Shown: one piece after another, positions 1 through 46,515 of the stretch
Layout of the letters: every line of letters begins with the position of its first letter
Position numbering within the stretch: the first letter of the stretch is position 1
Origin: Microthrixaceae bacterium
GTDB taxonomy: Bacteria; Actinomycetota; Acidimicrobiia; Acidimicrobiales; Acidimicrobilacustridaceae
Assembly (NCBI GenBank): GCA_947446975.1
Contig: CANFHM010000012.1
Span: 1 to 46,515, forward strand
Direction: 5' to 3'
Length of the DNA stretch: 46,515 nt
Notes under the pieces: model-generated
Told to the model about the DNA's origin: nothing
Seen by the model: the letters and a program-made list of their open reading frames with translations, nothing else
Database searches by the model: none
Position numbers and translations under genes: made by a program

Positions 1-788
1 CCCTGCCAGATCACCAGCAGCGCCATGAGCACGCTGATCACGAGCAGCGAGGTGGAGAACACGTTGATCTGCGTGGGGACCCGGCTGCGCTTGAGGTTCC
101 AGATCTCGATCGGGAAGGTGTTGTCGAGGCCCGAGTTCAGATAGGTGATGATGAAGTCGTCGAGCGAGAGGGCGAAGGTGAGCATGGCGGCGGCCAGCAC
201 CCCGGGGGCGATGAGCGGCAGGGTGACCTTCATGAAGGTGCGCAGCGGGCCGGCACCGAGGTCAGCGGCGGCCTCCTCGAGACGCCAGTCGAATCCGCGG
301 ATGCGGGCCCGGACGGTGGTGGCCACATAGGAGACCGAGAACATCACCTGGGCGATGATGATGGTGACGAAGCCCCGCGACCAGTTGAGGGTGACGAACA
401 GGGTGAGAAGCGAGAAGCCCATCACGACCTCGGGCATGGTGAGCGGCAGCACGATGACCGCCCCGAGCACGCCCTTGGCCCTGAACTTGTACTTCACCAT
501 CGCCATGCCCATGAGGGTGCCGAGGATGGTGGCCAGCAACGTGACCACGAACGCCACCTTGAGGCTGTAGATCAGCGAATCGGTGAGTTCCGGGTACTTG
601 AAGGGGTCCTGCCATGCAGCCAGCGAGAACCTGTTCCAGATGTAGTTGTACTTCCCGGCCGGTTCGTTGAACGAGTAGATGACCGTGACCACGATGGGCG
701 TGAACAGGAAGATGAACCCGAGCACCGCCCAGGTGATGAGTGCGATGCGTCCGACGCGGCGCACTGCGGGTGCATCGGCGAGGCTCAT
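1..788 (-). CDS. potC: Polyamine ABC transporter permease PotC (partial, 3' end outside window)
   Basis: Second inner-membrane permease of a spermidine/putrescine-type importer. The reading frame starts at an ATG at 788 whose first bases overlap the TGA of the upstream permease (ATGA), so the two are translationally coupled, and it stays open to the window edge (262 codons seen). It begins MSLADAPAVRRVGRIALITW and has several hydrophobic segments. An EAA loop (EEAAADLGAGPLRTFMKVTL, encoded near 230-290) is the contact site for the PotA ATPase. PotC proteins are usually about 260-270 residues, so only a few residues are missing. PotC identity rests on the EAA loop, gene order and neighbours. 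The substrate within the polyamine class is inferred, partly from the adjacent amine catabolism genes. Confidence 0.88.
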   Translation of the reverse strand, partial: MSLADAPAVRRVGRIALITWAVLGFIFLFTPIVVTVIYSFNEPAGKYNYIWNRFSLAAWQDPFKYPELTDSLIYSLKVAFVVTLLATILGTLMGMAMVKYKFRAKGVLGAVIVLPLTMPEVVMGFSLLTLFVTLNWSRGFVTIIIAQVMFSVSYVATTVRARIRGFDWRLEEAAADLGAGPLRTFMKVTLPLIAPGVLAAAMLTFALSLDDFIITYLNSGLDNTFPIEIWNLKRSRVPTQINVFSTSLLVISVLMALLVIWQ

Positions 789-1669
789 GCGAGCTCCTCG
801 GTGCCGAGGAGGCGGGCGTAGATGATGACGCCCACGAGGATGATCGCCATCAGCATGAACGACAGGGCCGAGAGCTCCGGGCGGAAGAACTCCTTGCCGA
901 AGTTCTTCTCGATGATGTTGCCGATCATGACCGTGCGCTCGGAGCCGAGGAGTTCGGAGTTGACGAAGTCGCCGGCGGCGGGGATGAACGTGAGCAGGGT
1001 GCCGGCGAACAGGCCCGGCAGCGAGAGCGGCAGCGTGACCCGTCGGAAGGCTCGGGCGGGGCTGGAGTAGAGATCGGCGGCGGCCTCGAGCAGGCGGCGA
1101 TCCATCTTCTCGAGGCTCACATAGATGGGCAGCACCATGAACGGCAGGAAGTTGTAGGTGAGCGCCGCCACGACGGCGAACGGCGACCCGAGGATGCCCT
1201 GGTTCTCGTTGAGCACTCCGAGGCCGTGGAGGATGTTGACGACCGGGCCACCGTCGAACAGCAGGATCTTCCAGGAGAGCGTGCGCACCAGGTAGGTGAC
1301 GAAGAACGGCAGCACCACCAGCGCCAGCAGCATGTTCTTGAAGCGGCCGCCCTTGGTGGCGATGACATAGGCCAGCGGGTAGCCGATGATGATGGCGGCC
1401 AGGGTGGCGATGCTGGCGTAGACGAACGTGCGCACGATGACCGTGCTGTTGTCGGAGATGACCGTGCTGTAGTTCGAGAACCCACCGCTCTTGAGCGAGA
1501 GGCGACCGAGGCTGAACAGCGGGATGATGAAGAAGATGAGCAGCCAGAGCGTGCCCGGGGCGATGAGCAGATAGGGCGTGAACCACCGCCGCGCGTGCAC
1601 ACCGGAGTCGTCGTCCTCCTTCTTCTTGGAGAACCGACGACTCCGGGTGGGCGCGGACACGGTGGTCAT
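785..1669 (-). CDS. potB: Polyamine ABC transporter permease PotB
   Basis: First permease subunit (294 aa) of the polyamine importer. A charged cytoplasmic N-terminus (RSRRFSKKKEDDD) precedes a first membrane segment at about residues 33-52, and further hydrophobic segments follow. The EAA loop reads EAAADLYSSPARAFRRVTLP at roughly residues 195-214, the docking site for the ATPase. The length fits PotB/PotH proteins. It starts 19 bp after the PotD stop and its own TGA overlaps the potC start, so it belongs to a four-gene operon read potA-potD-potB-potC on the minus strand. No strong ribosome binding site is visible in front of the ATG, which suggests coupling to potD translation. Family and role are confident; exact substrate is not. 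Confidence 0.9.
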   Translation of the reverse strand: MTTVSAPTRSRRFSKKKEDDDSGVHARRWFTPYLLIAPGTLWLLIFFIIPLFSLGRLSLKSGGFSNYSTVISDNSTVIVRTFVYASIATLAAIIIGYPLAYVIATKGGRFKNMLLALVVLPFFVTYLVRTLSWKILLFDGGPVVNILHGLGVLNENQGILGSPFAVVAALTYNFLPFMVLPIYVSLEKMDRRLLEAAADLYSSPARAFRRVTLPLSLPGLFAGTLLTFIPAAGDFVNSELLGSERTVMIGNIIEKNFGKEFFRPELSALSFMLMAIILVGVIIYARLLGTEELA

Positions 1670-1688
1670 GGGAGCGGGTGGACCGGCT

Positions 1689-2861
1689 CTACTGCTCGGT
1701 GGCCGCGGTGAACGCGCGGCTCACCTCTTCGATGTCGTCGGCGCTGAGCACGTTGAACTCGTAGAGCGGGGGCGTGGCCGGCGGGTTGATGAACGGGCTG
1801 GCCTGCGCCTCGGCCGACATGAGGGCGACGGCGCCCTGCACCGGCGGCTCGTAGCTGATGGCCTCGTAGAGCGGGGCGGCGACATCAGGGGTGTAGACGT
1901 AGTTGAGGAACTCGTTGGCACCCTTGGCGTTGCCGGCACCGACGGGGATCATGGCGTTGTCGACCCACTGCATGCCGCCCTGCTCGGGGATGAGCCATTC
2001 GAGGTCGGGGTTGGTGGCCTGCAGCGAGGCGACATCGCCCGACCAGGCCACGGCGATCCAGGTGTCGCCGAGGGAGAGATCCTCGGTGTAGCTGTTGCCG
2101 GTGACCTTCTTGAACTGACCCTCGTCGCGGGCCTTGCCGATCTTGTCGACGGCCTCGAGCATCTGGGCCTTGGTGCCGGTGGTGGGGTTGTAGCCCATGC
2201 CGAGCATGGTGAGTCCGACGGTGTCACGCAGCTCGTCGAGGATCGTGACCTTGCCCTTGAACTTCGGATCGAAGATGGCGTTCACGCTCGTGAGCTTCCC
2301 GCCGACCTTGTCCGGGTAGTAGGCGATACCGGTCTGGCCGATGGCCCACGGCACGGAGAACTTGCGGCCCGGATCCCAGTTCGGGTTGGCCAGCTTGGAC
2401 ACGACGTTCTTCTTGTTGGCGAACTCGGCGGTGTCGAATGCTTGGACGCGGTTGGCGCCGATGTAGGCGGCGGCGTTCCAGCTCGTGAGCACGATGAGGT
2501 CGGCGCCGATGCCCTTGCCCTTGTCGAGGGTGTCGGTGTACTTGGTGTTGAACGACTCGTTGCCGTCGATGCTGGCCTCGTAGGTGACCTTGATGCCGGT
2601 GGCCTTGGTGAAGCCGGCGATGGTGGCGGAGGTCGAGGGGTCGTCGTTCTCGATGTAGAGCGGCCAGTTGAGCATCGTGATGCTGCCGGAGTCGCCCGAG
2701 GCGTTGTTGCTGCTGGAGCCGGAGCTGCAGGCGGCGAGGAAGGTCGGGCCGAGGGCGAGGCCACCGAGGGCCAGACCGCTCATGCCGAGGAAGCGACGAC
2801 GCGAGGTGGTGTGCTGCGCGAACGCAGCGAGGATCTCGGGATCGGGCGTGGGGTTGGCCAT
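1689..2861 (-). CDS. potD: Polyamine-binding lipoprotein PotD, Tat-type signal
   Basis: Extracellular substrate-binding protein (390 aa) that captures polyamine and delivers it to PotBC. The N-terminus carries a twin-arginine motif (SRRRFLG, residues 20-26), a hydrophobic stretch and a lipobox LAAC with Cys45 as the predicted lipidated residue, so it should be exported folded through Tat and anchored as a lipoprotein. Family features of PotD/PotF follow, such as NWPLYIEND and the C-terminal region with LNYVYTPDVAAPLYEAISYEPP. The ATG at 2861 was chosen because GGAGAC lies just upstream; the open frame extends further but in non-protein-like sequence. It sits 106 bp after potA. Binding-protein identity is sure; spermidine versus putrescine preference cannot be read here. 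Confidence 0.92.
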   Translation of the reverse strand: MANPTPDPEILAAFAQHTTSRRRFLGMSGLALGGLALGPTFLAACSSGSSSNNASGDSGSITMLNWPLYIENDDPSTSATIAGFTKATGIKVTYEASIDGNESFNTKYTDTLDKGKGIGADLIVLTSWNAAAYIGANRVQAFDTAEFANKKNVVSKLANPNWDPGRKFSVPWAIGQTGIAYYPDKVGGKLTSVNAIFDPKFKGKVTILDELRDTVGLTMLGMGYNPTTGTKAQMLEAVDKIGKARDEGQFKKVTGNSYTEDLSLGDTWIAVAWSGDVASLQATNPDLEWLIPEQGGMQWVDNAMIPVGAGNAKGANEFLNYVYTPDVAAPLYEAISYEPPVQGAVALMSAEAQASPFINPPATPPLYEFNVLSADDIEEVSRAFTAATEQ

Positions 2862-2967
2862 GATGTCTCCTTCGAGTTCGGAGTGGTTGGGATGGACCTC
2901 GATGGTCCGGGACGAAGCGGGAACTGCGTCGGTACGACTGGGGTACGGCAGGGGTGCTGCGGGTGGT

Positions 2968-4146
2968 TCAGCCCTCGTCGACCACGGCGGTGGCGGTGAG
3001 GGGTTGATCGGGTGATGCCGGCAGCACCGATGCTGCGGAGGCGCTCCACGAGGCGAACACGGAGTCGCCGGGGCGGAGCATCGGGAGATCGTGATCGGGA
3101 TCGATGTTGGCGATGATCGGCGTGCCATCGACGGCATGGAGCACGAGGCGCACGATGGGACCCTGGAAGGTGAGATCGACGACGGTGCCGCGCACGCGCT
3201 GCTCGGCGGCGGTGGCTTCATCGACGGTGACCATGATTCGCTCGGGGCGAACCATCAGCACACCGTCGGTGCCGGCCCGGAGCGCATCGACATGGCAACG
3301 GCCGCTGAGTGATGCACCACCGAGTGCGGTGATGTCGGCGGACTCGCCGGTTCGGGAGGTGACGGCGCCGGGCCACAGGTTGGCCTGACCGATGAAGCCG
3401 GCCACGAACACGCTGGCAGGGCTGTCGTAGATCTCGGTGGGGGTGCCGATCTGCTCGACGCGCCCATCGGACATGACCGCGATGCGGTCGCTCATCGTGA
3501 GCGCCTCCTCCTGATCGTGGGTGACATACACGAAGGTGATGCCGACCTCACGCTGGATGCGCTTGAGCTCGAACTGCATGGCATGGCGGAGTTTGAGATC
3601 GAGGGCGCCGAGGGGTTCGTCGAGCAGCAGTGCCTTGGGCAGGTTGACGAGGGCCCTGGCCAGCGCCACGCGCTGCTGCTGGCCGCCGGAGAGCTGCGAG
3701 GGACGTCGGTTGGCGAAATCGGCGAGACGGACGATCTCGAGCAGTTCGGGGACCCGCGCGGCGATCTCGGCCTTGGAGGCCTTGCGCGACCGCGGGCCGA
3801 ACGCCACGTTGTCGTAGACGTTCATATGCGGGAACAGGGCGTACTGCTGGAACACGGTGTTGACGTCGCGCTTGTTGGGCGGAACCCGGGAGACGTCGAC
3901 GCCGTCGAGGCGGATCGCACCCGAGGTGGGCTGCTCGAACCCGGCGATCATGCGCAGGGTGGTGGTCTTGCCGCAGCCCGACGGGCCGAGCATCGAGAAG
4001 AACTCACCCTGGGCGATGGAGAAATGGGCGTCGTCGACAGCGGTGAAATCCCCGAAGGACTTCATGACATGGTCGATCTCGATGACCGTGGTGGTGGGGT
4101 CGTACCCCGAACCGGCACCGGGCGCGCTGCTGTTCATCGTGCTCAC
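2968..4146 (-). CDS. potA: Polyamine ABC transporter ATPase PotA
   Basis: Cytoplasmic ATPase (392 aa) that powers the PotBC permease. Walker [10 protein letters not shown] is at residues 54-62, the ABC signature LSGGQQQR at 152-159, followed by a Walker B with [11 protein letters not shown]. The C-terminal part, with VRPERIMV, fits a TOBE-type regulatory domain as in PotA/MalK-type ATPases. I chose the GTG at 4146 (MSTMNSS) because GGGAGG lies 8 bases before it; the ATG at 4137 is the alternative. It is the first gene of the minus-strand pot operon and is divergent from the patD-like gene. A TAGCGT -10-like box at 4288-4293 would give a leader of roughly 130 bases. Confidence 0.92.
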
Positions 4147-4254
4147 TGCCCGAGCCTCCCCGGACGGTTCCCGACCTGCCAGTTCTCTTCCAGCGTGCAC
4201 CCCTCGGATCGGCCGGTGGACCGGCGAACTGCGCCACCTGCGAGCGGCAAGATT

Positions 4255-4268
4255 CTCAGTGAACTGAG
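4255..4268. promoter_or_regulatory. Perfect inverted repeat in potA/patD divergent region (possible operator)
   Basis: Six-base arms CTCAGT and ACTGAG separated by GA form a perfect palindromic site in the 234-bp gap between the potA and patD-like starts. It lies between a minus-strand TAGCGT box (4288-4293) and the potA start, so a regulator bound here could affect potA. No regulator gene is adjacent. The operator role is inference from position and symmetry. Confidence 0.35.
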
Positions 4269-4287
4269 GCGCCGCGCAAGCGCCCTC

Positions 4288-4293
4288 ACGCTA
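4288..4293 (-). promoter_or_regulatory. Candidate -10 box for the pot operon
   Basis: TAGCGT on the minus strand, the same hexamer seen in front of several other genes here. Unlike those, it lies about 140 bases from the potA start, so it would produce a leadered transcript that includes the inverted repeat at 4255-4268. I see no good -35 partner. The rest of the gap holds nothing else I recognise. Confidence 0.35.
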
Positions 4294-4380
4294 GTTCACG
4301 CGGCCGATACACGACCGCTTGCCAAGGGGCGGTGGATGACGCAGCATTCGGGGATTCGTTTCCCGACTCGAGGAGCAGAT

Positions 4381-5802
4381 GTGAAGCACGCGAACTACAT
4401 CGGTGGGCAGTGGGTTGCGGCACGGAGCGGTGCCACCGACGAGGTGCTGGCTCCCGCCACCGGTGAGGTCATCACCTCGGTGCCGTCCAGCGACGCCGCC
4501 GACATCGACGACGCCGTCACCGCGGCCCGGGCGGCGTTCGCCGAATGGGGCTCGAGCACGCCGCGGGCCCGATCCGAGGCCCTGCTCGCCCTCGCCGATC
4601 GCATAGACGAGCACCTCGACGAGCTCAAGTCCATCGAGATGGCCAACGTCGGCAAGCCGCTCTCCATCATCGATTTCGAGTTCGACCTCACCGTCGACAA
4701 CCTCCGGTTCTTCGCCGGCGCCGCCCGCACCATGGAGACCCAGGCCGCCGGCGAGTACATGGAGGATCACACCTCGATGCTGCGCCGCGACCCGCTGGGA
4801 GTCGTCGCCGGCATCGCGCCGTGGAACTACCCGCTCAACATGGCCACCTGGAAGCTCGGTCCGGCGCTGGCTGCGGGCAACACTTTCATCCTCAAGCCCT
4901 CGGAGCTCACGCCGCTCAGCGCCCTGCGTCTCGCCGAACTCACCGAGGGCATCCTTCCCCCCGGCGTGTTCAACGTGGTCACCGGTCAGGGAGAGACCGC
5001 CGGCGACGCCATCGTCCGTCATCCCGGCATCGCCATGCTCTCGCTCACCGGTGATGTCAGCACCGGCAAGCTCATCGCCCGCAACGCCGCCGACACCCTC
5101 AAGCGGGTGCATCTCGAACTCGGTGGCAAGGCGCCCGTGGTCGTGTTCGACGACGCCGATGTCGAGGCTGTCGTGGCCTGCCTGGCCGAGACCGCCTATT
5201 ACAACTCGGGTCAGGACTGCACCGCCCCGTGCCGCGTCATCGCCGGACCGAACATCCACGACGCGCTCGTGAGCGGTCTCGAAGCAGCCGTCGCGGCGCT
5301 CATCACCGGCTCCCCCGAGGATGAGGCCACCAACATGGGACCGGTCATCTCCGCCGCCCAGCAGGAGCGGGTCGCCGGCATGGTGGCGCGGGCCATCGAC
5401 GGTGGCGCCACGCTCGTCACCGGTGGCACCACGATCGACCGTCCGGGCTATTTCTATGCACCCACCGTGGTGGCAGGTCCGGCCCAGGACTCCGAACTCG
5501 TCCAGCGCGAGGTCTTCGGTCCGGTCATCAGCGTGCAGCGCTTCGCCGATGATGCACAGGCGCTGGCCTGGGCCAACGATGTTGACTACGGCCTCGCCGC
5601 CTCGGTCTGGACCAACGATGTCGGCCGGGCCATGCGCATGTCGCGTTCGATGATGTTCGGCACCGTGTGGGTCAACAACCACATCCCGATCATCTCCGAG
5701 ATGCCCCACGGCGGCTTCAAGAACAGCGGGTACGGCAAGGACATGTCGCGCTACGCCATCGAGGAGTACACCGAGCTCAAGCATGTGATGATCAAGCACT
5801 GA
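4381..5802 (+). CDS. patD: Gamma-aminobutyraldehyde dehydrogenase (PatD/YdcW-like)
   Basis: NAD-dependent aldehyde dehydrogenase (473 aa) predicted to oxidise 4-aminobutanal to 4-aminobutyrate in putrescine breakdown. The catalytic Cys280 lies in GQDCTAP, the general-base Glu region in LELGGKAPVV, and the N-terminal half has IAPWNYPL. The sequence recalls E. coli PatD closely, including GEYMEDHTSM(L)RRDPLGVV and the ending HVMIKH. A GTG at 4381 is chosen because GAGGAG lies 5 bases upstream; an in-frame ATG at 4336 is a weaker alternative. It is divergent from the polyamine importer, which supports an amine substrate. Family assignment is firm; the 4-aminobutanal specificity is inferred from similarity and context. 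Confidence 0.85.
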   Translation: MKHANYIGGQWVAARSGATDEVLAPATGEVITSVPSSDAADIDDAVTAARAAFAEWGSSTPRARSEALLALADRIDEHLDELKSIEMANVGKPLSIIDFEFDLTVDNLRFFAGAARTMETQAAGEYMEDHTSMLRRDPLGVVAGIAPWNYPLNMATWKLGPALAAGNTFILKPSELTPLSALRLAELTEGILPPGVFNVVTGQGETAGDAIVRHPGIAMLSLTGDVSTGKLIARNAADTLKRVHLELGGKAPVVVFDDADVEAVVACLAETAYYNSGQDCTAPCRVIAGPNIHDALVSGLEAAVAALITGSPEDEATNMGPVISAAQQERVAGMVARAIDGGATLVTGGTTIDRPGYFYAPTVVAGPAQDSELVQREVFGPVISVQRFADDAQALAWANDVDYGLAASVWTNDVGRAMRMSRSMMFGTVWVNNHIPIISEMPHGGFKNSGYGKDMSRYAIEEYTELKHVMIKH

Positions 5803-5806
5803 TCGT

Positions 5807-5834
5807 CGAGCACCGAGCACCGAGTACCGAGCAC
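5807..5834. repeat. Four tandem 7-bp units between patD-like and crotonase genes
   Basis: Four consecutive units of CGAGCAC, the third reading CGAGTAC, fill half of the short gap before the crotonase gene. They lie just upstream of its ribosome binding site. This may be a simple slippage repeat. Confidence 0.7.
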
Positions 5835-5855
5835 CGGCCGAGCCGAGGGGAACCC

Positions 5856-6608
5856 ATGTCCGAGACCGTCCTGACCGAGGTGCATGACCGCGTGCTCGTG
5901 GTGCGCCTTGAACGTGAGGCCAAGCGCAACGCCATCGATGTCGACATGGCCGAGGGCATCAGCGAGGCCCTCGATCGCCTCGCCGATGACGACTCGCTGT
6001 GGGCGGGTGTCATCACCGGCACCACCTCGGTGTTCTGCGCCGGCACCGATCTGCGCGCCGGTGTGCACTCCACCGAGCGCGGTGGTCAGTACGGCATCAT
6101 CCGGCGCAGCCGCAGCAAACCGCTCATCGCCGCAGTGGAGGGCATGGCACTCGGCGGTGGCTTCGAGGTGGCCATGGCCTGCGATCTCATCGTGGCCTCG
6201 ACCACCGCACAGTTCGGGCTCCCCGAGGTGCAGCGCAGTCTGGTGCCCATCTGCGGCGGACTCTTCCGGGCCCCGAAGGCGCTCCCGCTCAACGTGGCCC
6301 GCGAACTTCTGCTCACCGGCGATCCCATCGATGTGGCCCGCGCTGAACGACTGGGACTCGTCAACCTCATCACCGAGGCCGGCGGTGCGCTCGATGCCGC
6401 CGTGGCGCTGGCGCAGCGCATCTGCCGCAACGGACCGGTGGCGGTGCGCGAGACCATGCGCTTCCTCGAGGCCATCGCCGCCGACGGCGAGGCCACCGGT
6501 TGGGAGGAGACCATCACCTCCGAGTCGGTCATCCACTCCGCCGAGGACACCCGGGAGGGCGTCATGGCGTTCTTCGAACGGCGGGAGCCGAACTGGAGCG
6601 GTCGCTGA
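5856..6608 (+). CDS. Enoyl-CoA hydratase/isomerase (crotonase) family protein
   Basis: Cytoplasmic crotonase-fold enzyme (250 aa) acting on acyl-CoA thioesters. The oxyanion-hole region reads ALGGGFEVAMACDL, and FGLPEVQRSLVP follows; both conserved acidic positions of true hydratases (the Glu in GFEVA and the Glu in LPEV) are present, so hydration of a 2-enoyl-CoA is plausible. GAGGGG sits five bases before the ATG. It lies 53 bp after the patD-like gene and 104 bp before an acyl-CoA dehydrogenase, in line with a shared acyl-CoA breakdown route. The precise substrate cannot be told; other crotonase reactions (isomerase, dehalogenase) remain possible. Confidence 0.85.
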   Translation: MSETVLTEVHDRVLVVRLEREAKRNAIDVDMAEGISEALDRLADDDSLWAGVITGTTSVFCAGTDLRAGVHSTERGGQYGIIRRSRSKPLIAAVEGMALGGGFEVAMACDLIVASTTAQFGLPEVQRSLVPICGGLFRAPKALPLNVARELLLTGDPIDVARAERLGLVNLITEAGGALDAAVALAQRICRNGPVAVRETMRFLEAIAADGEATGWEETITSESVIHSAEDTREGVMAFFERREPNWSGR

Positions 6609-6625
6609 GGCATCTGTGGAGCTGC

Positions 6626-6655
6626 CGCCGGGGGTTCGGTCGCCGGGGGTTTGGC
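6626..6655. repeat. Tandem 15-bp direct repeat upstream of acyl-CoA dehydrogenase gene
   Basis: Two adjacent 15-base units, CGCCGGGGGTTCGGT and CGCCGGGGGTTTGGC, differ at two positions and lie 58 bases before the acyl-CoA dehydrogenase start. Placement in a promoter-sized gap suggests a possible regulator binding site, but it may be chance GC-rich repetition. Confidence 0.4.
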
Positions 6656-6712
6656 CCGTCGGTCCTGCACTGGACAAGATGAGAGCCGTTCGTCATCACT
6701 GAGGGGGCACGG

Positions 6713-7930
6713 ATGGATTTCGAGGAGACACCAGAGGAAGCCGCATGGCGAGCCGAGTGCCGCGCATTCCTGTCGCAGCACGCGTCGGAGAAGTCCGCCG
6801 ACAAGATGACACTCACCATGAGCACCATGGCCGAGGACGAACTCGCCCATGTGCAGGCGTGCCGCGACTGGCAGCGCACCAAGGCCGAGGCGGGCTGGGC
6901 CGGCCTCACCTGGCCGGTCGAGTACGGCGGTCGCGGGCTCAGCGGCCTGCTGCAGGGGATCTTCCTCGAGGAGGAGTCCCATTTCGACGTGCCGCCGGGG
7001 ATGTTCGCCCAGGCCATCGGCATGGTCGGGCCCTCGATCATCGTGCACGGCACCGAGGAGCAGAAGACCACCTTCCTCCCGTCGATCCTGCGTGGTGAGC
7101 AGGTCTGGTGCCAGCTGTTCTCCGAGCCCAACGCCGGTTCCGATCTCGCCGGGCTGCGCACCAAGGCCGAACTCGACGGTGACGAATGGGTCGTCACCGG
7201 GCAGAAGGTCTGGACCTCCTCGGCCCATGTCTCGGACTGGGGCATGTTGCTCGCCCGCACCGATTTCGACGCCCCGAAGCATCGTGGCATCACCTACTTC
7301 CTCCTCGACATGCGCTCTCCCGGCATCGAGGTCCGTCCGCTCAAGCAGGCCACCGGTGGCGCCGAGTTCAACGAGGTGTTCCTCGAGGAGGTGCGCATCC
7401 CGGTCGGCAACGTGCTCGGCGAGGTCAACGGCGGCTGGGCGGTGGCCATGACCACGCTCACCAGCGAGCGGGCCGACATCGGTTCCGGTCACGGCATGAG
7501 CTTCAGCAACATCCTCGAACTCGCCCGTCGTTTCGGCGTCACCGACGATCCTGTGATGCGTCAGAAGCTCATGCAGCTCCACATCAGCTACGAGATCAGC
7601 CGCTTCACCGGCTACCGGATGCGCACGGCCGCATCCCGTGGCGAGGCGCCCGGTCCGGAGGTCTCGGTGGCCAAGATCGCCGTGTCGAACCGCCTCGCGT
7701 TCCAAGGCGATCTCGTCGAGGAGATCATGGGTGCCTCGGGCATGTTGTGGGGCGACGACGCCCCCGACGACGGCTACTGGCAGTCCATGGTGTTCACCGG
7801 TCAATGGATGGCCCGCATCGGTGGCGGCACCGAGGACGTCCAGCGCAACATCGTCGGCGAGCGCGTGCTCGGTCTGCCGCGAGAACCCAGCAACGATCGC
7901 ACCACGCCGTTCCGCGAACTCCCGCACTGA
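6713..7930 (+). CDS. Acyl-CoA dehydrogenase
   Basis: FAD-dependent acyl-CoA dehydrogenase (405 aa) introducing an alpha-beta double bond in an acyl-CoA. It shows the family's middle-domain motif FSEPNAGSDLAGLRTKA, then DEWVVTGQKVWTSSAH and the C-terminal helical domain ending IGGGTEDVQRNIVGERVLGLPR. The length is typical. The start ATG follows GAGGGGG closely. The EPNAGSDL form and N-terminus (DFEETPEEAAWRAECRAFL) are common in FadE-like proteins of actinobacteria that act on sterol or branched side chains, but specificity is not readable. It is flanked by a crotonase and a cytochrome P450, a set that would suit oxidation of a hydrophobic or terpenoid acid. Confidence 0.9.
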   Translation: MDFEETPEEAAWRAECRAFLSQHASEKSADKMTLTMSTMAEDELAHVQACRDWQRTKAEAGWAGLTWPVEYGGRGLSGLLQGIFLEEESHFDVPPGMFAQAIGMVGPSIIVHGTEEQKTTFLPSILRGEQVWCQLFSEPNAGSDLAGLRTKAELDGDEWVVTGQKVWTSSAHVSDWGMLLARTDFDAPKHRGITYFLLDMRSPGIEVRPLKQATGGAEFNEVFLEEVRIPVGNVLGEVNGGWAVAMTTLTSERADIGSGHGMSFSNILELARRFGVTDDPVMRQKLMQLHISYEISRFTGYRMRTAASRGEAPGPEVSVAKIAVSNRLAFQGDLVEEIMGASGMLWGDDAPDDGYWQSMVFTGQWMARIGGGTEDVQRNIVGERVLGLPREPSNDRTTPFRELPH

Positions 7931-7958
7931 TCCCCACGAAAGCCGGTCGACACCTCTC

Positions 7959-9173
7959 ATGTTCAATCCCTTCGAACCGGGTTTCGCCGCCGATCCCTAT
8001 CCGCATCTGCGCGAACAGCGCGAGACCGAACCGATCCAGCGGTTGCTGTTCGGTCCCTGGATCCTCTTCGAGCACGCCGATTCCATGGCGCTGCTGCGCA
8101 ACACGTCCACCAGCGTCGAGGTGGGCAACGCCACCTCGCTCGACCCCGAGCGCGAGAAGCTGCGCGAGGCGCTCATCGATGAGGTCGCGCCCGAGTCCAA
8201 GGGGCGCGAGCGCCTCGCCATCCTCAACATCGATCCTCCGGATCACACCCGCCTGCGCAAGCTCGTGAGTTCGGTGTTCACTCCCCGACGGATCGGCGAG
8301 CTGCAGCCCATGATCGAACGGGTGGTGCACGAGCACCTCGACGCCGTCGAGTCCGCCGGCACGATGGATCTCATCCCTGATCTCGCCTTCCCGCTGCCGT
8401 TCACGGTCATCTCCGAGATGCTCGGCATGCCCACCGAACACCGCGAGCAGGTGCGTGAGTGGTCGCACACCCTCGTGCGCATCCTCGACTTCACCATCAG
8501 CGAGGACGAGACCCGCGCCGCCCTCATCGCCGGCTCGCAGATGCGTCAGCATCTCAAGGGCGTCATCGAGTGGAAGCGCGAGAACCCCGCCGATGATCTG
8601 CTCACCGCCATGATCCGGGCCGAGGCCGATGGCGACAAGATGAGCGACGCCGAACTGCTCGAGCAGGTGATGCTGCTGTACATCGCCGGCCACGAGACCA
8701 CCGTGAACCTCATCGGCAACGGCACCTGGGCGCTGCTGCAGAACCGCGACCAGCTCGAGCGCTGGCGCGACGGCGATGCTGACGACACCGTCGCCATCGA
8801 CGAGCTGCTGCGCTACGACTCACCGGTGCAGCTCTCGCGTCGCATCGCCATGGCCCCCATGGAGATCCACGGTGAACTCATCGAGCCGGGCTCATTCGTG
8901 TTCACCTCGCTCGGCTCATCCAACCGCGATCCGCTGATGTTCGGCGAGGACGCCGATGTGCTCGATCTCGGACGCCCCACCGCCAGCCGTCATCTCTCGT
9001 TCGGCAGCGGTCTGCACCATTGTCTGGGAGCGTCGTTGGCCCGCCTGCAGGGGGCCGAGGCCATCAAAGGGCTCATCCGGCGCTTCCCCGATGTGCAGGC
9101 CGATGGCGGGCCCGACTGGAACGGCCGGCTCGTGCTGCGGGGCATGGAGTCGCTGCGACTCACGCTCTCCTGA
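7959..9173 (+). CDS. Cytochrome P450
   Basis: Soluble bacterial P450 monooxygenase (404 aa). The I-helix oxygen-activation motif AGHETT, the K-helix ELLRY (ExxR) and the heme-binding loop FGSGLHHCLGASLARLQG, with Cys355 as the heme ligand, are all intact. The N-terminus MFNPFEPGFAADPYPHL has no membrane anchor, as usual for bacterial class I enzymes, which need separate ferredoxin partners; none is seen nearby. It follows the acyl-CoA dehydrogenase by 28 bp, so the two probably share a transcript. Its TGA is immediately followed by the stop of the convergent FAD oxidase gene. Substrate unknown. Confidence 0.93.
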   Translation: MFNPFEPGFAADPYPHLREQRETEPIQRLLFGPWILFEHADSMALLRNTSTSVEVGNATSLDPEREKLREALIDEVAPESKGRERLAILNIDPPDHTRLRKLVSSVFTPRRIGELQPMIERVVHEHLDAVESAGTMDLIPDLAFPLPFTVISEMLGMPTEHREQVREWSHTLVRILDFTISEDETRAALIAGSQMRQHLKGVIEWKRENPADDLLTAMIRAEADGDKMSDAELLEQVMLLYIAGHETTVNLIGNGTWALLQNRDQLERWRDGDADDTVAIDELLRYDSPVQLSRRIAMAPMEIHGELIEPGSFVFTSLGSSNRDPLMFGEDADVLDLGRPTASRHLSFGSGLHHCLGASLARLQGAEAIKGLIRRFPDVQADGGPDWNGRLVLRGMESLRLTLS

Positions 9174-10457
9174 TCAGCGCCGACGGTCCTGCATCCGGAA
9201 CCAGGACCCGACGATCGGGGTCCAGAGCCGTCGCCAGCGGGACAACGGCACCGGTGGATGGCGCAGGTCGATGAACGGCGGCGCCTCGGCCTCGCCGATC
9301 ATGGCATCGGCCATCCGCATGCCGAGCCACGGCATGAGCGCCACACCGCTGCCGTTGCATCCGGTGGCGTAGGCCACGCGGTCGAAGCTCCCCACATGCG
9401 GGAGTCGATCCACGGTGAGCGCGACCTCGCCGCCCCATGCGAAGTCGATGGCGGTGCCGGCCAGCTGCGGATGCACCCGCACCATGGAGTCGTTGAGGAA
9501 ATCGGCGGCATCGGCGACCGTGGTGCTGCGCAACGACCTGCGACCCCCGAAGGCCAGCCGCCCGTCGGGGGTGAGGCGCCAGTAGAACAGCAGATTCTTC
9601 GAGTCGACGAGCATGCGGTTGTGGGGCGAGATCGAGTGCGCCAGTTCCTCATCGAGCACCTCGGTGGCGATGATGAAGCTGCCCACGGGCAGCACCCGAC
9701 GCTGGAGTTTCGGCAGCAGGTGATCGGCGGTGGCGTTGGTGGCCACGAACACGAGATCCGTGCGGATCGGACCCCGATCGGTGGTGACGGTGTGTGCGCC
9801 GGGACCGTCGTCGCTGATGGCCAGCGCACGGGTGTGCGCATGGAGCTGCACGTCGAGCGCCATGCAGCGGCGCAGCAGCCCGGCATGGAACCGGGCCGGC
9901 TGGAGTCCGCCGGTGCGGGCGATGACCATGCCGGCCCGGTACGCCGAGGAGCCGATCTCCGATCGAAGTGCCTCGCCCTCGATCAGACGGACGTCCTCGC
10001 CGTGGGCCCGGTGGTCGGCCACGGCCTCACGCATGGCGCGATGCGCCACCTCGTTGTGCGCCAGGTACAGCTGACCGGTGCGCTGGTAGTCGCAGGGGAT
10101 CTGCGCCTCGGTGATGAGCTGCTCGGTCCAGTCGAAGGCCTCGTTGACGGCTGCGTACATGCGGGTGCCGAGATCGCCGTAGCGTTCCCGGAGCGCCCCG
10201 GGCCCAGCCTTGAGCTCGGGGATCACCATGCCGCCGTTGCGGGTGCTGGCCCCGGTGCTGAACGCTCCCGCCTCGACGACCACGACCGATCGACCGTGCT
10301 CCGCGAACCGGCGTGCGGCGGCGAGTCCGGCGTAGCCGGCACCGACGACCACCACGTCGGCACTGCTCGGCAGGGGCGCGGCCGTGACCTCCGGTGCCCC
10401 GGCATCGACATGCCACAGGACGGATTCGGTGAAGACCTCGGACCGGCGGGCGACCAT
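9174..10457 (-). CDS. FAD-dependent amine oxidoreductase, PuuB-like (DAO family)
   Basis: Flavoenzyme of the D-amino-acid-oxidase family (427 aa). A Rossmann dinucleotide motif VVVVGAGYAGLAAARRFAEHG lies at about residues 35-55, followed by STGASTRNGGM, the FAD-contact region typical of PuuB/OrdL proteins. The C-terminal part has ATGCNGSGVALMPWLG. PuuB oxidises gamma-glutamylputrescine; with a polyamine importer and aldehyde dehydrogenases nearby, a secondary or primary amine substrate is a reasonable inference. I see no glutamylputrescine synthetase (PuuA), so the true substrate is open. It starts with ATG six bases after a TACGCT box, so it is probably leaderless, and it is divergent from the aminotransferase operon. 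Confidence 0.8.
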   Translation of the reverse strand: MVARRSEVFTESVLWHVDAGAPEVTAAPLPSSADVVVVGAGYAGLAAARRFAEHGRSVVVVEAGAFSTGASTRNGGMVIPELKAGPGALRERYGDLGTRMYAAVNEAFDWTEQLITEAQIPCDYQRTGQLYLAHNEVAHRAMREAVADHRAHGEDVRLIEGEALRSEIGSSAYRAGMVIARTGGLQPARFHAGLLRRCMALDVQLHAHTRALAISDDGPGAHTVTTDRGPIRTDLVFVATNATADHLLPKLQRRVLPVGSFIIATEVLDEELAHSISPHNRMLVDSKNLLFYWRLTPDGRLAFGGRRSLRSTTVADAADFLNDSMVRVHPQLAGTAIDFAWGGEVALTVDRLPHVGSFDRVAYATGCNGSGVALMPWLGMRMADAMIGEAEAPPFIDLRHPPVPLSRWRRLWTPIVGSWFRMQDRRR

Positions 10458-10463
10458 GCCGTG

Positions 10464-10469
10464 AGCGTA
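10464..10469 (-). promoter_or_regulatory. -10 box, leaderless promoter of the FAD oxidoreductase gene
   Basis: TACGCT on the minus strand, six bases before the ATG at 10457. This spacing places transcription start at or next to the start codon, and no ribosome binding site is visible. TANNNT at this distance is the known layout of actinobacterial leaderless promoters. Confidence 0.6.
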
Positions 10470-10585
10470 GAGGCGGGTCGGCCGGCGAACCCTGTGGACC
10501 GATTCGGTGGCAGAATCTCACCAGCCCACCCGATCGGGTCGGCCCGTCGAGATCCGGCCGCGAGCCGGGGAGAGAACCGATAGCC

Positions 10586-11893
10586 GTGTCCTCGCACGCC
10601 GAACTGCTGGCCCGTCACCGCCGAGCACTGCCCGACTGGCTGGCGCTCTACTACGGGGAGCCGATCGCTCTGGTGGACGGCGAGGGCCGGCATGTGGTCG
10701 ATGCCGAGGGCAACCGGTACCTCGACTTCTTCGCCGGGATCCTCACCACCATGACCGGCTACAACGTGCCCGAGGTGGTCGAGGCCATCCGCGAGCAGGC
10801 GGGTCGCATGATCCACACCTCGACCCTCTATCTGATCGAGCCGATGATCGAGCTCGCCGAGCGACTCGGTGCGCTGTCGGGCATCCCCGACGCCAAGGTC
10901 TTCTTCGCCACCTCGGGTTCCGAGGCCAATGAGGCGGCACTGCTGCTGGCCTCCACCGTCCGACGTTCCAACCAGGTGCTCGCCCTGCGCAACAGCTATC
11001 ACGGCCGTTCGTTCGCCACGATGGGCGTGACCGGTAACCGCGGCTGGTCGGCCTCGAGCCTGTCGCCCTTCAGCGTCTCCTACGTGCACAACGGCGACAC
11101 CTTCCGCTCGCCGTTCCGCGACCGCGACACCAAGGGCTTCGTCGATGCGATCGTCGAGGATCTCCGCCACATCATCGCCACCACCACGGCGGGCGATGTC
11201 GCCTGCATGATCGCCGAGCCGATCCAGGGTGTCGGTGGCTTCACCGTGCCGCCCGACGGGCTGCTCGGTGCGCTGCAGGAGGTCTGTGCCGAACACGGGA
11301 TCCTCTGGATCACCGATGAGGTCCAGACCGGCTGGGGTCGCACGGGCGAGCACTTCTGGGGGTACGAGGCCCACGGGCTGCGTCCCGACATGCTCACGTT
11401 CGCCAAGGGACTCGGCAACGGTCTGTCGATGGCCGGGGTCATCGCCGGCGCCGACCTCATGGACTCGATCTCGGCCAACTCGGTCTCCACCTTCGGTGGC
11501 AATCCACTGGTGTGCGCGGGCTCGCTGGCCAATCTCTCCTATCTGCTCGACAACGAGCTGCAGGCCAACGCCCTTCGACAGGGCGCCACGATGCGCGCCG
11601 CGCTCGATCCGCTCGTGGACGAACTCGGTGTCGTCGGCGACGTGCGGGGCAAGGGTCTGATGATCGGCGTCGAACTCGTCGGCGCCGACGGCTTCTCACC
11701 GGATGCAGCTGCTGCGGTGGCCGTGCTCGAGGCCTGCAAGCAGCGCGGACTGCTGATCGGCAAGGGCGGGCTGTACGGCAACTGTCTGCGCATCGCCCCG
11801 CCCATGAGCCTCACCGATGAGGAGTGTGCCGACGGCGCCGCCATGCTCGTGGATGCTCTGCGCGAGGTCGATGCCGCCCGGGTCGCATCATGA
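10586..11893 (+). CDS. Class III PLP-dependent aminotransferase (omega-amino acid type)
   Basis: Aminotransferase (435 aa) using pyridoxal phosphate to move an amino group from an omega-amino acid or amine to pyruvate or another keto acid. It has TSGSEANEAALLLA, the cofactor Asp motif ITDEVQTGWGRTG and the Schiff-base Lys274 in FAKGLGNG. The overall pattern recalls AGXT2-like and beta-alanine/putrescine:pyruvate aminotransferases. GTG at 10586 is supported by an upstream GGGGAGAG. Its TGA overlaps the start of an mmsA-type dehydrogenase, so the product aldehyde acid (for instance malonate semialdehyde from beta-alanine) would be passed to that enzyme. The exact donor is inferred. Confidence 0.85.
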   Translation: MSSHAELLARHRRALPDWLALYYGEPIALVDGEGRHVVDAEGNRYLDFFAGILTTMTGYNVPEVVEAIREQAGRMIHTSTLYLIEPMIELAERLGALSGIPDAKVFFATSGSEANEAALLLASTVRRSNQVLALRNSYHGRSFATMGVTGNRGWSASSLSPFSVSYVHNGDTFRSPFRDRDTKGFVDAIVEDLRHIIATTTAGDVACMIAEPIQGVGGFTVPPDGLLGALQEVCAEHGILWITDEVQTGWGRTGEHFWGYEAHGLRPDMLTFAKGLGNGLSMAGVIAGADLMDSISANSVSTFGGNPLVCAGSLANLSYLLDNELQANALRQGATMRAALDPLVDELGVVGDVRGKGLMIGVELVGADGFSPDAAAAVAVLEACKQRGLLIGKGGLYGNCLRIAPPMSLTDEECADGAAMLVDALREVDAARVAS

Positions 11894-13431
11894 CCTCATC
11901 GGCGATGTCCGCCACCCCCTCGATCGACGGTGTGACCACCGGCGTCATCGGCCACTGGATCGACGGTCGGCGCATGGCCGGTTCTCCCGACGGCACCCTG
12001 CCGGTGTTCGACCCGGCCTCCGGGGCGGTCGCCGCGCAGGTGGCACTCGCCTCCGGCCCCGATCTCGAGGCCGCCGTGGCGTCGTCGCGAGCAGCGTTCG
12101 ACACCTGGCGGCACTCGTCCATCGCCACCCGCACCAAGGTGATGTTCGCCTATCGGGAGATCCTCAGCGAGCGTCGTGAACAGCTGGCGGCGGTCATCAC
12201 CGCTCAGCACGGCAAGGTGCTCAGCGATGCGGTCGGCGAGGTCGGCCGGGGTATCGAGGTCGTGGAGTTCGCCTGCGGGGTCGGGGAACTGCTCAAGGGC
12301 ACCCATAACGAACAGGTCTCCACCGATGTCGATGTCTGGACGGTGCTGCAGCCGGTCGGCCCGTGCGTGGGCATCACTCCGTTCAACTTCCCGGCGATGG
12401 TCCCGCTGTGGATGCTGCCAGTCGCCATCGCCTGCGGGAACTCCTTCATCCTCAAGCCCAGCGAGCGCGATCCCGGCGCCTCGGTGCTGCTGGCCGAATG
12501 GTTCTCCGAGGCCGGTCTGCCCGATGGTGTGTTCAACGTGCTGCAGGGGGATGCCACCGCGGTGAACGGACTCATCGACCATCCCGATGTGAAGGCCGTG
12601 AGCTTCGTGGGCTCCACGCCCATCGCCCGCCATGTGGCCACCTCCGCCACCGAGCGGGGCAGACGAGTGCAGGCCCTGGGTGGGGCGAAGAACCACATGA
12701 TCGTGCTGCCCGACGCCGACCTCGAGGCCGCTGCCGATGCTGCAGTGAGCGCCGGCTACGGATCCGCAGGTGAGCGCTGCATGGCCATCAGCGTGGTCGT
12801 GGCGGTCGATCCGGTGGGTGACGAACTCGTCGACGCCATCGTGGATCGCGCCCGGGCGCTCGTCATCGCAGACGGACGCGACGCCGCCGCCGAGATGGGA
12901 CCGTTGGTCACCGCCGCCCATCGCGATCGGGTCCGGTCCTATGTCGATCTCGGCGTCGAGGAGGGCGCCACCCTCGTGCTCGACGGACGCGACCTCGCGG
13001 TCGAGGGTCGCCCCGACGGCTTCTGGCTCGGCCCCTGCCTGTTCGACCATGTCACGACCGACATGCGCATCTGGTCCGAGGAGATCTTCGGACCGGTGCT
13101 GGCCGTGGTCCGGGTGGCCTCCTATGACGAGGCGGTGGCCCTCGTGGAGCGCAGCCCGTTCGGCAACGGGGTCGCGCTGTTCACCCGTGATGGTGGCGCC
13201 GCCCGTCGCTTCCAGCAGCAGATCGACGCCGGCATGGTCGGCATCAACGTGCCCATCCCGGTGCCCGTCTCGTACCACTCCTTCGGCGGTTGGGGTGCCT
13301 CGCTGTTCGGCGACACCAAGGCCCATGGCACCGAGGGCGTGCACTTCTACACACGCGCCAAGACCGTCACCGCCCGCTGGGCCGACCCCGCCACCCGGGG
13401 CCCCGACCTGGGCTTCCCCCGCAACACCTGA
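11890..13431 (+). CDS. mmsA: Methylmalonate/malonate-semialdehyde dehydrogenase (CoA-acylating)
   Basis: CoA-acylating aldehyde dehydrogenase (513 aa) that converts malonate semialdehyde to acetyl-CoA or methylmalonate semialdehyde to propionyl-CoA, with NAD and loss of CO2. The family hallmark GERCMAIS contains the catalytic Cys297, and ALGGAKNHMIVLPDAD replaces the usual ELGGK motif, as expected for MmsA. VGITPFNFPAMVPLWMLP is also characteristic. The ATG at 11890 overlaps the aminotransferase stop (ATGA), so the two are translationally coupled; an internal ATG at 11905 is the alternative. The coupled pair is the classic arrangement for beta-alanine or beta-aminoisobutyrate breakdown. Family assignment is strong. 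Confidence 0.9.
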   Translation: MTSSAMSATPSIDGVTTGVIGHWIDGRRMAGSPDGTLPVFDPASGAVAAQVALASGPDLEAAVASSRAAFDTWRHSSIATRTKVMFAYREILSERREQLAAVITAQHGKVLSDAVGEVGRGIEVVEFACGVGELLKGTHNEQVSTDVDVWTVLQPVGPCVGITPFNFPAMVPLWMLPVAIACGNSFILKPSERDPGASVLLAEWFSEAGLPDGVFNVLQGDATAVNGLIDHPDVKAVSFVGSTPIARHVATSATERGRRVQALGGAKNHMIVLPDADLEAAADAAVSAGYGSAGERCMAISVVVAVDPVGDELVDAIVDRARALVIADGRDAAAEMGPLVTAAHRDRVRSYVDLGVEEGATLVLDGRDLAVEGRPDGFWLGPCLFDHVTTDMRIWSEEIFGPVLAVVRVASYDEAVALVERSPFGNGVALFTRDGGAARRFQQQIDAGMVGINVPIPVPVSYHSFGGWGASLFGDTKAHGTEGVHFYTRAKTVTARWADPATRGPDLGFPRNT

Positions 13432-13444
13432 TCCGGAGCGAACC

Positions 13445-14878
13445 ATGACAGACGTGACCCCCATGCGCATCGGCGCCGACCTCGTCCTCACCGACGAGAG
13501 CACGCCCGTGCTGTCACCCTTCGACGGCCATGAGGTCGGACGGGTCCCGGTCGGGACCGAGGCCCATCTCGACGCCGCCGTGGCCATCGCTGTCATCCGG
13601 CGCGACGGCGAACCGATGCCCGCCCATCAGCGGGCCGAGATCCTCGATCGCGCCGCCGTCCGCCTGGCGGAACGCCATGAGGAGTTCGCCCGGCGCATCG
13701 CCGAGGAGGCCGCCAAGCCGATCCGCACGGCACGGGTCGAGGTCACCCGCGCCATCGACACCTTCCGCTTCTCGGCGGCGGCCGCCCGCACCCTCACGGG
13801 TGAGACCATCCCGATCGACGCCTCGGTGGCCGGTGGGAACAAGATCGCCTTCGTGAGCCGCGTGCCGGTGGGGGTCGTCGCCGCCATCTCGCCGTTCAAC
13901 TTCCCGGTCAACCTCGTGGTGCACAAGATCGGTCCGGCCATCGCCGCCGGGTGCCCGGTGGTGCTCAAGCCGGCCTCGGCCACACCGCTCTCGGCGCTCG
14001 CCCTGGCCCAGATGCTCGTGGAGGAATGCGGTCTCCCGGCGGGCTGGCTCAACGTGGTCACCTGCAGGGGCTCGGTGGCCAACCATCTCGTCGAGCATGA
14101 GGATGTGGCGCTCATCACCTTCACCGGCTCGCCACCTGTCGGGTGGGGCATCCGAGCCAAGGCGCCGCGCAAGCGGGTCGGACTCGAACTGGGCAACAAC
14201 GCCCCGGTCATCGTCGAACCCTCGGCTGATGTGGATTCCACCGCCGACAAGATCACGGCGGCGGCCACGGCATTCGCCGGTCAGTCCTGCATCTCGGTCC
14301 AGCGCGTGTTCGTGCACCGTTCCATCGCAGAGCCGTTCGTCGCCCGGCTCGTCGAGGGGTTCTCGGCCCTCGTCGTCGGCGATCCCATGGACGAGGCCAC
14401 CTCGGTGAGCGCCATGATCGACAGCGGTGAGACCCGACGAGTGGCGGAGTGGATCACCGAGGCGGTGGCCGATGGTGCCCGGGTGGCCTGCGGCGGCTCG
14501 ATCGACGCCGACGGCGTGCTGGCGCCCACCGTGCTCGTGGATGTCACCCCCGAGATGGAGGTGTGCCGCACCGAGGTGTTCGGTCCGCTGGTGGGCGTGC
14601 AGGTCTACGACGATGTCGACGACGCACTGCGACTCGCCAACGACAGTCGCTACGGCCTGCAGGCCGGCATCTTCACCGCCGATCTCGACACTGCGATGAA
14701 GGCGGCCCGCCGTCTCGACTTCGGCGGCGTGCTCATCAACGAGGTGCCGACCTGGCGAGCCGACCAGATGCCGTACGGCGGTCTGCGCGATTCCGGCAAC
14801 ACCCGCGAGGGTCCCGCCTACGCCGTGCGCGAGATGACCGAGGAACGCCTCATCGTCATCCATTCTCCCTCGCTCTGA
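13445..14878 (+). CDS. Aldehyde dehydrogenase family protein
   Basis: NAD(P)-dependent aldehyde dehydrogenase (477 aa). The catalytic Cys282 is in AGQSCIS and the N-terminal half has ISPFNFPVNLVVHKIGPAIAAG. The usual ELGGN/K motif reads ELGNNAP, so the second glycine is Asn; the preceding Glu is kept. This pattern occurs in the lactaldehyde/phosphonoacetaldehyde-type branch. It lies 13 bp after mmsA behind a GGAG ribosome binding site and is the third gene of the aminotransferase operon. A role in oxidising an aldehyde made by the oxidase or aminotransferase is inferred; the substrate is unknown. Confidence 0.82.
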   Translation: MTDVTPMRIGADLVLTDESTPVLSPFDGHEVGRVPVGTEAHLDAAVAIAVIRRDGEPMPAHQRAEILDRAAVRLAERHEEFARRIAEEAAKPIRTARVEVTRAIDTFRFSAAAARTLTGETIPIDASVAGGNKIAFVSRVPVGVVAAISPFNFPVNLVVHKIGPAIAAGCPVVLKPASATPLSALALAQMLVEECGLPAGWLNVVTCRGSVANHLVEHEDVALITFTGSPPVGWGIRAKAPRKRVGLELGNNAPVIVEPSADVDSTADKITAAATAFAGQSCISVQRVFVHRSIAEPFVARLVEGFSALVVGDPMDEATSVSAMIDSGETRRVAEWITEAVADGARVACGGSIDADGVLAPTVLVDVTPEMEVCRTEVFGPLVGVQVYDDVDDALRLANDSRYGLQAGIFTADLDTAMKAARRLDFGGVLINEVPTWRADQMPYGGLRDSGNTREGPAYAVREMTEERLIVIHSPSL

Positions 14879-14902
14879 TCGGGGCCCCCGCAGCGCAGGC
14901 GT

Positions 14903-14908
14903 TAGCGT
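14903..14908 (+). promoter_or_regulatory. -10 box, leaderless promoter of the DUF1295 gene
   Basis: TAGCGT followed by seven bases and then ATG at 14916. No ribosome binding site is seen, so the transcript probably starts at the initiation codon. Confidence 0.65.
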
Positions 14909-14915
14909 CACCGCC

Positions 14916-15713
14916 ATGACCTCGGTGCTCCTCGCCTCCGCCATCGCCATCGCCGTCCTCATGCTCGGCACCTGGCTCGTGAGCCTGCCGTTGAAGAACG
15001 CCTCGATCGTGGATCCCATCTGGCCGCTCGGGTTCGTGATCGTCGGTTGGGTCGCGGCCATCGTCGGACACGACGGGCGATCGAGCACCGACACCGAACG
15101 CGTGGTGGCGCTGGTGGCCATGGTCACGGTGTGGGGTCTGCGCCTCTCGTTCCATCTCTTCCGACGCAACATCGGTCACGGCGAGGACTTCCGGTACCGG
15201 GCCATGCGCAAGAACATCGGTCCGCGATTCGGGCTCGTCAGTCTCGTCACGGTGTTCGCCCTGCAGGGAACGCTCATGTTCATCGTGTCGCTGCCACTGC
15301 AGTTCGGCGCCGGCATCCATCATCACTCGGCGTTCTCGTGGATCCTGTTGCCACTCGGGCTGCTCGTGTGGATGATCGGCTTCGTCTTCGAGTCCGTGGG
15401 CGACGCCCAGCTGCGGGCGTTCAAGGCGGATCCCTCCTCCGCCGGTCAGGTCATGGATCGCGGCCTGTGGCGCTACACCCGTCATCCCAACTACTTCGGG
15501 GATGCCTGCGTGTGGTTCGGCATCTTCCTGGCTGCGGCCTCGGCCGGCGGCTGGGCCTGGGCGGGCATCGTGAGTCCCGTCGTGATGACCTACTTCCTGC
15601 GGTTCGTCTCCGGGGTCAGCATGCTCGAGCGGTCGATGGTGAAGCGCCGTCCGGCCTACGCCGAGTACATGCGCACCACGAGTGCGTTCCTCCCGCGCCC
15701 GCCGCGGAGCTGA
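14916..15713 (+). CDS. DUF1295 / steroid 5-alpha-reductase-like membrane protein
   Basis: Integral membrane protein (265 aa) of the DUF1295 family, related in fold to steroid 5-alpha-reductases and isoprenylcysteine methyltransferases. Hydrophobic segments alternate with short loops, and the C-terminal cofactor-binding region carries the family motif GLWRYTRHPNYFGD followed by an aromatic-rich membrane stretch and a C-terminal VKRRPAYAEYMRTTS. The start is set by the TAGCGT box seven bases upstream. It stands alone between the aldehyde dehydrogenase operon and the CHAD gene. Family members may reduce steroid-like or lipid double bonds, but the reaction in bacteria is not established, so no function is claimed. 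Confidence 0.85.
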   Translation: MTSVLLASAIAIAVLMLGTWLVSLPLKNASIVDPIWPLGFVIVGWVAAIVGHDGRSSTDTERVVALVAMVTVWGLRLSFHLFRRNIGHGEDFRYRAMRKNIGPRFGLVSLVTVFALQGTLMFIVSLPLQFGAGIHHHSAFSWILLPLGLLVWMIGFVFESVGDAQLRAFKADPSSAGQVMDRGLWRYTRHPNYFGDACVWFGIFLAAASAGGWAWAGIVSPVVMTYFLRFVSGVSMLERSMVKRRPAYAEYMRTTSAFLPRPPRS

Positions 15714-15794
15714 ACCGGATCGCGATGCAGCTCGGGCCGCGGATCGCCCTGTGAACCACCCTCCGAGTGACATCGGCTCCCGCGGGCTGACCAC

Positions 15795-15800
15795 TACGCT
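15795..15800 (+). promoter_or_regulatory. -10 box upstream of the CHAD leader ORF
   Basis: TACGCT nine bases before the GTG of a nine-codon ORF at 15810 and 41 bases before the CHAD start. The spacing suggests transcription begins at or just before that GTG. Confidence 0.5.
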
Positions 15801-15809
15801 CGCCGTCCT

Positions 15810-15839
15810 GTGCATGCGCCGTCCGGAGACCTGAGGTGA
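15810..15839 (+). CDS. Nine-codon leader ORF coupled to the CHAD gene
   Basis: GTG opens a frame encoding MHAPSGDLR and ending in TGA at 15837-15839, which overlaps the CHAD start codon (GTGA). It lies just downstream of a TACGCT -10 box, so it could be read from a leaderless transcript and hand ribosomes to the CHAD gene. A parallel layout occurs at 26568. It is too short for any homology; expression is inference. An ATG six-codon frame (15814-15834) overlaps it and does not couple. Confidence 0.4.
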   Translation: MHAPSGDLR

Positions 15840-17482
15840 CCGAGTTCCATCGTTTCGTGGTGGATGGTCCCAGCGATCCCGCCGACACGCTCGCCGGGCT
15901 CGCCGAGCAGTTCCACCTGCGTGAGAACGAGGCCGAGGAATTCGATCGTCGGTTCCTCGACACCGCTGATGGCCGTCTGCACGCCGAGCAGTCCACCCTC
16001 GAGGTGCGCAGCTCCGTGGAGTTCCCGCTCATGTGCTCGCTGGTGTGGATGCGGGGCGGACAGGTCCTGGCCTCGGCCCGGGTCGAGCCGGGGGCCACGC
16101 CCGGGCTCGCCGACTCGCTGCCCGCCGGTCCTGCCTTCGATCGGCTCCGCGGGCTGATCGAGATGCGTCGACTCCTGCCGGTGGCCACGGTCCGATCCCG
16201 GCTCAGCGCCTGCAGCCATCTCGACTCCGAGGAGAAGACCACCGCCCGGGTGCAGGTCGATGTGTCGGCCCTGCCCGATGGTCGTCCGCTTCCGGCCCTG
16301 CTCGAGGTGCGGGCGGTGCGGGGCTACGAGGACGAGACCTCCGCGCTGCTGCGGGCGATGCGCACCCATGAGGCCTTCGACCCCACTGATCTCTCCACCG
16401 CCGATCTGGCCCGGGAGATGACGGGTGCAGCGCCGTACCTGCCGGGGAAGCTCTCGCTGGAGCTCGATCCCCGGGCCACCGCCGACGAGGTATGGCGCGA
16501 GGTGCTGCGCGAACTCCACGATGTCATGACCGCCAACTTCCAGGGCACGGTCGAGGACATCGACTCCGAGTACCTGCATGATTTCCGCGTGGCGGTCCGG
16601 CGCACCCGCTCGGTGCTGCAGGAGGGTCGCGGTGTGCTCGATCCCGCGGCCCGCGACCATTTCCGTGCGGGCTTCAAGTGGCTGGGCGACATCACGACCC
16701 CCACCCGTGACGCCGATGTCCATCTGCTCGACCACCCCACGATGATCTCCGCGCTCTCACCCGAGTACGGCGATGCGCTCGTACCGCTGCATGAGCTGCT
16801 GCTGGCCCGACAGCGCAGCTGTCAGGCGCAGCTGGCCCAGGATCTCCGGTCCATGCGTCGGGCCCAGCTGGGTGCGGAATGGACCGAGTTCCTCGCCGGT
16901 GCCGGCCCGTGGGCGGATGCCGCCTACGGTGACGACGCCCCCGATGCCCATCGTCCGGCCCGAGAGGTGGCGGCGCAGCGGATCGAACGGGCGCATTCCC
17001 GGCTCGTCCGCGACGGTCGCACCATCGACGACGCCTCCGAACCGGAGGCCCTGCATGATCTGCGCAAGGACGCCAAGCGTCTGCGGTACCTCCTCGAATG
17101 CTTCGGCTCGTTGTTCCCGCCCGAGGAGCTGGCCGTGGCGGTCCGGCCGCTCAAGTCCCTGCAGGATGTGCTCGGCGAGTTCCAGGACACCGAGGTGCAG
17201 GCCCATGCGCTCGCCCAGTTCGGTCGACAGCTCGACGCCGAGGGCGCCGACACCGACACCATCCTCGCCATGGGCGGGGCGATCGAGCAGCTGAGTGTGC
17301 GTCAGGCCCGGGCCCGTCGCGAGTTCGCGTCGCGGTTCGGATCCTTCGACAGCCCGGCGGTGGCCGGGGCCTATGCGTCGCTCACCCGGGGCGCCACCTC
17401 GAAGCAGAAGCAGAAGCAGAAGCCGGGGGCGAAGCCGAAGCAGAAGATGACGTCGAAGAGGAAGAGGCGATCAGGCCGATGA
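15836..17482 (+). CDS. CYTH-like/CHAD domain protein with basic tail
   Basis: Two-domain protein (548 aa) predicted to bind polyphosphate. Residues 1 to about 200 are CYTH-like, with RRFLDTADGRL, but the catalytic ExExK motif of triphosphatases is not visible, so this part is probably not an active hydrolase. Residues about 215-515 form a helical CHAD domain with its two conserved histidine/arginine helices, LHDFRVAVRRTRS (247-259) and LHDLRKDAKRLRYLLE (406-421). The last 28 residues are a disordered-looking tail with 13 Lys/Arg and KQ repeats. CHAD proteins are known to bind inorganic polyphosphate and associate with granules. The stop overlaps the ParA start (ATGA), implying joint function. 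Confidence 0.88.
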   Translation: MTEFHRFVVDGPSDPADTLAGLAEQFHLRENEAEEFDRRFLDTADGRLHAEQSTLEVRSSVEFPLMCSLVWMRGGQVLASARVEPGATPGLADSLPAGPAFDRLRGLIEMRRLLPVATVRSRLSACSHLDSEEKTTARVQVDVSALPDGRPLPALLEVRAVRGYEDETSALLRAMRTHEAFDPTDLSTADLAREMTGAAPYLPGKLSLELDPRATADEVWREVLRELHDVMTANFQGTVEDIDSEYLHDFRVAVRRTRSVLQEGRGVLDPAARDHFRAGFKWLGDITTPTRDADVHLLDHPTMISALSPEYGDALVPLHELLLARQRSCQAQLAQDLRSMRRAQLGAEWTEFLAGAGPWADAAYGDDAPDAHRPAREVAAQRIERAHSRLVRDGRTIDDASEPEALHDLRKDAKRLRYLLECFGSLFPPEELAVAVRPLKSLQDVLGEFQDTEVQAHALAQFGRQLDAEGADTDTILAMGGAIEQLSVRQARARREFASRFGSFDSPAVAGAYASLTRGATSKQKQKQKPGAKPKQKMTSKRKRRSGR

Positions 17483-18225
17483 AGATCCTCGCCACCTACA
17501 ACATCAAGGGCGGGGTCGGGAAGACCGCGTCGGCTGTCAACCTCGCCCATGTGGCCGCTGGTCGCGGCAACCGGGTGCTGCTGTGGGATCTCGACCCGCA
17601 GGGAGCCGCCACCTTCTACTTCCGGGTGAAGCCGAAGGTGAAGGGCGGGGGAGAGGCGCTGCTGAGCGGCCGCCGTGAACTCGGCGATGTCATCAAGGGC
17701 AGCGACTACGACAACCTCGACATCGTCCCGGCCGACTTCTCCTACCGTCATCTCGACCTCATGCTCGACGATGCCCGCAAGCCCCTCGCCCGGCTGCGCA
17801 AGGTGCTCAGCACCGTGGCCGACGAGTACGACTACGTGTTCCTCGACTGCGCCCCGAGCATCTCGCTCACCTCGGAGAGCGTGTTCCGGGCCGCCGATGC
17901 GCTGCTGGTCCCGGTCATCCCCACCACGCTGTCGATCCGCACCTTCGACCAGCTCGACCGCTTCGTGGACGAGAACCCCGACATCGTGCGCAAGCTCCGG
18001 ATCCTCGGGTTCTTCTCGATGGCCGACAGCCGCAAGCGTCTGCATCGCGAGCTCATGGAGGAGCTGCGCCAGCAGCGCCCCGAGCTGCTGCCCTCCCAGG
18101 TCCCCATGGACACCGATATCGAACGCATGGGTGTGCATCGCCAGCCGGTGACCGCCATGTTCCCGAAGTCGCGACCCGCGCGGGCGTACCAGTCGCTCTG
18201 GGACGACATCCTCGAGCGGCTCTGA
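17479..18225 (+). CDS. ParA/MinD-family ATPase coupled to CHAD gene
   Basis: Small Walker-type cytoskeletal ATPase (248 aa). The deviant Walker A motif KGGVGKT with both signature lysines (Lys10, Lys15) is intact, Walker A' is LLWDLDPQGAA, and Walker B is YDYVFLDCAPS. It lacks an N-terminal DNA-binding domain and no ParB gene is near, unlike chromosome or plasmid partition loci. It resembles the orphan ParA proteins that position protein-based or storage cargo. Its ATG overlaps the CHAD stop, and the CHAD protein ends in a Lys/Arg-rich tail of the kind many ParA partners use to stimulate ATP hydrolysis. A role in placing polyphosphate bodies is inference. Confidence 0.9.
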   Translation: MKILATYNIKGGVGKTASAVNLAHVAAGRGNRVLLWDLDPQGAATFYFRVKPKVKGGGEALLSGRRELGDVIKGSDYDNLDIVPADFSYRHLDLMLDDARKPLARLRKVLSTVADEYDYVFLDCAPSISLTSESVFRAADALLVPVIPTTLSIRTFDQLDRFVDENPDIVRKLRILGFFSMADSRKRLHRELMEELRQQRPELLPSQVPMDTDIERMGVHRQPVTAMFPKSRPARAYQSLWDDILERL

Positions 18226-18233
18226 CCCCAGCC

Positions 18234-19208
18234 ATGGCCGACGGTCGGTTCGCCCCGAGTCCGAGCGCACGGCTGCATCTCGGCAATCTGCGCACCGCCC
18301 TGCTGGCGTGGTTGTTCGCCCGACGCTCCGGTGGTCGGTTCCTGCTGCGGATCGAGGATCTCGACCCGGTGTCGTCGCGGGCCGAGCATGTGGCGAGCAT
18401 GCTCGATGATCTCGCCGCCCTCGGGATCGATCACGATGGGCCGGTCATGCGGCAGTCGGAACGACGCAACGCCCATGAGGCTGCGCTCGCCGAACTGATC
18501 GCCACCGGGGCGACCTACCCGTGCTTCTGCACCCGCAGGGAGATCCTCGCCGATGCCGAGGCCGCCGCCCGTGCTCCCCATGCCCCGGCGTTCGCGTACG
18601 CCGGCACCTGCCGCGAGCTCGACAGCCGGGCGCGGGCCGAGCTCGAAGCCGCTGGTCGGCGTTCCGCGCTGCGAGTGCGCGGCGGGGGTCGATCCTTCGG
18701 ATTCGATGATGCGGTCGTGGGCCGATACGACGGGCTGATCGACGACTTCGTCGTGCGTCGGGCCGATGGTGTGCCGGCCTACAACCTCGCCGTGGTGGTG
18801 GACGATCATGCGCAGGGGATCGGTCAGGTTGTGCGCGGCGACGATCTCCTCGACACCACGCCGCGCCAGTTGTTCATCGCCGAACTGCTCGGGCTCCCGG
18901 CGCCGAGCCATGCCCATGTGCCGTTGGTGCTCGACGTCAGCGGGGAACGTCTGGCCAAGCGGCATGGCGCGGTCACGCTCGCCGATCAGGCAGCACTCGG
19001 ACGGTCGCCGGCCGAGGTGCTCTCGCTGTTCGCGGTGTCCCTCGGACTGGCCGAGGTGGGAGAGCCGGTCCGGGCCATCGATCTCGTCGAGCGGTTCGAC
19101 CCGACGCAGCTGCCGCGTCAACCGTGGACGCTGCCCGCCGGGATCACAGCTGGTGCTGCGTCCTCAGAACGGTTGCGGACGACCCCGCTCGAGCCGCCGC
19201 AGCTGTGA
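18234..19208 (+). CDS. gluQ: Glutamyl-Q tRNA(Asp) synthetase
   Basis: Truncated glutamyl-tRNA synthetase paralog (324 aa) that attaches glutamate to queuosine in the anticodon of tRNA(Asp). The class I motif appears as FAPSPSARLHLGN (HLGN at 15-18) and the KMSKS equivalent as RLAKRH (239-244). A zinc site is readable as Cys97-x-Cys99 and Tyr122-x3-Cys126, the GluQ pattern. The C-terminal anticodon-binding domain of full GltX is absent, which separates GluQ from GltX. It starts 8 bp after parA and its last 45 bases overlap the convergent HNH gene. Family call is firm; queuosine synthesis genes are not in the window. Confidence 0.88.
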   Translation: MADGRFAPSPSARLHLGNLRTALLAWLFARRSGGRFLLRIEDLDPVSSRAEHVASMLDDLAALGIDHDGPVMRQSERRNAHEAALAELIATGATYPCFCTRREILADAEAAARAPHAPAFAYAGTCRELDSRARAELEAAGRRSALRVRGGGRSFGFDDAVVGRYDGLIDDFVVRRADGVPAYNLAVVVDDHAQGIGQVVRGDDLLDTTPRQLFIAELLGLPAPSHAHVPLVLDVSGERLAKRHGAVTLADQAALGRSPAEVLSLFAVSLGLAEVGEPVRAIDLVERFDPTQLPRQPWTLPAGITAGAASSERLRTTPLEPPQL

Positions 19209-19595
19209 GACCACATAGGGCCGCGCCCGGCGCTGGCCCCCTCGTTCGGCGATCGCCTCCTGCAGCGAATGCAGAGCACGCAGCACCGCGGCACGGTCGG
19301 GTTCCAGACCGCGGCGTTCGAGTTCATCGATCCAGTCCGCCGGTGTGCGGTGGCCGCGTTCGCGGTTGCACCGGGCGCATGCGGCCATCTCGTTCTCGAA
19401 CCAGGACGGGCCGCCCTTGATCCGGGGCACGAGGTGCTCGGTGGTGGCGGGGACCCGCTCGGTGTCGATGTCGCGTCGGCACCACACGCATCGGCTGCCG
19501 TCGCGCTCGAGGATGAGGCGCATGCGGGCGCTGCGCGAGAGGTTGCGGTCGTTGGGCGAGTCGGCGTGATGCTCCGGACCCGACGCACGTGGCAT
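19164..19595 (-). CDS. HNH endonuclease family protein
   Basis: Small HNH-fold protein (143 aa from the ATG at 19595). It has CVWCRRDI, then TTEHLVPRIKGG, then NEMAACARCNRERGH: two CxxC zinc pairs around the catalytic His, the standard HNH layout. The C-terminal third is helical with ERRGLEPDRAAVLRALHSLQ. AGGGG lies about 15 bases before the start, within the end of the upstream DUF6457 gene, which finishes 10 bp before. Its 3' end overlaps the end of gluQ by 45 bp on the opposite strand. Such stand-alone HNH proteins are common in actinobacteria and their role (repair or DNA processing) is unknown. Confidence 0.8.
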   Translation of the reverse strand: MPRASGPEHHADSPNDRNLSRSARMRLILERDGSRCVWCRRDIDTERVPATTEHLVPRIKGGPSWFENEMAACARCNRERGHRTPADWIDELERRGLEPDRAAVLRALHSLQEAIAERGGQRRARPYVVSQLRRLERGRPQPF

Positions 19596-19605
19596 GGGGC
19601 GGGTG

Positions 19606-19818
19606 CTACGCCCCTGCCATGGCGCGGGCGCGGGCGAGCGCATCGGCGGGGGTGATCCCGGCCCGGGCGGCGAGGTAGCAGGTGAGAGGAGCGGCCAGAC
19701 GCTCCGACGCATGGGCCGCCACGCCGGCCAGATCGAGCAGATCCTCGACCTCGGCGGCGTCGAGGGGTTCGAGTCCGAGTTCGGCGGCGAAGGCGATGAT
19801 CCAGTCGTTCCCAGTCAT
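19606..19818 (-). CDS. DUF6457 small protein
   Basis: Short protein (70 aa) starting MTGNDWIIAFAAELGLEPLD and continuing with VEDLLDLAGVAAHASERLAAPLTCYLAA. This is the DUF6457 pattern, a small helical domain found in actinobacteria, in some proteins next to or fused with molybdenum cofactor guanylyltransferase; that link is from memory of the family and no MobA gene is here. The start is supported by a TACGCT box six bases upstream (leaderless). It is divergent from arfB by only 37 bp and leads into the HNH gene. Confidence 0.7.
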   Translation of the reverse strand: MTGNDWIIAFAAELGLEPLDAAEVEDLLDLAGVAAHASERLAAPLTCYLAARAGITPADALARARAMAGA

Positions 19819-19824
19819 GCGGTC

Positions 19825-19830
19825 AGCGTA
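19825..19830 (-). promoter_or_regulatory. -10 box, leaderless promoter of DUF6457/HNH genes
   Basis: TACGCT on the minus strand six bases before the ATG at 19818. It shares a 37-bp gap with the arfB promoter. Confidence 0.6.
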
Positions 19831-19842
19831 GAGGGTCGCTCC

Positions 19843-19848
19843 TAGGCT
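19843..19848 (+). promoter_or_regulatory. -10 box, leaderless promoter of arfB
   Basis: TAGGCT seven bases before the GTG at 19856, with no ribosome binding site. It is back to back with the minus-strand box at 19825-19830, so the two -35 regions would overlap the opposing genes. Confidence 0.65.
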
Positions 19849-19855
19849 TCTCGCT

Positions 19856-20278
19856 GTGGACGGTTCCGAGGATGCGCTGCGGGTCACGGCGAGTGTGTGC
19901 ATCCCCGCGAACGAACTCGAGTGGCGGTTCGGGCCGAGTGGCGGGCCGGGCGGGCAGCATGCCAACCGGGCCCACACCAGGGCCGAGGTCCGGTTCGACA
20001 TCGGGAACTCGCCGTCGCTCACCGAGGGCCAGCGCAACCGCATCATGGCGAAGCTGGGCACGGCGGTGCTCGTCGTGTCGGCCGATGACGAGCGTTCGCA
20101 GCTGCGCAACCGACGTCTCGCCCTCGATCGGCTCCGGCTGCGACTGGCTGATGCCCTGGTGATCGAGAAGCACCGCCGCCCCACCCGTCCCGGACGCGGC
20201 GCCGTCGAGCGTCGGCTCGACGCCAAACGCCGACAGGCCAGCCGCAAGCAGGATCGTCGACGGAACTTCGAGGACTGA
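19856..20278 (+). CDS. arfB: Alternative ribosome-rescue factor ArfB
   Basis: Peptidyl-tRNA hydrolase of the release-factor-like family (140 aa) that frees ribosomes stalled on broken mRNA. The catalytic GGQ is in GPSGGPGGQHANR (GGQ at 32-34), and the basic C-terminal tail (RRLDAKRRQASRKQDRRR) is the part that reads the empty mRNA channel in ArfB. The length matches YaeJ/ArfB and is too short for a true release factor. It starts at a GTG seven bases after a TAGGCT box, so a leaderless message is likely. Divergent from the DUF6457 gene. Confidence 0.9.
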   Translation: MDGSEDALRVTASVCIPANELEWRFGPSGGPGGQHANRAHTRAEVRFDIGNSPSLTEGQRNRIMAKLGTAVLVVSADDERSQLRNRRLALDRLRLRLADALVIEKHRRPTRPGRGAVERRLDAKRRQASRKQDRRRNFED

Positions 20279-20288
20279 CCGGTACCAG

Positions 20289-20305
20289 CACCGGTGTCGC
20301 CGGTG
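20289..20305. terminator. Small hairpin after arfB
   Basis: CACCGG, loop TGTCG, CCGGTG form a six-base-pair stem 10 bases after the arfB stop and 19 bases before the next -10 box. No T-run follows, so it is at best a weak terminator. Confidence 0.3.
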
Positions 20306-20323
20306 GCCGAGGACCCCGCTCGG

Positions 20324-20329
20324 TAACCT
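20324..20329 (+). promoter_or_regulatory. -10 box, leaderless promoter of the first LLM oxidoreductase
   Basis: TAACCT six bases before the ATG at 20336; no ribosome binding site. Confidence 0.6.
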
Positions 20330-20335
20330 GCTCCG

Positions 20336-21178
20336 ATGCGCTTCGGATTCAAGACCTCTCCGCAGAACACCACCTGGCAGGCGATGCTCGATGTGTGGCG
20401 GGCGGCCGATGACATCGAGCTGTTCGAATCCGGTTGGAACTTCGACCACTTCTATCCGATCTTCTCGGACTCCACCGGGCCCTGCCTCGAGGGCTGGAGC
20501 ACGCTCACGGCGCTGGCCCAGGCCACCTCGCGCATCAGGGTCGGCGTGCTGGTCACGGGCATGCCGTACCGTCATCCGGCGGTGCTGGCCAACATGGCCG
20601 CCACCGTCGACATCATCTCGAACGGTCGCCTCGAACTGGGTCTCGGCGCCGGCTGGAACCAGGAGGAGGCCGATGCATACGGACTCGATCTCGGTTCCTC
20701 GCTCACCGAGCGGTTCGATCGTTTCGATGAGGGTGTCGAGATGATCATCTCGCTGCTGCGCAACGAGACCACTGACTTCGCCGGCGAGCACTTCACGCTC
20801 CGCGGTGCTCGCTGCGAGCCGAAGCCCGTCCAGCGTCCCCATCCGCCGATCTGCATCGGTGGCACGGGCACGAAGCGGACGATCCCCGCCGCCGCCCGCT
20901 TCGCCCAGCACTGGAACCATCCCGGCGGCAGTGTGGACGACTGGCTCGCCGCCCGCGAGGTGCTCTGGACCGAATGCGATCGCATCGGTCGCGATCCATC
21001 GGAGATCACCACCTCGATCCATCTACTGGCCGACGCCGCCGACCCCGGCCGCACCGCCGAACAGGCTGCCGCCTTCGCCGAGGCGGGTCTGGATCTCGGC
21101 ATCGTCTACGTTCCCCCTCCGCACAGCCCCGCCGTGCTCGAGGCCCATGCCGTGGTCCTCGAACCGCTGCTCGGCTGA
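20336..21178 (+). CDS. LLM-class F420-dependent oxidoreductase
   Basis: Luciferase-like (TIM-barrel) oxidoreductase (280 aa) expected to use coenzyme F420. It opens MRFGFKTSPQNTTWQAM and has NGRLELGLGAGWNQEEADAYG, the flavin/F420 phosphate-binding region, then ERFDRFDEGVEMI and PKPVQRPHPPICIGGTG. This pattern fits the Rv1855c-like subgroup. The ATG follows a TAACCT box by six bases. It is followed after 31 bp by a second LLM protein, so the pair is likely one transcription unit. Substrate unknown; F420 rather than FMN use is inferred from subgroup and phylum. Confidence 0.85.
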   Translation: MRFGFKTSPQNTTWQAMLDVWRAADDIELFESGWNFDHFYPIFSDSTGPCLEGWSTLTALAQATSRIRVGVLVTGMPYRHPAVLANMAATVDIISNGRLELGLGAGWNQEEADAYGLDLGSSLTERFDRFDEGVEMIISLLRNETTDFAGEHFTLRGARCEPKPVQRPHPPICIGGTGTKRTIPAAARFAQHWNHPGGSVDDWLAAREVLWTECDRIGRDPSEITTSIHLLADAADPGRTAEQAAAFAEAGLDLGIVYVPPPHSPAVLEAHAVVLEPLLG

Positions 21179-21209
21179 TCACCGTTCGCCAAACCATCAA
21201 GGAGTCCCC

Positions 21210-22094
21210 ATGGAACTCGGCCTGTTCACCCAGCGTCCCACCGTCGATGCCACCATCGACGATGTGCGCGCCGCCGCGGAGGCCGGGTTCGCCTCGGTCT
21301 GGATGCCCCAGATCTTCGGCATCGACACCCTCACCACGCTGGCCATCGCCGCCCGTGAGGTGCCCGACCTGAAGTTCGGCACCGCGGTGATCCCCACCTT
21401 CCCCCGCCATCCGATGATGCTCGCCGCCCAGGCCCGCACCGTGCAGCAGGTGTCGGGCGGTCGGTTCACGCTCGGCATCGGGCTCTCGCATCAGATGGTG
21501 ATCGAGAACATGCTCGGCATGTCCTGGGAGAAGCCGGTGCGTCATCTGCGTGAGTACCTCGACGTGCTGCTGCCGCTCGTGCGCGGTGAGGCCGCCGACG
21601 CCACCGGTGAGACCCTCAGCGCCCATCTGGAACTCGACATCCCCGACTCCACGCCGATCGAGGTGCTGGTCGCCGCACTCGGCACCCAGATGCTCAACGT
21701 CACCGGTCGTCTGGCCGAGGGCACCGGCACCTGGATGACCGGCCCCGAGACCATCCGCACCCATATCGCCCCCACCATCAACGCCGCTGCGGCCGCCGCC
21801 GGCCGTCCCACCCCGCGCATCGTGTGCTCGCTGCCGGTGTGCGTCACCGACGACGAGGGCGCAGCCCGGGCGAAGGCCGCCGAGGAGTTCCTCGTCTACG
21901 GGTTCCTGCCGTCGTACCGCGCCATGCTCGACCGTGAGGGTGTCGAGGGTCCGGCCGATGTGGCCATCGTCGGCGATGCCGCCACCGTGCGCGCCGGCAT
22001 CGAGCGCATCATGGAGGCCGGTGCCACCGAGTTCGTGGCCGTGCCGTTCAGCAACCGCGAGGCCACCATCGAGGTCCTGCAGTCGATGATGTAG
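21210..22094 (+). CDS. LLM-class F420-dependent oxidoreductase (second)
   Basis: Second luciferase-like protein (294 aa), opening MELGLFTQRPTVDATIDDV, with QVSGGRFTLGIGLSHQMVIENMLG and a C-terminal GDAATVRAGIERIMEAGATEF. It is only distantly similar to its upstream partner and seems to belong to a different subgroup of F420-dependent enzymes. An AAGGAG ribosome binding site precedes the ATG, so unlike its partner this gene is translated from a leadered position within the shared transcript. A strong inverted repeat follows the stop. Substrate unknown. Confidence 0.85.
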   Translation: MELGLFTQRPTVDATIDDVRAAAEAGFASVWMPQIFGIDTLTTLAIAAREVPDLKFGTAVIPTFPRHPMMLAAQARTVQQVSGGRFTLGIGLSHQMVIENMLGMSWEKPVRHLREYLDVLLPLVRGEAADATGETLSAHLELDIPDSTPIEVLVAALGTQMLNVTGRLAEGTGTWMTGPETIRTHIAPTINAAAAAAGRPTPRIVCSLPVCVTDDEGAARAKAAEEFLVYGFLPSYRAMLDREGVEGPADVAIVGDAATVRAGIERIMEAGATEFVAVPFSNREATIEVLQSMM

Positions 22095-22100
22095 ATCCAT

Positions 22101-22118
22101 CGGGGACCTCGGTCCCCG
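22101..22118. terminator. Hairpin after the second LLM gene
   Basis: CGGGGAC, loop CTCG, GTCCCCG give a seven-base-pair stem immediately after the stop codon. Together with the longer hairpin at 22143-22171 it would end transcription between convergent genes. Confidence 0.5.
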
Positions 22119-22142
22119 GGAGATTCATCACTGGGCTCCATC

Positions 22143-22171
22143 ACTGTGCGCGGCCGCCGGCCGCGCACAGT
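22143..22171. terminator. Bidirectional terminator hairpin between convergent genes
   Basis: A perfect 13-base-pair stem (22143-22155 with 22159-22171, arms starting ACTGTGCGCGGCC) with a three-base loop GCC sits between the stop codons of the LLM gene and the sulfatase. Being symmetric it can act on both strands. No T-run follows, as is common in GC-rich actinobacteria. Confidence 0.75.
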
Positions 22172-22175
22172 CGCG

Positions 22176-23714
22176 TCACACCGGTGCCTGCGGGCGCAGC
22201 TCCATGGTGGATTCCACGAGGTTGTCGAACAGATCGGCCAGCAGATCGGCCTTGATGCTCTGCCGGGCGGGGTCGTCCCACAGGTTCACCCGCTGCAGCG
22301 GATCAGCGACGAGGTCGTAGAGCTCACCCTCGGTGCCGTCGTGCATGGTGCCGGGTCGGTACATGGTGCACAGGAGGTCGTCACGAAGGATGGTGCGGCA
22401 GTGGACGTCGGTGCCATCGGGCTGGCAGGAGTCCCATTCGATGAGCGAGCGCTCGAAGCCCCGGGCCTCGGCATCGGCATCGGTGACGGGCAGCGGCCTG
22501 CCCTCCATCCAGTCCGGCGGCGTGACCCCGGCGATGGCGCAGAAGGTGGGGGCGAGGTCGAGCAGACCGACCGGCTTGGAGACGCGTTCCGGATCCTGCT
22601 GCACGGCGGAGGGAGCCGGACGCCAGATCAGCGGGAGACGGGCGAGCGCATCGACGTGGTACGGGCCCTTGAAGAGGAAGCCGAAGTCGCCCTGGAACTC
22701 GCCGTGGTCGGTGGTGAAGATGATGTCGAGGTCGTCGCCCCAGCCCCGGGCCTCGATGTGGGCGAGCACACGACCGATGGCCTCGTCGATGAGTTCGTTC
22801 TCGACATGGGCGTAGGCGTTGACCTCGCGGATCTGATCGGGGGTGAGGGTGGCGGGCACCCAGCGTGCCGGCGCCTCGTAGTTGCTGACGATCTCTCCGT
22901 CGTACCACTTGCGCCAGTGGCGCGGCTTGGCGTCGATGATGGCTTCGCGCGCGGCGCGATCCTCGACGTAGTTCTCGGGGAGGTCGAGATCGCGCCAGTT
23001 CACGCGGTGCATCTCGGAGGCCGGCGGATCCCAGGGATGGTGCGGGTCGGGGAAGCTCATCCAGCAGAACCAGTCATCGTCGGCGCCGATGCTGTCGAGC
23101 CATGACATGGTCTGACGGGCCACCCAATCGGTGTGGTACCACTCCGGGTCGATGGGGTTGACCTTGATCTGGGGGGCGCCGGTGTCGCCACCGGGCACAC
23201 CGCTCACCTCGAGCTCCCGGTCGAGCACCTGGAAGAACCCGCCGATGACCTCGGGATGGTTCTTCTGCACCCACTGTGCGTAATGGTTGAAACCGACGGC
23301 GCCGTGCGTGGCGAGCTCCATGTGCTCGAACCCATGGGTGCCGATGGTCTCGCCGCGCATGGCGTGGATGTTCTCGCCGAAGCGCAGGAAGGGATCGAGC
23401 AGTGGTTCGAAATGGCTCTTGCCGATGAGTGCCGTGCGATAGCCGGCCTCGCCGAGCACACGGGCCACGCTGGCCGACTGCTCCGGGAGCGGCACGCCGT
23501 TCATCCACACGCCATGGGTGCCGACGTTCTGGCCGGTGACCATGGTGGCCCGCGATGGCATGCACACCACGTTGGAGGGCTGGGCGCGGTCGTAGCTGAT
23601 GCCGTTGGCAGCCAGGCTGTCGATGACCGGGGTGCGAGCCACACGGCCGCCGTTGGCGCCGATGGCGTCGTAGCGCATCTGATCGGTGGTGATGAACAGG
23701 ATCCTGCGTCCCAT
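22176..23714 (-). CDS. Sulfatase family hydrolase
   Basis: Type I sulfatase (512 aa) of the alkaline phosphatase superfamily. The formylglycine signature CMPSR starts at Cys51 within NVVCMPSRATMVTG; this Cys must be oxidised by a formylglycine-generating enzyme, not seen here. Metal-site motifs include ITTDQ near the N-terminus and FTTDHGEFQGD further on, and SFPDPHHPW follows the family pattern. No signal peptide is visible, so it is probably cytoplasmic. The ATG at 23714 overlaps the TGA of the SRPBCC gene by one base. Organic sulfate or choline-sulfate-like substrates are typical, but a phosphonate monoester role is also possible. Confidence 0.88.
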   Translation of the reverse strand: MGRRILFITTDQMRYDAIGANGGRVARTPVIDSLAANGISYDRAQPSNVVCMPSRATMVTGQNVGTHGVWMNGVPLPEQSASVARVLGEAGYRTALIGKSHFEPLLDPFLRFGENIHAMRGETIGTHGFEHMELATHGAVGFNHYAQWVQKNHPEVIGGFFQVLDRELEVSGVPGGDTGAPQIKVNPIDPEWYHTDWVARQTMSWLDSIGADDDWFCWMSFPDPHHPWDPPASEMHRVNWRDLDLPENYVEDRAAREAIIDAKPRHWRKWYDGEIVSNYEAPARWVPATLTPDQIREVNAYAHVENELIDEAIGRVLAHIEARGWGDDLDIIFTTDHGEFQGDFGFLFKGPYHVDALARLPLIWRPAPSAVQQDPERVSKPVGLLDLAPTFCAIAGVTPPDWMEGRPLPVTDADAEARGFERSLIEWDSCQPDGTDVHCRTILRDDLLCTMYRPGTMHDGTEGELYDLVADPLQRVNLWDDPARQSIKADLLADLFDNLVESTMELRPQAPV

Positions 23715-24145
23715 CAGCGGGGCTCCCCGGTCGGTCGAAGTTCGGCGTGGTCGTTCAGGATGGAGGCCAGGTTGGCGATGGCGGTGGCGGTGGCCCCGTC
23801 GAGCACGAATGACATGGGGTCGGGCACGATCTCGGTGCTGTAGATGAGCAGCGATTCGGGCGACTCGGGGGTGCCGATGTCGATGACATCCATGGTGGCC
23901 AGATGGAAGCTCACGGGCAGCGGGCCGGTGATCCGGTACTGGAAGCGGCGCAGGCGGTTGTCGATCGTGACGATGTCCTCGTGCACCGGCAGTCCCGAGG
24001 CCATGACGATCGTGCGGACGGCGCCTTCCATCGAGACCCCGGTGATGCCGGGGAACCACTCGACGATGCGCATGGGGTCGCGCAGCACGTCCCACACGGC
24101 GTCGGGGCTCCTGTTGATCCGTACCTGACTGCGACTCGTTGCCAT
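23714..24145 (-). CDS. SRPBCC (START-like) family protein
   Basis: Small lipid/hydrophobic-ligand-binding fold protein (143 aa). The start MATSRSQVRINRSPDAVWDVLRD, the IVEWFPGITGVSMEG segment and the C-terminal amphipathic helix around FVLDGATATAIANLASIL fit the polyketide cyclase/SRPBCC family. GAGGAG three bases before the ATG fixes the start; a TACAAT -10 box lies further upstream. Its stop overlaps the sulfatase start, so the two form a tight operon and the protein may bind the sulfated substrate or product. That link is inference. Confidence 0.8.
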   Translation of the reverse strand: MATSRSQVRINRSPDAVWDVLRDPMRIVEWFPGITGVSMEGAVRTIVMASGLPVHEDIVTIDNRLRRFQYRITGPLPVSFHLATMDVIDIGTPESPESLLIYSTEIVPDPMSFVLDGATATAIANLASILNDHAELRPTGEPR

Positions 24146-24171
24146 CTGCTCCTCATTCTCCGCCGGAGGAG

Positions 24172-24177
24172 ATTGTA
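24172..24177 (-). promoter_or_regulatory. -10 box of the SRPBCC-sulfatase operon
   Basis: TACAAT on the minus strand, 26 bases before the ATG at 24145, giving a short leader that contains the GAGGAG ribosome binding site. It is a better match to the classical -10 than the leaderless boxes in the window. Confidence 0.5.
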
Positions 24178-24227
24178 TTCGCTTCTGACAGTGCGGCTGC
24201 CAGTAGGGCATCTCCGGGCCTCCGCAC

Positions 24228-24233
24228 TAGCGT
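24228..24233 (+). promoter_or_regulatory. -10 box, leaderless promoter of the acyltransferase gene
   Basis: TAGCGT eight bases before the GTG at 24242; no ribosome binding site. Confidence 0.6.
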
Positions 24234-24241
24234 TCGCAGCC

Positions 24242-24967
24242 GTGTCCCGATCCGGTCAGCTCAACTCCCCGTTCCATCAGTGGACGACCACGATGGTCAA
24301 CCGGGTCTGGAGCTTCGTGCGCACCCGGGGTGCGGTGAACTGGCAGCATCCGCTGGCTCGCCGATACGGCTCGATGGGCGAGGGCAGCTATCAGGCCTTC
24401 CCGCCCGGCGACTGCACCAACCCCCACACCATCCACATCGGACGCAACTGCTTCATCGGTGCCGGTGTGACCCTGGCGGTCGGGATGCCGACCGAGGTGT
24501 ACGCACCGGACCATGGCCCGGTGATCGAGATCGGCGATCGGACGACCGTCGGCAAGAACTGCTGGTTCGTCGCCCGCCATTCGATCGTGCTCGAGGACGA
24601 TGTGATGATCGCCCCGAACGTGTACTTCACCGATCACAACCACACGTATGCCGACCCCTGGTTGCCGGTGGGTCAGCAGGTCATCCAGGGCAAGCCGGTC
24701 CGGGTCGGTGCCGGCACCTGGATCGCCACCAACGCCGTGATCCTCCCCGGCACCACCATCGGGGCCAACTGCACGATCGCCGCCGGTGCCGTGGTGCGTG
24801 GCGACATCCCGGATCATTCGGTGGTGGCCGGTGTCCCCGGTCGGATCGTGCGGCGCTGGACCCGTGCCGATGGCTGGCAGCCGCCCTTCACCGAACCGAT
24901 CGGTGTGGTCGAGGGCTGGCCGGTCGGGGTGCCGCCGGAACTGCGCGAGCCCGAGACCCCGGCCTGA
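24242..24967 (+). CDS. Hexapeptide-repeat (left-handed beta-helix) acyltransferase
   Basis: Acetyltransferase of the LbH family (241 aa from GTG). Hexapeptide turns run through IEIGDRTTVGKNCWFVARHSIVLEDDVMIAPNV, then a FTDHNHTY loop of the maltose/galactoside acetyltransferase type with the catalytic His, then TWIATNAVILPGTTIGANCTI and the closing VAGVPGRIVRRW. Such enzymes move acetyl from acetyl-CoA to a sugar hydroxyl or amine. The GTG at 24242 lies eight bases after a TAGCGT box; an in-frame ATG at 24293 is an alternative. Divergent from the SRPBCC gene. Substrate unknown; surface polysaccharide or small-molecule acetylation are both possible. Confidence 0.85.
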   Translation: MSRSGQLNSPFHQWTTTMVNRVWSFVRTRGAVNWQHPLARRYGSMGEGSYQAFPPGDCTNPHTIHIGRNCFIGAGVTLAVGMPTEVYAPDHGPVIEIGDRTTVGKNCWFVARHSIVLEDDVMIAPNVYFTDHNHTYADPWLPVGQQVIQGKPVRVGAGTWIATNAVILPGTTIGANCTIAAGAVVRGDIPDHSVVAGVPGRIVRRWTRADGWQPPFTEPIGVVEGWPVGVPPELREPETPA

Positions 24968-24980
24968 TCAGCAGCGACGG

Positions 24981-25820
24981 TCAGCGGCCGGCGCGCTTGG
25001 TGCCGAATGTGCCGACCAGCATCGATTCCGGGAAGGCATCGCCCACGGGGAGTCCGGCGCTGAAGCGGTAGAGCGCCGTGCGGAAGATGGCGCCCAGCGC
25101 GGAGAGCACCGTGAACGCGATGGCGAGGAACAGCACCAGCAGCGGGATCCCGACCACCGGCAGCACCGAACTCAGGGCGACGAACGCGATGATCCCGGGG
25201 AGCATGATCAGCAGCCCGAAGAGCCCGAGACCGCCCTGGGCGATGAGGTTCTCGCCCCACTTCGACTTGATGAGCACCGCTGATCGCTTGGTGGCGGCGA
25301 GCGGTCCGATGCCCTCGACGATGATGACCGGCATCACCAGCCAGGTGACGATGTTCCATGCGGCGCCGATGATGCCGACGACGATGTCACCGAGGAATCC
25401 CGCCTTCTCCCTGGCCGCAGAGAGGATCACGCCGACGGTGGCGTTGGTGGCGGTCCAGCCCACGATGGGCCCGAGTCGTGTCATTGCCTTCGAGAACGCA
25501 CTGCCGATCGTGGGGTCACCACCCTCGAAGCGTTCGTTGGCCCCCGCCACGAGAGCCCCGGCGAACAGCTGGGTGATGATGGCGACGACCAGCAGACCGA
25601 TGAGGCCGAGCACGATCGCGGCGGGATTGGCCGAGGTGGTCGTCTGGCCGGCGGCATCGGTGGTGGTCTCGAGCGTGCTGTAGACGACGGCACCCACGCC
25701 GATGGCGACCACTCCGGACACGACGGCACCGAGGACCGGGATCGCCATGAGTTCCTTGTCGGCCCGGAGCACACCCCAGCTGGCTCCGGCGAGATGCTTG
25801 CTGTTCGCGAATCTTCCCAT
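24981..25820 (-). CDS. DUF6159 multi-pass membrane protein
   Basis: Membrane protein (279 aa) with about five to six hydrophobic segments. It begins MGRFANSKHLAGASWGVLRADKEL and continues with AIPVLGAVVSGVVAIGVGAVV; this N-terminal pattern is that of the DUF6159 family of actinobacteria. VVGIIGAAWNIVTWLVMPVIIVEGIGPLAATKRS is another conserved stretch. The ATG follows a TAGGCT box by eight bases (leaderless). It is convergent with the acyltransferase gene, 13 bp between stops. No biochemical function is known for the family. Confidence 0.8.
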   Translation of the reverse strand: MGRFANSKHLAGASWGVLRADKELMAIPVLGAVVSGVVAIGVGAVVYSTLETTTDAAGQTTTSANPAAIVLGLIGLLVVAIITQLFAGALVAGANERFEGGDPTIGSAFSKAMTRLGPIVGWTATNATVGVILSAAREKAGFLGDIVVGIIGAAWNIVTWLVMPVIIVEGIGPLAATKRSAVLIKSKWGENLIAQGGLGLFGLLIMLPGIIAFVALSSVLPVVGIPLLVLFLAIAFTVLSALGAIFRTALYRFSAGLPVGDAFPESMLVGTFGTKRAGR

Positions 25821-25828
25821 GGGCGCAG

Positions 25829-25834
25829 AGCCTA
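25829..25834 (-). promoter_or_regulatory. -10 box, leaderless promoter of the DUF6159 gene
   Basis: TAGGCT on the minus strand eight bases before the ATG at 25820; no ribosome binding site. Confidence 0.6.
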
Positions 25835-25865
25835 CGGATCTCCAGCGTCGGGGTGCAGGACCTGC

Positions 25866-25889
25866 GGCGACGGCGACGGCGACGGCGAC
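25866..25889. repeat. Hexanucleotide microsatellite (GGCGAC x4)
   Basis: Four perfect copies of GGCGAC lie in the 84-bp gap between the phosphatase stop and the DUF6159 start. It is noncoding on the calls made here and may vary in copy number by slippage. Confidence 0.8.
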
Positions 25890-25904
25890 GGGGTCGCGGT
25901 CGGG

Positions 25905-26516
25905 TCAGGCCGGGTCGATGTCGATGGTCTCGGCGGGGGTGCCATCGGGGATCAGCAGTGCCGCCAGCTCCGCGCACAGTCGGTCGAGCTGCTCGGCGGT
26001 GCGCTGGTAGACCGCCATCCCCTCGCCCACGGGGTCGGCGATCTCGTCGCCCCCGATGCCGGGCGGGCGGTTGGGGAGCCGCAGCGCCGCCACCTCGGCA
26101 CACCACTCGCGCACCGACTGCCCGTCGCGCCGCGGCCCGATCCTCCTGCCGAGACGCACGACCTCTCCCATGATGAACGTGCGATCCCGGGCGGCGGGGT
26201 CATGGTTGAGCGATCCGGTGACGTGATCCCGGGTCATGCCGAGCACCAGGTCGGCGTCGGCCACGATGGCGGGCGTGAGCCGTCGACTCTCATGCTCGGA
26301 GAGATCGATGCCGCGCTCGGCGAGGATCTCGACGGCATGGTCGGTGGCCGGGCCGCCCCATCCGATCGTGCCCGCCGAATGCACCCGGGCGTCCATGCCG
26401 CGCTGTTCGAGATGATGCGCGAGCAGGCCCATCGCCATCGGTGAGCGGCAGGTGTTCCCGGAGCAGACGAAGAGGATCTCGATGCGCCTGATCCTAGGAG
26501 TCGGCGCACGGGGCAC
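25905..26516 (-). CDS. Low-molecular-weight protein tyrosine phosphatase family protein
   Basis: Phosphatase of the LMW-PTP/arsenate reductase fold (203 aa as called). The active-site loop FVCSGNTCRSP carries the nucleophile Cys18 and Arg24 (C-x5-R), and the acid Asp is in DEIADPVG. The second half extends the usual 150 residues with a helical RRIGPRRDG...REWCAEVAALRLPN segment, as in some bacterial Ltp1/Wzb-like proteins. The start is uncertain: the only in-frame GTG (26516) puts 12 extra residues before the family core, whereas a TAGGAT -10 box sits inside that stretch, seven bases before an ATC codon at 26483. Role in dephosphorylating protein tyrosine is inferred. Confidence 0.8.
   Translation of the reverse strand: MPRAPTPRIRRIEILFVCSGNTCRSPMAMGLLAHHLEQRGMDARVHSAGTIGWGGPATDHAVEILAERGIDLSEHESRRLTPAIVADADLVLGMTRDHVTGSLNHDPAARDRTFIMGEVVRLGRRIGPRRDGQSVREWCAEVAALRLPNRPPGIGGDEIADPVGEGMAVYQRTAEQLDRLCAELAALLIPDGTPAETIDIDPA
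26491..26496 (-). promoter_or_regulatory. -10-like box inside the 5' end of the phosphatase frame
   Basis: TAGGAT on the minus strand lies seven bases before the ATC codon (26483-26481) where homology to LMW-PTP proteins begins, the same geometry as the leaderless promoters elsewhere in this window. It may be chance or point to a rare AUC start. Confidence 0.35.
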
Positions 26517-26552
26517 CGGACGGTGGCGCCCGGGCGACCGATGTCGGGGCGG

Positions 26553-26558
26553 TAGCGT
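26553..26558 (+). promoter_or_regulatory. -10 box before the leader ORF of the SDR pair
   Basis: TAGCGT nine bases before the ATG of an 11-codon ORF at 26568, suggesting a leaderless message for that ORF. Confidence 0.55.
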
Positions 26559-26567
26559 CTCGTTGCC

Positions 26568-26603
26568 ATGGACGCCCCTGCGACGCCGAGCTCCGAACGA
26601 TGA
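26568..26603 (+). CDS. Eleven-codon leader ORF coupled to an SDR-like gene
   Basis: ATG opens a frame encoding MDAPATPSSER that ends in TGA at 26601-26603, overlapping the next ATG (ATGA). A TAGCGT box lies nine bases upstream. It could let a leaderless message be loaded by ribosomes that then reinitiate on the SDR-like gene, which has no ribosome binding site of its own. The same design occurs at 15810. Translation is inference. Confidence 0.45.
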   Translation: MDAPATPSSER

Positions 26604-27274
26604 CCGCGCTCGTCATCGGCGATTCCGGTATCGCCCGGGCGATCACCGCGGCGTTCGCCGCTGATGGACACGATGTCGTCGCACTCACCGACACCTCTGC
26701 CCTCGATGGTCCCGCAACCGCGGCATCGGCCCTCTCGACGCTCATCGCTGACCAGTCGGTGGAGCTCGTGGTCCTGGCCCATCTCGATCCGTCCGGATTC
26801 ATCAGTGCGCCGATCACCGGGCTCTCCGAGGAGGCCTGGGATCAGGCCGGTGAACGACCGCTCCGGCAGGCGTTCGTCGCCCTTCAGCAGGTGCATGCGC
26901 TCGTGGCCGACGGCACCTCCGTGGTGATGGTGCTCCCCAATGTCGGTGCGGTCGGCGTGTCGGGTCTGGTCCCGCTGTGCAGCGCGATCGAGGGCATCCG
27001 GGTGATGGCCAAGGCCGTTGCTCGCCGATGGGGTGCCCGCTCGATCACGGTCAACACCATCGAGGTGGATCTCCCCACGTTCGTGCTCGGAGCGGCTGAT
27101 GATCCCGGTGCAGCGACCCTCCCGCAGGTGCCGGTCCTGGGTGCCGCCGCGCTGCCCGCCGCGCCGATCCTCGACGATGTCATGGGCCTCATCGGGTTCT
27201 TCGCCTCGCCGGCCGGTCGGGCCGTCACTGGTGCGTTCCTCATGGCCGATCGGGGCACGGTGATGCTCCCGTGA
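26600..27274 (+). CDS. SDR-fold protein lacking catalytic residues
   Basis: Rossmann-fold protein (224 aa) of the short-chain dehydrogenase type. The N-terminal nucleotide loop reads VIGDSGIARAIT instead of the usual TGxxxGIG, and where active SDRs have YxxxK this protein has CSAIEG, so both the catalytic Tyr and Lys appear replaced (Cys and Glu). The C-terminal GRAVTGAFLMADRG still follows the SDR pattern. Its TGA overlaps the start of an apparently active SDR (GTGA), so it may be a non-catalytic partner subunit. It follows the 11-codon leader ORF with a four-base overlap. Alignment by eye; the loss of both residues should be treated as a strong hint, not proof. Confidence 0.75.
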   Translation: MTALVIGDSGIARAITAAFAADGHDVVALTDTSALDGPATAASALSTLIADQSVELVVLAHLDPSGFISAPITGLSEEAWDQAGERPLRQAFVALQQVHALVADGTSVVMVLPNVGAVGVSGLVPLCSAIEGIRVMAKAVARRWGARSITVNTIEVDLPTFVLGAADDPGAATLPQVPVLGAAALPAAPILDDVMGLIGFFASPAGRAVTGAFLMADRGTVMLP

Positions 27275-28041
27275 ACACCCGGATGCTCGATGGTCAGGTG
27301 GTGCTCGTCACCGGTGCCGCCGCCGGTGTCGGTCGCGGTGTGGCCGTGGCCATGGCCCGTGCCGGTTCGGTGGTGGGGATCGGTGTGCGTCGTCCAGAGG
27401 CGGCGGCCGAGGTCGCCGATGAGGTGCGCGACGCCGGCGGCACCCCGGTGCTGCTGCGCTGCGATGTCACCGATGCCACCGGCAGCGCCGAGGCCATCGA
27501 GCAGCTGGTGGCCGCGCATGGCCGGCTCGATGCGCTGGTGCACAACGCCGTGAGCAACCGCTCGAGCGAACCCACCGACTTCGAGACCGCCTCGCTGGAG
27601 TTGTGGGAGGAGCATGCATCGGTCACGGTGCGGGCCACCTGGCGTCTCGCCGTGCAGGCCCATGCCCATCTCCGGTCCACACAGGGGGCGTACCTGCTCA
27701 TGACCTCCCCGGCCGGCATCGAGGGCTCTGCGCCGCTGCCGTTCTACAGCGCGGTCAAGGCCGCACAGCGCGGATTCGTCCGTGCCCTGGCCCGCGAGTG
27801 GGGTCCCGATGGCATCCGGGTCAACAGCATCGCCCCGCTGGCCATCTCGCCGGCGCTCGAGAACCTCAAGGCCACCGATCCCGAACGGGTGGCGCGCATC
27901 GAAGGGCTGGTGCCGCTGGGGCGTCTGGGTGATCCGGCCACCGACATCGGCCCGCCCTCGGTGTTCCTGTGCAGCCAGGAGGCCCGCTTTGTCACCGGGC
28001 AGACCCTCGTCGTGAGTGGCGGTCGGTTCACCTCGCTGTAG
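27271..28041 (+). CDS. Short-chain dehydrogenase/reductase
   Basis: NAD(P)-dependent SDR (256 aa). The cofactor loop is TGAAAGVGRGVA, the structural motif reads HNAVSN (for NNAG), and the catalytic set is Ser in MTSPAG with the FYSAVKAA Tyr/Lys pair. The C-terminus SVFLCSQEARFVTGQTLVVSGG is typical. The GTG start overlaps the stop of the degenerate SDR upstream, so the two are made together. Its own stop lies three bases from that of the convergent SDR. Substrate unknown. Confidence 0.87.
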   Translation: MNTRMLDGQVVLVTGAAAGVGRGVAVAMARAGSVVGIGVRRPEAAAEVADEVRDAGGTPVLLRCDVTDATGSAEAIEQLVAAHGRLDALVHNAVSNRSSEPTDFETASLELWEEHASVTVRATWRLAVQAHAHLRSTQGAYLLMTSPAGIEGSAPLPFYSAVKAAQRGFVRALAREWGPDGIRVNSIAPLAISPALENLKATDPERVARIEGLVPLGRLGDPATDIGPPSVFLCSQEARFVTGQTLVVSGGRFTSL

Positions 28042-28044
28042 GCG

Positions 28045-28887
28045 TCACCAGTCGCGCAGGCGTGCTCGCAGTTCCTCGTTGTGCACGAACACCGGCAGTT
28101 CGTCGCGATCGTTGACGGTGGGGCGCACCGAGGTGCCGCCATCCACGCACAGCACCTGACCGGTGACGTAGCCGGCGAGTTCGGAGATCATGAACAGCAC
28201 GGCGGCGGCGATGTCGTCGGAGGTGCCGCGTCGGCGCATCGGGATGACCTCCAGATCGGTGCCGTCGGTGTCGCCCGGCTTGCGATTGGATGCGCTCTTC
28301 GGCGTGGCGATGGAACCGGGGGCCACTGCGTTGACCCGGATGTCACGGGCCCCCCATTCCACGGCCAGTGATCGGGTGAGCGACAGCACGGCGGCCTTGG
28401 CCGCGGCGTAGGCCGAGCCGTAGGGCATGGCGTTGAGGGCCGAGACGGTGGCGATGTTCACGATCGAGCCGCCCTGACCCTGCTCGACGAGTCGACGCCC
28501 CACTGCTCGCACGGTGTTGACGGTGGACCCGAAGTTGAGATCCACAACATCGTCGAAGAAGACGTCGTCGCTGGCGAAGGGCGCCCATTGCGGGGGCCAC
28601 ATGCCGCCGGCCACGGGGACGCAGCCGTGCAGTGGTCCGAGCTCGCAGGCCGCGTCGACGATGCCGGCGAACACACCGCGGTCCCGGCCATCGGCGATGA
28701 GGCCCACATGCTCGATGTCGCTGGTGGTCAGCTCATCGGTGCACACGGCGAGCTTGTCGGCGTCGATGTCGACCGCCACGATCCGCGCCCCGGCCCGGCC
28801 GAGATGGCGACACACCGCGGTGCCGATGCCACCCCCGCCCGCGCCCATGACCACGACCGACTTCCCTGAGATCCCCCATACGTCCAT
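28045..28887 (-). CDS. Short-chain dehydrogenase/reductase
   Basis: NAD(P)-dependent SDR (280 aa). Cofactor motif GAGGGGIGTAVCRHL, Ser in NIATVSALNA, catalytic AYAAAKAAVLSLTRSLAVEWG and C-terminal YVTGQVLCVDGGTSVRPTVND. The position of NNAG reads PVAGGMW. About 20 extra C-terminal residues (DELPVFVHNEELRARLRDW) go past the usual end. Its ATG is six bases after a TAGAGT box, so it is probably leaderless. It is a single gene, convergent with the SDR pair and downstream of another SDR on the same strand. Substrate unknown. Confidence 0.87.
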   Translation of the reverse strand: MDVWGISGKSVVVMGAGGGGIGTAVCRHLGRAGARIVAVDIDADKLAVCTDELTTSDIEHVGLIADGRDRGVFAGIVDAACELGPLHGCVPVAGGMWPPQWAPFASDDVFFDDVVDLNFGSTVNTVRAVGRRLVEQGQGGSIVNIATVSALNAMPYGSAYAAAKAAVLSLTRSLAVEWGARDIRVNAVAPGSIATPKSASNRKPGDTDGTDLEVIPMRRRGTSDDIAAAVLFMISELAGYVTGQVLCVDGGTSVRPTVNDRDELPVFVHNEELRARLRDW

Positions 28888-28893
28888 GGGCAG

Positions 28894-28899
28894 ACTCTA
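28894..28899 (-). promoter_or_regulatory. -10 box, leaderless promoter of SDR at 28887
   Basis: TAGAGT on the minus strand six bases before the ATG at 28887; no ribosome binding site. Confidence 0.6.
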
Positions 28900-28928
28900 G
28901 GGGCGCTCGCCCGGGCGCCGGTTCGGTG

Positions 28929-29750
28929 TCAGACGTGCATGGCGTCGGGATCGGAGGGTCGGTGCCAACCGCCGGCCGCCCAGTTGCCACCGTCCACGTG
29001 GATGGTGCTGCCGGTGATGAAACGGGAGAGATCGCTGGCCAGGAACAGTGCGGTGGCGGCGGAATCCTCGGGGGTGCCGAAGTAGCCGAGCGGGGGCATG
29101 AAGGCGGGGAGGAACTCGGGGTCGGTGGCCAGCATCGCGAGACGGGCCTCCTGTTCTCCGGCGCTGGGCTGACCGTCGGGGGCGATGGAGTTGATGCGGA
29201 TGCGGCGGGTGCCCAGCTCGAGCGCCATCGACTTCGAGAAGCTGGCGACGGCGGCCTTCATGGCGGCGTAGATGCCGAACCCCGGACCGGCCTGATGGGC
29301 CTCGATGGAGGTGAGGTTGATGATGGAGCCGCCATCTGCCATCACCGGCGCCACTCGTCGGATGAAGTGGGTGACCTGCGTGAAGTTCTCGGCGATGATC
29401 GATGCCTCACCCTTCGGGGCCGTGTCGAGGAACTGGGACACGAACGTGCCCCCGGCGTTGTTCACGAGGATGTCGACATGGCCGAACCGGGCGACGACCG
29501 CCTCGACGAACGTGTCGACCGCCGGCGCATCGCGCACATCGAGTTCGGCGGTGATGACGGGGCGACCCATGGCTTCGATCTCGGCGGCCACCTCGGCCAT
29601 CTCCGGCGCCTGGCGATCGCACAGGGCGAGCGAGGCCCCACAGCGGGCGAAGAGCAGTGCGGTGGCGCGGCCGATGCCCTGGGCGGCGCCGGTGACGATG
29701 GCGACGCGGTCGGTGAGCAGGATCGAGTGTTCGTCGAAGAGATGAGCCAT
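28929..29750 (-). CDS. Short-chain dehydrogenase/reductase
   Basis: NAD(P)-dependent SDR (273 aa). It has TGAAQGIGRATA, NNAGG, Ser in NLTSIEA, the catalytic IYAAMKAAVASFSKSMALELG and FITGSTIHVDGGNWAAGGW. The ATG at 29750 is chosen from the family start and an upstream GGGAGAG; the open frame is much longer but its upstream part is antisense-like sequence of other genes. It lies 23 bp after the flippase-like gene and is probably the third gene of the PIG-L/flippase operon. Substrate unknown. Confidence 0.87.
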   Translation of the reverse strand: MAHLFDEHSILLTDRVAIVTGAAQGIGRATALLFARCGASLALCDRQAPEMAEVAAEIEAMGRPVITAELDVRDAPAVDTFVEAVVARFGHVDILVNNAGGTFVSQFLDTAPKGEASIIAENFTQVTHFIRRVAPVMADGGSIINLTSIEAHQAGPGFGIYAAMKAAVASFSKSMALELGTRRIRINSIAPDGQPSAGEQEARLAMLATDPEFLPAFMPPLGYFGTPEDSAATALFLASDLSRFITGSTIHVDGGNWAAGGWHRPSDPDAMHV

Positions 29751-29773
29751 GGGCTCACTCTCCCACACGCGAC

Positions 29774-30871
29774 TCAGCGGTCGGCGCTGCCGATCGGTCG
29801 GCGCCAGCCCCGTCTCGAGGCCCACACCCCCCATGCCAGGGCGCCGGTGGGGATCTCCAGCAGATAGGTGAATCCACGGAAGAGGAACACCGCCGCGGTG
29901 GCGGCCTCGGCGTTCCCGCCGAAGGCGATGAGGGTGGCGGCCGCACCCGTCTCGACGAATCCGACCCCGCTCGGTGTGATGGGGATGGTCTCGAGCAGCC
30001 GGGCGAAGGCGAATGCCGCGAACACCTCGATCCACCCGAGCTGATGGGTGTCGAGACCGATGGAGCGCACACAGGCCAGCAGCAGCAGGTACTGGATGAG
30101 GTTGAACAGGATCACCCAGGCGGTGATCCGGAACCAGTTCCGTCGCAGCAGTCCGATGCTGTGATGGCGGAAGTCGAGCACCGATCGGGTGATGTCGAGA
30201 TCGGCGAGTCGATGGATGCGCCGCCCGAGCGGATCGACGAGTCGTTGGCCGATCGTGCCCACCCGGGTGGCGAGTGCCTCGCTGCGCATGATGAGCGCCA
30301 GCACCACGACGGCGGCGATGAGTGCGGCCACACCGAGGATGGCGGGGATGACGAGCTGCCCGGTGTCGCGGCCGGTGCCGAGCAGCAGCACCACGGCGAT
30401 GACCGGCACCGCCAGCTTCACGAACACGTTCCACACGCCCGACACGAGGATCGAGAGCGTGACGGTTGGCGGGGAGAACCCCCAGGACATGTCCATCGCA
30501 TAGGTGGCGCCGACCCCGACCGCTCCACCGAACGGCACCACGTTGGACACCGCACTGCCGGCGAGGTTCACGGTGATCGCCTGACGTCGACGCAGTCCCG
30601 GCAGGCAGTTCACCATCACCCCGCTGTAGGCGAGCACAGCGAGGGCCCAGATGCCGATGAGCATGCTGAGCGAGGCGATGGACAGCGTGGTGATCTGTGC
30701 CCAGATGGCCGAGTAGTGCGAGCCACTCACCGCCGGCACTACGAACAGGAACATCACGATCGTGACGGTGAGCGACAGTGCGGTCTCGACGAGCCGACGT
30801 CGCGGTGACTTGCGATGCAGTTCCTGCGAGACGGCGGCGACGGCGTCGGTGGCCTCGTCCGGTGCGGTCAC
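29774..30871 (-). CDS. Flippase-like (YbhN/LPG-synthase TM) membrane protein
   Basis: Polytopic membrane protein (365 aa) of the UPF0104/lysylphosphatidylglycerol-synthase transmembrane family. Conserved family stretches are LAGSAVSNVVPFGGAVGVG and the C-terminal FARLLETIPITPSGVGFVETG, with about eight hydrophobic segments. It lacks any aminoacyl-transferase domain, so a lipid-flippase-like role is more likely than lysyl transfer. The GTG start overlaps the stop of the PIG-L deacetylase (GTGA), which places a sugar deacetylase and a lipid transporter-like protein in one unit. Substrate unknown. Confidence 0.82.
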   Translation of the reverse strand: MTAPDEATDAVAAVSQELHRKSPRRRLVETALSLTVTIVMFLFVVPAVSGSHYSAIWAQITTLSIASLSMLIGIWALAVLAYSGVMVNCLPGLRRRQAITVNLAGSAVSNVVPFGGAVGVGATYAMDMSWGFSPPTVTLSILVSGVWNVFVKLAVPVIAVVLLLGTGRDTGQLVIPAILGVAALIAAVVVLALIMRSEALATRVGTIGQRLVDPLGRRIHRLADLDITRSVLDFRHHSIGLLRRNWFRITAWVILFNLIQYLLLLACVRSIGLDTHQLGWIEVFAAFAFARLLETIPITPSGVGFVETGAAATLIAFGGNAEAATAAVFLFRGFTYLLEIPTGALAWGVWASRRGWRRPIGSADR

Positions 30872-31692
30872 TGCACCACGGGCACGAAGAGTTCGGCGAA
30901 CTGCTCGGGGACGGGCTGATGGGCGACGAACCACTCCGTGGCGAAGGCGATGGCGTAGATGTCCTCCGGCAGGCCGATGAACACGGCGAGGGTGCGGACC
31001 GAATCGGCCGATGCGCTGCTGGCCTGGGTGGCATGGGCGGCCATCGAGGCCCGTTTGCGATCGAGTGCGGTGGTCACGTCGACGGTATGGGTCAGCTGCG
31101 CATGCGGCGTGTACCAGTTGGAGAGATCCGGCGGCACGAAGCCGTCGGGGACCTCGAGGCCGAGACTGGCGGCGAGGTCGATGCCCCCGGACAGGAACTC
31201 CCGATCGATGGTGACCTCGACGAAGGGGATCTCGAGCGCGGCGGCGGCCGCCACGGCGACCTCATGCACGCGCACATGATCGGGATGCCCGTAGCCGCCG
31301 ACCGAGTCATCGGCGATGAGCAGGGCGGCGGATTCCTCACGCAGGATCGCGCCCAGCGCGTCGACAGCCGCGGCTGGTGCAGCCGCGCAGAACGAACCCT
31401 CCGGCCATCCACCACCGTCGGGAGGTTCGATGCCGGAGTCGGCGAACCCGAGGAACGCCAACCGATGCACTCCGAGCGCCTCGGCCGAGGCCTGCGCCTC
31501 GCGTCGACGTCGATCGGCGAGGGTCTCGCCCTGGGTGAGCAACGAGGGATCGAAGAACCCGGCGCCTCCGTCGGTGGCCAGCACCAGCACCACACGGTGA
31601 CCCGCATCGACGGCCCGGGCGATGGTGCCGGCGCTGATGAGCGCCTCATCGTCAGGATGGGCGTGGAGGAACACGATCGTGCTGGTGGTCAC
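30868..31692 (-). CDS. PIG-L (MshB/Mca-like) family deacetylase
   Basis: Zinc-dependent N-acetylglucosamine-type deacetylase or amidase (274 aa). The metal motif HAHPDDE is at residues 10-16 and the third ligand region GYGHPDHVRVH near 134-143. In actinobacteria this family includes MshB (mycothiol synthesis) and Mca (mycothiol conjugate amidase); the sequence is not close enough by eye to name it either, and no other mycothiol gene is nearby. GTG at 31692 is chosen because the homology begins there. It is first in an operon with a flippase-like membrane protein and an SDR. Confidence 0.82.
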   Translation of the reverse strand: MTTSTIVFLHAHPDDEALISAGTIARAVDAGHRVVLVLATDGGAGFFDPSLLTQGETLADRRRREAQASAEALGVHRLAFLGFADSGIEPPDGGGWPEGSFCAAAPAAAVDALGAILREESAALLIADDSVGGYGHPDHVRVHEVAVAAAAALEIPFVEVTIDREFLSGGIDLAASLGLEVPDGFVPPDLSNWYTPHAQLTHTVDVTTALDRKRASMAAHATQASSASADSVRTLAVFIGLPEDIYAIAFATEWFVAHQPVPEQFAELFVPVVQ

Positions 31693-31742
31693 CCGACCAT
31701 TGTGGCAGCAGGCGCAACGCCGCTCCCGCCCTTCCCGCGGAG

Positions 31743-31748
31743 TACCGT
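31743..31748 (+). promoter_or_regulatory. Candidate -10 box of the GT4 glycosyltransferase gene
   Basis: TACCGT, 34 bases before the GTG at 31783. The short leader would include the GGGGAGG ribosome binding site, so this gene is leadered. Confidence 0.4.
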
Positions 31749-31782
31749 GAGGCGTCGTCGTGCGTCGCAGGGGAGGTGAGTC

Positions 31783-32925
31783 GTGGCCGACACCGAACCC
31801 GTGCCTGATGGTGATCGCCCGCTGCGCATCGGGCTCGTCTCGGACTGTTACGTGCCCCGTCTCGGCGGTATCGAGATGCAGGTGCACGATCTCGCCCAGC
31901 AGCTCCAGCACGCCGGCCATGAGGTGGTCGTCATCACCCCGACCCCCGGCCCCTCCATCGTGGATGGTGTGCGCGTGCAGCGCATCGATGTGCCGCTGCT
32001 GCCCTTCGACATCCCATTCACCCGCAAGGCCTTCCGTGCCGTGGGTTCCCTGCTGCGCAGCGAACGGGTGGATGTCGCCCATTTCCAGGGTGGCATCGCC
32101 AGCCCCATGACCTACATCGCCGCCCGGGCCGCCCAGCGGGCCGGGGTGCCCAGTGTCATCACGCTGCACTGCGTGTGGGGATACGCGGCGCCCGGATTCG
32201 CCCTGCTCGACCGTCTCAGCGGCTGGGGCAGCTGGCCGGTGGTGCTCTCGGCGGTGAGCGATGTCGCCGCCGAACCCATCCGTCGCATCGCCGGGCCCGA
32301 CCATCCGGTGCTGGTGCTCCCCAACGGGATCTCCAACGATGCCTGGCGCATCGAACCGGCGCCGCGCACAGCGAACCGGGTCACGCTCGTGTCGGTCATG
32401 CGCCTCGCCCCCCGCAAGCGACCCATGCATCTGCTGCGGATGCTGCGCCGGGTGGTGGATCAGCTGCCGTCGTCGATCGATCTCCGGGTGGTCATCATCG
32501 GCGAGGGGCCCGAACGGCCGCAGCTCGAGAAGTACCTGCGCAGCAACGGGCTCACCGAGATCGTGGAACTGGTCGGCCGCCGTTCACGCGACGAGATCCG
32601 CGACATCTTCGCCACCGCCGATGTGTTCGTGGCCCCGGCGAATCTCGAGTCCTTCGGGATCGCCGCACTCGAGGGTCGCTGTGCCGGCCTGCCGGTGGTG
32701 GCCAAGGAACAGACCGGGATCCGGGAGTTCATCACCCATGGTCGCGAGGGGCTCCTCGCCGCGTCCGACGACGACATGGTCGTGCAGCTCACCCGGATCA
32801 TCAGTGATCACGATCTGCGCATGACGATGGCCGAGCACAACCGCAGCACCCCATCCCCGGTGGACTGGTCCGATGTGGTGACGAAGAACGTCGAGGCCTA
32901 CCGGCTGGCCATGACGCTGGTCTGA
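31783..32925 (+). CDS. Glycosyltransferase family 4 protein
   Basis: GT-B fold retaining glycosyltransferase (380 aa). The N-terminal domain has PRLGGIEMQVHDLAQQLQHAGHEV and the C-terminal domain LVSVMRLAPRKRPMHLL followed by the GT4 ExxxxxxxE motif in ANLESFGIAALEGRCAGLP. It should use a nucleotide-sugar to glycosylate a lipid or polysaccharide acceptor at the inner face of the membrane. A strong GGGGAGG precedes the GTG. Its end overlaps the convergent PAP2 gene by 28 bp. With PIG-L and PAP2/inositol-type neighbours, a role in glycolipid building is plausible but unproven. Confidence 0.9.
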   Translation: MADTEPVPDGDRPLRIGLVSDCYVPRLGGIEMQVHDLAQQLQHAGHEVVVITPTPGPSIVDGVRVQRIDVPLLPFDIPFTRKAFRAVGSLLRSERVDVAHFQGGIASPMTYIAARAAQRAGVPSVITLHCVWGYAAPGFALLDRLSGWGSWPVVLSAVSDVAAEPIRRIAGPDHPVLVLPNGISNDAWRIEPAPRTANRVTLVSVMRLAPRKRPMHLLRMLRRVVDQLPSSIDLRVVIIGEGPERPQLEKYLRSNGLTEIVELVGRRSRDEIRDIFATADVFVAPANLESFGIAALEGRCAGLPVVAKEQTGIREFITHGREGLLAASDDDMVVQLTRIISDHDLRMTMAEHNRSTPSPVDWSDVVTKNVEAYRLAMTLV

Positions 32926-33794
32926 GCCCCGGTCCCGGAACGATCGCCGCCGGAGTTCCGACGTCGTTGCCGGTTGCGGGCCAGCAGCTGCTGCAGGACG
33001 CGCGCGATGCCGTAGCCGGTGAGGAAGATCACCGCTCCGCCGACGGCGTCGAGCCAGTAGTGGTTGGCGGTGATGATCACCACGAGGATCGTGACCACCG
33101 GATAGAGCACGGCGAGTGACTTCGCCCACCAGGTCCGCACCCGCGGATAGAACACGGCGGTGCCCCACATGGCCCAACCGCAGTGCAGCGACGGCATGGC
33201 GGCGAACTGGTTCGAGATGGTCTTCATGCCCTCGGAGTTGAACGACCAGAACGTGGGGTACTTCACAAGGGTGTCGATGAACCCGTAGTGGGCACCACCC
33301 ATGGAGTCGAGCAGACGGGGCGGCATGAGCGGGAACGTGGCGAACCCGATGAGGCCGAGCAGTGTGCCGATGAGGAGCGTGGTCCGCCACAGCGGGTAGT
33401 CGTCGGGGAAGCGGCGGTAGAGGAACACGAGGGCGAAGAGGGTGGCGGCCATGTAGACCGAGCCGTAGAAGTAGTTGGCCACCACGATGAGCGGGGTGAA
33501 GTCCAGCGCCCACTGCTGCATCTGATGCTCGTGCCAGAGTCCGATGGCCCGCTGCCAGTCGATGAGCCTCTCGGCATTGGCGTAGGCCTTCGCCGGGTTG
33601 GCCGAGGAGATGTTGCGGATGCTCTCGTAGACGATGTCGACCACCACGACCAGCAGCACCTCGCGCCACCAGTAGAGCTTCGATCCGTCGGTGAGGGTGC
33701 GTCCGCGACGCCAGCGGGGCGCGACTGCACCAGCGGTGTCGGGGGAGTCGGCTCCGGCGGGGATCGTCGCCGTGTCGGTCGGAAGTTCGGTCAT
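32898..33794 (-). CDS. PAP2 / inositolphosphotransferase-like (Aur1-type) membrane protein
   Basis: Polytopic membrane phosphatase/phosphotransferase (298 aa). The catalytic residues lie in SLHCGWA (202-207) and HYWLDAVGG (His245, Asp249), the arrangement of the PAP2 superfamily, and the SLHCGW form is that of inositolphosphorylceramide synthase-like proteins common in actinobacteria. A preceding cytoplasmic segment RTLTDGSKLYWWREVLLVVVVDIVY is also typical of them. Its ATG overlaps the stop of the upstream lipoprotein gene (ATGA). It likely acts on a polyprenyl- or inositol-phosphate lipid at the outer face. Substrate not known. Confidence 0.83.
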   Translation of the reverse strand: MTELPTDTATIPAGADSPDTAGAVAPRWRRGRTLTDGSKLYWWREVLLVVVVDIVYESIRNISSANPAKAYANAERLIDWQRAIGLWHEHQMQQWALDFTPLIVVANYFYGSVYMAATLFALVFLYRRFPDDYPLWRTTLLIGTLLGLIGFATFPLMPPRLLDSMGGAHYGFIDTLVKYPTFWSFNSEGMKTISNQFAAMPSLHCGWAMWGTAVFYPRVRTWWAKSLAVLYPVVTILVVIITANHYWLDAVGGAVIFLTGYGIARVLQQLLARNRQRRRNSGGDRSGTGAQTSVMASR

Positions 33795-35269
33795 GTCGCA
33801 CCCACGATGACGGAGAGTGTTCCTGACATGGACATGACGTACAACTCTCCCTGATCGTCCTGGCCGAATCCGGTGAGGGTGCCCGGCTCGACGCGTGCGC
33901 CGAGCGGATGGTCATCGAGCACGACGTCGTTGCGGCTGAGGAGCCCCCGCAGCGTTCCGGTGCAGTGATCGCCGTACAGATAGACGCCGGCGAGGGCGGG
34001 GATGGCGCTGCCTCGGTACACGAATCCACCGATCACGGCACAGGCGCCGCCGTCGTGGTCGTAGGTGAGCACCGGCTCGATCGATGCATGGTCCCGGTCG
34101 CCGGCCGAGGCGTCGCCGGAATCCGTCGGGGCGTTCTCGTAGGCGTGATCTCCCTCCCGGGCGGGCCAGCCGAGATCAGCGCCGCCGGGGGAGTCGGCGG
34201 CGAGGCGGTCGATCTCCTCGGTGGTGTTCTGGCCGACATCGCCGATCCAGAGATCCCCGCTGCGACGATCGAAGCTGAACCGCCATGGATTGCGCAGCCC
34301 GGTGGCCCAGACCGCCGCCGCACCGCCACCGTGCAGGAACGGGTTGTCGGAGGGAGAGGAGTACGGCAGGGGGCCATCGGGGACAGCGGGGTCGATGCGC
34401 AGGATCTTGCCCAGCATCGACTCCGGATCGGCGGCGTTGCGGGCGTCGGCGGGTCGACCGCCATCACCCACACCGATGTAGAGGTATCCGTCGGGTCCGA
34501 GGGCGAGCTGCCCGCCGTTGTGGTTGGTGGCACCGCGATGATCGATGGTGAGCAGCACCGAACGACTGGCGGGGTCGATCCGGGGGCGGGGGACCGGGCC
34601 CGGTGTCGTCGGACCCGACGGCGCGGGCGATGGAGCCGGCGCCGCGGTGTTCGGCGTGGTTCGTGCGCCGGGTCGGATCGTGGTCGTGGTGGTGGGGGCG
34701 CCCGAGAAGTCCAGGGGATCGGTGACGACGTAGCTGGCCACGACGATGTCGCCGTTGGTGGCGGTGTGGTCGACGTAGAGGGTGCGGCCGTCGGAGGAGA
34801 ACGCCAGCCCGAGCAGACCGCGCTCGCCCTCGGTGGAGGTGAGCGCCGAGAGATCGAGCACCGGATCAGGAGCCAGCGTGTACCCGTCACGGACCACCTT
34901 CGCGGCACTGACATCCCAGTTGGTGTCCTTGGTGATCACTCGCACCCGCCCCTCCCGCTCGGCCACCCACAGCTGGTTGCGCATCGGTCGGGCGGTCATC
35001 GCCACGGGGTCGGTGAGGTCGGTGGCGATCGTCTCGAGGCGGATCCCGGCGCTGAACTCCATGGGGCCGGGCCCGGGATCGGCGGCTGGCGCTGTGGTCG
35101 TGGCCGGACCGGCGGTGTCGGAGCCCGGTGCGGTCGAGCCGCAGGCGGGCAGCAGCAACGAGGCGCCGAGCAGCACGAGGAGCCCGGTACGTGCGGTGCG
35201 GCGCGCCCATCGGCTGCTCGGTGCTGCTCCGGCCGCTCGTGGGCCCTCGTGCGTCGCCGGTGTGCTCAT
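33791..35269 (-). CDS. Sugar dehydrogenase-like beta-propeller lipoprotein (GSDH family)
   Basis: Exported lipoprotein (492 aa) of the glucose/sorbosone dehydrogenase (PQQ, soluble type) family. The signal ends in lipobox LLPAC with Cys43. Family motifs include VAEREGRVRVI, ERGLLGLAFSSDG, NHNGGQLALGPDGYLYIGVGDGG, GLRNPWRFSFDRRSGDLWIGDVGQN and GVYLYGDHCTGTLRGL. A Thr/Pro-rich low-complexity insert of about 45 residues, starting near GAPTTTTTIRPG, breaks the propeller between blades and is unusual. Its stop overlaps the PAP2 gene start. Start at 35269 fits a TAACCT box ten bases upstream. Whether it binds PQQ is unknown. Confidence 0.87.
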   Translation of the reverse strand: MSTPATHEGPRAAGAAPSSRWARRTARTGLLVLLGASLLLPACGSTAPGSDTAGPATTTAPAADPGPGPMEFSAGIRLETIATDLTDPVAMTARPMRNQLWVAEREGRVRVITKDTNWDVSAAKVVRDGYTLAPDPVLDLSALTSTEGERGLLGLAFSSDGRTLYVDHTATNGDIVVASYVVTDPLDFSGAPTTTTTIRPGARTTPNTAAPAPSPAPSGPTTPGPVPRPRIDPASRSVLLTIDHRGATNHNGGQLALGPDGYLYIGVGDGGRPADARNAADPESMLGKILRIDPAVPDGPLPYSSPSDNPFLHGGGAAAVWATGLRNPWRFSFDRRSGDLWIGDVGQNTTEEIDRLAADSPGGADLGWPAREGDHAYENAPTDSGDASAGDRDHASIEPVLTYDHDGGACAVIGGFVYRGSAIPALAGVYLYGDHCTGTLRGLLSRNDVVLDDHPLGARVEPGTLTGFGQDDQGELYVMSMSGTLSVIVGAT

Positions 35270-35279
35270 AGGTGTCCCG

Positions 35280-35285
35280 AGGTTA
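35280..35285 (-). promoter_or_regulatory. -10 box of the GSDH lipoprotein-PAP2 operon
   Basis: TAACCT on the minus strand ten bases before the ATG at 35269, so the message would have almost no leader. Confidence 0.5.
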
Positions 35286-35351
35286 GCGATGGTGCTGCGG
35301 CTCGGATCGGCGACCTCGGGCGACCGCCGCCGCCCGACGGTCGGGCAGGTC

Positions 35352-35403
35352 CTTCACCCTGCGTTCACCTGTCCGTTCATCTGGATGTCAGACGTTCATG
35401 AAC
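35352..35403 (+). promoter_or_regulatory. PHO-box-like direct repeats upstream of pstC
   Basis: CTTCACC, GTTCACC and then CGTTCAT lie at 11-base steps (35352, 35363, 35374), followed by weaker units ATGTCAG (35385) and TCATGAA (35396). Actinobacterial PhoP binds 11-bp direct repeats with a GTTCACC-like core, so this is a likely PhoP operator for the pst operon, about 150 bases before the pstC start. GTTCATGAAC at 35394-35403 is also a perfect palindrome. The rest of the gap to 35547 shows no further clear signal. Confidence 0.7.
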
Positions 35404-35547
35404 TGTTGGCCGTGGGTTGGTTGCCCGGAATGGGTCCCTCCCGTTCACTTGGGGCATCCGGTCGCTGCGGTCCCACACCTCGCGCCCGGGCCCCTCTTGC
35501 TTCCCTCTGGCCGCCCCGCCGGCCTGCCCTCTGGAGAACCCCCACCT

Positions 35548-36570
35548 GTGTCCGGAATCGATCTGCAGGATCCACCGACGCCGCCGTCGCCGGCTCCGGG
35601 TGCCGGCCGCACCAAGCGGGTCGTCACCGAGGTTCCCAGCGTCGTCGACCGTCGCTTCAACGCCATCACGATGGGCGCCGGCATCTCGGTGCTCGTGCTG
35701 CTGCTGCTGGTGGGCGCCTTCCTGCTCATCCAGAGCTCCGATGCCATCTCCCAGACCGGCATCCTGCGGTTCCTGACCCGCACCGAATGGCGCACCGACG
35801 TGCAGCCGCCGGCCATCGGCGTGCTCGGTCTGCTCACCGGCACGGTCCTGGTGGCGGTGGTGGCGGTGCTGTTCGCCGTGCCGCTCAGCGTGTTCTGCGC
35901 ATTGGCCATCACCGAGTACTCCACCGCCCGTCGTCGCAAGTGGCTCATCGGCGTGGTCGACCTGCTGGCCGCGGTGCCGAGTCTGCTGTTCGGTCTGTGG
36001 GGCTTCCTCTACCTCTCGGACAAGATGATCCCGATCTCCACCTGGCTCTCGCAGAACCTCGGATTCATCCCGTTCTTCCACACCGAGAAGAACGCCAGCC
36101 TCACCGGTTCGATCTTCATCGCCGGTGTGGTGGTGGCGCTCATGGTGCTGCCGATCATCACCTCGGTCACCCGGGAGGTGTTCTCGCAGACCCCTCCGGG
36201 CGAGAAGGAGGCGGCGCTCGCCCTCGGTGGCACCCGGTGGGGCATGATCCGCTCCGTCGTGCTGCCCTACGGCCGTGGCGGCATCATCGGCGGCTCCATG
36301 CTCGGTCTGGGCCGGGCGCTCGGTGAGACCATCGCCGTGGCCCTGCTGCTGCCCCAGGTGCCCCAGCGCATCGGCGACAGCATCCACATCCTCCAGAACG
36401 GCGGCGCCACCGTGTCGGGCTTCATCGCCAACCGGGCCGGTGCCGATGCGTTCACGGTCTCGGGGCTGATGGCCGCCGGCCTCGTGCTGTTCATCATCAC
36501 GCTGGCCACCAACATGATCGCCTCGGTGGTCGTGGCCAGGAGCCGTTCGGGTGCGGGAGTCGACCTGTGA
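35548..36570 (+). CDS. pstC: Phosphate ABC transporter permease PstC
   Basis: First permease of the high-affinity phosphate importer (340 aa from the GTG at 35548). A Pro-rich cytoplasmic N-terminus precedes six hydrophobic segments. PstC features include LAAVPSLLFGLWGFLYLSD, ALALGGTRWGMIRSVVLPYGRGGI (the ATPase contact loop) and LGRALGETIAVALLLP. GGAGA lies 12 bases before the start; the open frame extends 50 codons upstream through unlikely sequence. It leads a pstC-pstA-pstB-pstS operon in which every junction overlaps, behind PHO-box-like repeats. Confidence 0.93.
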   Translation: MSGIDLQDPPTPPSPAPGAGRTKRVVTEVPSVVDRRFNAITMGAGISVLVLLLLVGAFLLIQSSDAISQTGILRFLTRTEWRTDVQPPAIGVLGLLTGTVLVAVVAVLFAVPLSVFCALAITEYSTARRRKWLIGVVDLLAAVPSLLFGLWGFLYLSDKMIPISTWLSQNLGFIPFFHTEKNASLTGSIFIAGVVVALMVLPIITSVTREVFSQTPPGEKEAALALGGTRWGMIRSVVLPYGRGGIIGGSMLGLGRALGETIAVALLLPQVPQRIGDSIHILQNGGATVSGFIANRAGADAFTVSGLMAAGLVLFIITLATNMIASVVVARSRSGAGVDL

Positions 36571-37844
36571 GCACCGACACCACCTCCACCATGCCGACCC
36601 CGTCGCCCGCCCCCGCTGCGACCACCGCGTCACCGGCCCGCCCCGCCCCGCAGCGCCGGGCCCGCCGACCCCGCGAGTTCACCAACTTCGACGTCTGGGT
36701 CCTGGTCGGATCGGTCATCAGTGCGCTCTGCCTCAACTGGCTCATCTTCTACCGGCTCACCGCCGGGGCCAGCCTCTTCGGCTTCCTGCTGTGCTCGTAC
36801 CTCACGTTCCTCGCCATCTTCGGTGCGGTCACCGCTGATCGGGTGGGCCGACTCGTGGCCACCGACCGGGTGATGACCGTGGTGGTGGTGAGCGCCGCAG
36901 CCATCGTGTTCGTGCCCCTCGTGCTGCTCATCGGGTACATCCTCGTGCAGGGCCTCAAGGCGCTCCGCCCGAACTTCTTCATCAGCGATCAGGAGGGCAT
37001 CACCCCGGTGCTCCCGTCCACCTCGGGCGGTGCCTCGCACGCCATCGTGGGATCGATCGAACAGGTGGGTCTGGCCCTGCTGTGGTCACTGCCGCTGGCG
37101 CTCGCCGCCGCGGTGTTCCTCAACGAGTCCCGCAGCCGGTGGCGCCGTCCGGTGCGCATCTTCGTCGACGCCATGAGCGGTCTGCCCTCCATCGTCGCCG
37201 GTCTGTTCATCTTCGCCACGCTCATCCTGCCGTTCGCCAAGAGCGGCAATCCGCTGTTCGGGTACAACGGCTTCATGGCCTCGCTGGCCCTGGCCATCAC
37301 GATGCTGCCCACCATCACGCGCACCGTCGACGTGGTGCTGCGCCTCGTGCCCGACGGCCTGCGCGAGGCCTCGCTGGCGCTCGGTGCATCCCGGGCCCGC
37401 ACCGTCATCTCCATCGTGTTCCCCACGGCCCGCACCGGCATGACCACCGCCGTGGTGCTCGGCATCGCCCGTGCGGTGGGCGAGACCGCCCCGCTGCTGT
37501 TCACGGCGTTCGGCTACGACCTCATGAACGCCAATCCGTTCGCCGGGTCGCAGGAGAGCCTCCCGCTGTTCGTGTACCGCAACATCCGCAAGCCCGACCT
37601 CTCCGCCATCGAGCGCGGTTTCGCCGGCGCCCTCGTGCTGCTGCTGCTCGTCGTGGCCCTGTTCGCCCTCGCCCGCTTCATCGGACGCGATCGCTCCAAG
37701 CGGCGCGGCACCCCGAAGGGTGGCGGCGCCGCAGTGCAGATCAACCCCGACGACCCGCTCAACGCCCCGATCGTCCCCAGCACCGGCATCCCGTCCGGTG
37801 CGGACCCGTCCTCGCATCCCCAGCAGGAGCCGATCACCTCATGA
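36567..37844 (+). CDS. pstA: Phosphate ABC transporter permease PstA
   Basis: Second permease (425 aa), longer than the usual 280-300 residues because of a Pro/Ala-rich, then hydrophobic N-terminal extension of about 120 residues (extra membrane segments around [17 protein letters not shown] and [17 protein letters not shown]) and a hydrophilic C-terminal tail. The core shows [38 protein letters not shown] and [18 protein letters not shown], as in PstA. The GTG overlaps the pstC stop (GTGA). The extra N-terminal membrane hairpin also occurs in some actinobacterial PstA proteins; its job is unknown. Confidence 0.92.
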
Positions 37845-38710
37845 CCGACATCCACGAAAGGGCACTGCCCATGACCGAGACCCTCGTCGCTGAAAGCCCC
37901 GCAGTCGGTCGTGCCACGATCATCGGCGGTCCGCCCCCCGGTGCCGCCACGCTCGAGGCCCGCGGCGCCTGCGCATGGTTCGGCGATCGCCTCGTGCTCG
38001 AGGGCGTCGATCTCGTGATGCCCGCCGGCCAGGTCACGGCGCTCATCGGCCCGTCCGGCTGCGGCAAGTCCACGTTCCTGCGTCTGCTCAACCGCATGCA
38101 CGAGCTCATCCCCGGCGCCGCCCTCGACGGTGAGATCCTCCTGGACGGCACCGACATCTACGCCACCGGCACCCGGGCCCAGCAGGTCCGCATGCGCATC
38201 GGCATGGTGTTCCAGAAGCCGAACCCGTTCCCGGCCATGAGCATCCGCGAGAACGTGCTCGCCGGTCTCAAGCTGGCCCGCCTCAAGTGCGATGAGAAGG
38301 ACGACCTCGTCGAACAGTCGCTCATCCGCGCCGGCCTGTGGAAGGAGGTGCGCGACCGCCTCGACAGTGCCGGTGGTGCGCTCTCCGGTGGTCAGCAGCA
38401 GCGTCTGTGCATCGCCCGTTCGCTCGCCGTGCAGCCCAACGTGCTGCTCATGGATGAGCCCTGTTCGGCACTCGACCCCACCTCCACCCGTCGGGTCGAG
38501 GAGACCATCGACGAGCTGCGCGGTGAGGTCACCGTCGTGATCGTCACGCACAACATGCAGCAGGCCAACCGGGTCTCGGACATCTGTGCGTTCTTCCTGG
38601 CCGCCGAGAACCAGCCCGGCGCCGTCGTCGAGCAGGGCCCGACCCGCAAGATGTTCGAGAACCCCGACGATCCCCGCACCCTCGACTACGTCGAAGGTCG
38701 CTTCGGCTGA
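37841..38710 (+). CDS. pstB: Phosphate ABC transporter ATPase PstB
   Basis: ATPase of the phosphate importer (289 aa). Walker [10 protein letters not shown] is at 70-78, the family segment VFQKPNPFP at 123-131, signature LSGGQQQR at 181-188 and Walker B with [10 protein letters not shown] at 204-213. [28 protein letters not shown] is the usual PstB ending. The ATG at 37841 overlaps the pstA stop (ATGA). A second in-frame ATG at 37871 has GAAAGG nine bases upstream and could be the main start; this would remove ten residues. Its stop overlaps the pstS start by one base. Confidence 0.95.
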
Positions 38711-40212
38711 TGCGCGCCCATCCGATCCGCCGGCGTGCTGCTGCTGCGTTCACCGCGGTCGCGCTCGCCGTGATCGCCTCCGTGGGAGCGGCCACCGGCG
38801 CCGGTGCCTCCCCGGCCCGCATCAACGGGCAGGGCTCGTCCTATGTGGCCCTCGCCATGCAGCAGTGGGTGGCCGATGCCCAGACCTCCGGGCTGCAGGT
38901 CAACTACCTGCCCACCGGTTCGCCCGGGGGCCTCACGGCCTTCGGTCAGTCGCTGGCCGATTTCGCCGGCACCGAGGCCGAGTTCTCGGCGCTCTCCTCC
39001 CAGGGCGTGGGCGACACCCGCGGCTACCAGTACGTGCCGTCGGTCGCCGGTGCGGTGGCGGTCATGTACAACGTGCAGGACACGGCCGGACGCAAGGTCG
39101 ACTACCTGCATCTGAGCCGACGCACCATCGCCCGGATCTTCACCGGCGACATCACCACCTGGAGCGATCCGGCGATCAGCGCCGACAACAAGGGTCTGGT
39201 GCTTCCCGATCAGCCGATCAACGTCGTGTACCGCGGCGGGCAGTCCGGCACCACTGGTCTGTTCTACGACTTCGTGGCCAATGTGGCCCCCGATGTCTTC
39301 GGCCCGTGGGCGCAGCGCAACAGCTTCCCCACCTCGGTGCGCATCATCCAGCTCGACAGCTCGCCCGGTTTCGTGCCGAAGTCCCAGGCCTTCCAGGGCT
39401 CCGACCAGATCGCCCAGTTCATCGGCGGCGGGCAGGGTCTGTGGAGCATCGGCTACGACGAGTTCGGCTACGCCAAGACCTATGACGTCCCGGCGGCCTG
39501 GGTCCAGAACGCCGCCGGCGAGTCGGTGCTGCCCTACGCCGAGAACATCTCGGCCGCACTCGAGTCGGCGGCCCTGCGTCCGGATCTCTCCCAGGAGCTC
39601 TCGGGGGTCTACAACTCGACGAACCCCATCGCCTATCCCATCTCCGCGTACAGCTACATCGTGACGCAGTGCGCGGTGTCGGCGGATCGGCCGACCTGCC
39701 GGGGCGCGTACTCCAACCCCGGGATCACCGAGACGCTCACCTCATGGTTGCGTTACATCGCGTGCGAGGGGCAGGTGAACATGGCCCGGATCGGGTACTC
39801 CCCGCTGCCGCCGAACCTCTCCCAGGAGGTGGCCAACTCGATCGCCCGTCTCACCGGAGCCGCTCCCGAGCAGCTCACCCAGGCCAACTGCGCCAACCCG
39901 CGCTTCGGTGGTTCTGTCGGCGACGGCGGCGCCCCACCGGTGGATCCGATCAAGAACATCGACGCCATCGGCTCCGGCTCCGGCACCGGTGAAACAGCCG
40001 CAGGTGGCACCGGATCGGTGGGCGGCAAGGGCACGACCTCCTCGGGCGGTGGCAGCACCGACTGGCGACGGGTCGCCCCGGTGGCATACGTCGGACCCTC
40101 CATCGCCTCCTCGAACGGCATCGCCGTGCTGGCCCTGCTGCTCGTCATGGCCGTTCCGCTCGTGGTGGGTGGGATACTCGCCCGCCGTCGCCGGAACGGA
40201 ACCCCCGGCTGA
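38710..40212 (+). CDS. pstS: Phosphate-binding protein PstS with C-terminal membrane anchor
   Basis: Extracellular phosphate receptor (500 aa). An Arg-rich signal peptide ends near ASPARINGQG. The binding-protein core has GSPGGLTAFG, FAGTEAEFSA and the phosphate loop RGGQSGTTGLF at 175-185. After a Gly/Ser/Thr-rich linker (about 416-450) a hydrophobic stretch ALLLVMAVPLVVGGI and a terminal RRRRNG make a membrane anchor, so it is surface-tethered rather than a lipoprotein; no lipobox is seen. It is last in the pstCABS operon, overlapping pstB by one base, whereas many operons begin with pstS. No phoU follows. Confidence 0.9.
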   Translation: MRAHPIRRRAAAAFTAVALAVIASVGAATGAGASPARINGQGSSYVALAMQQWVADAQTSGLQVNYLPTGSPGGLTAFGQSLADFAGTEAEFSALSSQGVGDTRGYQYVPSVAGAVAVMYNVQDTAGRKVDYLHLSRRTIARIFTGDITTWSDPAISADNKGLVLPDQPINVVYRGGQSGTTGLFYDFVANVAPDVFGPWAQRNSFPTSVRIIQLDSSPGFVPKSQAFQGSDQIAQFIGGGQGLWSIGYDEFGYAKTYDVPAAWVQNAAGESVLPYAENISAALESAALRPDLSQELSGVYNSTNPIAYPISAYSYIVTQCAVSADRPTCRGAYSNPGITETLTSWLRYIACEGQVNMARIGYSPLPPNLSQEVANSIARLTGAAPEQLTQANCANPRFGGSVGDGGAPPVDPIKNIDAIGSGSGTGETAAGGTGSVGGKGTTSSGGGSTDWRRVAPVAYVGPSIASSNGIAVLALLLVMAVPLVVGGILARRRRNGTPG

Positions 40213-40218
40213 CCAAGT

Positions 40219-40269
40219 GTTGGCCTGTTCTTCACCTTCTGTTCCGTCGGCCTCGGTCGACGGTTCACC
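40219..40269 (+). promoter_or_regulatory. PHO-box-like 11-bp repeat array upstream of the second pstS-like gene
   Basis: Units at exact 11-base steps: GTTGGCC (40219), CTTCACC (40230), GTTCCGT (40241), CTCGGTC (40252) and GTTCACC (40263). Two units match the GTTCACC core well and the others partly. It lies in the 138-bp gap between pstS and the secreted PstS-like gene, so this gene probably has its own PhoP-controlled promoter. Confidence 0.7.
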
Positions 40270-40350
40270 TCGGTCAGGAACACTTCCCCCCGTCGTGCGA
40301 TGCGCCGACGTCGTTGCACCTTCCCTAACCCCTCCGAAAGGACCCACGCT

Positions 40351-41712
40351 GTGAAGAGTTCTCTTCTCAAGCGCAGCCTGATCGCCGGTGCTGTGGTCGC
40401 CACCTCCGTGGCCGCCTACATCCCGATGATCAACGCTGCCTCCGCCGATGTGATCACCGCTGCTGGCTCGGACACCACCGAGAACGTCATGGGCTCCATC
40501 CTCAGCCAGCTCAACACCGACGCCAACCCCACCTACAACGTGCCGGTGTACAACTCCAACAACTTCTCCCTCCCCGGCGACTCCTTCTGCCCGGACATCG
40601 TCTTCCCCCGCACGCTCGGCGCCACCCCGCTGCCCACGGCCACTGCTCCGGCGATCGCCACCCCGAACGGTTCGGGTGCCGGCCGCAACGCCCTTCGTGA
40701 CTACGTGACCAGCACCAAGCGCTACTCCGGTGGCGTCGAGGTGCTCAACACCGACCCCGGCTATCCCACCGCCACTCCGGTGACCGGCTGCGTCGACATC
40801 GCCCGTTCCTCCTCGTTCAGCTCCGGCTCTCCGGCGGCCACCAAGGGCCAGTACTACGCCTTCGCCCTCGACGCCGTGTCCTGGGCCTCGCCGAGCTCGA
40901 AGGCTCCGGCCACCCTGTCGCTGGCCAACCTGAAGAAGATCTACGACTGCACCTACACCGACTGGTCGCAGGTCGGCGGCACCGCCGGCCCGATCCAGCG
41001 CTACCTGCCGCAGTCGAGCTCGGGCACCCGCTCGTACTTCATCACCGATCTGCTCGGCCTCTCCTCCACGGCCACCTTCCCGGCCGTGGGCGACAACTGC
41101 CCGGCAGCGCTCGCCGTCGACAAGAACGGCGATCCCTTCGAGGAGAACCGCGGCGACAAGATCCCGACTGCTGATCTCGAGAAGGCCATCTTCCCCTACT
41201 CGGCCGGCCAGTGGGCCTTCCAGGCCAACAACTCGGCGAACCCGTCGATCGACCAGCGCAAGTCGAGCACCGGTACGGTCACCCAGATCAAGGGCATCGA
41301 CAACCATGTCGGCGACTCCCAGCTGTGGAACTCCTCGGCCGTGGTCCTCAACTCCATCGATGGCCGCTACCAGCTCAATGACGCCGGTTGGCAGACCGTC
41401 GACCCGACCGTGGCCGCCGGTGGCTACCCCGTGATCGAGGGCAACACCACGAAGGCTTCGGGCAAGGCCTACAACACCGTGGACTACCCGGGCGTCCGTC
41501 TCGTCTACAACGTCCTCCACACCGATTCCCCCAGCTACACGACCGCTCGTGGCCTCGTCGGCTTCAACAACATCGACGGTGGCGCCAAGAGCCAGCTGTG
41601 CAGCGGCGCCTTCAAGACCACCATCTCGGCCTTCGGGTTCTCGCCGCTCACCAGCACGGTGAACCAGACCTCGAACCTCGCCGGCGCAACCTGCCGCCGC
41701 TACCTGGCCTAG
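40351..41712 (+). CDS. Secreted PstS-like phosphate-binding protein
   Basis: Second substrate-binding protein (453 aa) of the PstS type. A Sec signal (MKSSLLKRSLIAGAVVATSVAAY...) is cleaved near AASADVIT, and the mature protein begins ITAAGSDTTENVM, the usual start of this actinobacterial PstS branch. The ligand loop LPQSSSGTRSYF is at 219-230. There is no lipobox or C-terminal anchor, so it is secreted or held by partners. The GTG at 40351 has AAAGGA eight bases upstream; an in-frame ATG at 40300 is unlikely. It is preceded by PHO-box-like repeats and followed by a strong hairpin. Confidence 0.85.
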   Translation: MKSSLLKRSLIAGAVVATSVAAYIPMINAASADVITAAGSDTTENVMGSILSQLNTDANPTYNVPVYNSNNFSLPGDSFCPDIVFPRTLGATPLPTATAPAIATPNGSGAGRNALRDYVTSTKRYSGGVEVLNTDPGYPTATPVTGCVDIARSSSFSSGSPAATKGQYYAFALDAVSWASPSSKAPATLSLANLKKIYDCTYTDWSQVGGTAGPIQRYLPQSSSGTRSYFITDLLGLSSTATFPAVGDNCPAALAVDKNGDPFEENRGDKIPTADLEKAIFPYSAGQWAFQANNSANPSIDQRKSSTGTVTQIKGIDNHVGDSQLWNSSAVVLNSIDGRYQLNDAGWQTVDPTVAAGGYPVIEGNTTKASGKAYNTVDYPGVRLVYNVLHTDSPSYTTARGLVGFNNIDGGAKSQLCSGAFKTTISAFGFSPLTSTVNQTSNLAGATCRRYLA

Positions 41713-41724
41713 TCGATCCGTCCG

Positions 41725-41755
41725 GTGCCGGGTCGGGTGCTCCCCGATCCGGCAC
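41725..41755. terminator. Strong hairpin between the pstS-like gene and the beta-domain genes
   Basis: Arms 41725-41737 (starting GTGCCGGGTCGGG) and 41743-41755 pair over 13 bases, with one G-U pair and a five-base loop TGCTC. It lies 12 bases after the stop and ends six bases before the GAAAGG ribosome binding site of the next gene. It may terminate most transcripts or set unequal expression between the abundant binding protein and the downstream genes. Confidence 0.65.
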
Positions 41756-41772
41756 GGGATGAAAGGGTGAAC

Positions 41773-42447
41773 ATGCCTGCTTCCTCGAGATGGACCGAAC
41801 CGAGAGTGATGGTGCCGAGCATCATCGCAGTGGTGGCCATCTGCGCCCTTCTCGGTGTCCTGCTCGTGGGCGGCGGTTCCGATGGGTCCAAGGGCACCGC
41901 GGCTCCCGCGGCCGCCGACGGTCCCACCTCGACCACCGCAGCGCCGGGTTCGACCCCCTCGACCACCGTCGTGCCTCCTTCCGGCGGCACTGCCCAGGGC
42001 TCCTACACCACACCGACCATGCCGGTGCGGGTGGAGATCCCCGAGGTGTCAGGACGGCCGGTCACCGATGGGGTCGTCGACGGTCAGGCGATCACCGTCC
42101 ACGGTGATCCCGAACCCGGATCGATGCTCTATGGCGTCGAGGCCCGTCTGTGCCGGGGGGATGTCGCCATCGTCAGTGACGGTGACTTCGCCCCCACCCT
42201 GGGTGGTCGTTGCATCGACAAGCCGCTCTCGGCGATCTCCGATGCCAAGGTCGAGGTCGTGGGCACCGAGCCCTACTCCGGTCTCGATGTCACCTTCCGG
42301 GTCGGCGTCGGGTCCACGACCTACATAACCCAGTACGACGGTCCCACGACCATCACCTGCGGCCCCGCCTCACCCTGCCAGATCGTGCTGAAGCTCCAGT
42401 ACCCCAAGGGATTCGGCTTCAAGGGAATCCCTGTCACGTACCGCTGA
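41773..42447 (+). CDS. Membrane-anchored protein with neocarzinostatin-like beta-domain
   Basis: Protein of 224 aa with a signal-anchor helix (about residues 14-33), a Pro/Thr/Ser linker (about 40-80) and a C-terminal extracellular domain (about 84-224). That domain has four cysteines, C127-x19-C147 and C196-x5-C202, and the motifs ARLCRGD, GDFAPTLGGRC, TQYDGPTTITC and CQIVLKLQY. The same domain occurs twice in the next gene and once in the one after. Layout and motifs resemble the neocarzinostatin fold (two small disulfide loops, DG...C...C near the end), judged from memory. ATG at 41773 has GAAAGG at good spacing. Function unknown; likely cell-surface. Confidence 0.7.
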   Translation: MPASSRWTEPRVMVPSIIAVVAICALLGVLLVGGGSDGSKGTAAPAAADGPTSTTAAPGSTPSTTVVPPSGGTAQGSYTTPTMPVRVEIPEVSGRPVTDGVVDGQAITVHGDPEPGSMLYGVEARLCRGDVAIVSDGDFAPTLGGRCIDKPLSAISDAKVEVVGTEPYSGLDVTFRVGVGSTTYITQYDGPTTITCGPASPCQIVLKLQYPKGFGFKGIPVTYR

Positions 42448-42505
42448 ACCCCTCCTCACTCATCCATCCACCGGGCGCCGAGCGCCCGAGAGAGGTCACA
42501 CTCTG

Positions 42506-44626
42506 ATGATTCGCTCCTTCCGCTCCCGCCTGGTGGCGGTGTCGACCGGGGTGCTGCTCGCCGCAGCAACCCTGGGGACACTCGCTCCGGTGGCGCAGGC
42601 CGAGACCGCGGCGGGCCAGATCCCCGCCACGATCACGGCCTCACCGACCACCGGACTCGTCTCGGGCTCCACGGTCACCGTCTCGGCCACCGCCGACACC
42701 AACTGGAACATCTACTCCCTCCGTGCCCGGCTCTGCTCGGCCGATGCCACCATCGACAACGCCGGTGACTTCTCGCCGACCCTCGGTGGCAACTGCATCG
42801 CCGCGCCGCTCGCCGACGGCACCGACAAGGACGTCACCGTCACCACCGAGCCCGGTGCTCGTGGTTCCGCCTCGCTCGACTTCAAGGTCGGCGCCGGCAC
42901 CAACACGTTCACCACCCAGTACGACGGCTCGAAGACGATCTCCTGCGGCGTGGCCTCGGCCACCGGTTGCAAGCTCGTCGTCGAGATGTCGGCCACGAAC
43001 CTGGCTGCCCGCGTGATCTACAAGTCCTTCCCGCTGACCTATGCCGCTCCGAACGCCCCCACTGGCGTCTCCGCTGCATGGGGCAACGCCAAGGCTGTGG
43101 TGTCCTGGACGGCTTCCGCTGCCCAGACCGGACTTCCGGCAGTGACCTCCTACACGGTGACCTCCTCGCCCGGGAACCTCACCTGCATCACCTCCAGCAC
43201 CAGCTGCGAGGTCAGCGGCCTCACCAACGGCACCGCCTACACGTTCTCGGTGACCGGCACCAACGCCCTCGGCACCTCGGCTGCCTCCACCTCCTCGGCG
43301 GCGATCACGCCCTCGAGCGCCCAGTACGTGCTGAGCTCCACCCCGACCACCGGCCTGGTGTCAGGTGACACGGTCGCCCAGACGGTCTCAATGACCACGG
43401 GCGCCAGCCTCTATTCCGTGCGCACCCGTCTGTGCAAGGCCTCGGCCACCATCGCCAACGCCGGTGACTTCTCACCCACGCTCGGCGGCAACTGCATCGC
43501 CTCGGCGCTCGCGGTCGGCACCGACAAGGACGTCACCGTCACCACTGAAGCCGGTGCTCGTTCCGGCGCCACGCTGAACTTCAAGGTCGGCGCCGGCACC
43601 AACACCTTCACCACCCAGTACGACGGCTCGACCACCATCACCTGTGGCTCGTCGGCCCCGTCCGCCTGCGCCCTGGTCACCGAGCTCAGCTACACCACCC
43701 CGCTCGGTCTCGGCAAGGTCGTCTACGTGACCACCGGCCTGACCTATGCGTCGGCTCCGGCCACTCCCGCGGCGCCCACCGGTGTGTTCAACGGCGTCGG
43801 TGCCGTACAGGTCTCCTGGACCGCTCCGGCCGACGGTGGCTCGGCCATCACCGGCTACCGGGTCGAGGCCGCACCGCAGGTCCTCGGTGTCACGAAGTTC
43901 TGCACCACCACCGGAGCGACCACCTGCAAGGTGAGCGGTCTCACGAAGGGAGTCTCCTACACCTTCACGGTGCGGGCCACCAACGTGGTCGGGAACAGCT
44001 CCTACTCCGCCAACTCGCAGGCCTTCGTGCCGACCACGACCAACGTCCCGACCCTGTCGACGGCTCCCACCGCACTCACGCTGGAGTCGGCGCTCAACGG
44101 CTCGTTCACGGTGACCTGGACCGCTCCCACCGGCAACGGCGGCTCGAGCATCCAGCGCTACACGGTGACCGCCACCGCCACGGGTCAGACCACCCGCAGC
44201 TGCGAGGTGGCCTTCGGGGCACCGCTCACCTGCACGCTCGCCCCGGTCACCAACGGTGTGAAGTACCTCATCTCCGTGAGCGCGGTGAACGGCGTCGGCT
44301 CGAAGACCTCGACGCTCAAGAACAAGATCGCCGTGTCGACCCCGGGAGCGCCCACGGGCGTGAACGGCTCGCAGACCACCAGCGCCGCTGCGGTGAAGGT
44401 GGCCTGGACGGCTGCTGCGGCCAACGGCTCGGCAGTCACCGCCTACAACGTGACGGTCTGGCAGGGTGCGACCCAGGTGTCGGGCAAGACCTGCTCCACC
44501 CTCGGGACCACCAACTGCTCGATCAGCGGTCTGGCCAAGAACACCACCTACACCTTCAAGGTCACCGCGACCAATGGCCAGGGCACTGGCCCGGTCGGTT
44601 CGGGCACCTACACCACCAAGCCCTGA
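42506..44626 (+). CDS. Secreted protein with two neocarzinostatin-like domains and four FN3 domains
   Basis: Exported multidomain protein (706 aa). A Sec signal ends near APVAQAET. Order: beta-domain 1 (about 41-180, Cys77, 97, 147, 155), FN3 (181-270), beta-domain 2 (273-416, Cys310, 330, 380, 388), then FN3 at about 421-512, 517-613 and 614-706. The two beta-domains share long near-identical stretches such as NAGDFSPTLGGNCIA and VGAGTNTFTTQYDGS, showing recent duplication. FN3 units each end in YTFxVxATN-type strands and carry extra cysteine pairs. No anchor is seen, so it is secreted or bound by partners. GAGAGAGG precedes the ATG. Binding or adhesion role inferred; no enzyme motif seen. 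Confidence 0.75.
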   Translation: MIRSFRSRLVAVSTGVLLAAATLGTLAPVAQAETAAGQIPATITASPTTGLVSGSTVTVSATADTNWNIYSLRARLCSADATIDNAGDFSPTLGGNCIAAPLADGTDKDVTVTTEPGARGSASLDFKVGAGTNTFTTQYDGSKTISCGVASATGCKLVVEMSATNLAARVIYKSFPLTYAAPNAPTGVSAAWGNAKAVVSWTASAAQTGLPAVTSYTVTSSPGNLTCITSSTSCEVSGLTNGTAYTFSVTGTNALGTSAASTSSAAITPSSAQYVLSSTPTTGLVSGDTVAQTVSMTTGASLYSVRTRLCKASATIANAGDFSPTLGGNCIASALAVGTDKDVTVTTEAGARSGATLNFKVGAGTNTFTTQYDGSTTITCGSSAPSACALVTELSYTTPLGLGKVVYVTTGLTYASAPATPAAPTGVFNGVGAVQVSWTAPADGGSAITGYRVEAAPQVLGVTKFCTTTGATTCKVSGLTKGVSYTFTVRATNVVGNSSYSANSQAFVPTTTNVPTLSTAPTALTLESALNGSFTVTWTAPTGNGGSSIQRYTVTATATGQTTRSCEVAFGAPLTCTLAPVTNGVKYLISVSAVNGVGSKTSTLKNKIAVSTPGAPTGVNGSQTTSAAAVKVAWTAAAANGSAVTAYNVTVWQGATQVSGKTCSTLGTTNCSISGLAKNTTYTFKVTATNGQGTGPVGSGTYTTKP

Positions 44627-44644
44627 TGAGGAGCTTCTGATCCC

Positions 44645-46515
44645 ATGATCACCAACCGGCTCCGCCGGGTCGGTTCGCTGATGGTGGTGGGTGTCGTGGC
44701 AGCAGCCGCGACACTCACCACCCTCGGCGCGTCCGGCACCCCTGTTCGAGCCCAGGACACCGGCATGGCGCCCTGGACCGTCTCGGTCTCCCCGGCCAGC
44801 AACCTCACCGACGGACAGTTGATCTCCATCAACCTCCAGACCACCACAGAGCATCGGATCTACGAGGCGAACGCCCAGATCTGTCGGCTCGGGGTCGACT
44901 ACGCCACCAGCGACGGCGATCGCCCGGCGGCCGATTTCAACGCCGGCGATCTCAACTGTCCGGCCATCCCCATCTCGTCGAGCGCCGATGTGCAGACCGG
45001 CGACGCGAACCTCTACTCCAGCGCCACCGAGCCCGGTGGTTCCACGTTCTCGATGTACATCGGCAGCGGTGTGGCCGAATGGCCGGCCCGCTCCAACGGC
45101 AGCACCCAACGACTCGCGTGCGACGCCGATCACCCCTGTGCCCTCGTGGTCGAGGTCTACGGCTCAGTCGCCCCCGGCGAGGCCCGATGGATCCCCTTCG
45201 TCCAGACCCTCACCTATCGCGTCGATGATCCCGTCGCCGGCTGCGGTGGTCCGGCTGCTGGCGTCCTCAACGCCGCCGGACCCGAGCGCGTCACCGATCT
45301 CTGGGTGAACTGGACCCTCGATCAGTGCCATCTCCCCGATGCCCAGACCGGCGCCGCCTCCCGCACGAGCTTCTCCGACGAGGGCGACGCCATGAACGGG
45401 TTCTCGAGCGGCTCGCTGGACCTCGCCTACAGCGCCGTCGGCTACGACCCGGGCCCGAAGCTCGGTCTCGGCACCCGGACCGAGGCTCTCACCCCCCGGG
45501 CCTCCACGGCCGTCCCGATCGCTCTGAACGCCACCGTGGTGGCAGTCGGCAACGGCCGTCGCGGGCCCAACGATCGCAAGATCCCGTTCACCGACGTGAA
45601 GCTCACGATGGATCAGGTCACCCACATGTTCAGCGGTGGGCCGTCGGATTTCACCGACTACTCCTACGACTCGTTCCTCGACCTGAACCCGCAGTTCGCC
45701 GAGGCGAGCGTGTTCCTCCCCGCCGCGATCCAGGTGGGTGCCTTCGCCCCGGCGGATGCCTCCTCCTGGTTCCTCACCAGCTTCCTGAAGGCCAATCGTC
45801 CGGCGCTGTGGAAGGTGCCCGACACCAACAAGTACGGACCGGAACGGGGTCTCACCCGTGACCCCTCCATCGCGTTCGGTGTCGCTGCGCCTTCGTTCAA
45901 CGGATCGGTCGACATGTTCACCGGCAACTCGGTGCTCGTGAAGACCATCCGCAGCCAGAACCTCGACGCCTACGGTGGCATCTGGGTGCTCACCGATCTG
46001 GTCACCGCCAAGCATCTCGGTCTCGCCGTGGCGAGCATCGAGAACGCCAACGGCGAATTCGTGGCTCCGACCGCCGAGTCGATGGCCGCCGCGGTCCCGA
46101 CCATGACCAGCACCTCGGACGGGCGACTCCTGCCCGATCCCACCGCCACCGTCGACAAGGACGCCGTGCAGCCGTACCCGCTCACGTTCGTCGACTACGC
46201 CATCGCCCCGACCTCGAAGCTCGTGGACAAGAACTGCAAGGGGCGCACCGCCTCGCAGGCACTCCTGAACACGTGGCTCGGCTACGCCACCGGCGACGGG
46301 CAGACCAAGCTCCCCGACGGCAATGTCCCGCTCACCGATGAGCTGCGAGCGACGGCCGCCACCGCCATCGCCGCGGTCGGCTCCGCGACCCCGGCCTGCT
46401 ACGTGGAGGGCGATCCCATCACCCCGCCGCCGGCCGTCGGATCCGCTCCCACCGCGGGCGGCGGTTCCTCCGGTGTGCGTCCGTCCGTGCAGGCCGTCGC
46501 CGCCGCCGGTGACGC
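44645..46515 (+). CDS. Neocarzinostatin-like domain fused to PstS-like binding domain (partial, 3' end outside window)
   Basis: Exported protein, at least 623 aa, open to the window edge. A signal peptide ends near PVRAQDTG. Residues about 44-192 form a beta-domain with Cys80, 105, 159 and 165 (DGQLISINLQ, ICRLG, LACDADHPCALVVEV, LTYR), the same type as in the two preceding genes. Residues about 193-580 look like a periplasmic binding protein of the PstS type, with VKLTMDQVTHMFSGG, YPLTFVDYAIAPTS and LGYATGDGQTKLPDGNVPL, the family's C-terminal pattern. A Pro/Gly/Ser-rich tail begins near 590 and suggests a linker to an anchor beyond the window. GAGGAG lies 11 bases before the ATG; the gene starts 18 bp after the FN3 protein. 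Confidence 0.7.
   Translation, partial: MITNRLRRVGSLMVVGVVAAAATLTTLGASGTPVRAQDTGMAPWTVSVSPASNLTDGQLISINLQTTTEHRIYEANAQICRLGVDYATSDGDRPAADFNAGDLNCPAIPISSSADVQTGDANLYSSATEPGGSTFSMYIGSGVAEWPARSNGSTQRLACDADHPCALVVEVYGSVAPGEARWIPFVQTLTYRVDDPVAGCGGPAAGVLNAAGPERVTDLWVNWTLDQCHLPDAQTGAASRTSFSDEGDAMNGFSSGSLDLAYSAVGYDPGPKLGLGTRTEALTPRASTAVPIALNATVVAVGNGRRGPNDRKIPFTDVKLTMDQVTHMFSGGPSDFTDYSYDSFLDLNPQFAEASVFLPAAIQVGAFAPADASSWFLTSFLKANRPALWKVPDTNKYGPERGLTRDPSIAFGVAAPSFNGSVDMFTGNSVLVKTIRSQNLDAYGGIWVLTDLVTAKHLGLAVASIENANGEFVAPTAESMAAAVPTMTSTSDGRLLPDPTATVDKDAVQPYPLTFVDYAIAPTSKLVDKNCKGRTASQALLNTWLGYATGDGQTKLPDGNVPLTDELRATAATAIAAVGSATPACYVEGDPITPPPAVGSAPTAGGGSSGVRPSVQAVAAAGD

Follow-up and report, generated by a model that had tools for sequence, protein, structure and literature searches.

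The data presented here indicate that a four-cysteine domain, carried in four copies by three adjacent exported proteins (A, B and C) of a Microthrixaceae bacterium, is very probably homologous to the neocarzinostatin family, as a divergent relative. The three genes map at the end of the 46,515-nt window, i.e. the whole stretch of DNA analysed, immediately downstream of the genes pstC-pstA-pstB-pstS1-pstS2. All together, these comparisons make it reasonably likely that the divergent neocarzinostatin-superfamily domains belong to an envelope complex whose genes accompany those for phosphate uptake. The features to which we refer are the following.

35398..36570, plus strand: pstC, from its open reading frame (ORF) and comparison between loci; 5' end uncertain
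36567..37844, plus strand: pstA, from its ORF and comparison between loci
37841..38710, plus strand: pstB, from its ORF and comparison, with the start inferred from an ATG overlap in locus L036
38710..40212, plus strand: PstS1, phosphate-binding protein (PF12849, E 3e-29; TIGR00975, E 1e-49)
40300..41712, plus strand: PstS2, second PstS-like protein (PF12849, E 7e-14)
41773..42447, plus strand: protein A, with an N-terminal membrane segment (judged by eye), a Thr/Ser/Pro linker and one four-cysteine domain
42034..42444, plus strand: neocarzinostatin-related domain (very probable), copy A, in protein A
42506..44626, plus strand: protein B, with a signal peptide, a domain, an FN3 module, a second domain and three FN3 modules
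42602..43045, plus strand: neocarzinostatin-related domain (very probable), copy B1 (PF00960, E 0.0079; NF040680, E 0.0055)
43325..43750, plus strand: neocarzinostatin-related domain (very probable), copy B2, in protein B
44645..46515, continuing past the window end, plus strand: protein C, with a signal peptide, a domain and a PstS-like half
44753..45220, plus strand: neocarzinostatin-related domain (very probable), copy C, with a longer first loop (C-x24-C)
45230..46513, plus strand: PstS-like half of protein C, from an hhalign alignment to PstS1; phosphate-pocket motif degenerate

A tie between these exported proteins and phosphate uptake genes had been proposed in the initial annotation, and it is borne out by the comparison of related loci. 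Specifically, the order pstC-pstA-pstB-pstS1-pstS2-A-B-C-sortase-like gene, with extra genes preceding A in some loci, is shared by all 11 named loci within the reach of their contigs, and the pst genes lie upstream in 10 out of the 10 loci whose contig extends that far. The 11 loci were retrieved with an A-type query, so that A is present in all of them by construction. The name pstC comes from the comparison between loci, not from a family search, and the gene is 74-94% identical to the pstC of the seven other loci containing it. The hosts of the locus are uncultured actinobacteria. A promoter scan returned no promoter-like site, a terminator scan returned 4 terminator-like sites versus 2.9 expected, and no paper on the A-B-C/pst locus appeared among the literature matches listed.

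The three architectures previously ascribed to these proteins (membrane-anchored, FN3-linked and PstS-fused) are found in A, B and C, respectively. Protein B matched Pfam fn3 with an E-value of 5e-47 over four stretches. Protein C runs off the window, whose end is overlapped by contig C7 of the same genome (371 bases, 99.2% identity), and a C-terminal membrane segment of C was located on the latter contig. The second half of C aligns with PstS (TIGR00975, PF12849): an hhalign comparison of 10 C rows with 10 PstS1 rows gave a probability of 97.3% and an E-value of 2.5e-11 over 355 columns, while the match of C to TIGR00975 (E 8e-7) was far below the curated cut-off. PstS1, which matched a solved PstS with an E-value of 8e-27 and shows a C-terminal membrane segment as judged by eye, retains the R-x3-SGTT phosphate-pocket motif. 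Protein C differs from PstS in having lost this motif, IQVGAFAPADASS being aligned with INVVYRGGQSGTT in a single profile alignment; an intact phosphate pocket in C was rejected, as neither the R nor the SGT motif is kept.

The gene following C, outside the window, encodes a sortase-like protein that has the sortase domain in common with class E sortases (NF033747, PF04203), with E-values from 1e-14 (PF04203) to 6e-18. It departs from them at the catalytic residues: the position of the catalytic His is occupied by Arg in 13 of the 13 copies read, and, among the 12 complete copies read, the cysteine of the sortase motif LVTC is replaced by Ser in 11 and by Ala in the remaining one. With both the catalytic His and Cys absent, an active sortase at this position was rejected. 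In addition, the cluster of locus L036 encodes a WxL-interacting peptidoglycan-binding protein (PF06030, E 1.8e-7), with homologues in L035, L038 and L193; BLASTP did not find it in the window, L032-L034, L037 or L039-L042. In this respect some of the related clusters resemble WxL surface-protein systems.

Turning to the domain itself, it was confirmed that the three neighbouring exported proteins contain a common four-cysteine domain, four copies in all, with the cysteine spacings first reported. The first pair reads C-x19-C in A, B1 and B2 and C-x24-C in C, and the second pair is spaced by x5 in A and C and by x7 in B1 and B2. Two further segments, GDFxPTLGGxC and TQYDGxxxIxC, had been claimed for all four copies; they are found in three, and fail in copy C, which reads GDLNC and SNGSTQRLAC at these positions. 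In pairwise BLASTP between copies, the weakest match was that of A with C (E 4e-6) and the strongest that of B1 with B2 (E 7e-58). A profile made from A-type copies alone was searched against the 1940 ORFs obtained by six-frame translation of the window and of 11 loci, and it recovered B1, B2 and C at E-values of 3e-31, 3e-30 and 7e-8, respectively. As far as sequence comparison goes, the likeness among the four copies exceeds chance.

All four cysteines are invariant in 41 out of 41 aligned copies, a near-full-length, non-redundant set from which partial matches had been removed beforehand. Alignment A2 leaves out copies with a profile start above 14, a profile end below 125 or fewer than 40 bits, as well as those more than 90% identical; alignment A5 and the tree leave out the L038 copy, which is cut by the contig end. 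The A5 row of L040 begins after Cys1, and Cys1 is therefore absent from one row of that alignment. A viral-contig scan with copy B1 gave 15 pattern matches and no relative.

A surface-domain family in or near the neocarzinostatin fold had been suggested from the letters of the window, with a profile-profile search against the neocarzinostatin family as the check; this comparison was positive and supports the suggestion as homology at the superfamily level. The family (PF00960, NF040680, IPR002186) comprises the apoproteins of the anticancer antibiotic neocarzinostatin and of C-1027, kedarcidin, macromomycin and actinoxanthin. When 41 copies were aligned by hhalign with 97 PF00960-type copies, a probability of 96.2%, an E-value of 2.2e-9 and a score of 53.2 were obtained over 97-106 columns, compared to at most 18.4 for 200 column shuffles of the query and 12.0 for the reversed query. 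The 97-row alignment excludes copies starting after profile position 4, ending more than 8 positions early or impossible to extend. In the default alignment the four cysteine columns coincide. Upon masking of the cysteines the score was 40.5 versus 14.6, and the cysteine register was no longer exactly reproduced. The segment after Cys1 alone scored 24.8, and none of its 200 shuffles exceeded 17.4; this segment became significant only once the PF00960 alignment included the last strand, its first hhalign comparison having scored 12.3, below the 13.4 reached by the best shuffle.

Similar indications were obtained from bridging proteins, which match both the window-family profile and the PF00960-type profile. 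Specifically, L077/L196, an orthologue of protein C that lies near pst genes, matched NF040680 with an E-value of 1.1e-5 and, in a search of a small database, the two profiles built here (E 2.9e-8 and 1.9e-7). L078 matched NF040680 over positions 3-121 of 133 (E 1.3e-6), and its C-terminal end matched the window family (E 0.0066). With the bridges added, a PDB search placed the kedarcidin, macromomycin and C-1027 apoproteins as the top three of four matches listed (E 0.034-0.19). Kedarcidin ranked first (E 0.034) only after this addition: in the direct searches, without the bridges, it was not significant (E 0.18 and 0.67), and an antibody chain stood ahead of it at an E-value of 0.0069, as did arginine kinase at 0.13. 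The PF00960 alignment itself recovered five apoprotein kinds at 2e-15 to 2e-9.

Among the window proteins and the 41 members, no copy rose above curated Pfam or NCBIfam cut-offs, and a direct Pfam assignment was rejected. Of the 41 members, 7 match PF00960 (best E 0.0022; all below the cut-off of 25 bits) and 18 match NF040680 (best E 1.6e-4; all below the cut-off of 86 bits). On these profile comparisons, the likeness is one of homology at the superfamily level, not of membership in curated PF00960. The window domain and the neocarzinostatin family share the order of four cysteines in two short-range pairs, export and similar opening strands. They differ in the first loop, of x19-24 in the window family versus x4-15 in 84 of the 85 PF00960 copies with all four cysteines, and in the stretch between the pairs, of 48-55 residues versus 28-42, again in 84 of the 85. 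A further difference lies in the context: at this phosphate locus, the window domains are parts of proteins that are anchored, joined to FN3 modules or fused to a PstS-like half. The occurrence of a neocarzinostatin-like domain in a protein of the cell wall has been published before: CwpG of Actinoplanes missouriensis, a candidate sortase-dependent cell-wall protein, bears such a domain (IPR002186) and resembles the window proteins in this respect, and the part of the account available carries no mention of PstS or phosphate genes (PMC13251363).

As to function, there is about an even chance that A, B, C and their partners form one shared envelope complex. The exported domain would be a beta-sandwich by homology, with two predicted disulfides (Cys1-Cys2 and Cys3-Cys4) and an enlarged first loop. 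Protein A would be held in the membrane via its N-terminus and C via its C-terminus, while B would be secreted and rod-shaped, made up of FN3 and neocarzinostatin-type modules, and the complex would be produced under the conditions in which the phosphate transporter is made. Since the PstS-like half of C is devoid of the pocket motif and the sortase-like protein of catalytic residues, both probably have a docking or scaffold role. As a more tentative proposal, the ligand- or partner-binding surface of the complex might be provided by the neocarzinostatin-type modules, which would either capture a substrate outside the membrane or hold PstS proteins and wall together. We infer the phosphate tie of A-B-C only from their co-location with pst genes and from the PstS-like half of C.

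A competing explanation, somewhat short of an even chance, is that the domains serve simply as structural spacers or adhesion modules in wall proteins, lying beside pst by position only, phosphate being irrelevant. In its favour, PF00960 domains are present in 84 out of 298 genomes from the order, often several times per protein, and the companions found here are FN3, the sortase-like protein and, in some relatives, the WxL-interacting peptidoglycan-binding protein. However, the pst neighbourhood is retained in every locus reaching it, including more distant ones in which protein C is 46-48% identical, C has a PstS-derived half, and pst genes adjoin C in families f93 and f3 too, but in divergent orientation.

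Another reading, which we regard as improbable, is that the domains carry a small hydrophobic or reactive molecule for defence or signalling, as enediyne apoproteins do. It draws on the homology to proteins that act as carriers, with a chromophore lodged in their cleft. Against it, A and C are membrane-anchored, hence ill-suited to a released carrier, and the neighbouring genes are pst and envelope genes. In addition, a ketoacyl synthase search of the source genome (89% complete) and three domain-bearing relatives (G008, G011 and G012) gave five places, one or two per genome, all in frames spanning 410-438 aa, which is below the size of an enediyne synthase. No long enediyne-kind ketoacyl-synthase gene being present, an enediyne cluster in the source genome was rejected, and the earlier claim of a use outside antibiotic clusters holds in these four genomes. 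The last alternative, that the domain is a member of some other Ig-like family, such as TIG/IPT or FN3, and matches neocarzinostatin only through a shared N-terminal strand motif, is largely refuted and very improbable: although the similarity is strongest within the first 40 columns and the TIG and PF00960 profiles are partly alike (score 32), the window family scored only 15.3 with TIG (57 rows, probability 1.3%) and 14.4 with FN3 (28 rows, 0.8%), both rejected as its family, compared to 53.2 with PF00960, the segment after Cys1 beat all of its 200 shuffles, and TIG is not among the 19 families listed in a Pfam scan of the 41 members.

Within the envelope-complex reading, a bolder and rather unlikely proposal is that the neocarzinostatin-type cleft has been co-opted for capturing nutrients. 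This cleft, a PstS lacking its pocket motif and a sortase lacking its catalytic residues would make up an entirely non-catalytic envelope machine, which would catch a phosphorus-bearing ligand or polymer at the wall and pass it to the Pst transporter. We know of no earlier neocarzinostatin-type domain tied to uptake instead of an antibiotic; if true, this would be, to our knowledge, the first one linked to uptake.

In conclusion, the neocarzinostatin fold is known chiefly as an enediyne drug carrier, and the present locus suggests that the neocarzinostatin-type domain may have a further job outside antibiotics. It gives the family a testable ordinary role and also supplies a scaffold braced by disulfides, as predicted by homology. 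A divergent branch at an actinobacterial phosphate locus, together with the spread of PF00960 domains through 84 of the 298 genomes, suggests that the drug carriers represent one side branch of a larger family of exported domains.

The window consists of a single contig (G000:C12) of an assembly of 2.35 Mb with a completeness of 88.6%, and its last 11 kb carry, in order, pstC, pstA, pstB, the genes for two PstS-like proteins (pstS1 and pstS2) and those for the exported proteins A, B and C. The latter three lie on the same strand as the pst genes, with gaps of 60 (pstS2–A), 58 (A–B) and 18 bases (B–C). The three architectures initially described for the four-cysteine domain were all recovered. 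Specifically, in protein A a single domain follows a membrane segment at the N-terminus; protein B is composed of a signal peptide, a domain, an FN3, a second domain and three FN3; protein C of a signal peptide, a domain and a PstS-like half (membrane segment and signal peptides assigned by eye).

The four copies (A, B1, B2 and C) share 16 invariant columns, including all four cysteines. The two motif segments of the initial annotation, GDFxPTLGGxC and TQYDGxxxIxC, stand for three of the four copies, while copy C lacks them. BLASTP comparisons among the copies gave E values between 4e-6 (A with C) and 7e-58 (B1 with B2). A profile restricted to A-type copies retrieved the others at 3e-31, 3e-30 and 7e-8 among 1940 all-frame ORFs. 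At the sequence level, this likeness exceeds chance. A profile search for a fifth copy in the same genome found none at E 0.1 or better. Across relatives, the four cysteines are unchanged in 41/41 near-full-length, non-redundant copies, hereafter the window family.

The PF00960 (Pfam neocarzinostatin family) HMM matched 7 of the 41 members (best E 0.0022, below cut-off), equalled in member count by the DUF4360 HMM (best E 0.025), and the NCBIfam enediyne chromoprotein model NF040680 matched 18 (best E 1.6e-4, below cut-off). PF00960 matches occur in 17 of 396 genomes of the phylum and are frequent in the order (84/298 genomes), often several per open frame and at least 15 in one genome; comparison copies were collected from these genomes. 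A 17-row alignment of such copies retrieved five kinds of apoprotein from the PDB, namely C-1027 (E 2e-15), macromomycin (4e-15), neocarzinostatin (2e-14), kedarcidin (3e-10) and actinoxanthin (2e-9).

The HMM–HMM comparison proposed with the initial annotation was positive: the window family matched the PF00960 copies with probabilities of 92.5% (17 rows), 95.9% (109 rows) and 96.2% (97 rows, taking in the last strand), the four cysteine columns of both families pairing one to one under default settings. Against the 109 rows, the score on match columns was 43.3, compared with at most 19.4 in 200 query-column shuffles and 11.3 for the reversed profile; against the 97 rows, it was 53.2, compared with at most 18.4 (200 shuffles; mean 10.7, sd 2.0) and 12.0. 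The part following Cys1 was not significant in the first test (12.3; 100 shuffles up to 13.4) and reached 24.8 with the last strand included (shuffle maximum 17.4, n=200). With all cysteines masked, the score was 40.5 (at most 14.6 in 100 shuffles) and the cysteine register only partly right: the cysteines assist the register without creating the homology. TIG and FN3 were rejected as the domain family, with control scores of just 15.3 and 14.4 from smaller alignments (57 and 28 rows). The window family differs from the PF00960 copies in the first loop, which is x19 in 28/41 window-family copies and x20–24 in the others, whereas it is x4–15 in 84 of the 85 PF00960 copies having all four cysteines. 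In addition, the stretch between the cysteine pairs is longer in the window family.

Two proteins bridge the families. The first (L077/L196), the protein-C orthologue of genome G580, adjoins pstS2- and pstC-like genes, and its N-terminal domain matches NF040680 (E 1.1e-5), an iterated PF00960 profile (2.9e-8) and the window profile (1.9e-7; small database). The second (L078) has one domain and, by eye, a membrane segment at the C-terminus; it matches NF040680 over positions 3–121 of 133 (E 1.3e-6) and, at its C-terminal end, the window profile (E 0.0066). A Pfam scan gave no PF00960 match for either at E 1. When window profiles were searched directly against the PDB, the top match was an antibody chain or arginine kinase, with kedarcidin and macromomycin in the next two places; following the addition of the bridge rows, three apoproteins came on top (E 0.034, 0.10 and 0.19). 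None of these PDB matches being significant alone, they indicate a direction only. From the profile, bridge and PDB results, we assign the domain, on sequence grounds, to the neocarzinostatin superfamily, as a divergent branch outside Pfam's curated family.

Other PF00960 relatives were also noted. A predicted alpha/beta hydrolase of the same genus (L051 1405-2829, genome G019), with PAF-acetylhydrolase, peptidase S9 and PETase-like matches, is fused to a C-terminal PF00960 domain over cut-off, and a 425-aa frame of the window's own genome gives a weak match (G000:C3:16074-16223, E 0.0026). The PF00960 alignment also matched PDB 7qhm chain M, ThiX (E 0.0033, positions 3–91), a subunit of the respiratory supercomplex of Corynebacterium glutamicum that is lipid-anchored and whose soluble domain was not resolved (PMC8795186).

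The four-copy profile found matches in 14/41 genomes of the relatives set, 12 of these belonging to the window's genus (21 genomes in the set), and the 41-copy profile in 12/298 genomes of the order (E 0.01 or better). An A-type query of named genomes identified 11 loci, all metagenome-assembled and titled Microthrixaceae, Acidimicrobiia, Acidimicrobiales, Actinomycetota, Actinobacteria, Candidatus Microthrix, Bifidobacterium breve or Acidobacteria; the last two titles are probably mislabelled records. Protein A is 81% identical in the closest named relative (titled Microthrixaceae, the sole basis here for assigning the window to Acidimicrobiia), 77% in the Acidobacteria-titled L033 and 54% in the Bifidobacterium breve-titled L036. 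A 42-copy tree groups the A-type (100/99) and the C-type (100/100) sequences in one starred clade each, so both types predate these species; L075 sits on a long branch of unsure placement, and the tree program issued a warning that long branches meet.

The proposed tie to phosphate uptake genes holds across these loci: pstS2 lies upstream in 10/11, the remaining contig (L035) beginning too late. C follows A–B in 9/11; L038 shows only its start, and the L033 contig ends earlier. In two further families (f93 and f3), C also adjoins pst genes, divergent from pstC and in a different gene order. An extra domain–FN3 protein lies between pstS2 and A in L036, L037 and L038, and the WxL-interacting, peptidoglycan-binding protein of L036 has relatives in L035 and L038.

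L036 6910-8535, domain–FN3 protein between pstS2 and A
L036 8645-9742, WxL-interacting peptidoglycan-binding protein between pstS2 and A (PF06030 E 1.8e-7)

The second half of C aligns with PstS1 over 355 columns (probability 97.3%). The R-x3-SGT segment, whose residues bind phosphate, is common to PstS1 and the solved PstS proteins inspected, and is replaced in the C half.

The window end overlaps contig C7 of the same genome (371 bases, 99.2%), which carries, beyond the window, the gene following C; its product is a membrane protein resembling class E sortases (PF04203 E 1.4e-14; NF033747 E 3e-17, below the family cut-off).

L162 6804-7850 (own genome, C7), sortase-like membrane protein directly after C
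L032 14738-15766, the same
L036 14722-15906, the same

An arginine aligns to the GH-motif histidine in 13/13 copies read, and the cysteine position of the LVTC motif is Ser in 11/12 and Ala in 1/12 complete copies. Judging from these residues, the sortase is kept across several families though apparently dead.

A ketoacyl-synthase search of the same genome and G008, G011 and G012 found five places, all frames of 410–438 aa, several times shorter than an enediyne synthase. This agrees with the suggested use of the domain outside antibiotic clusters; absence of such a synthase from the window's genome is not proven because the assembly is 89% complete.

A neocarzinostatin-like domain (IPR002186) is already in print for CwpG of Actinoplanes missouriensis, a cell-wall protein and candidate sortase substrate (PMC13251363). 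Our literature search yielded no publication that deals with this locus or with fusions of PstS. What is new here is thus the phosphate link together with the degenerate PstS and sortase partners. The most likely mode of working would be an envelope assembly, co-encoded with the phosphate transporter and made of a secreted rod, two proteins that are anchored and a membrane protein whose sortase domain is emptied, in which the neocarzinostatin-type domains may provide a binding surface and the PstS-like and sortase-like parts may serve as scaffolds.
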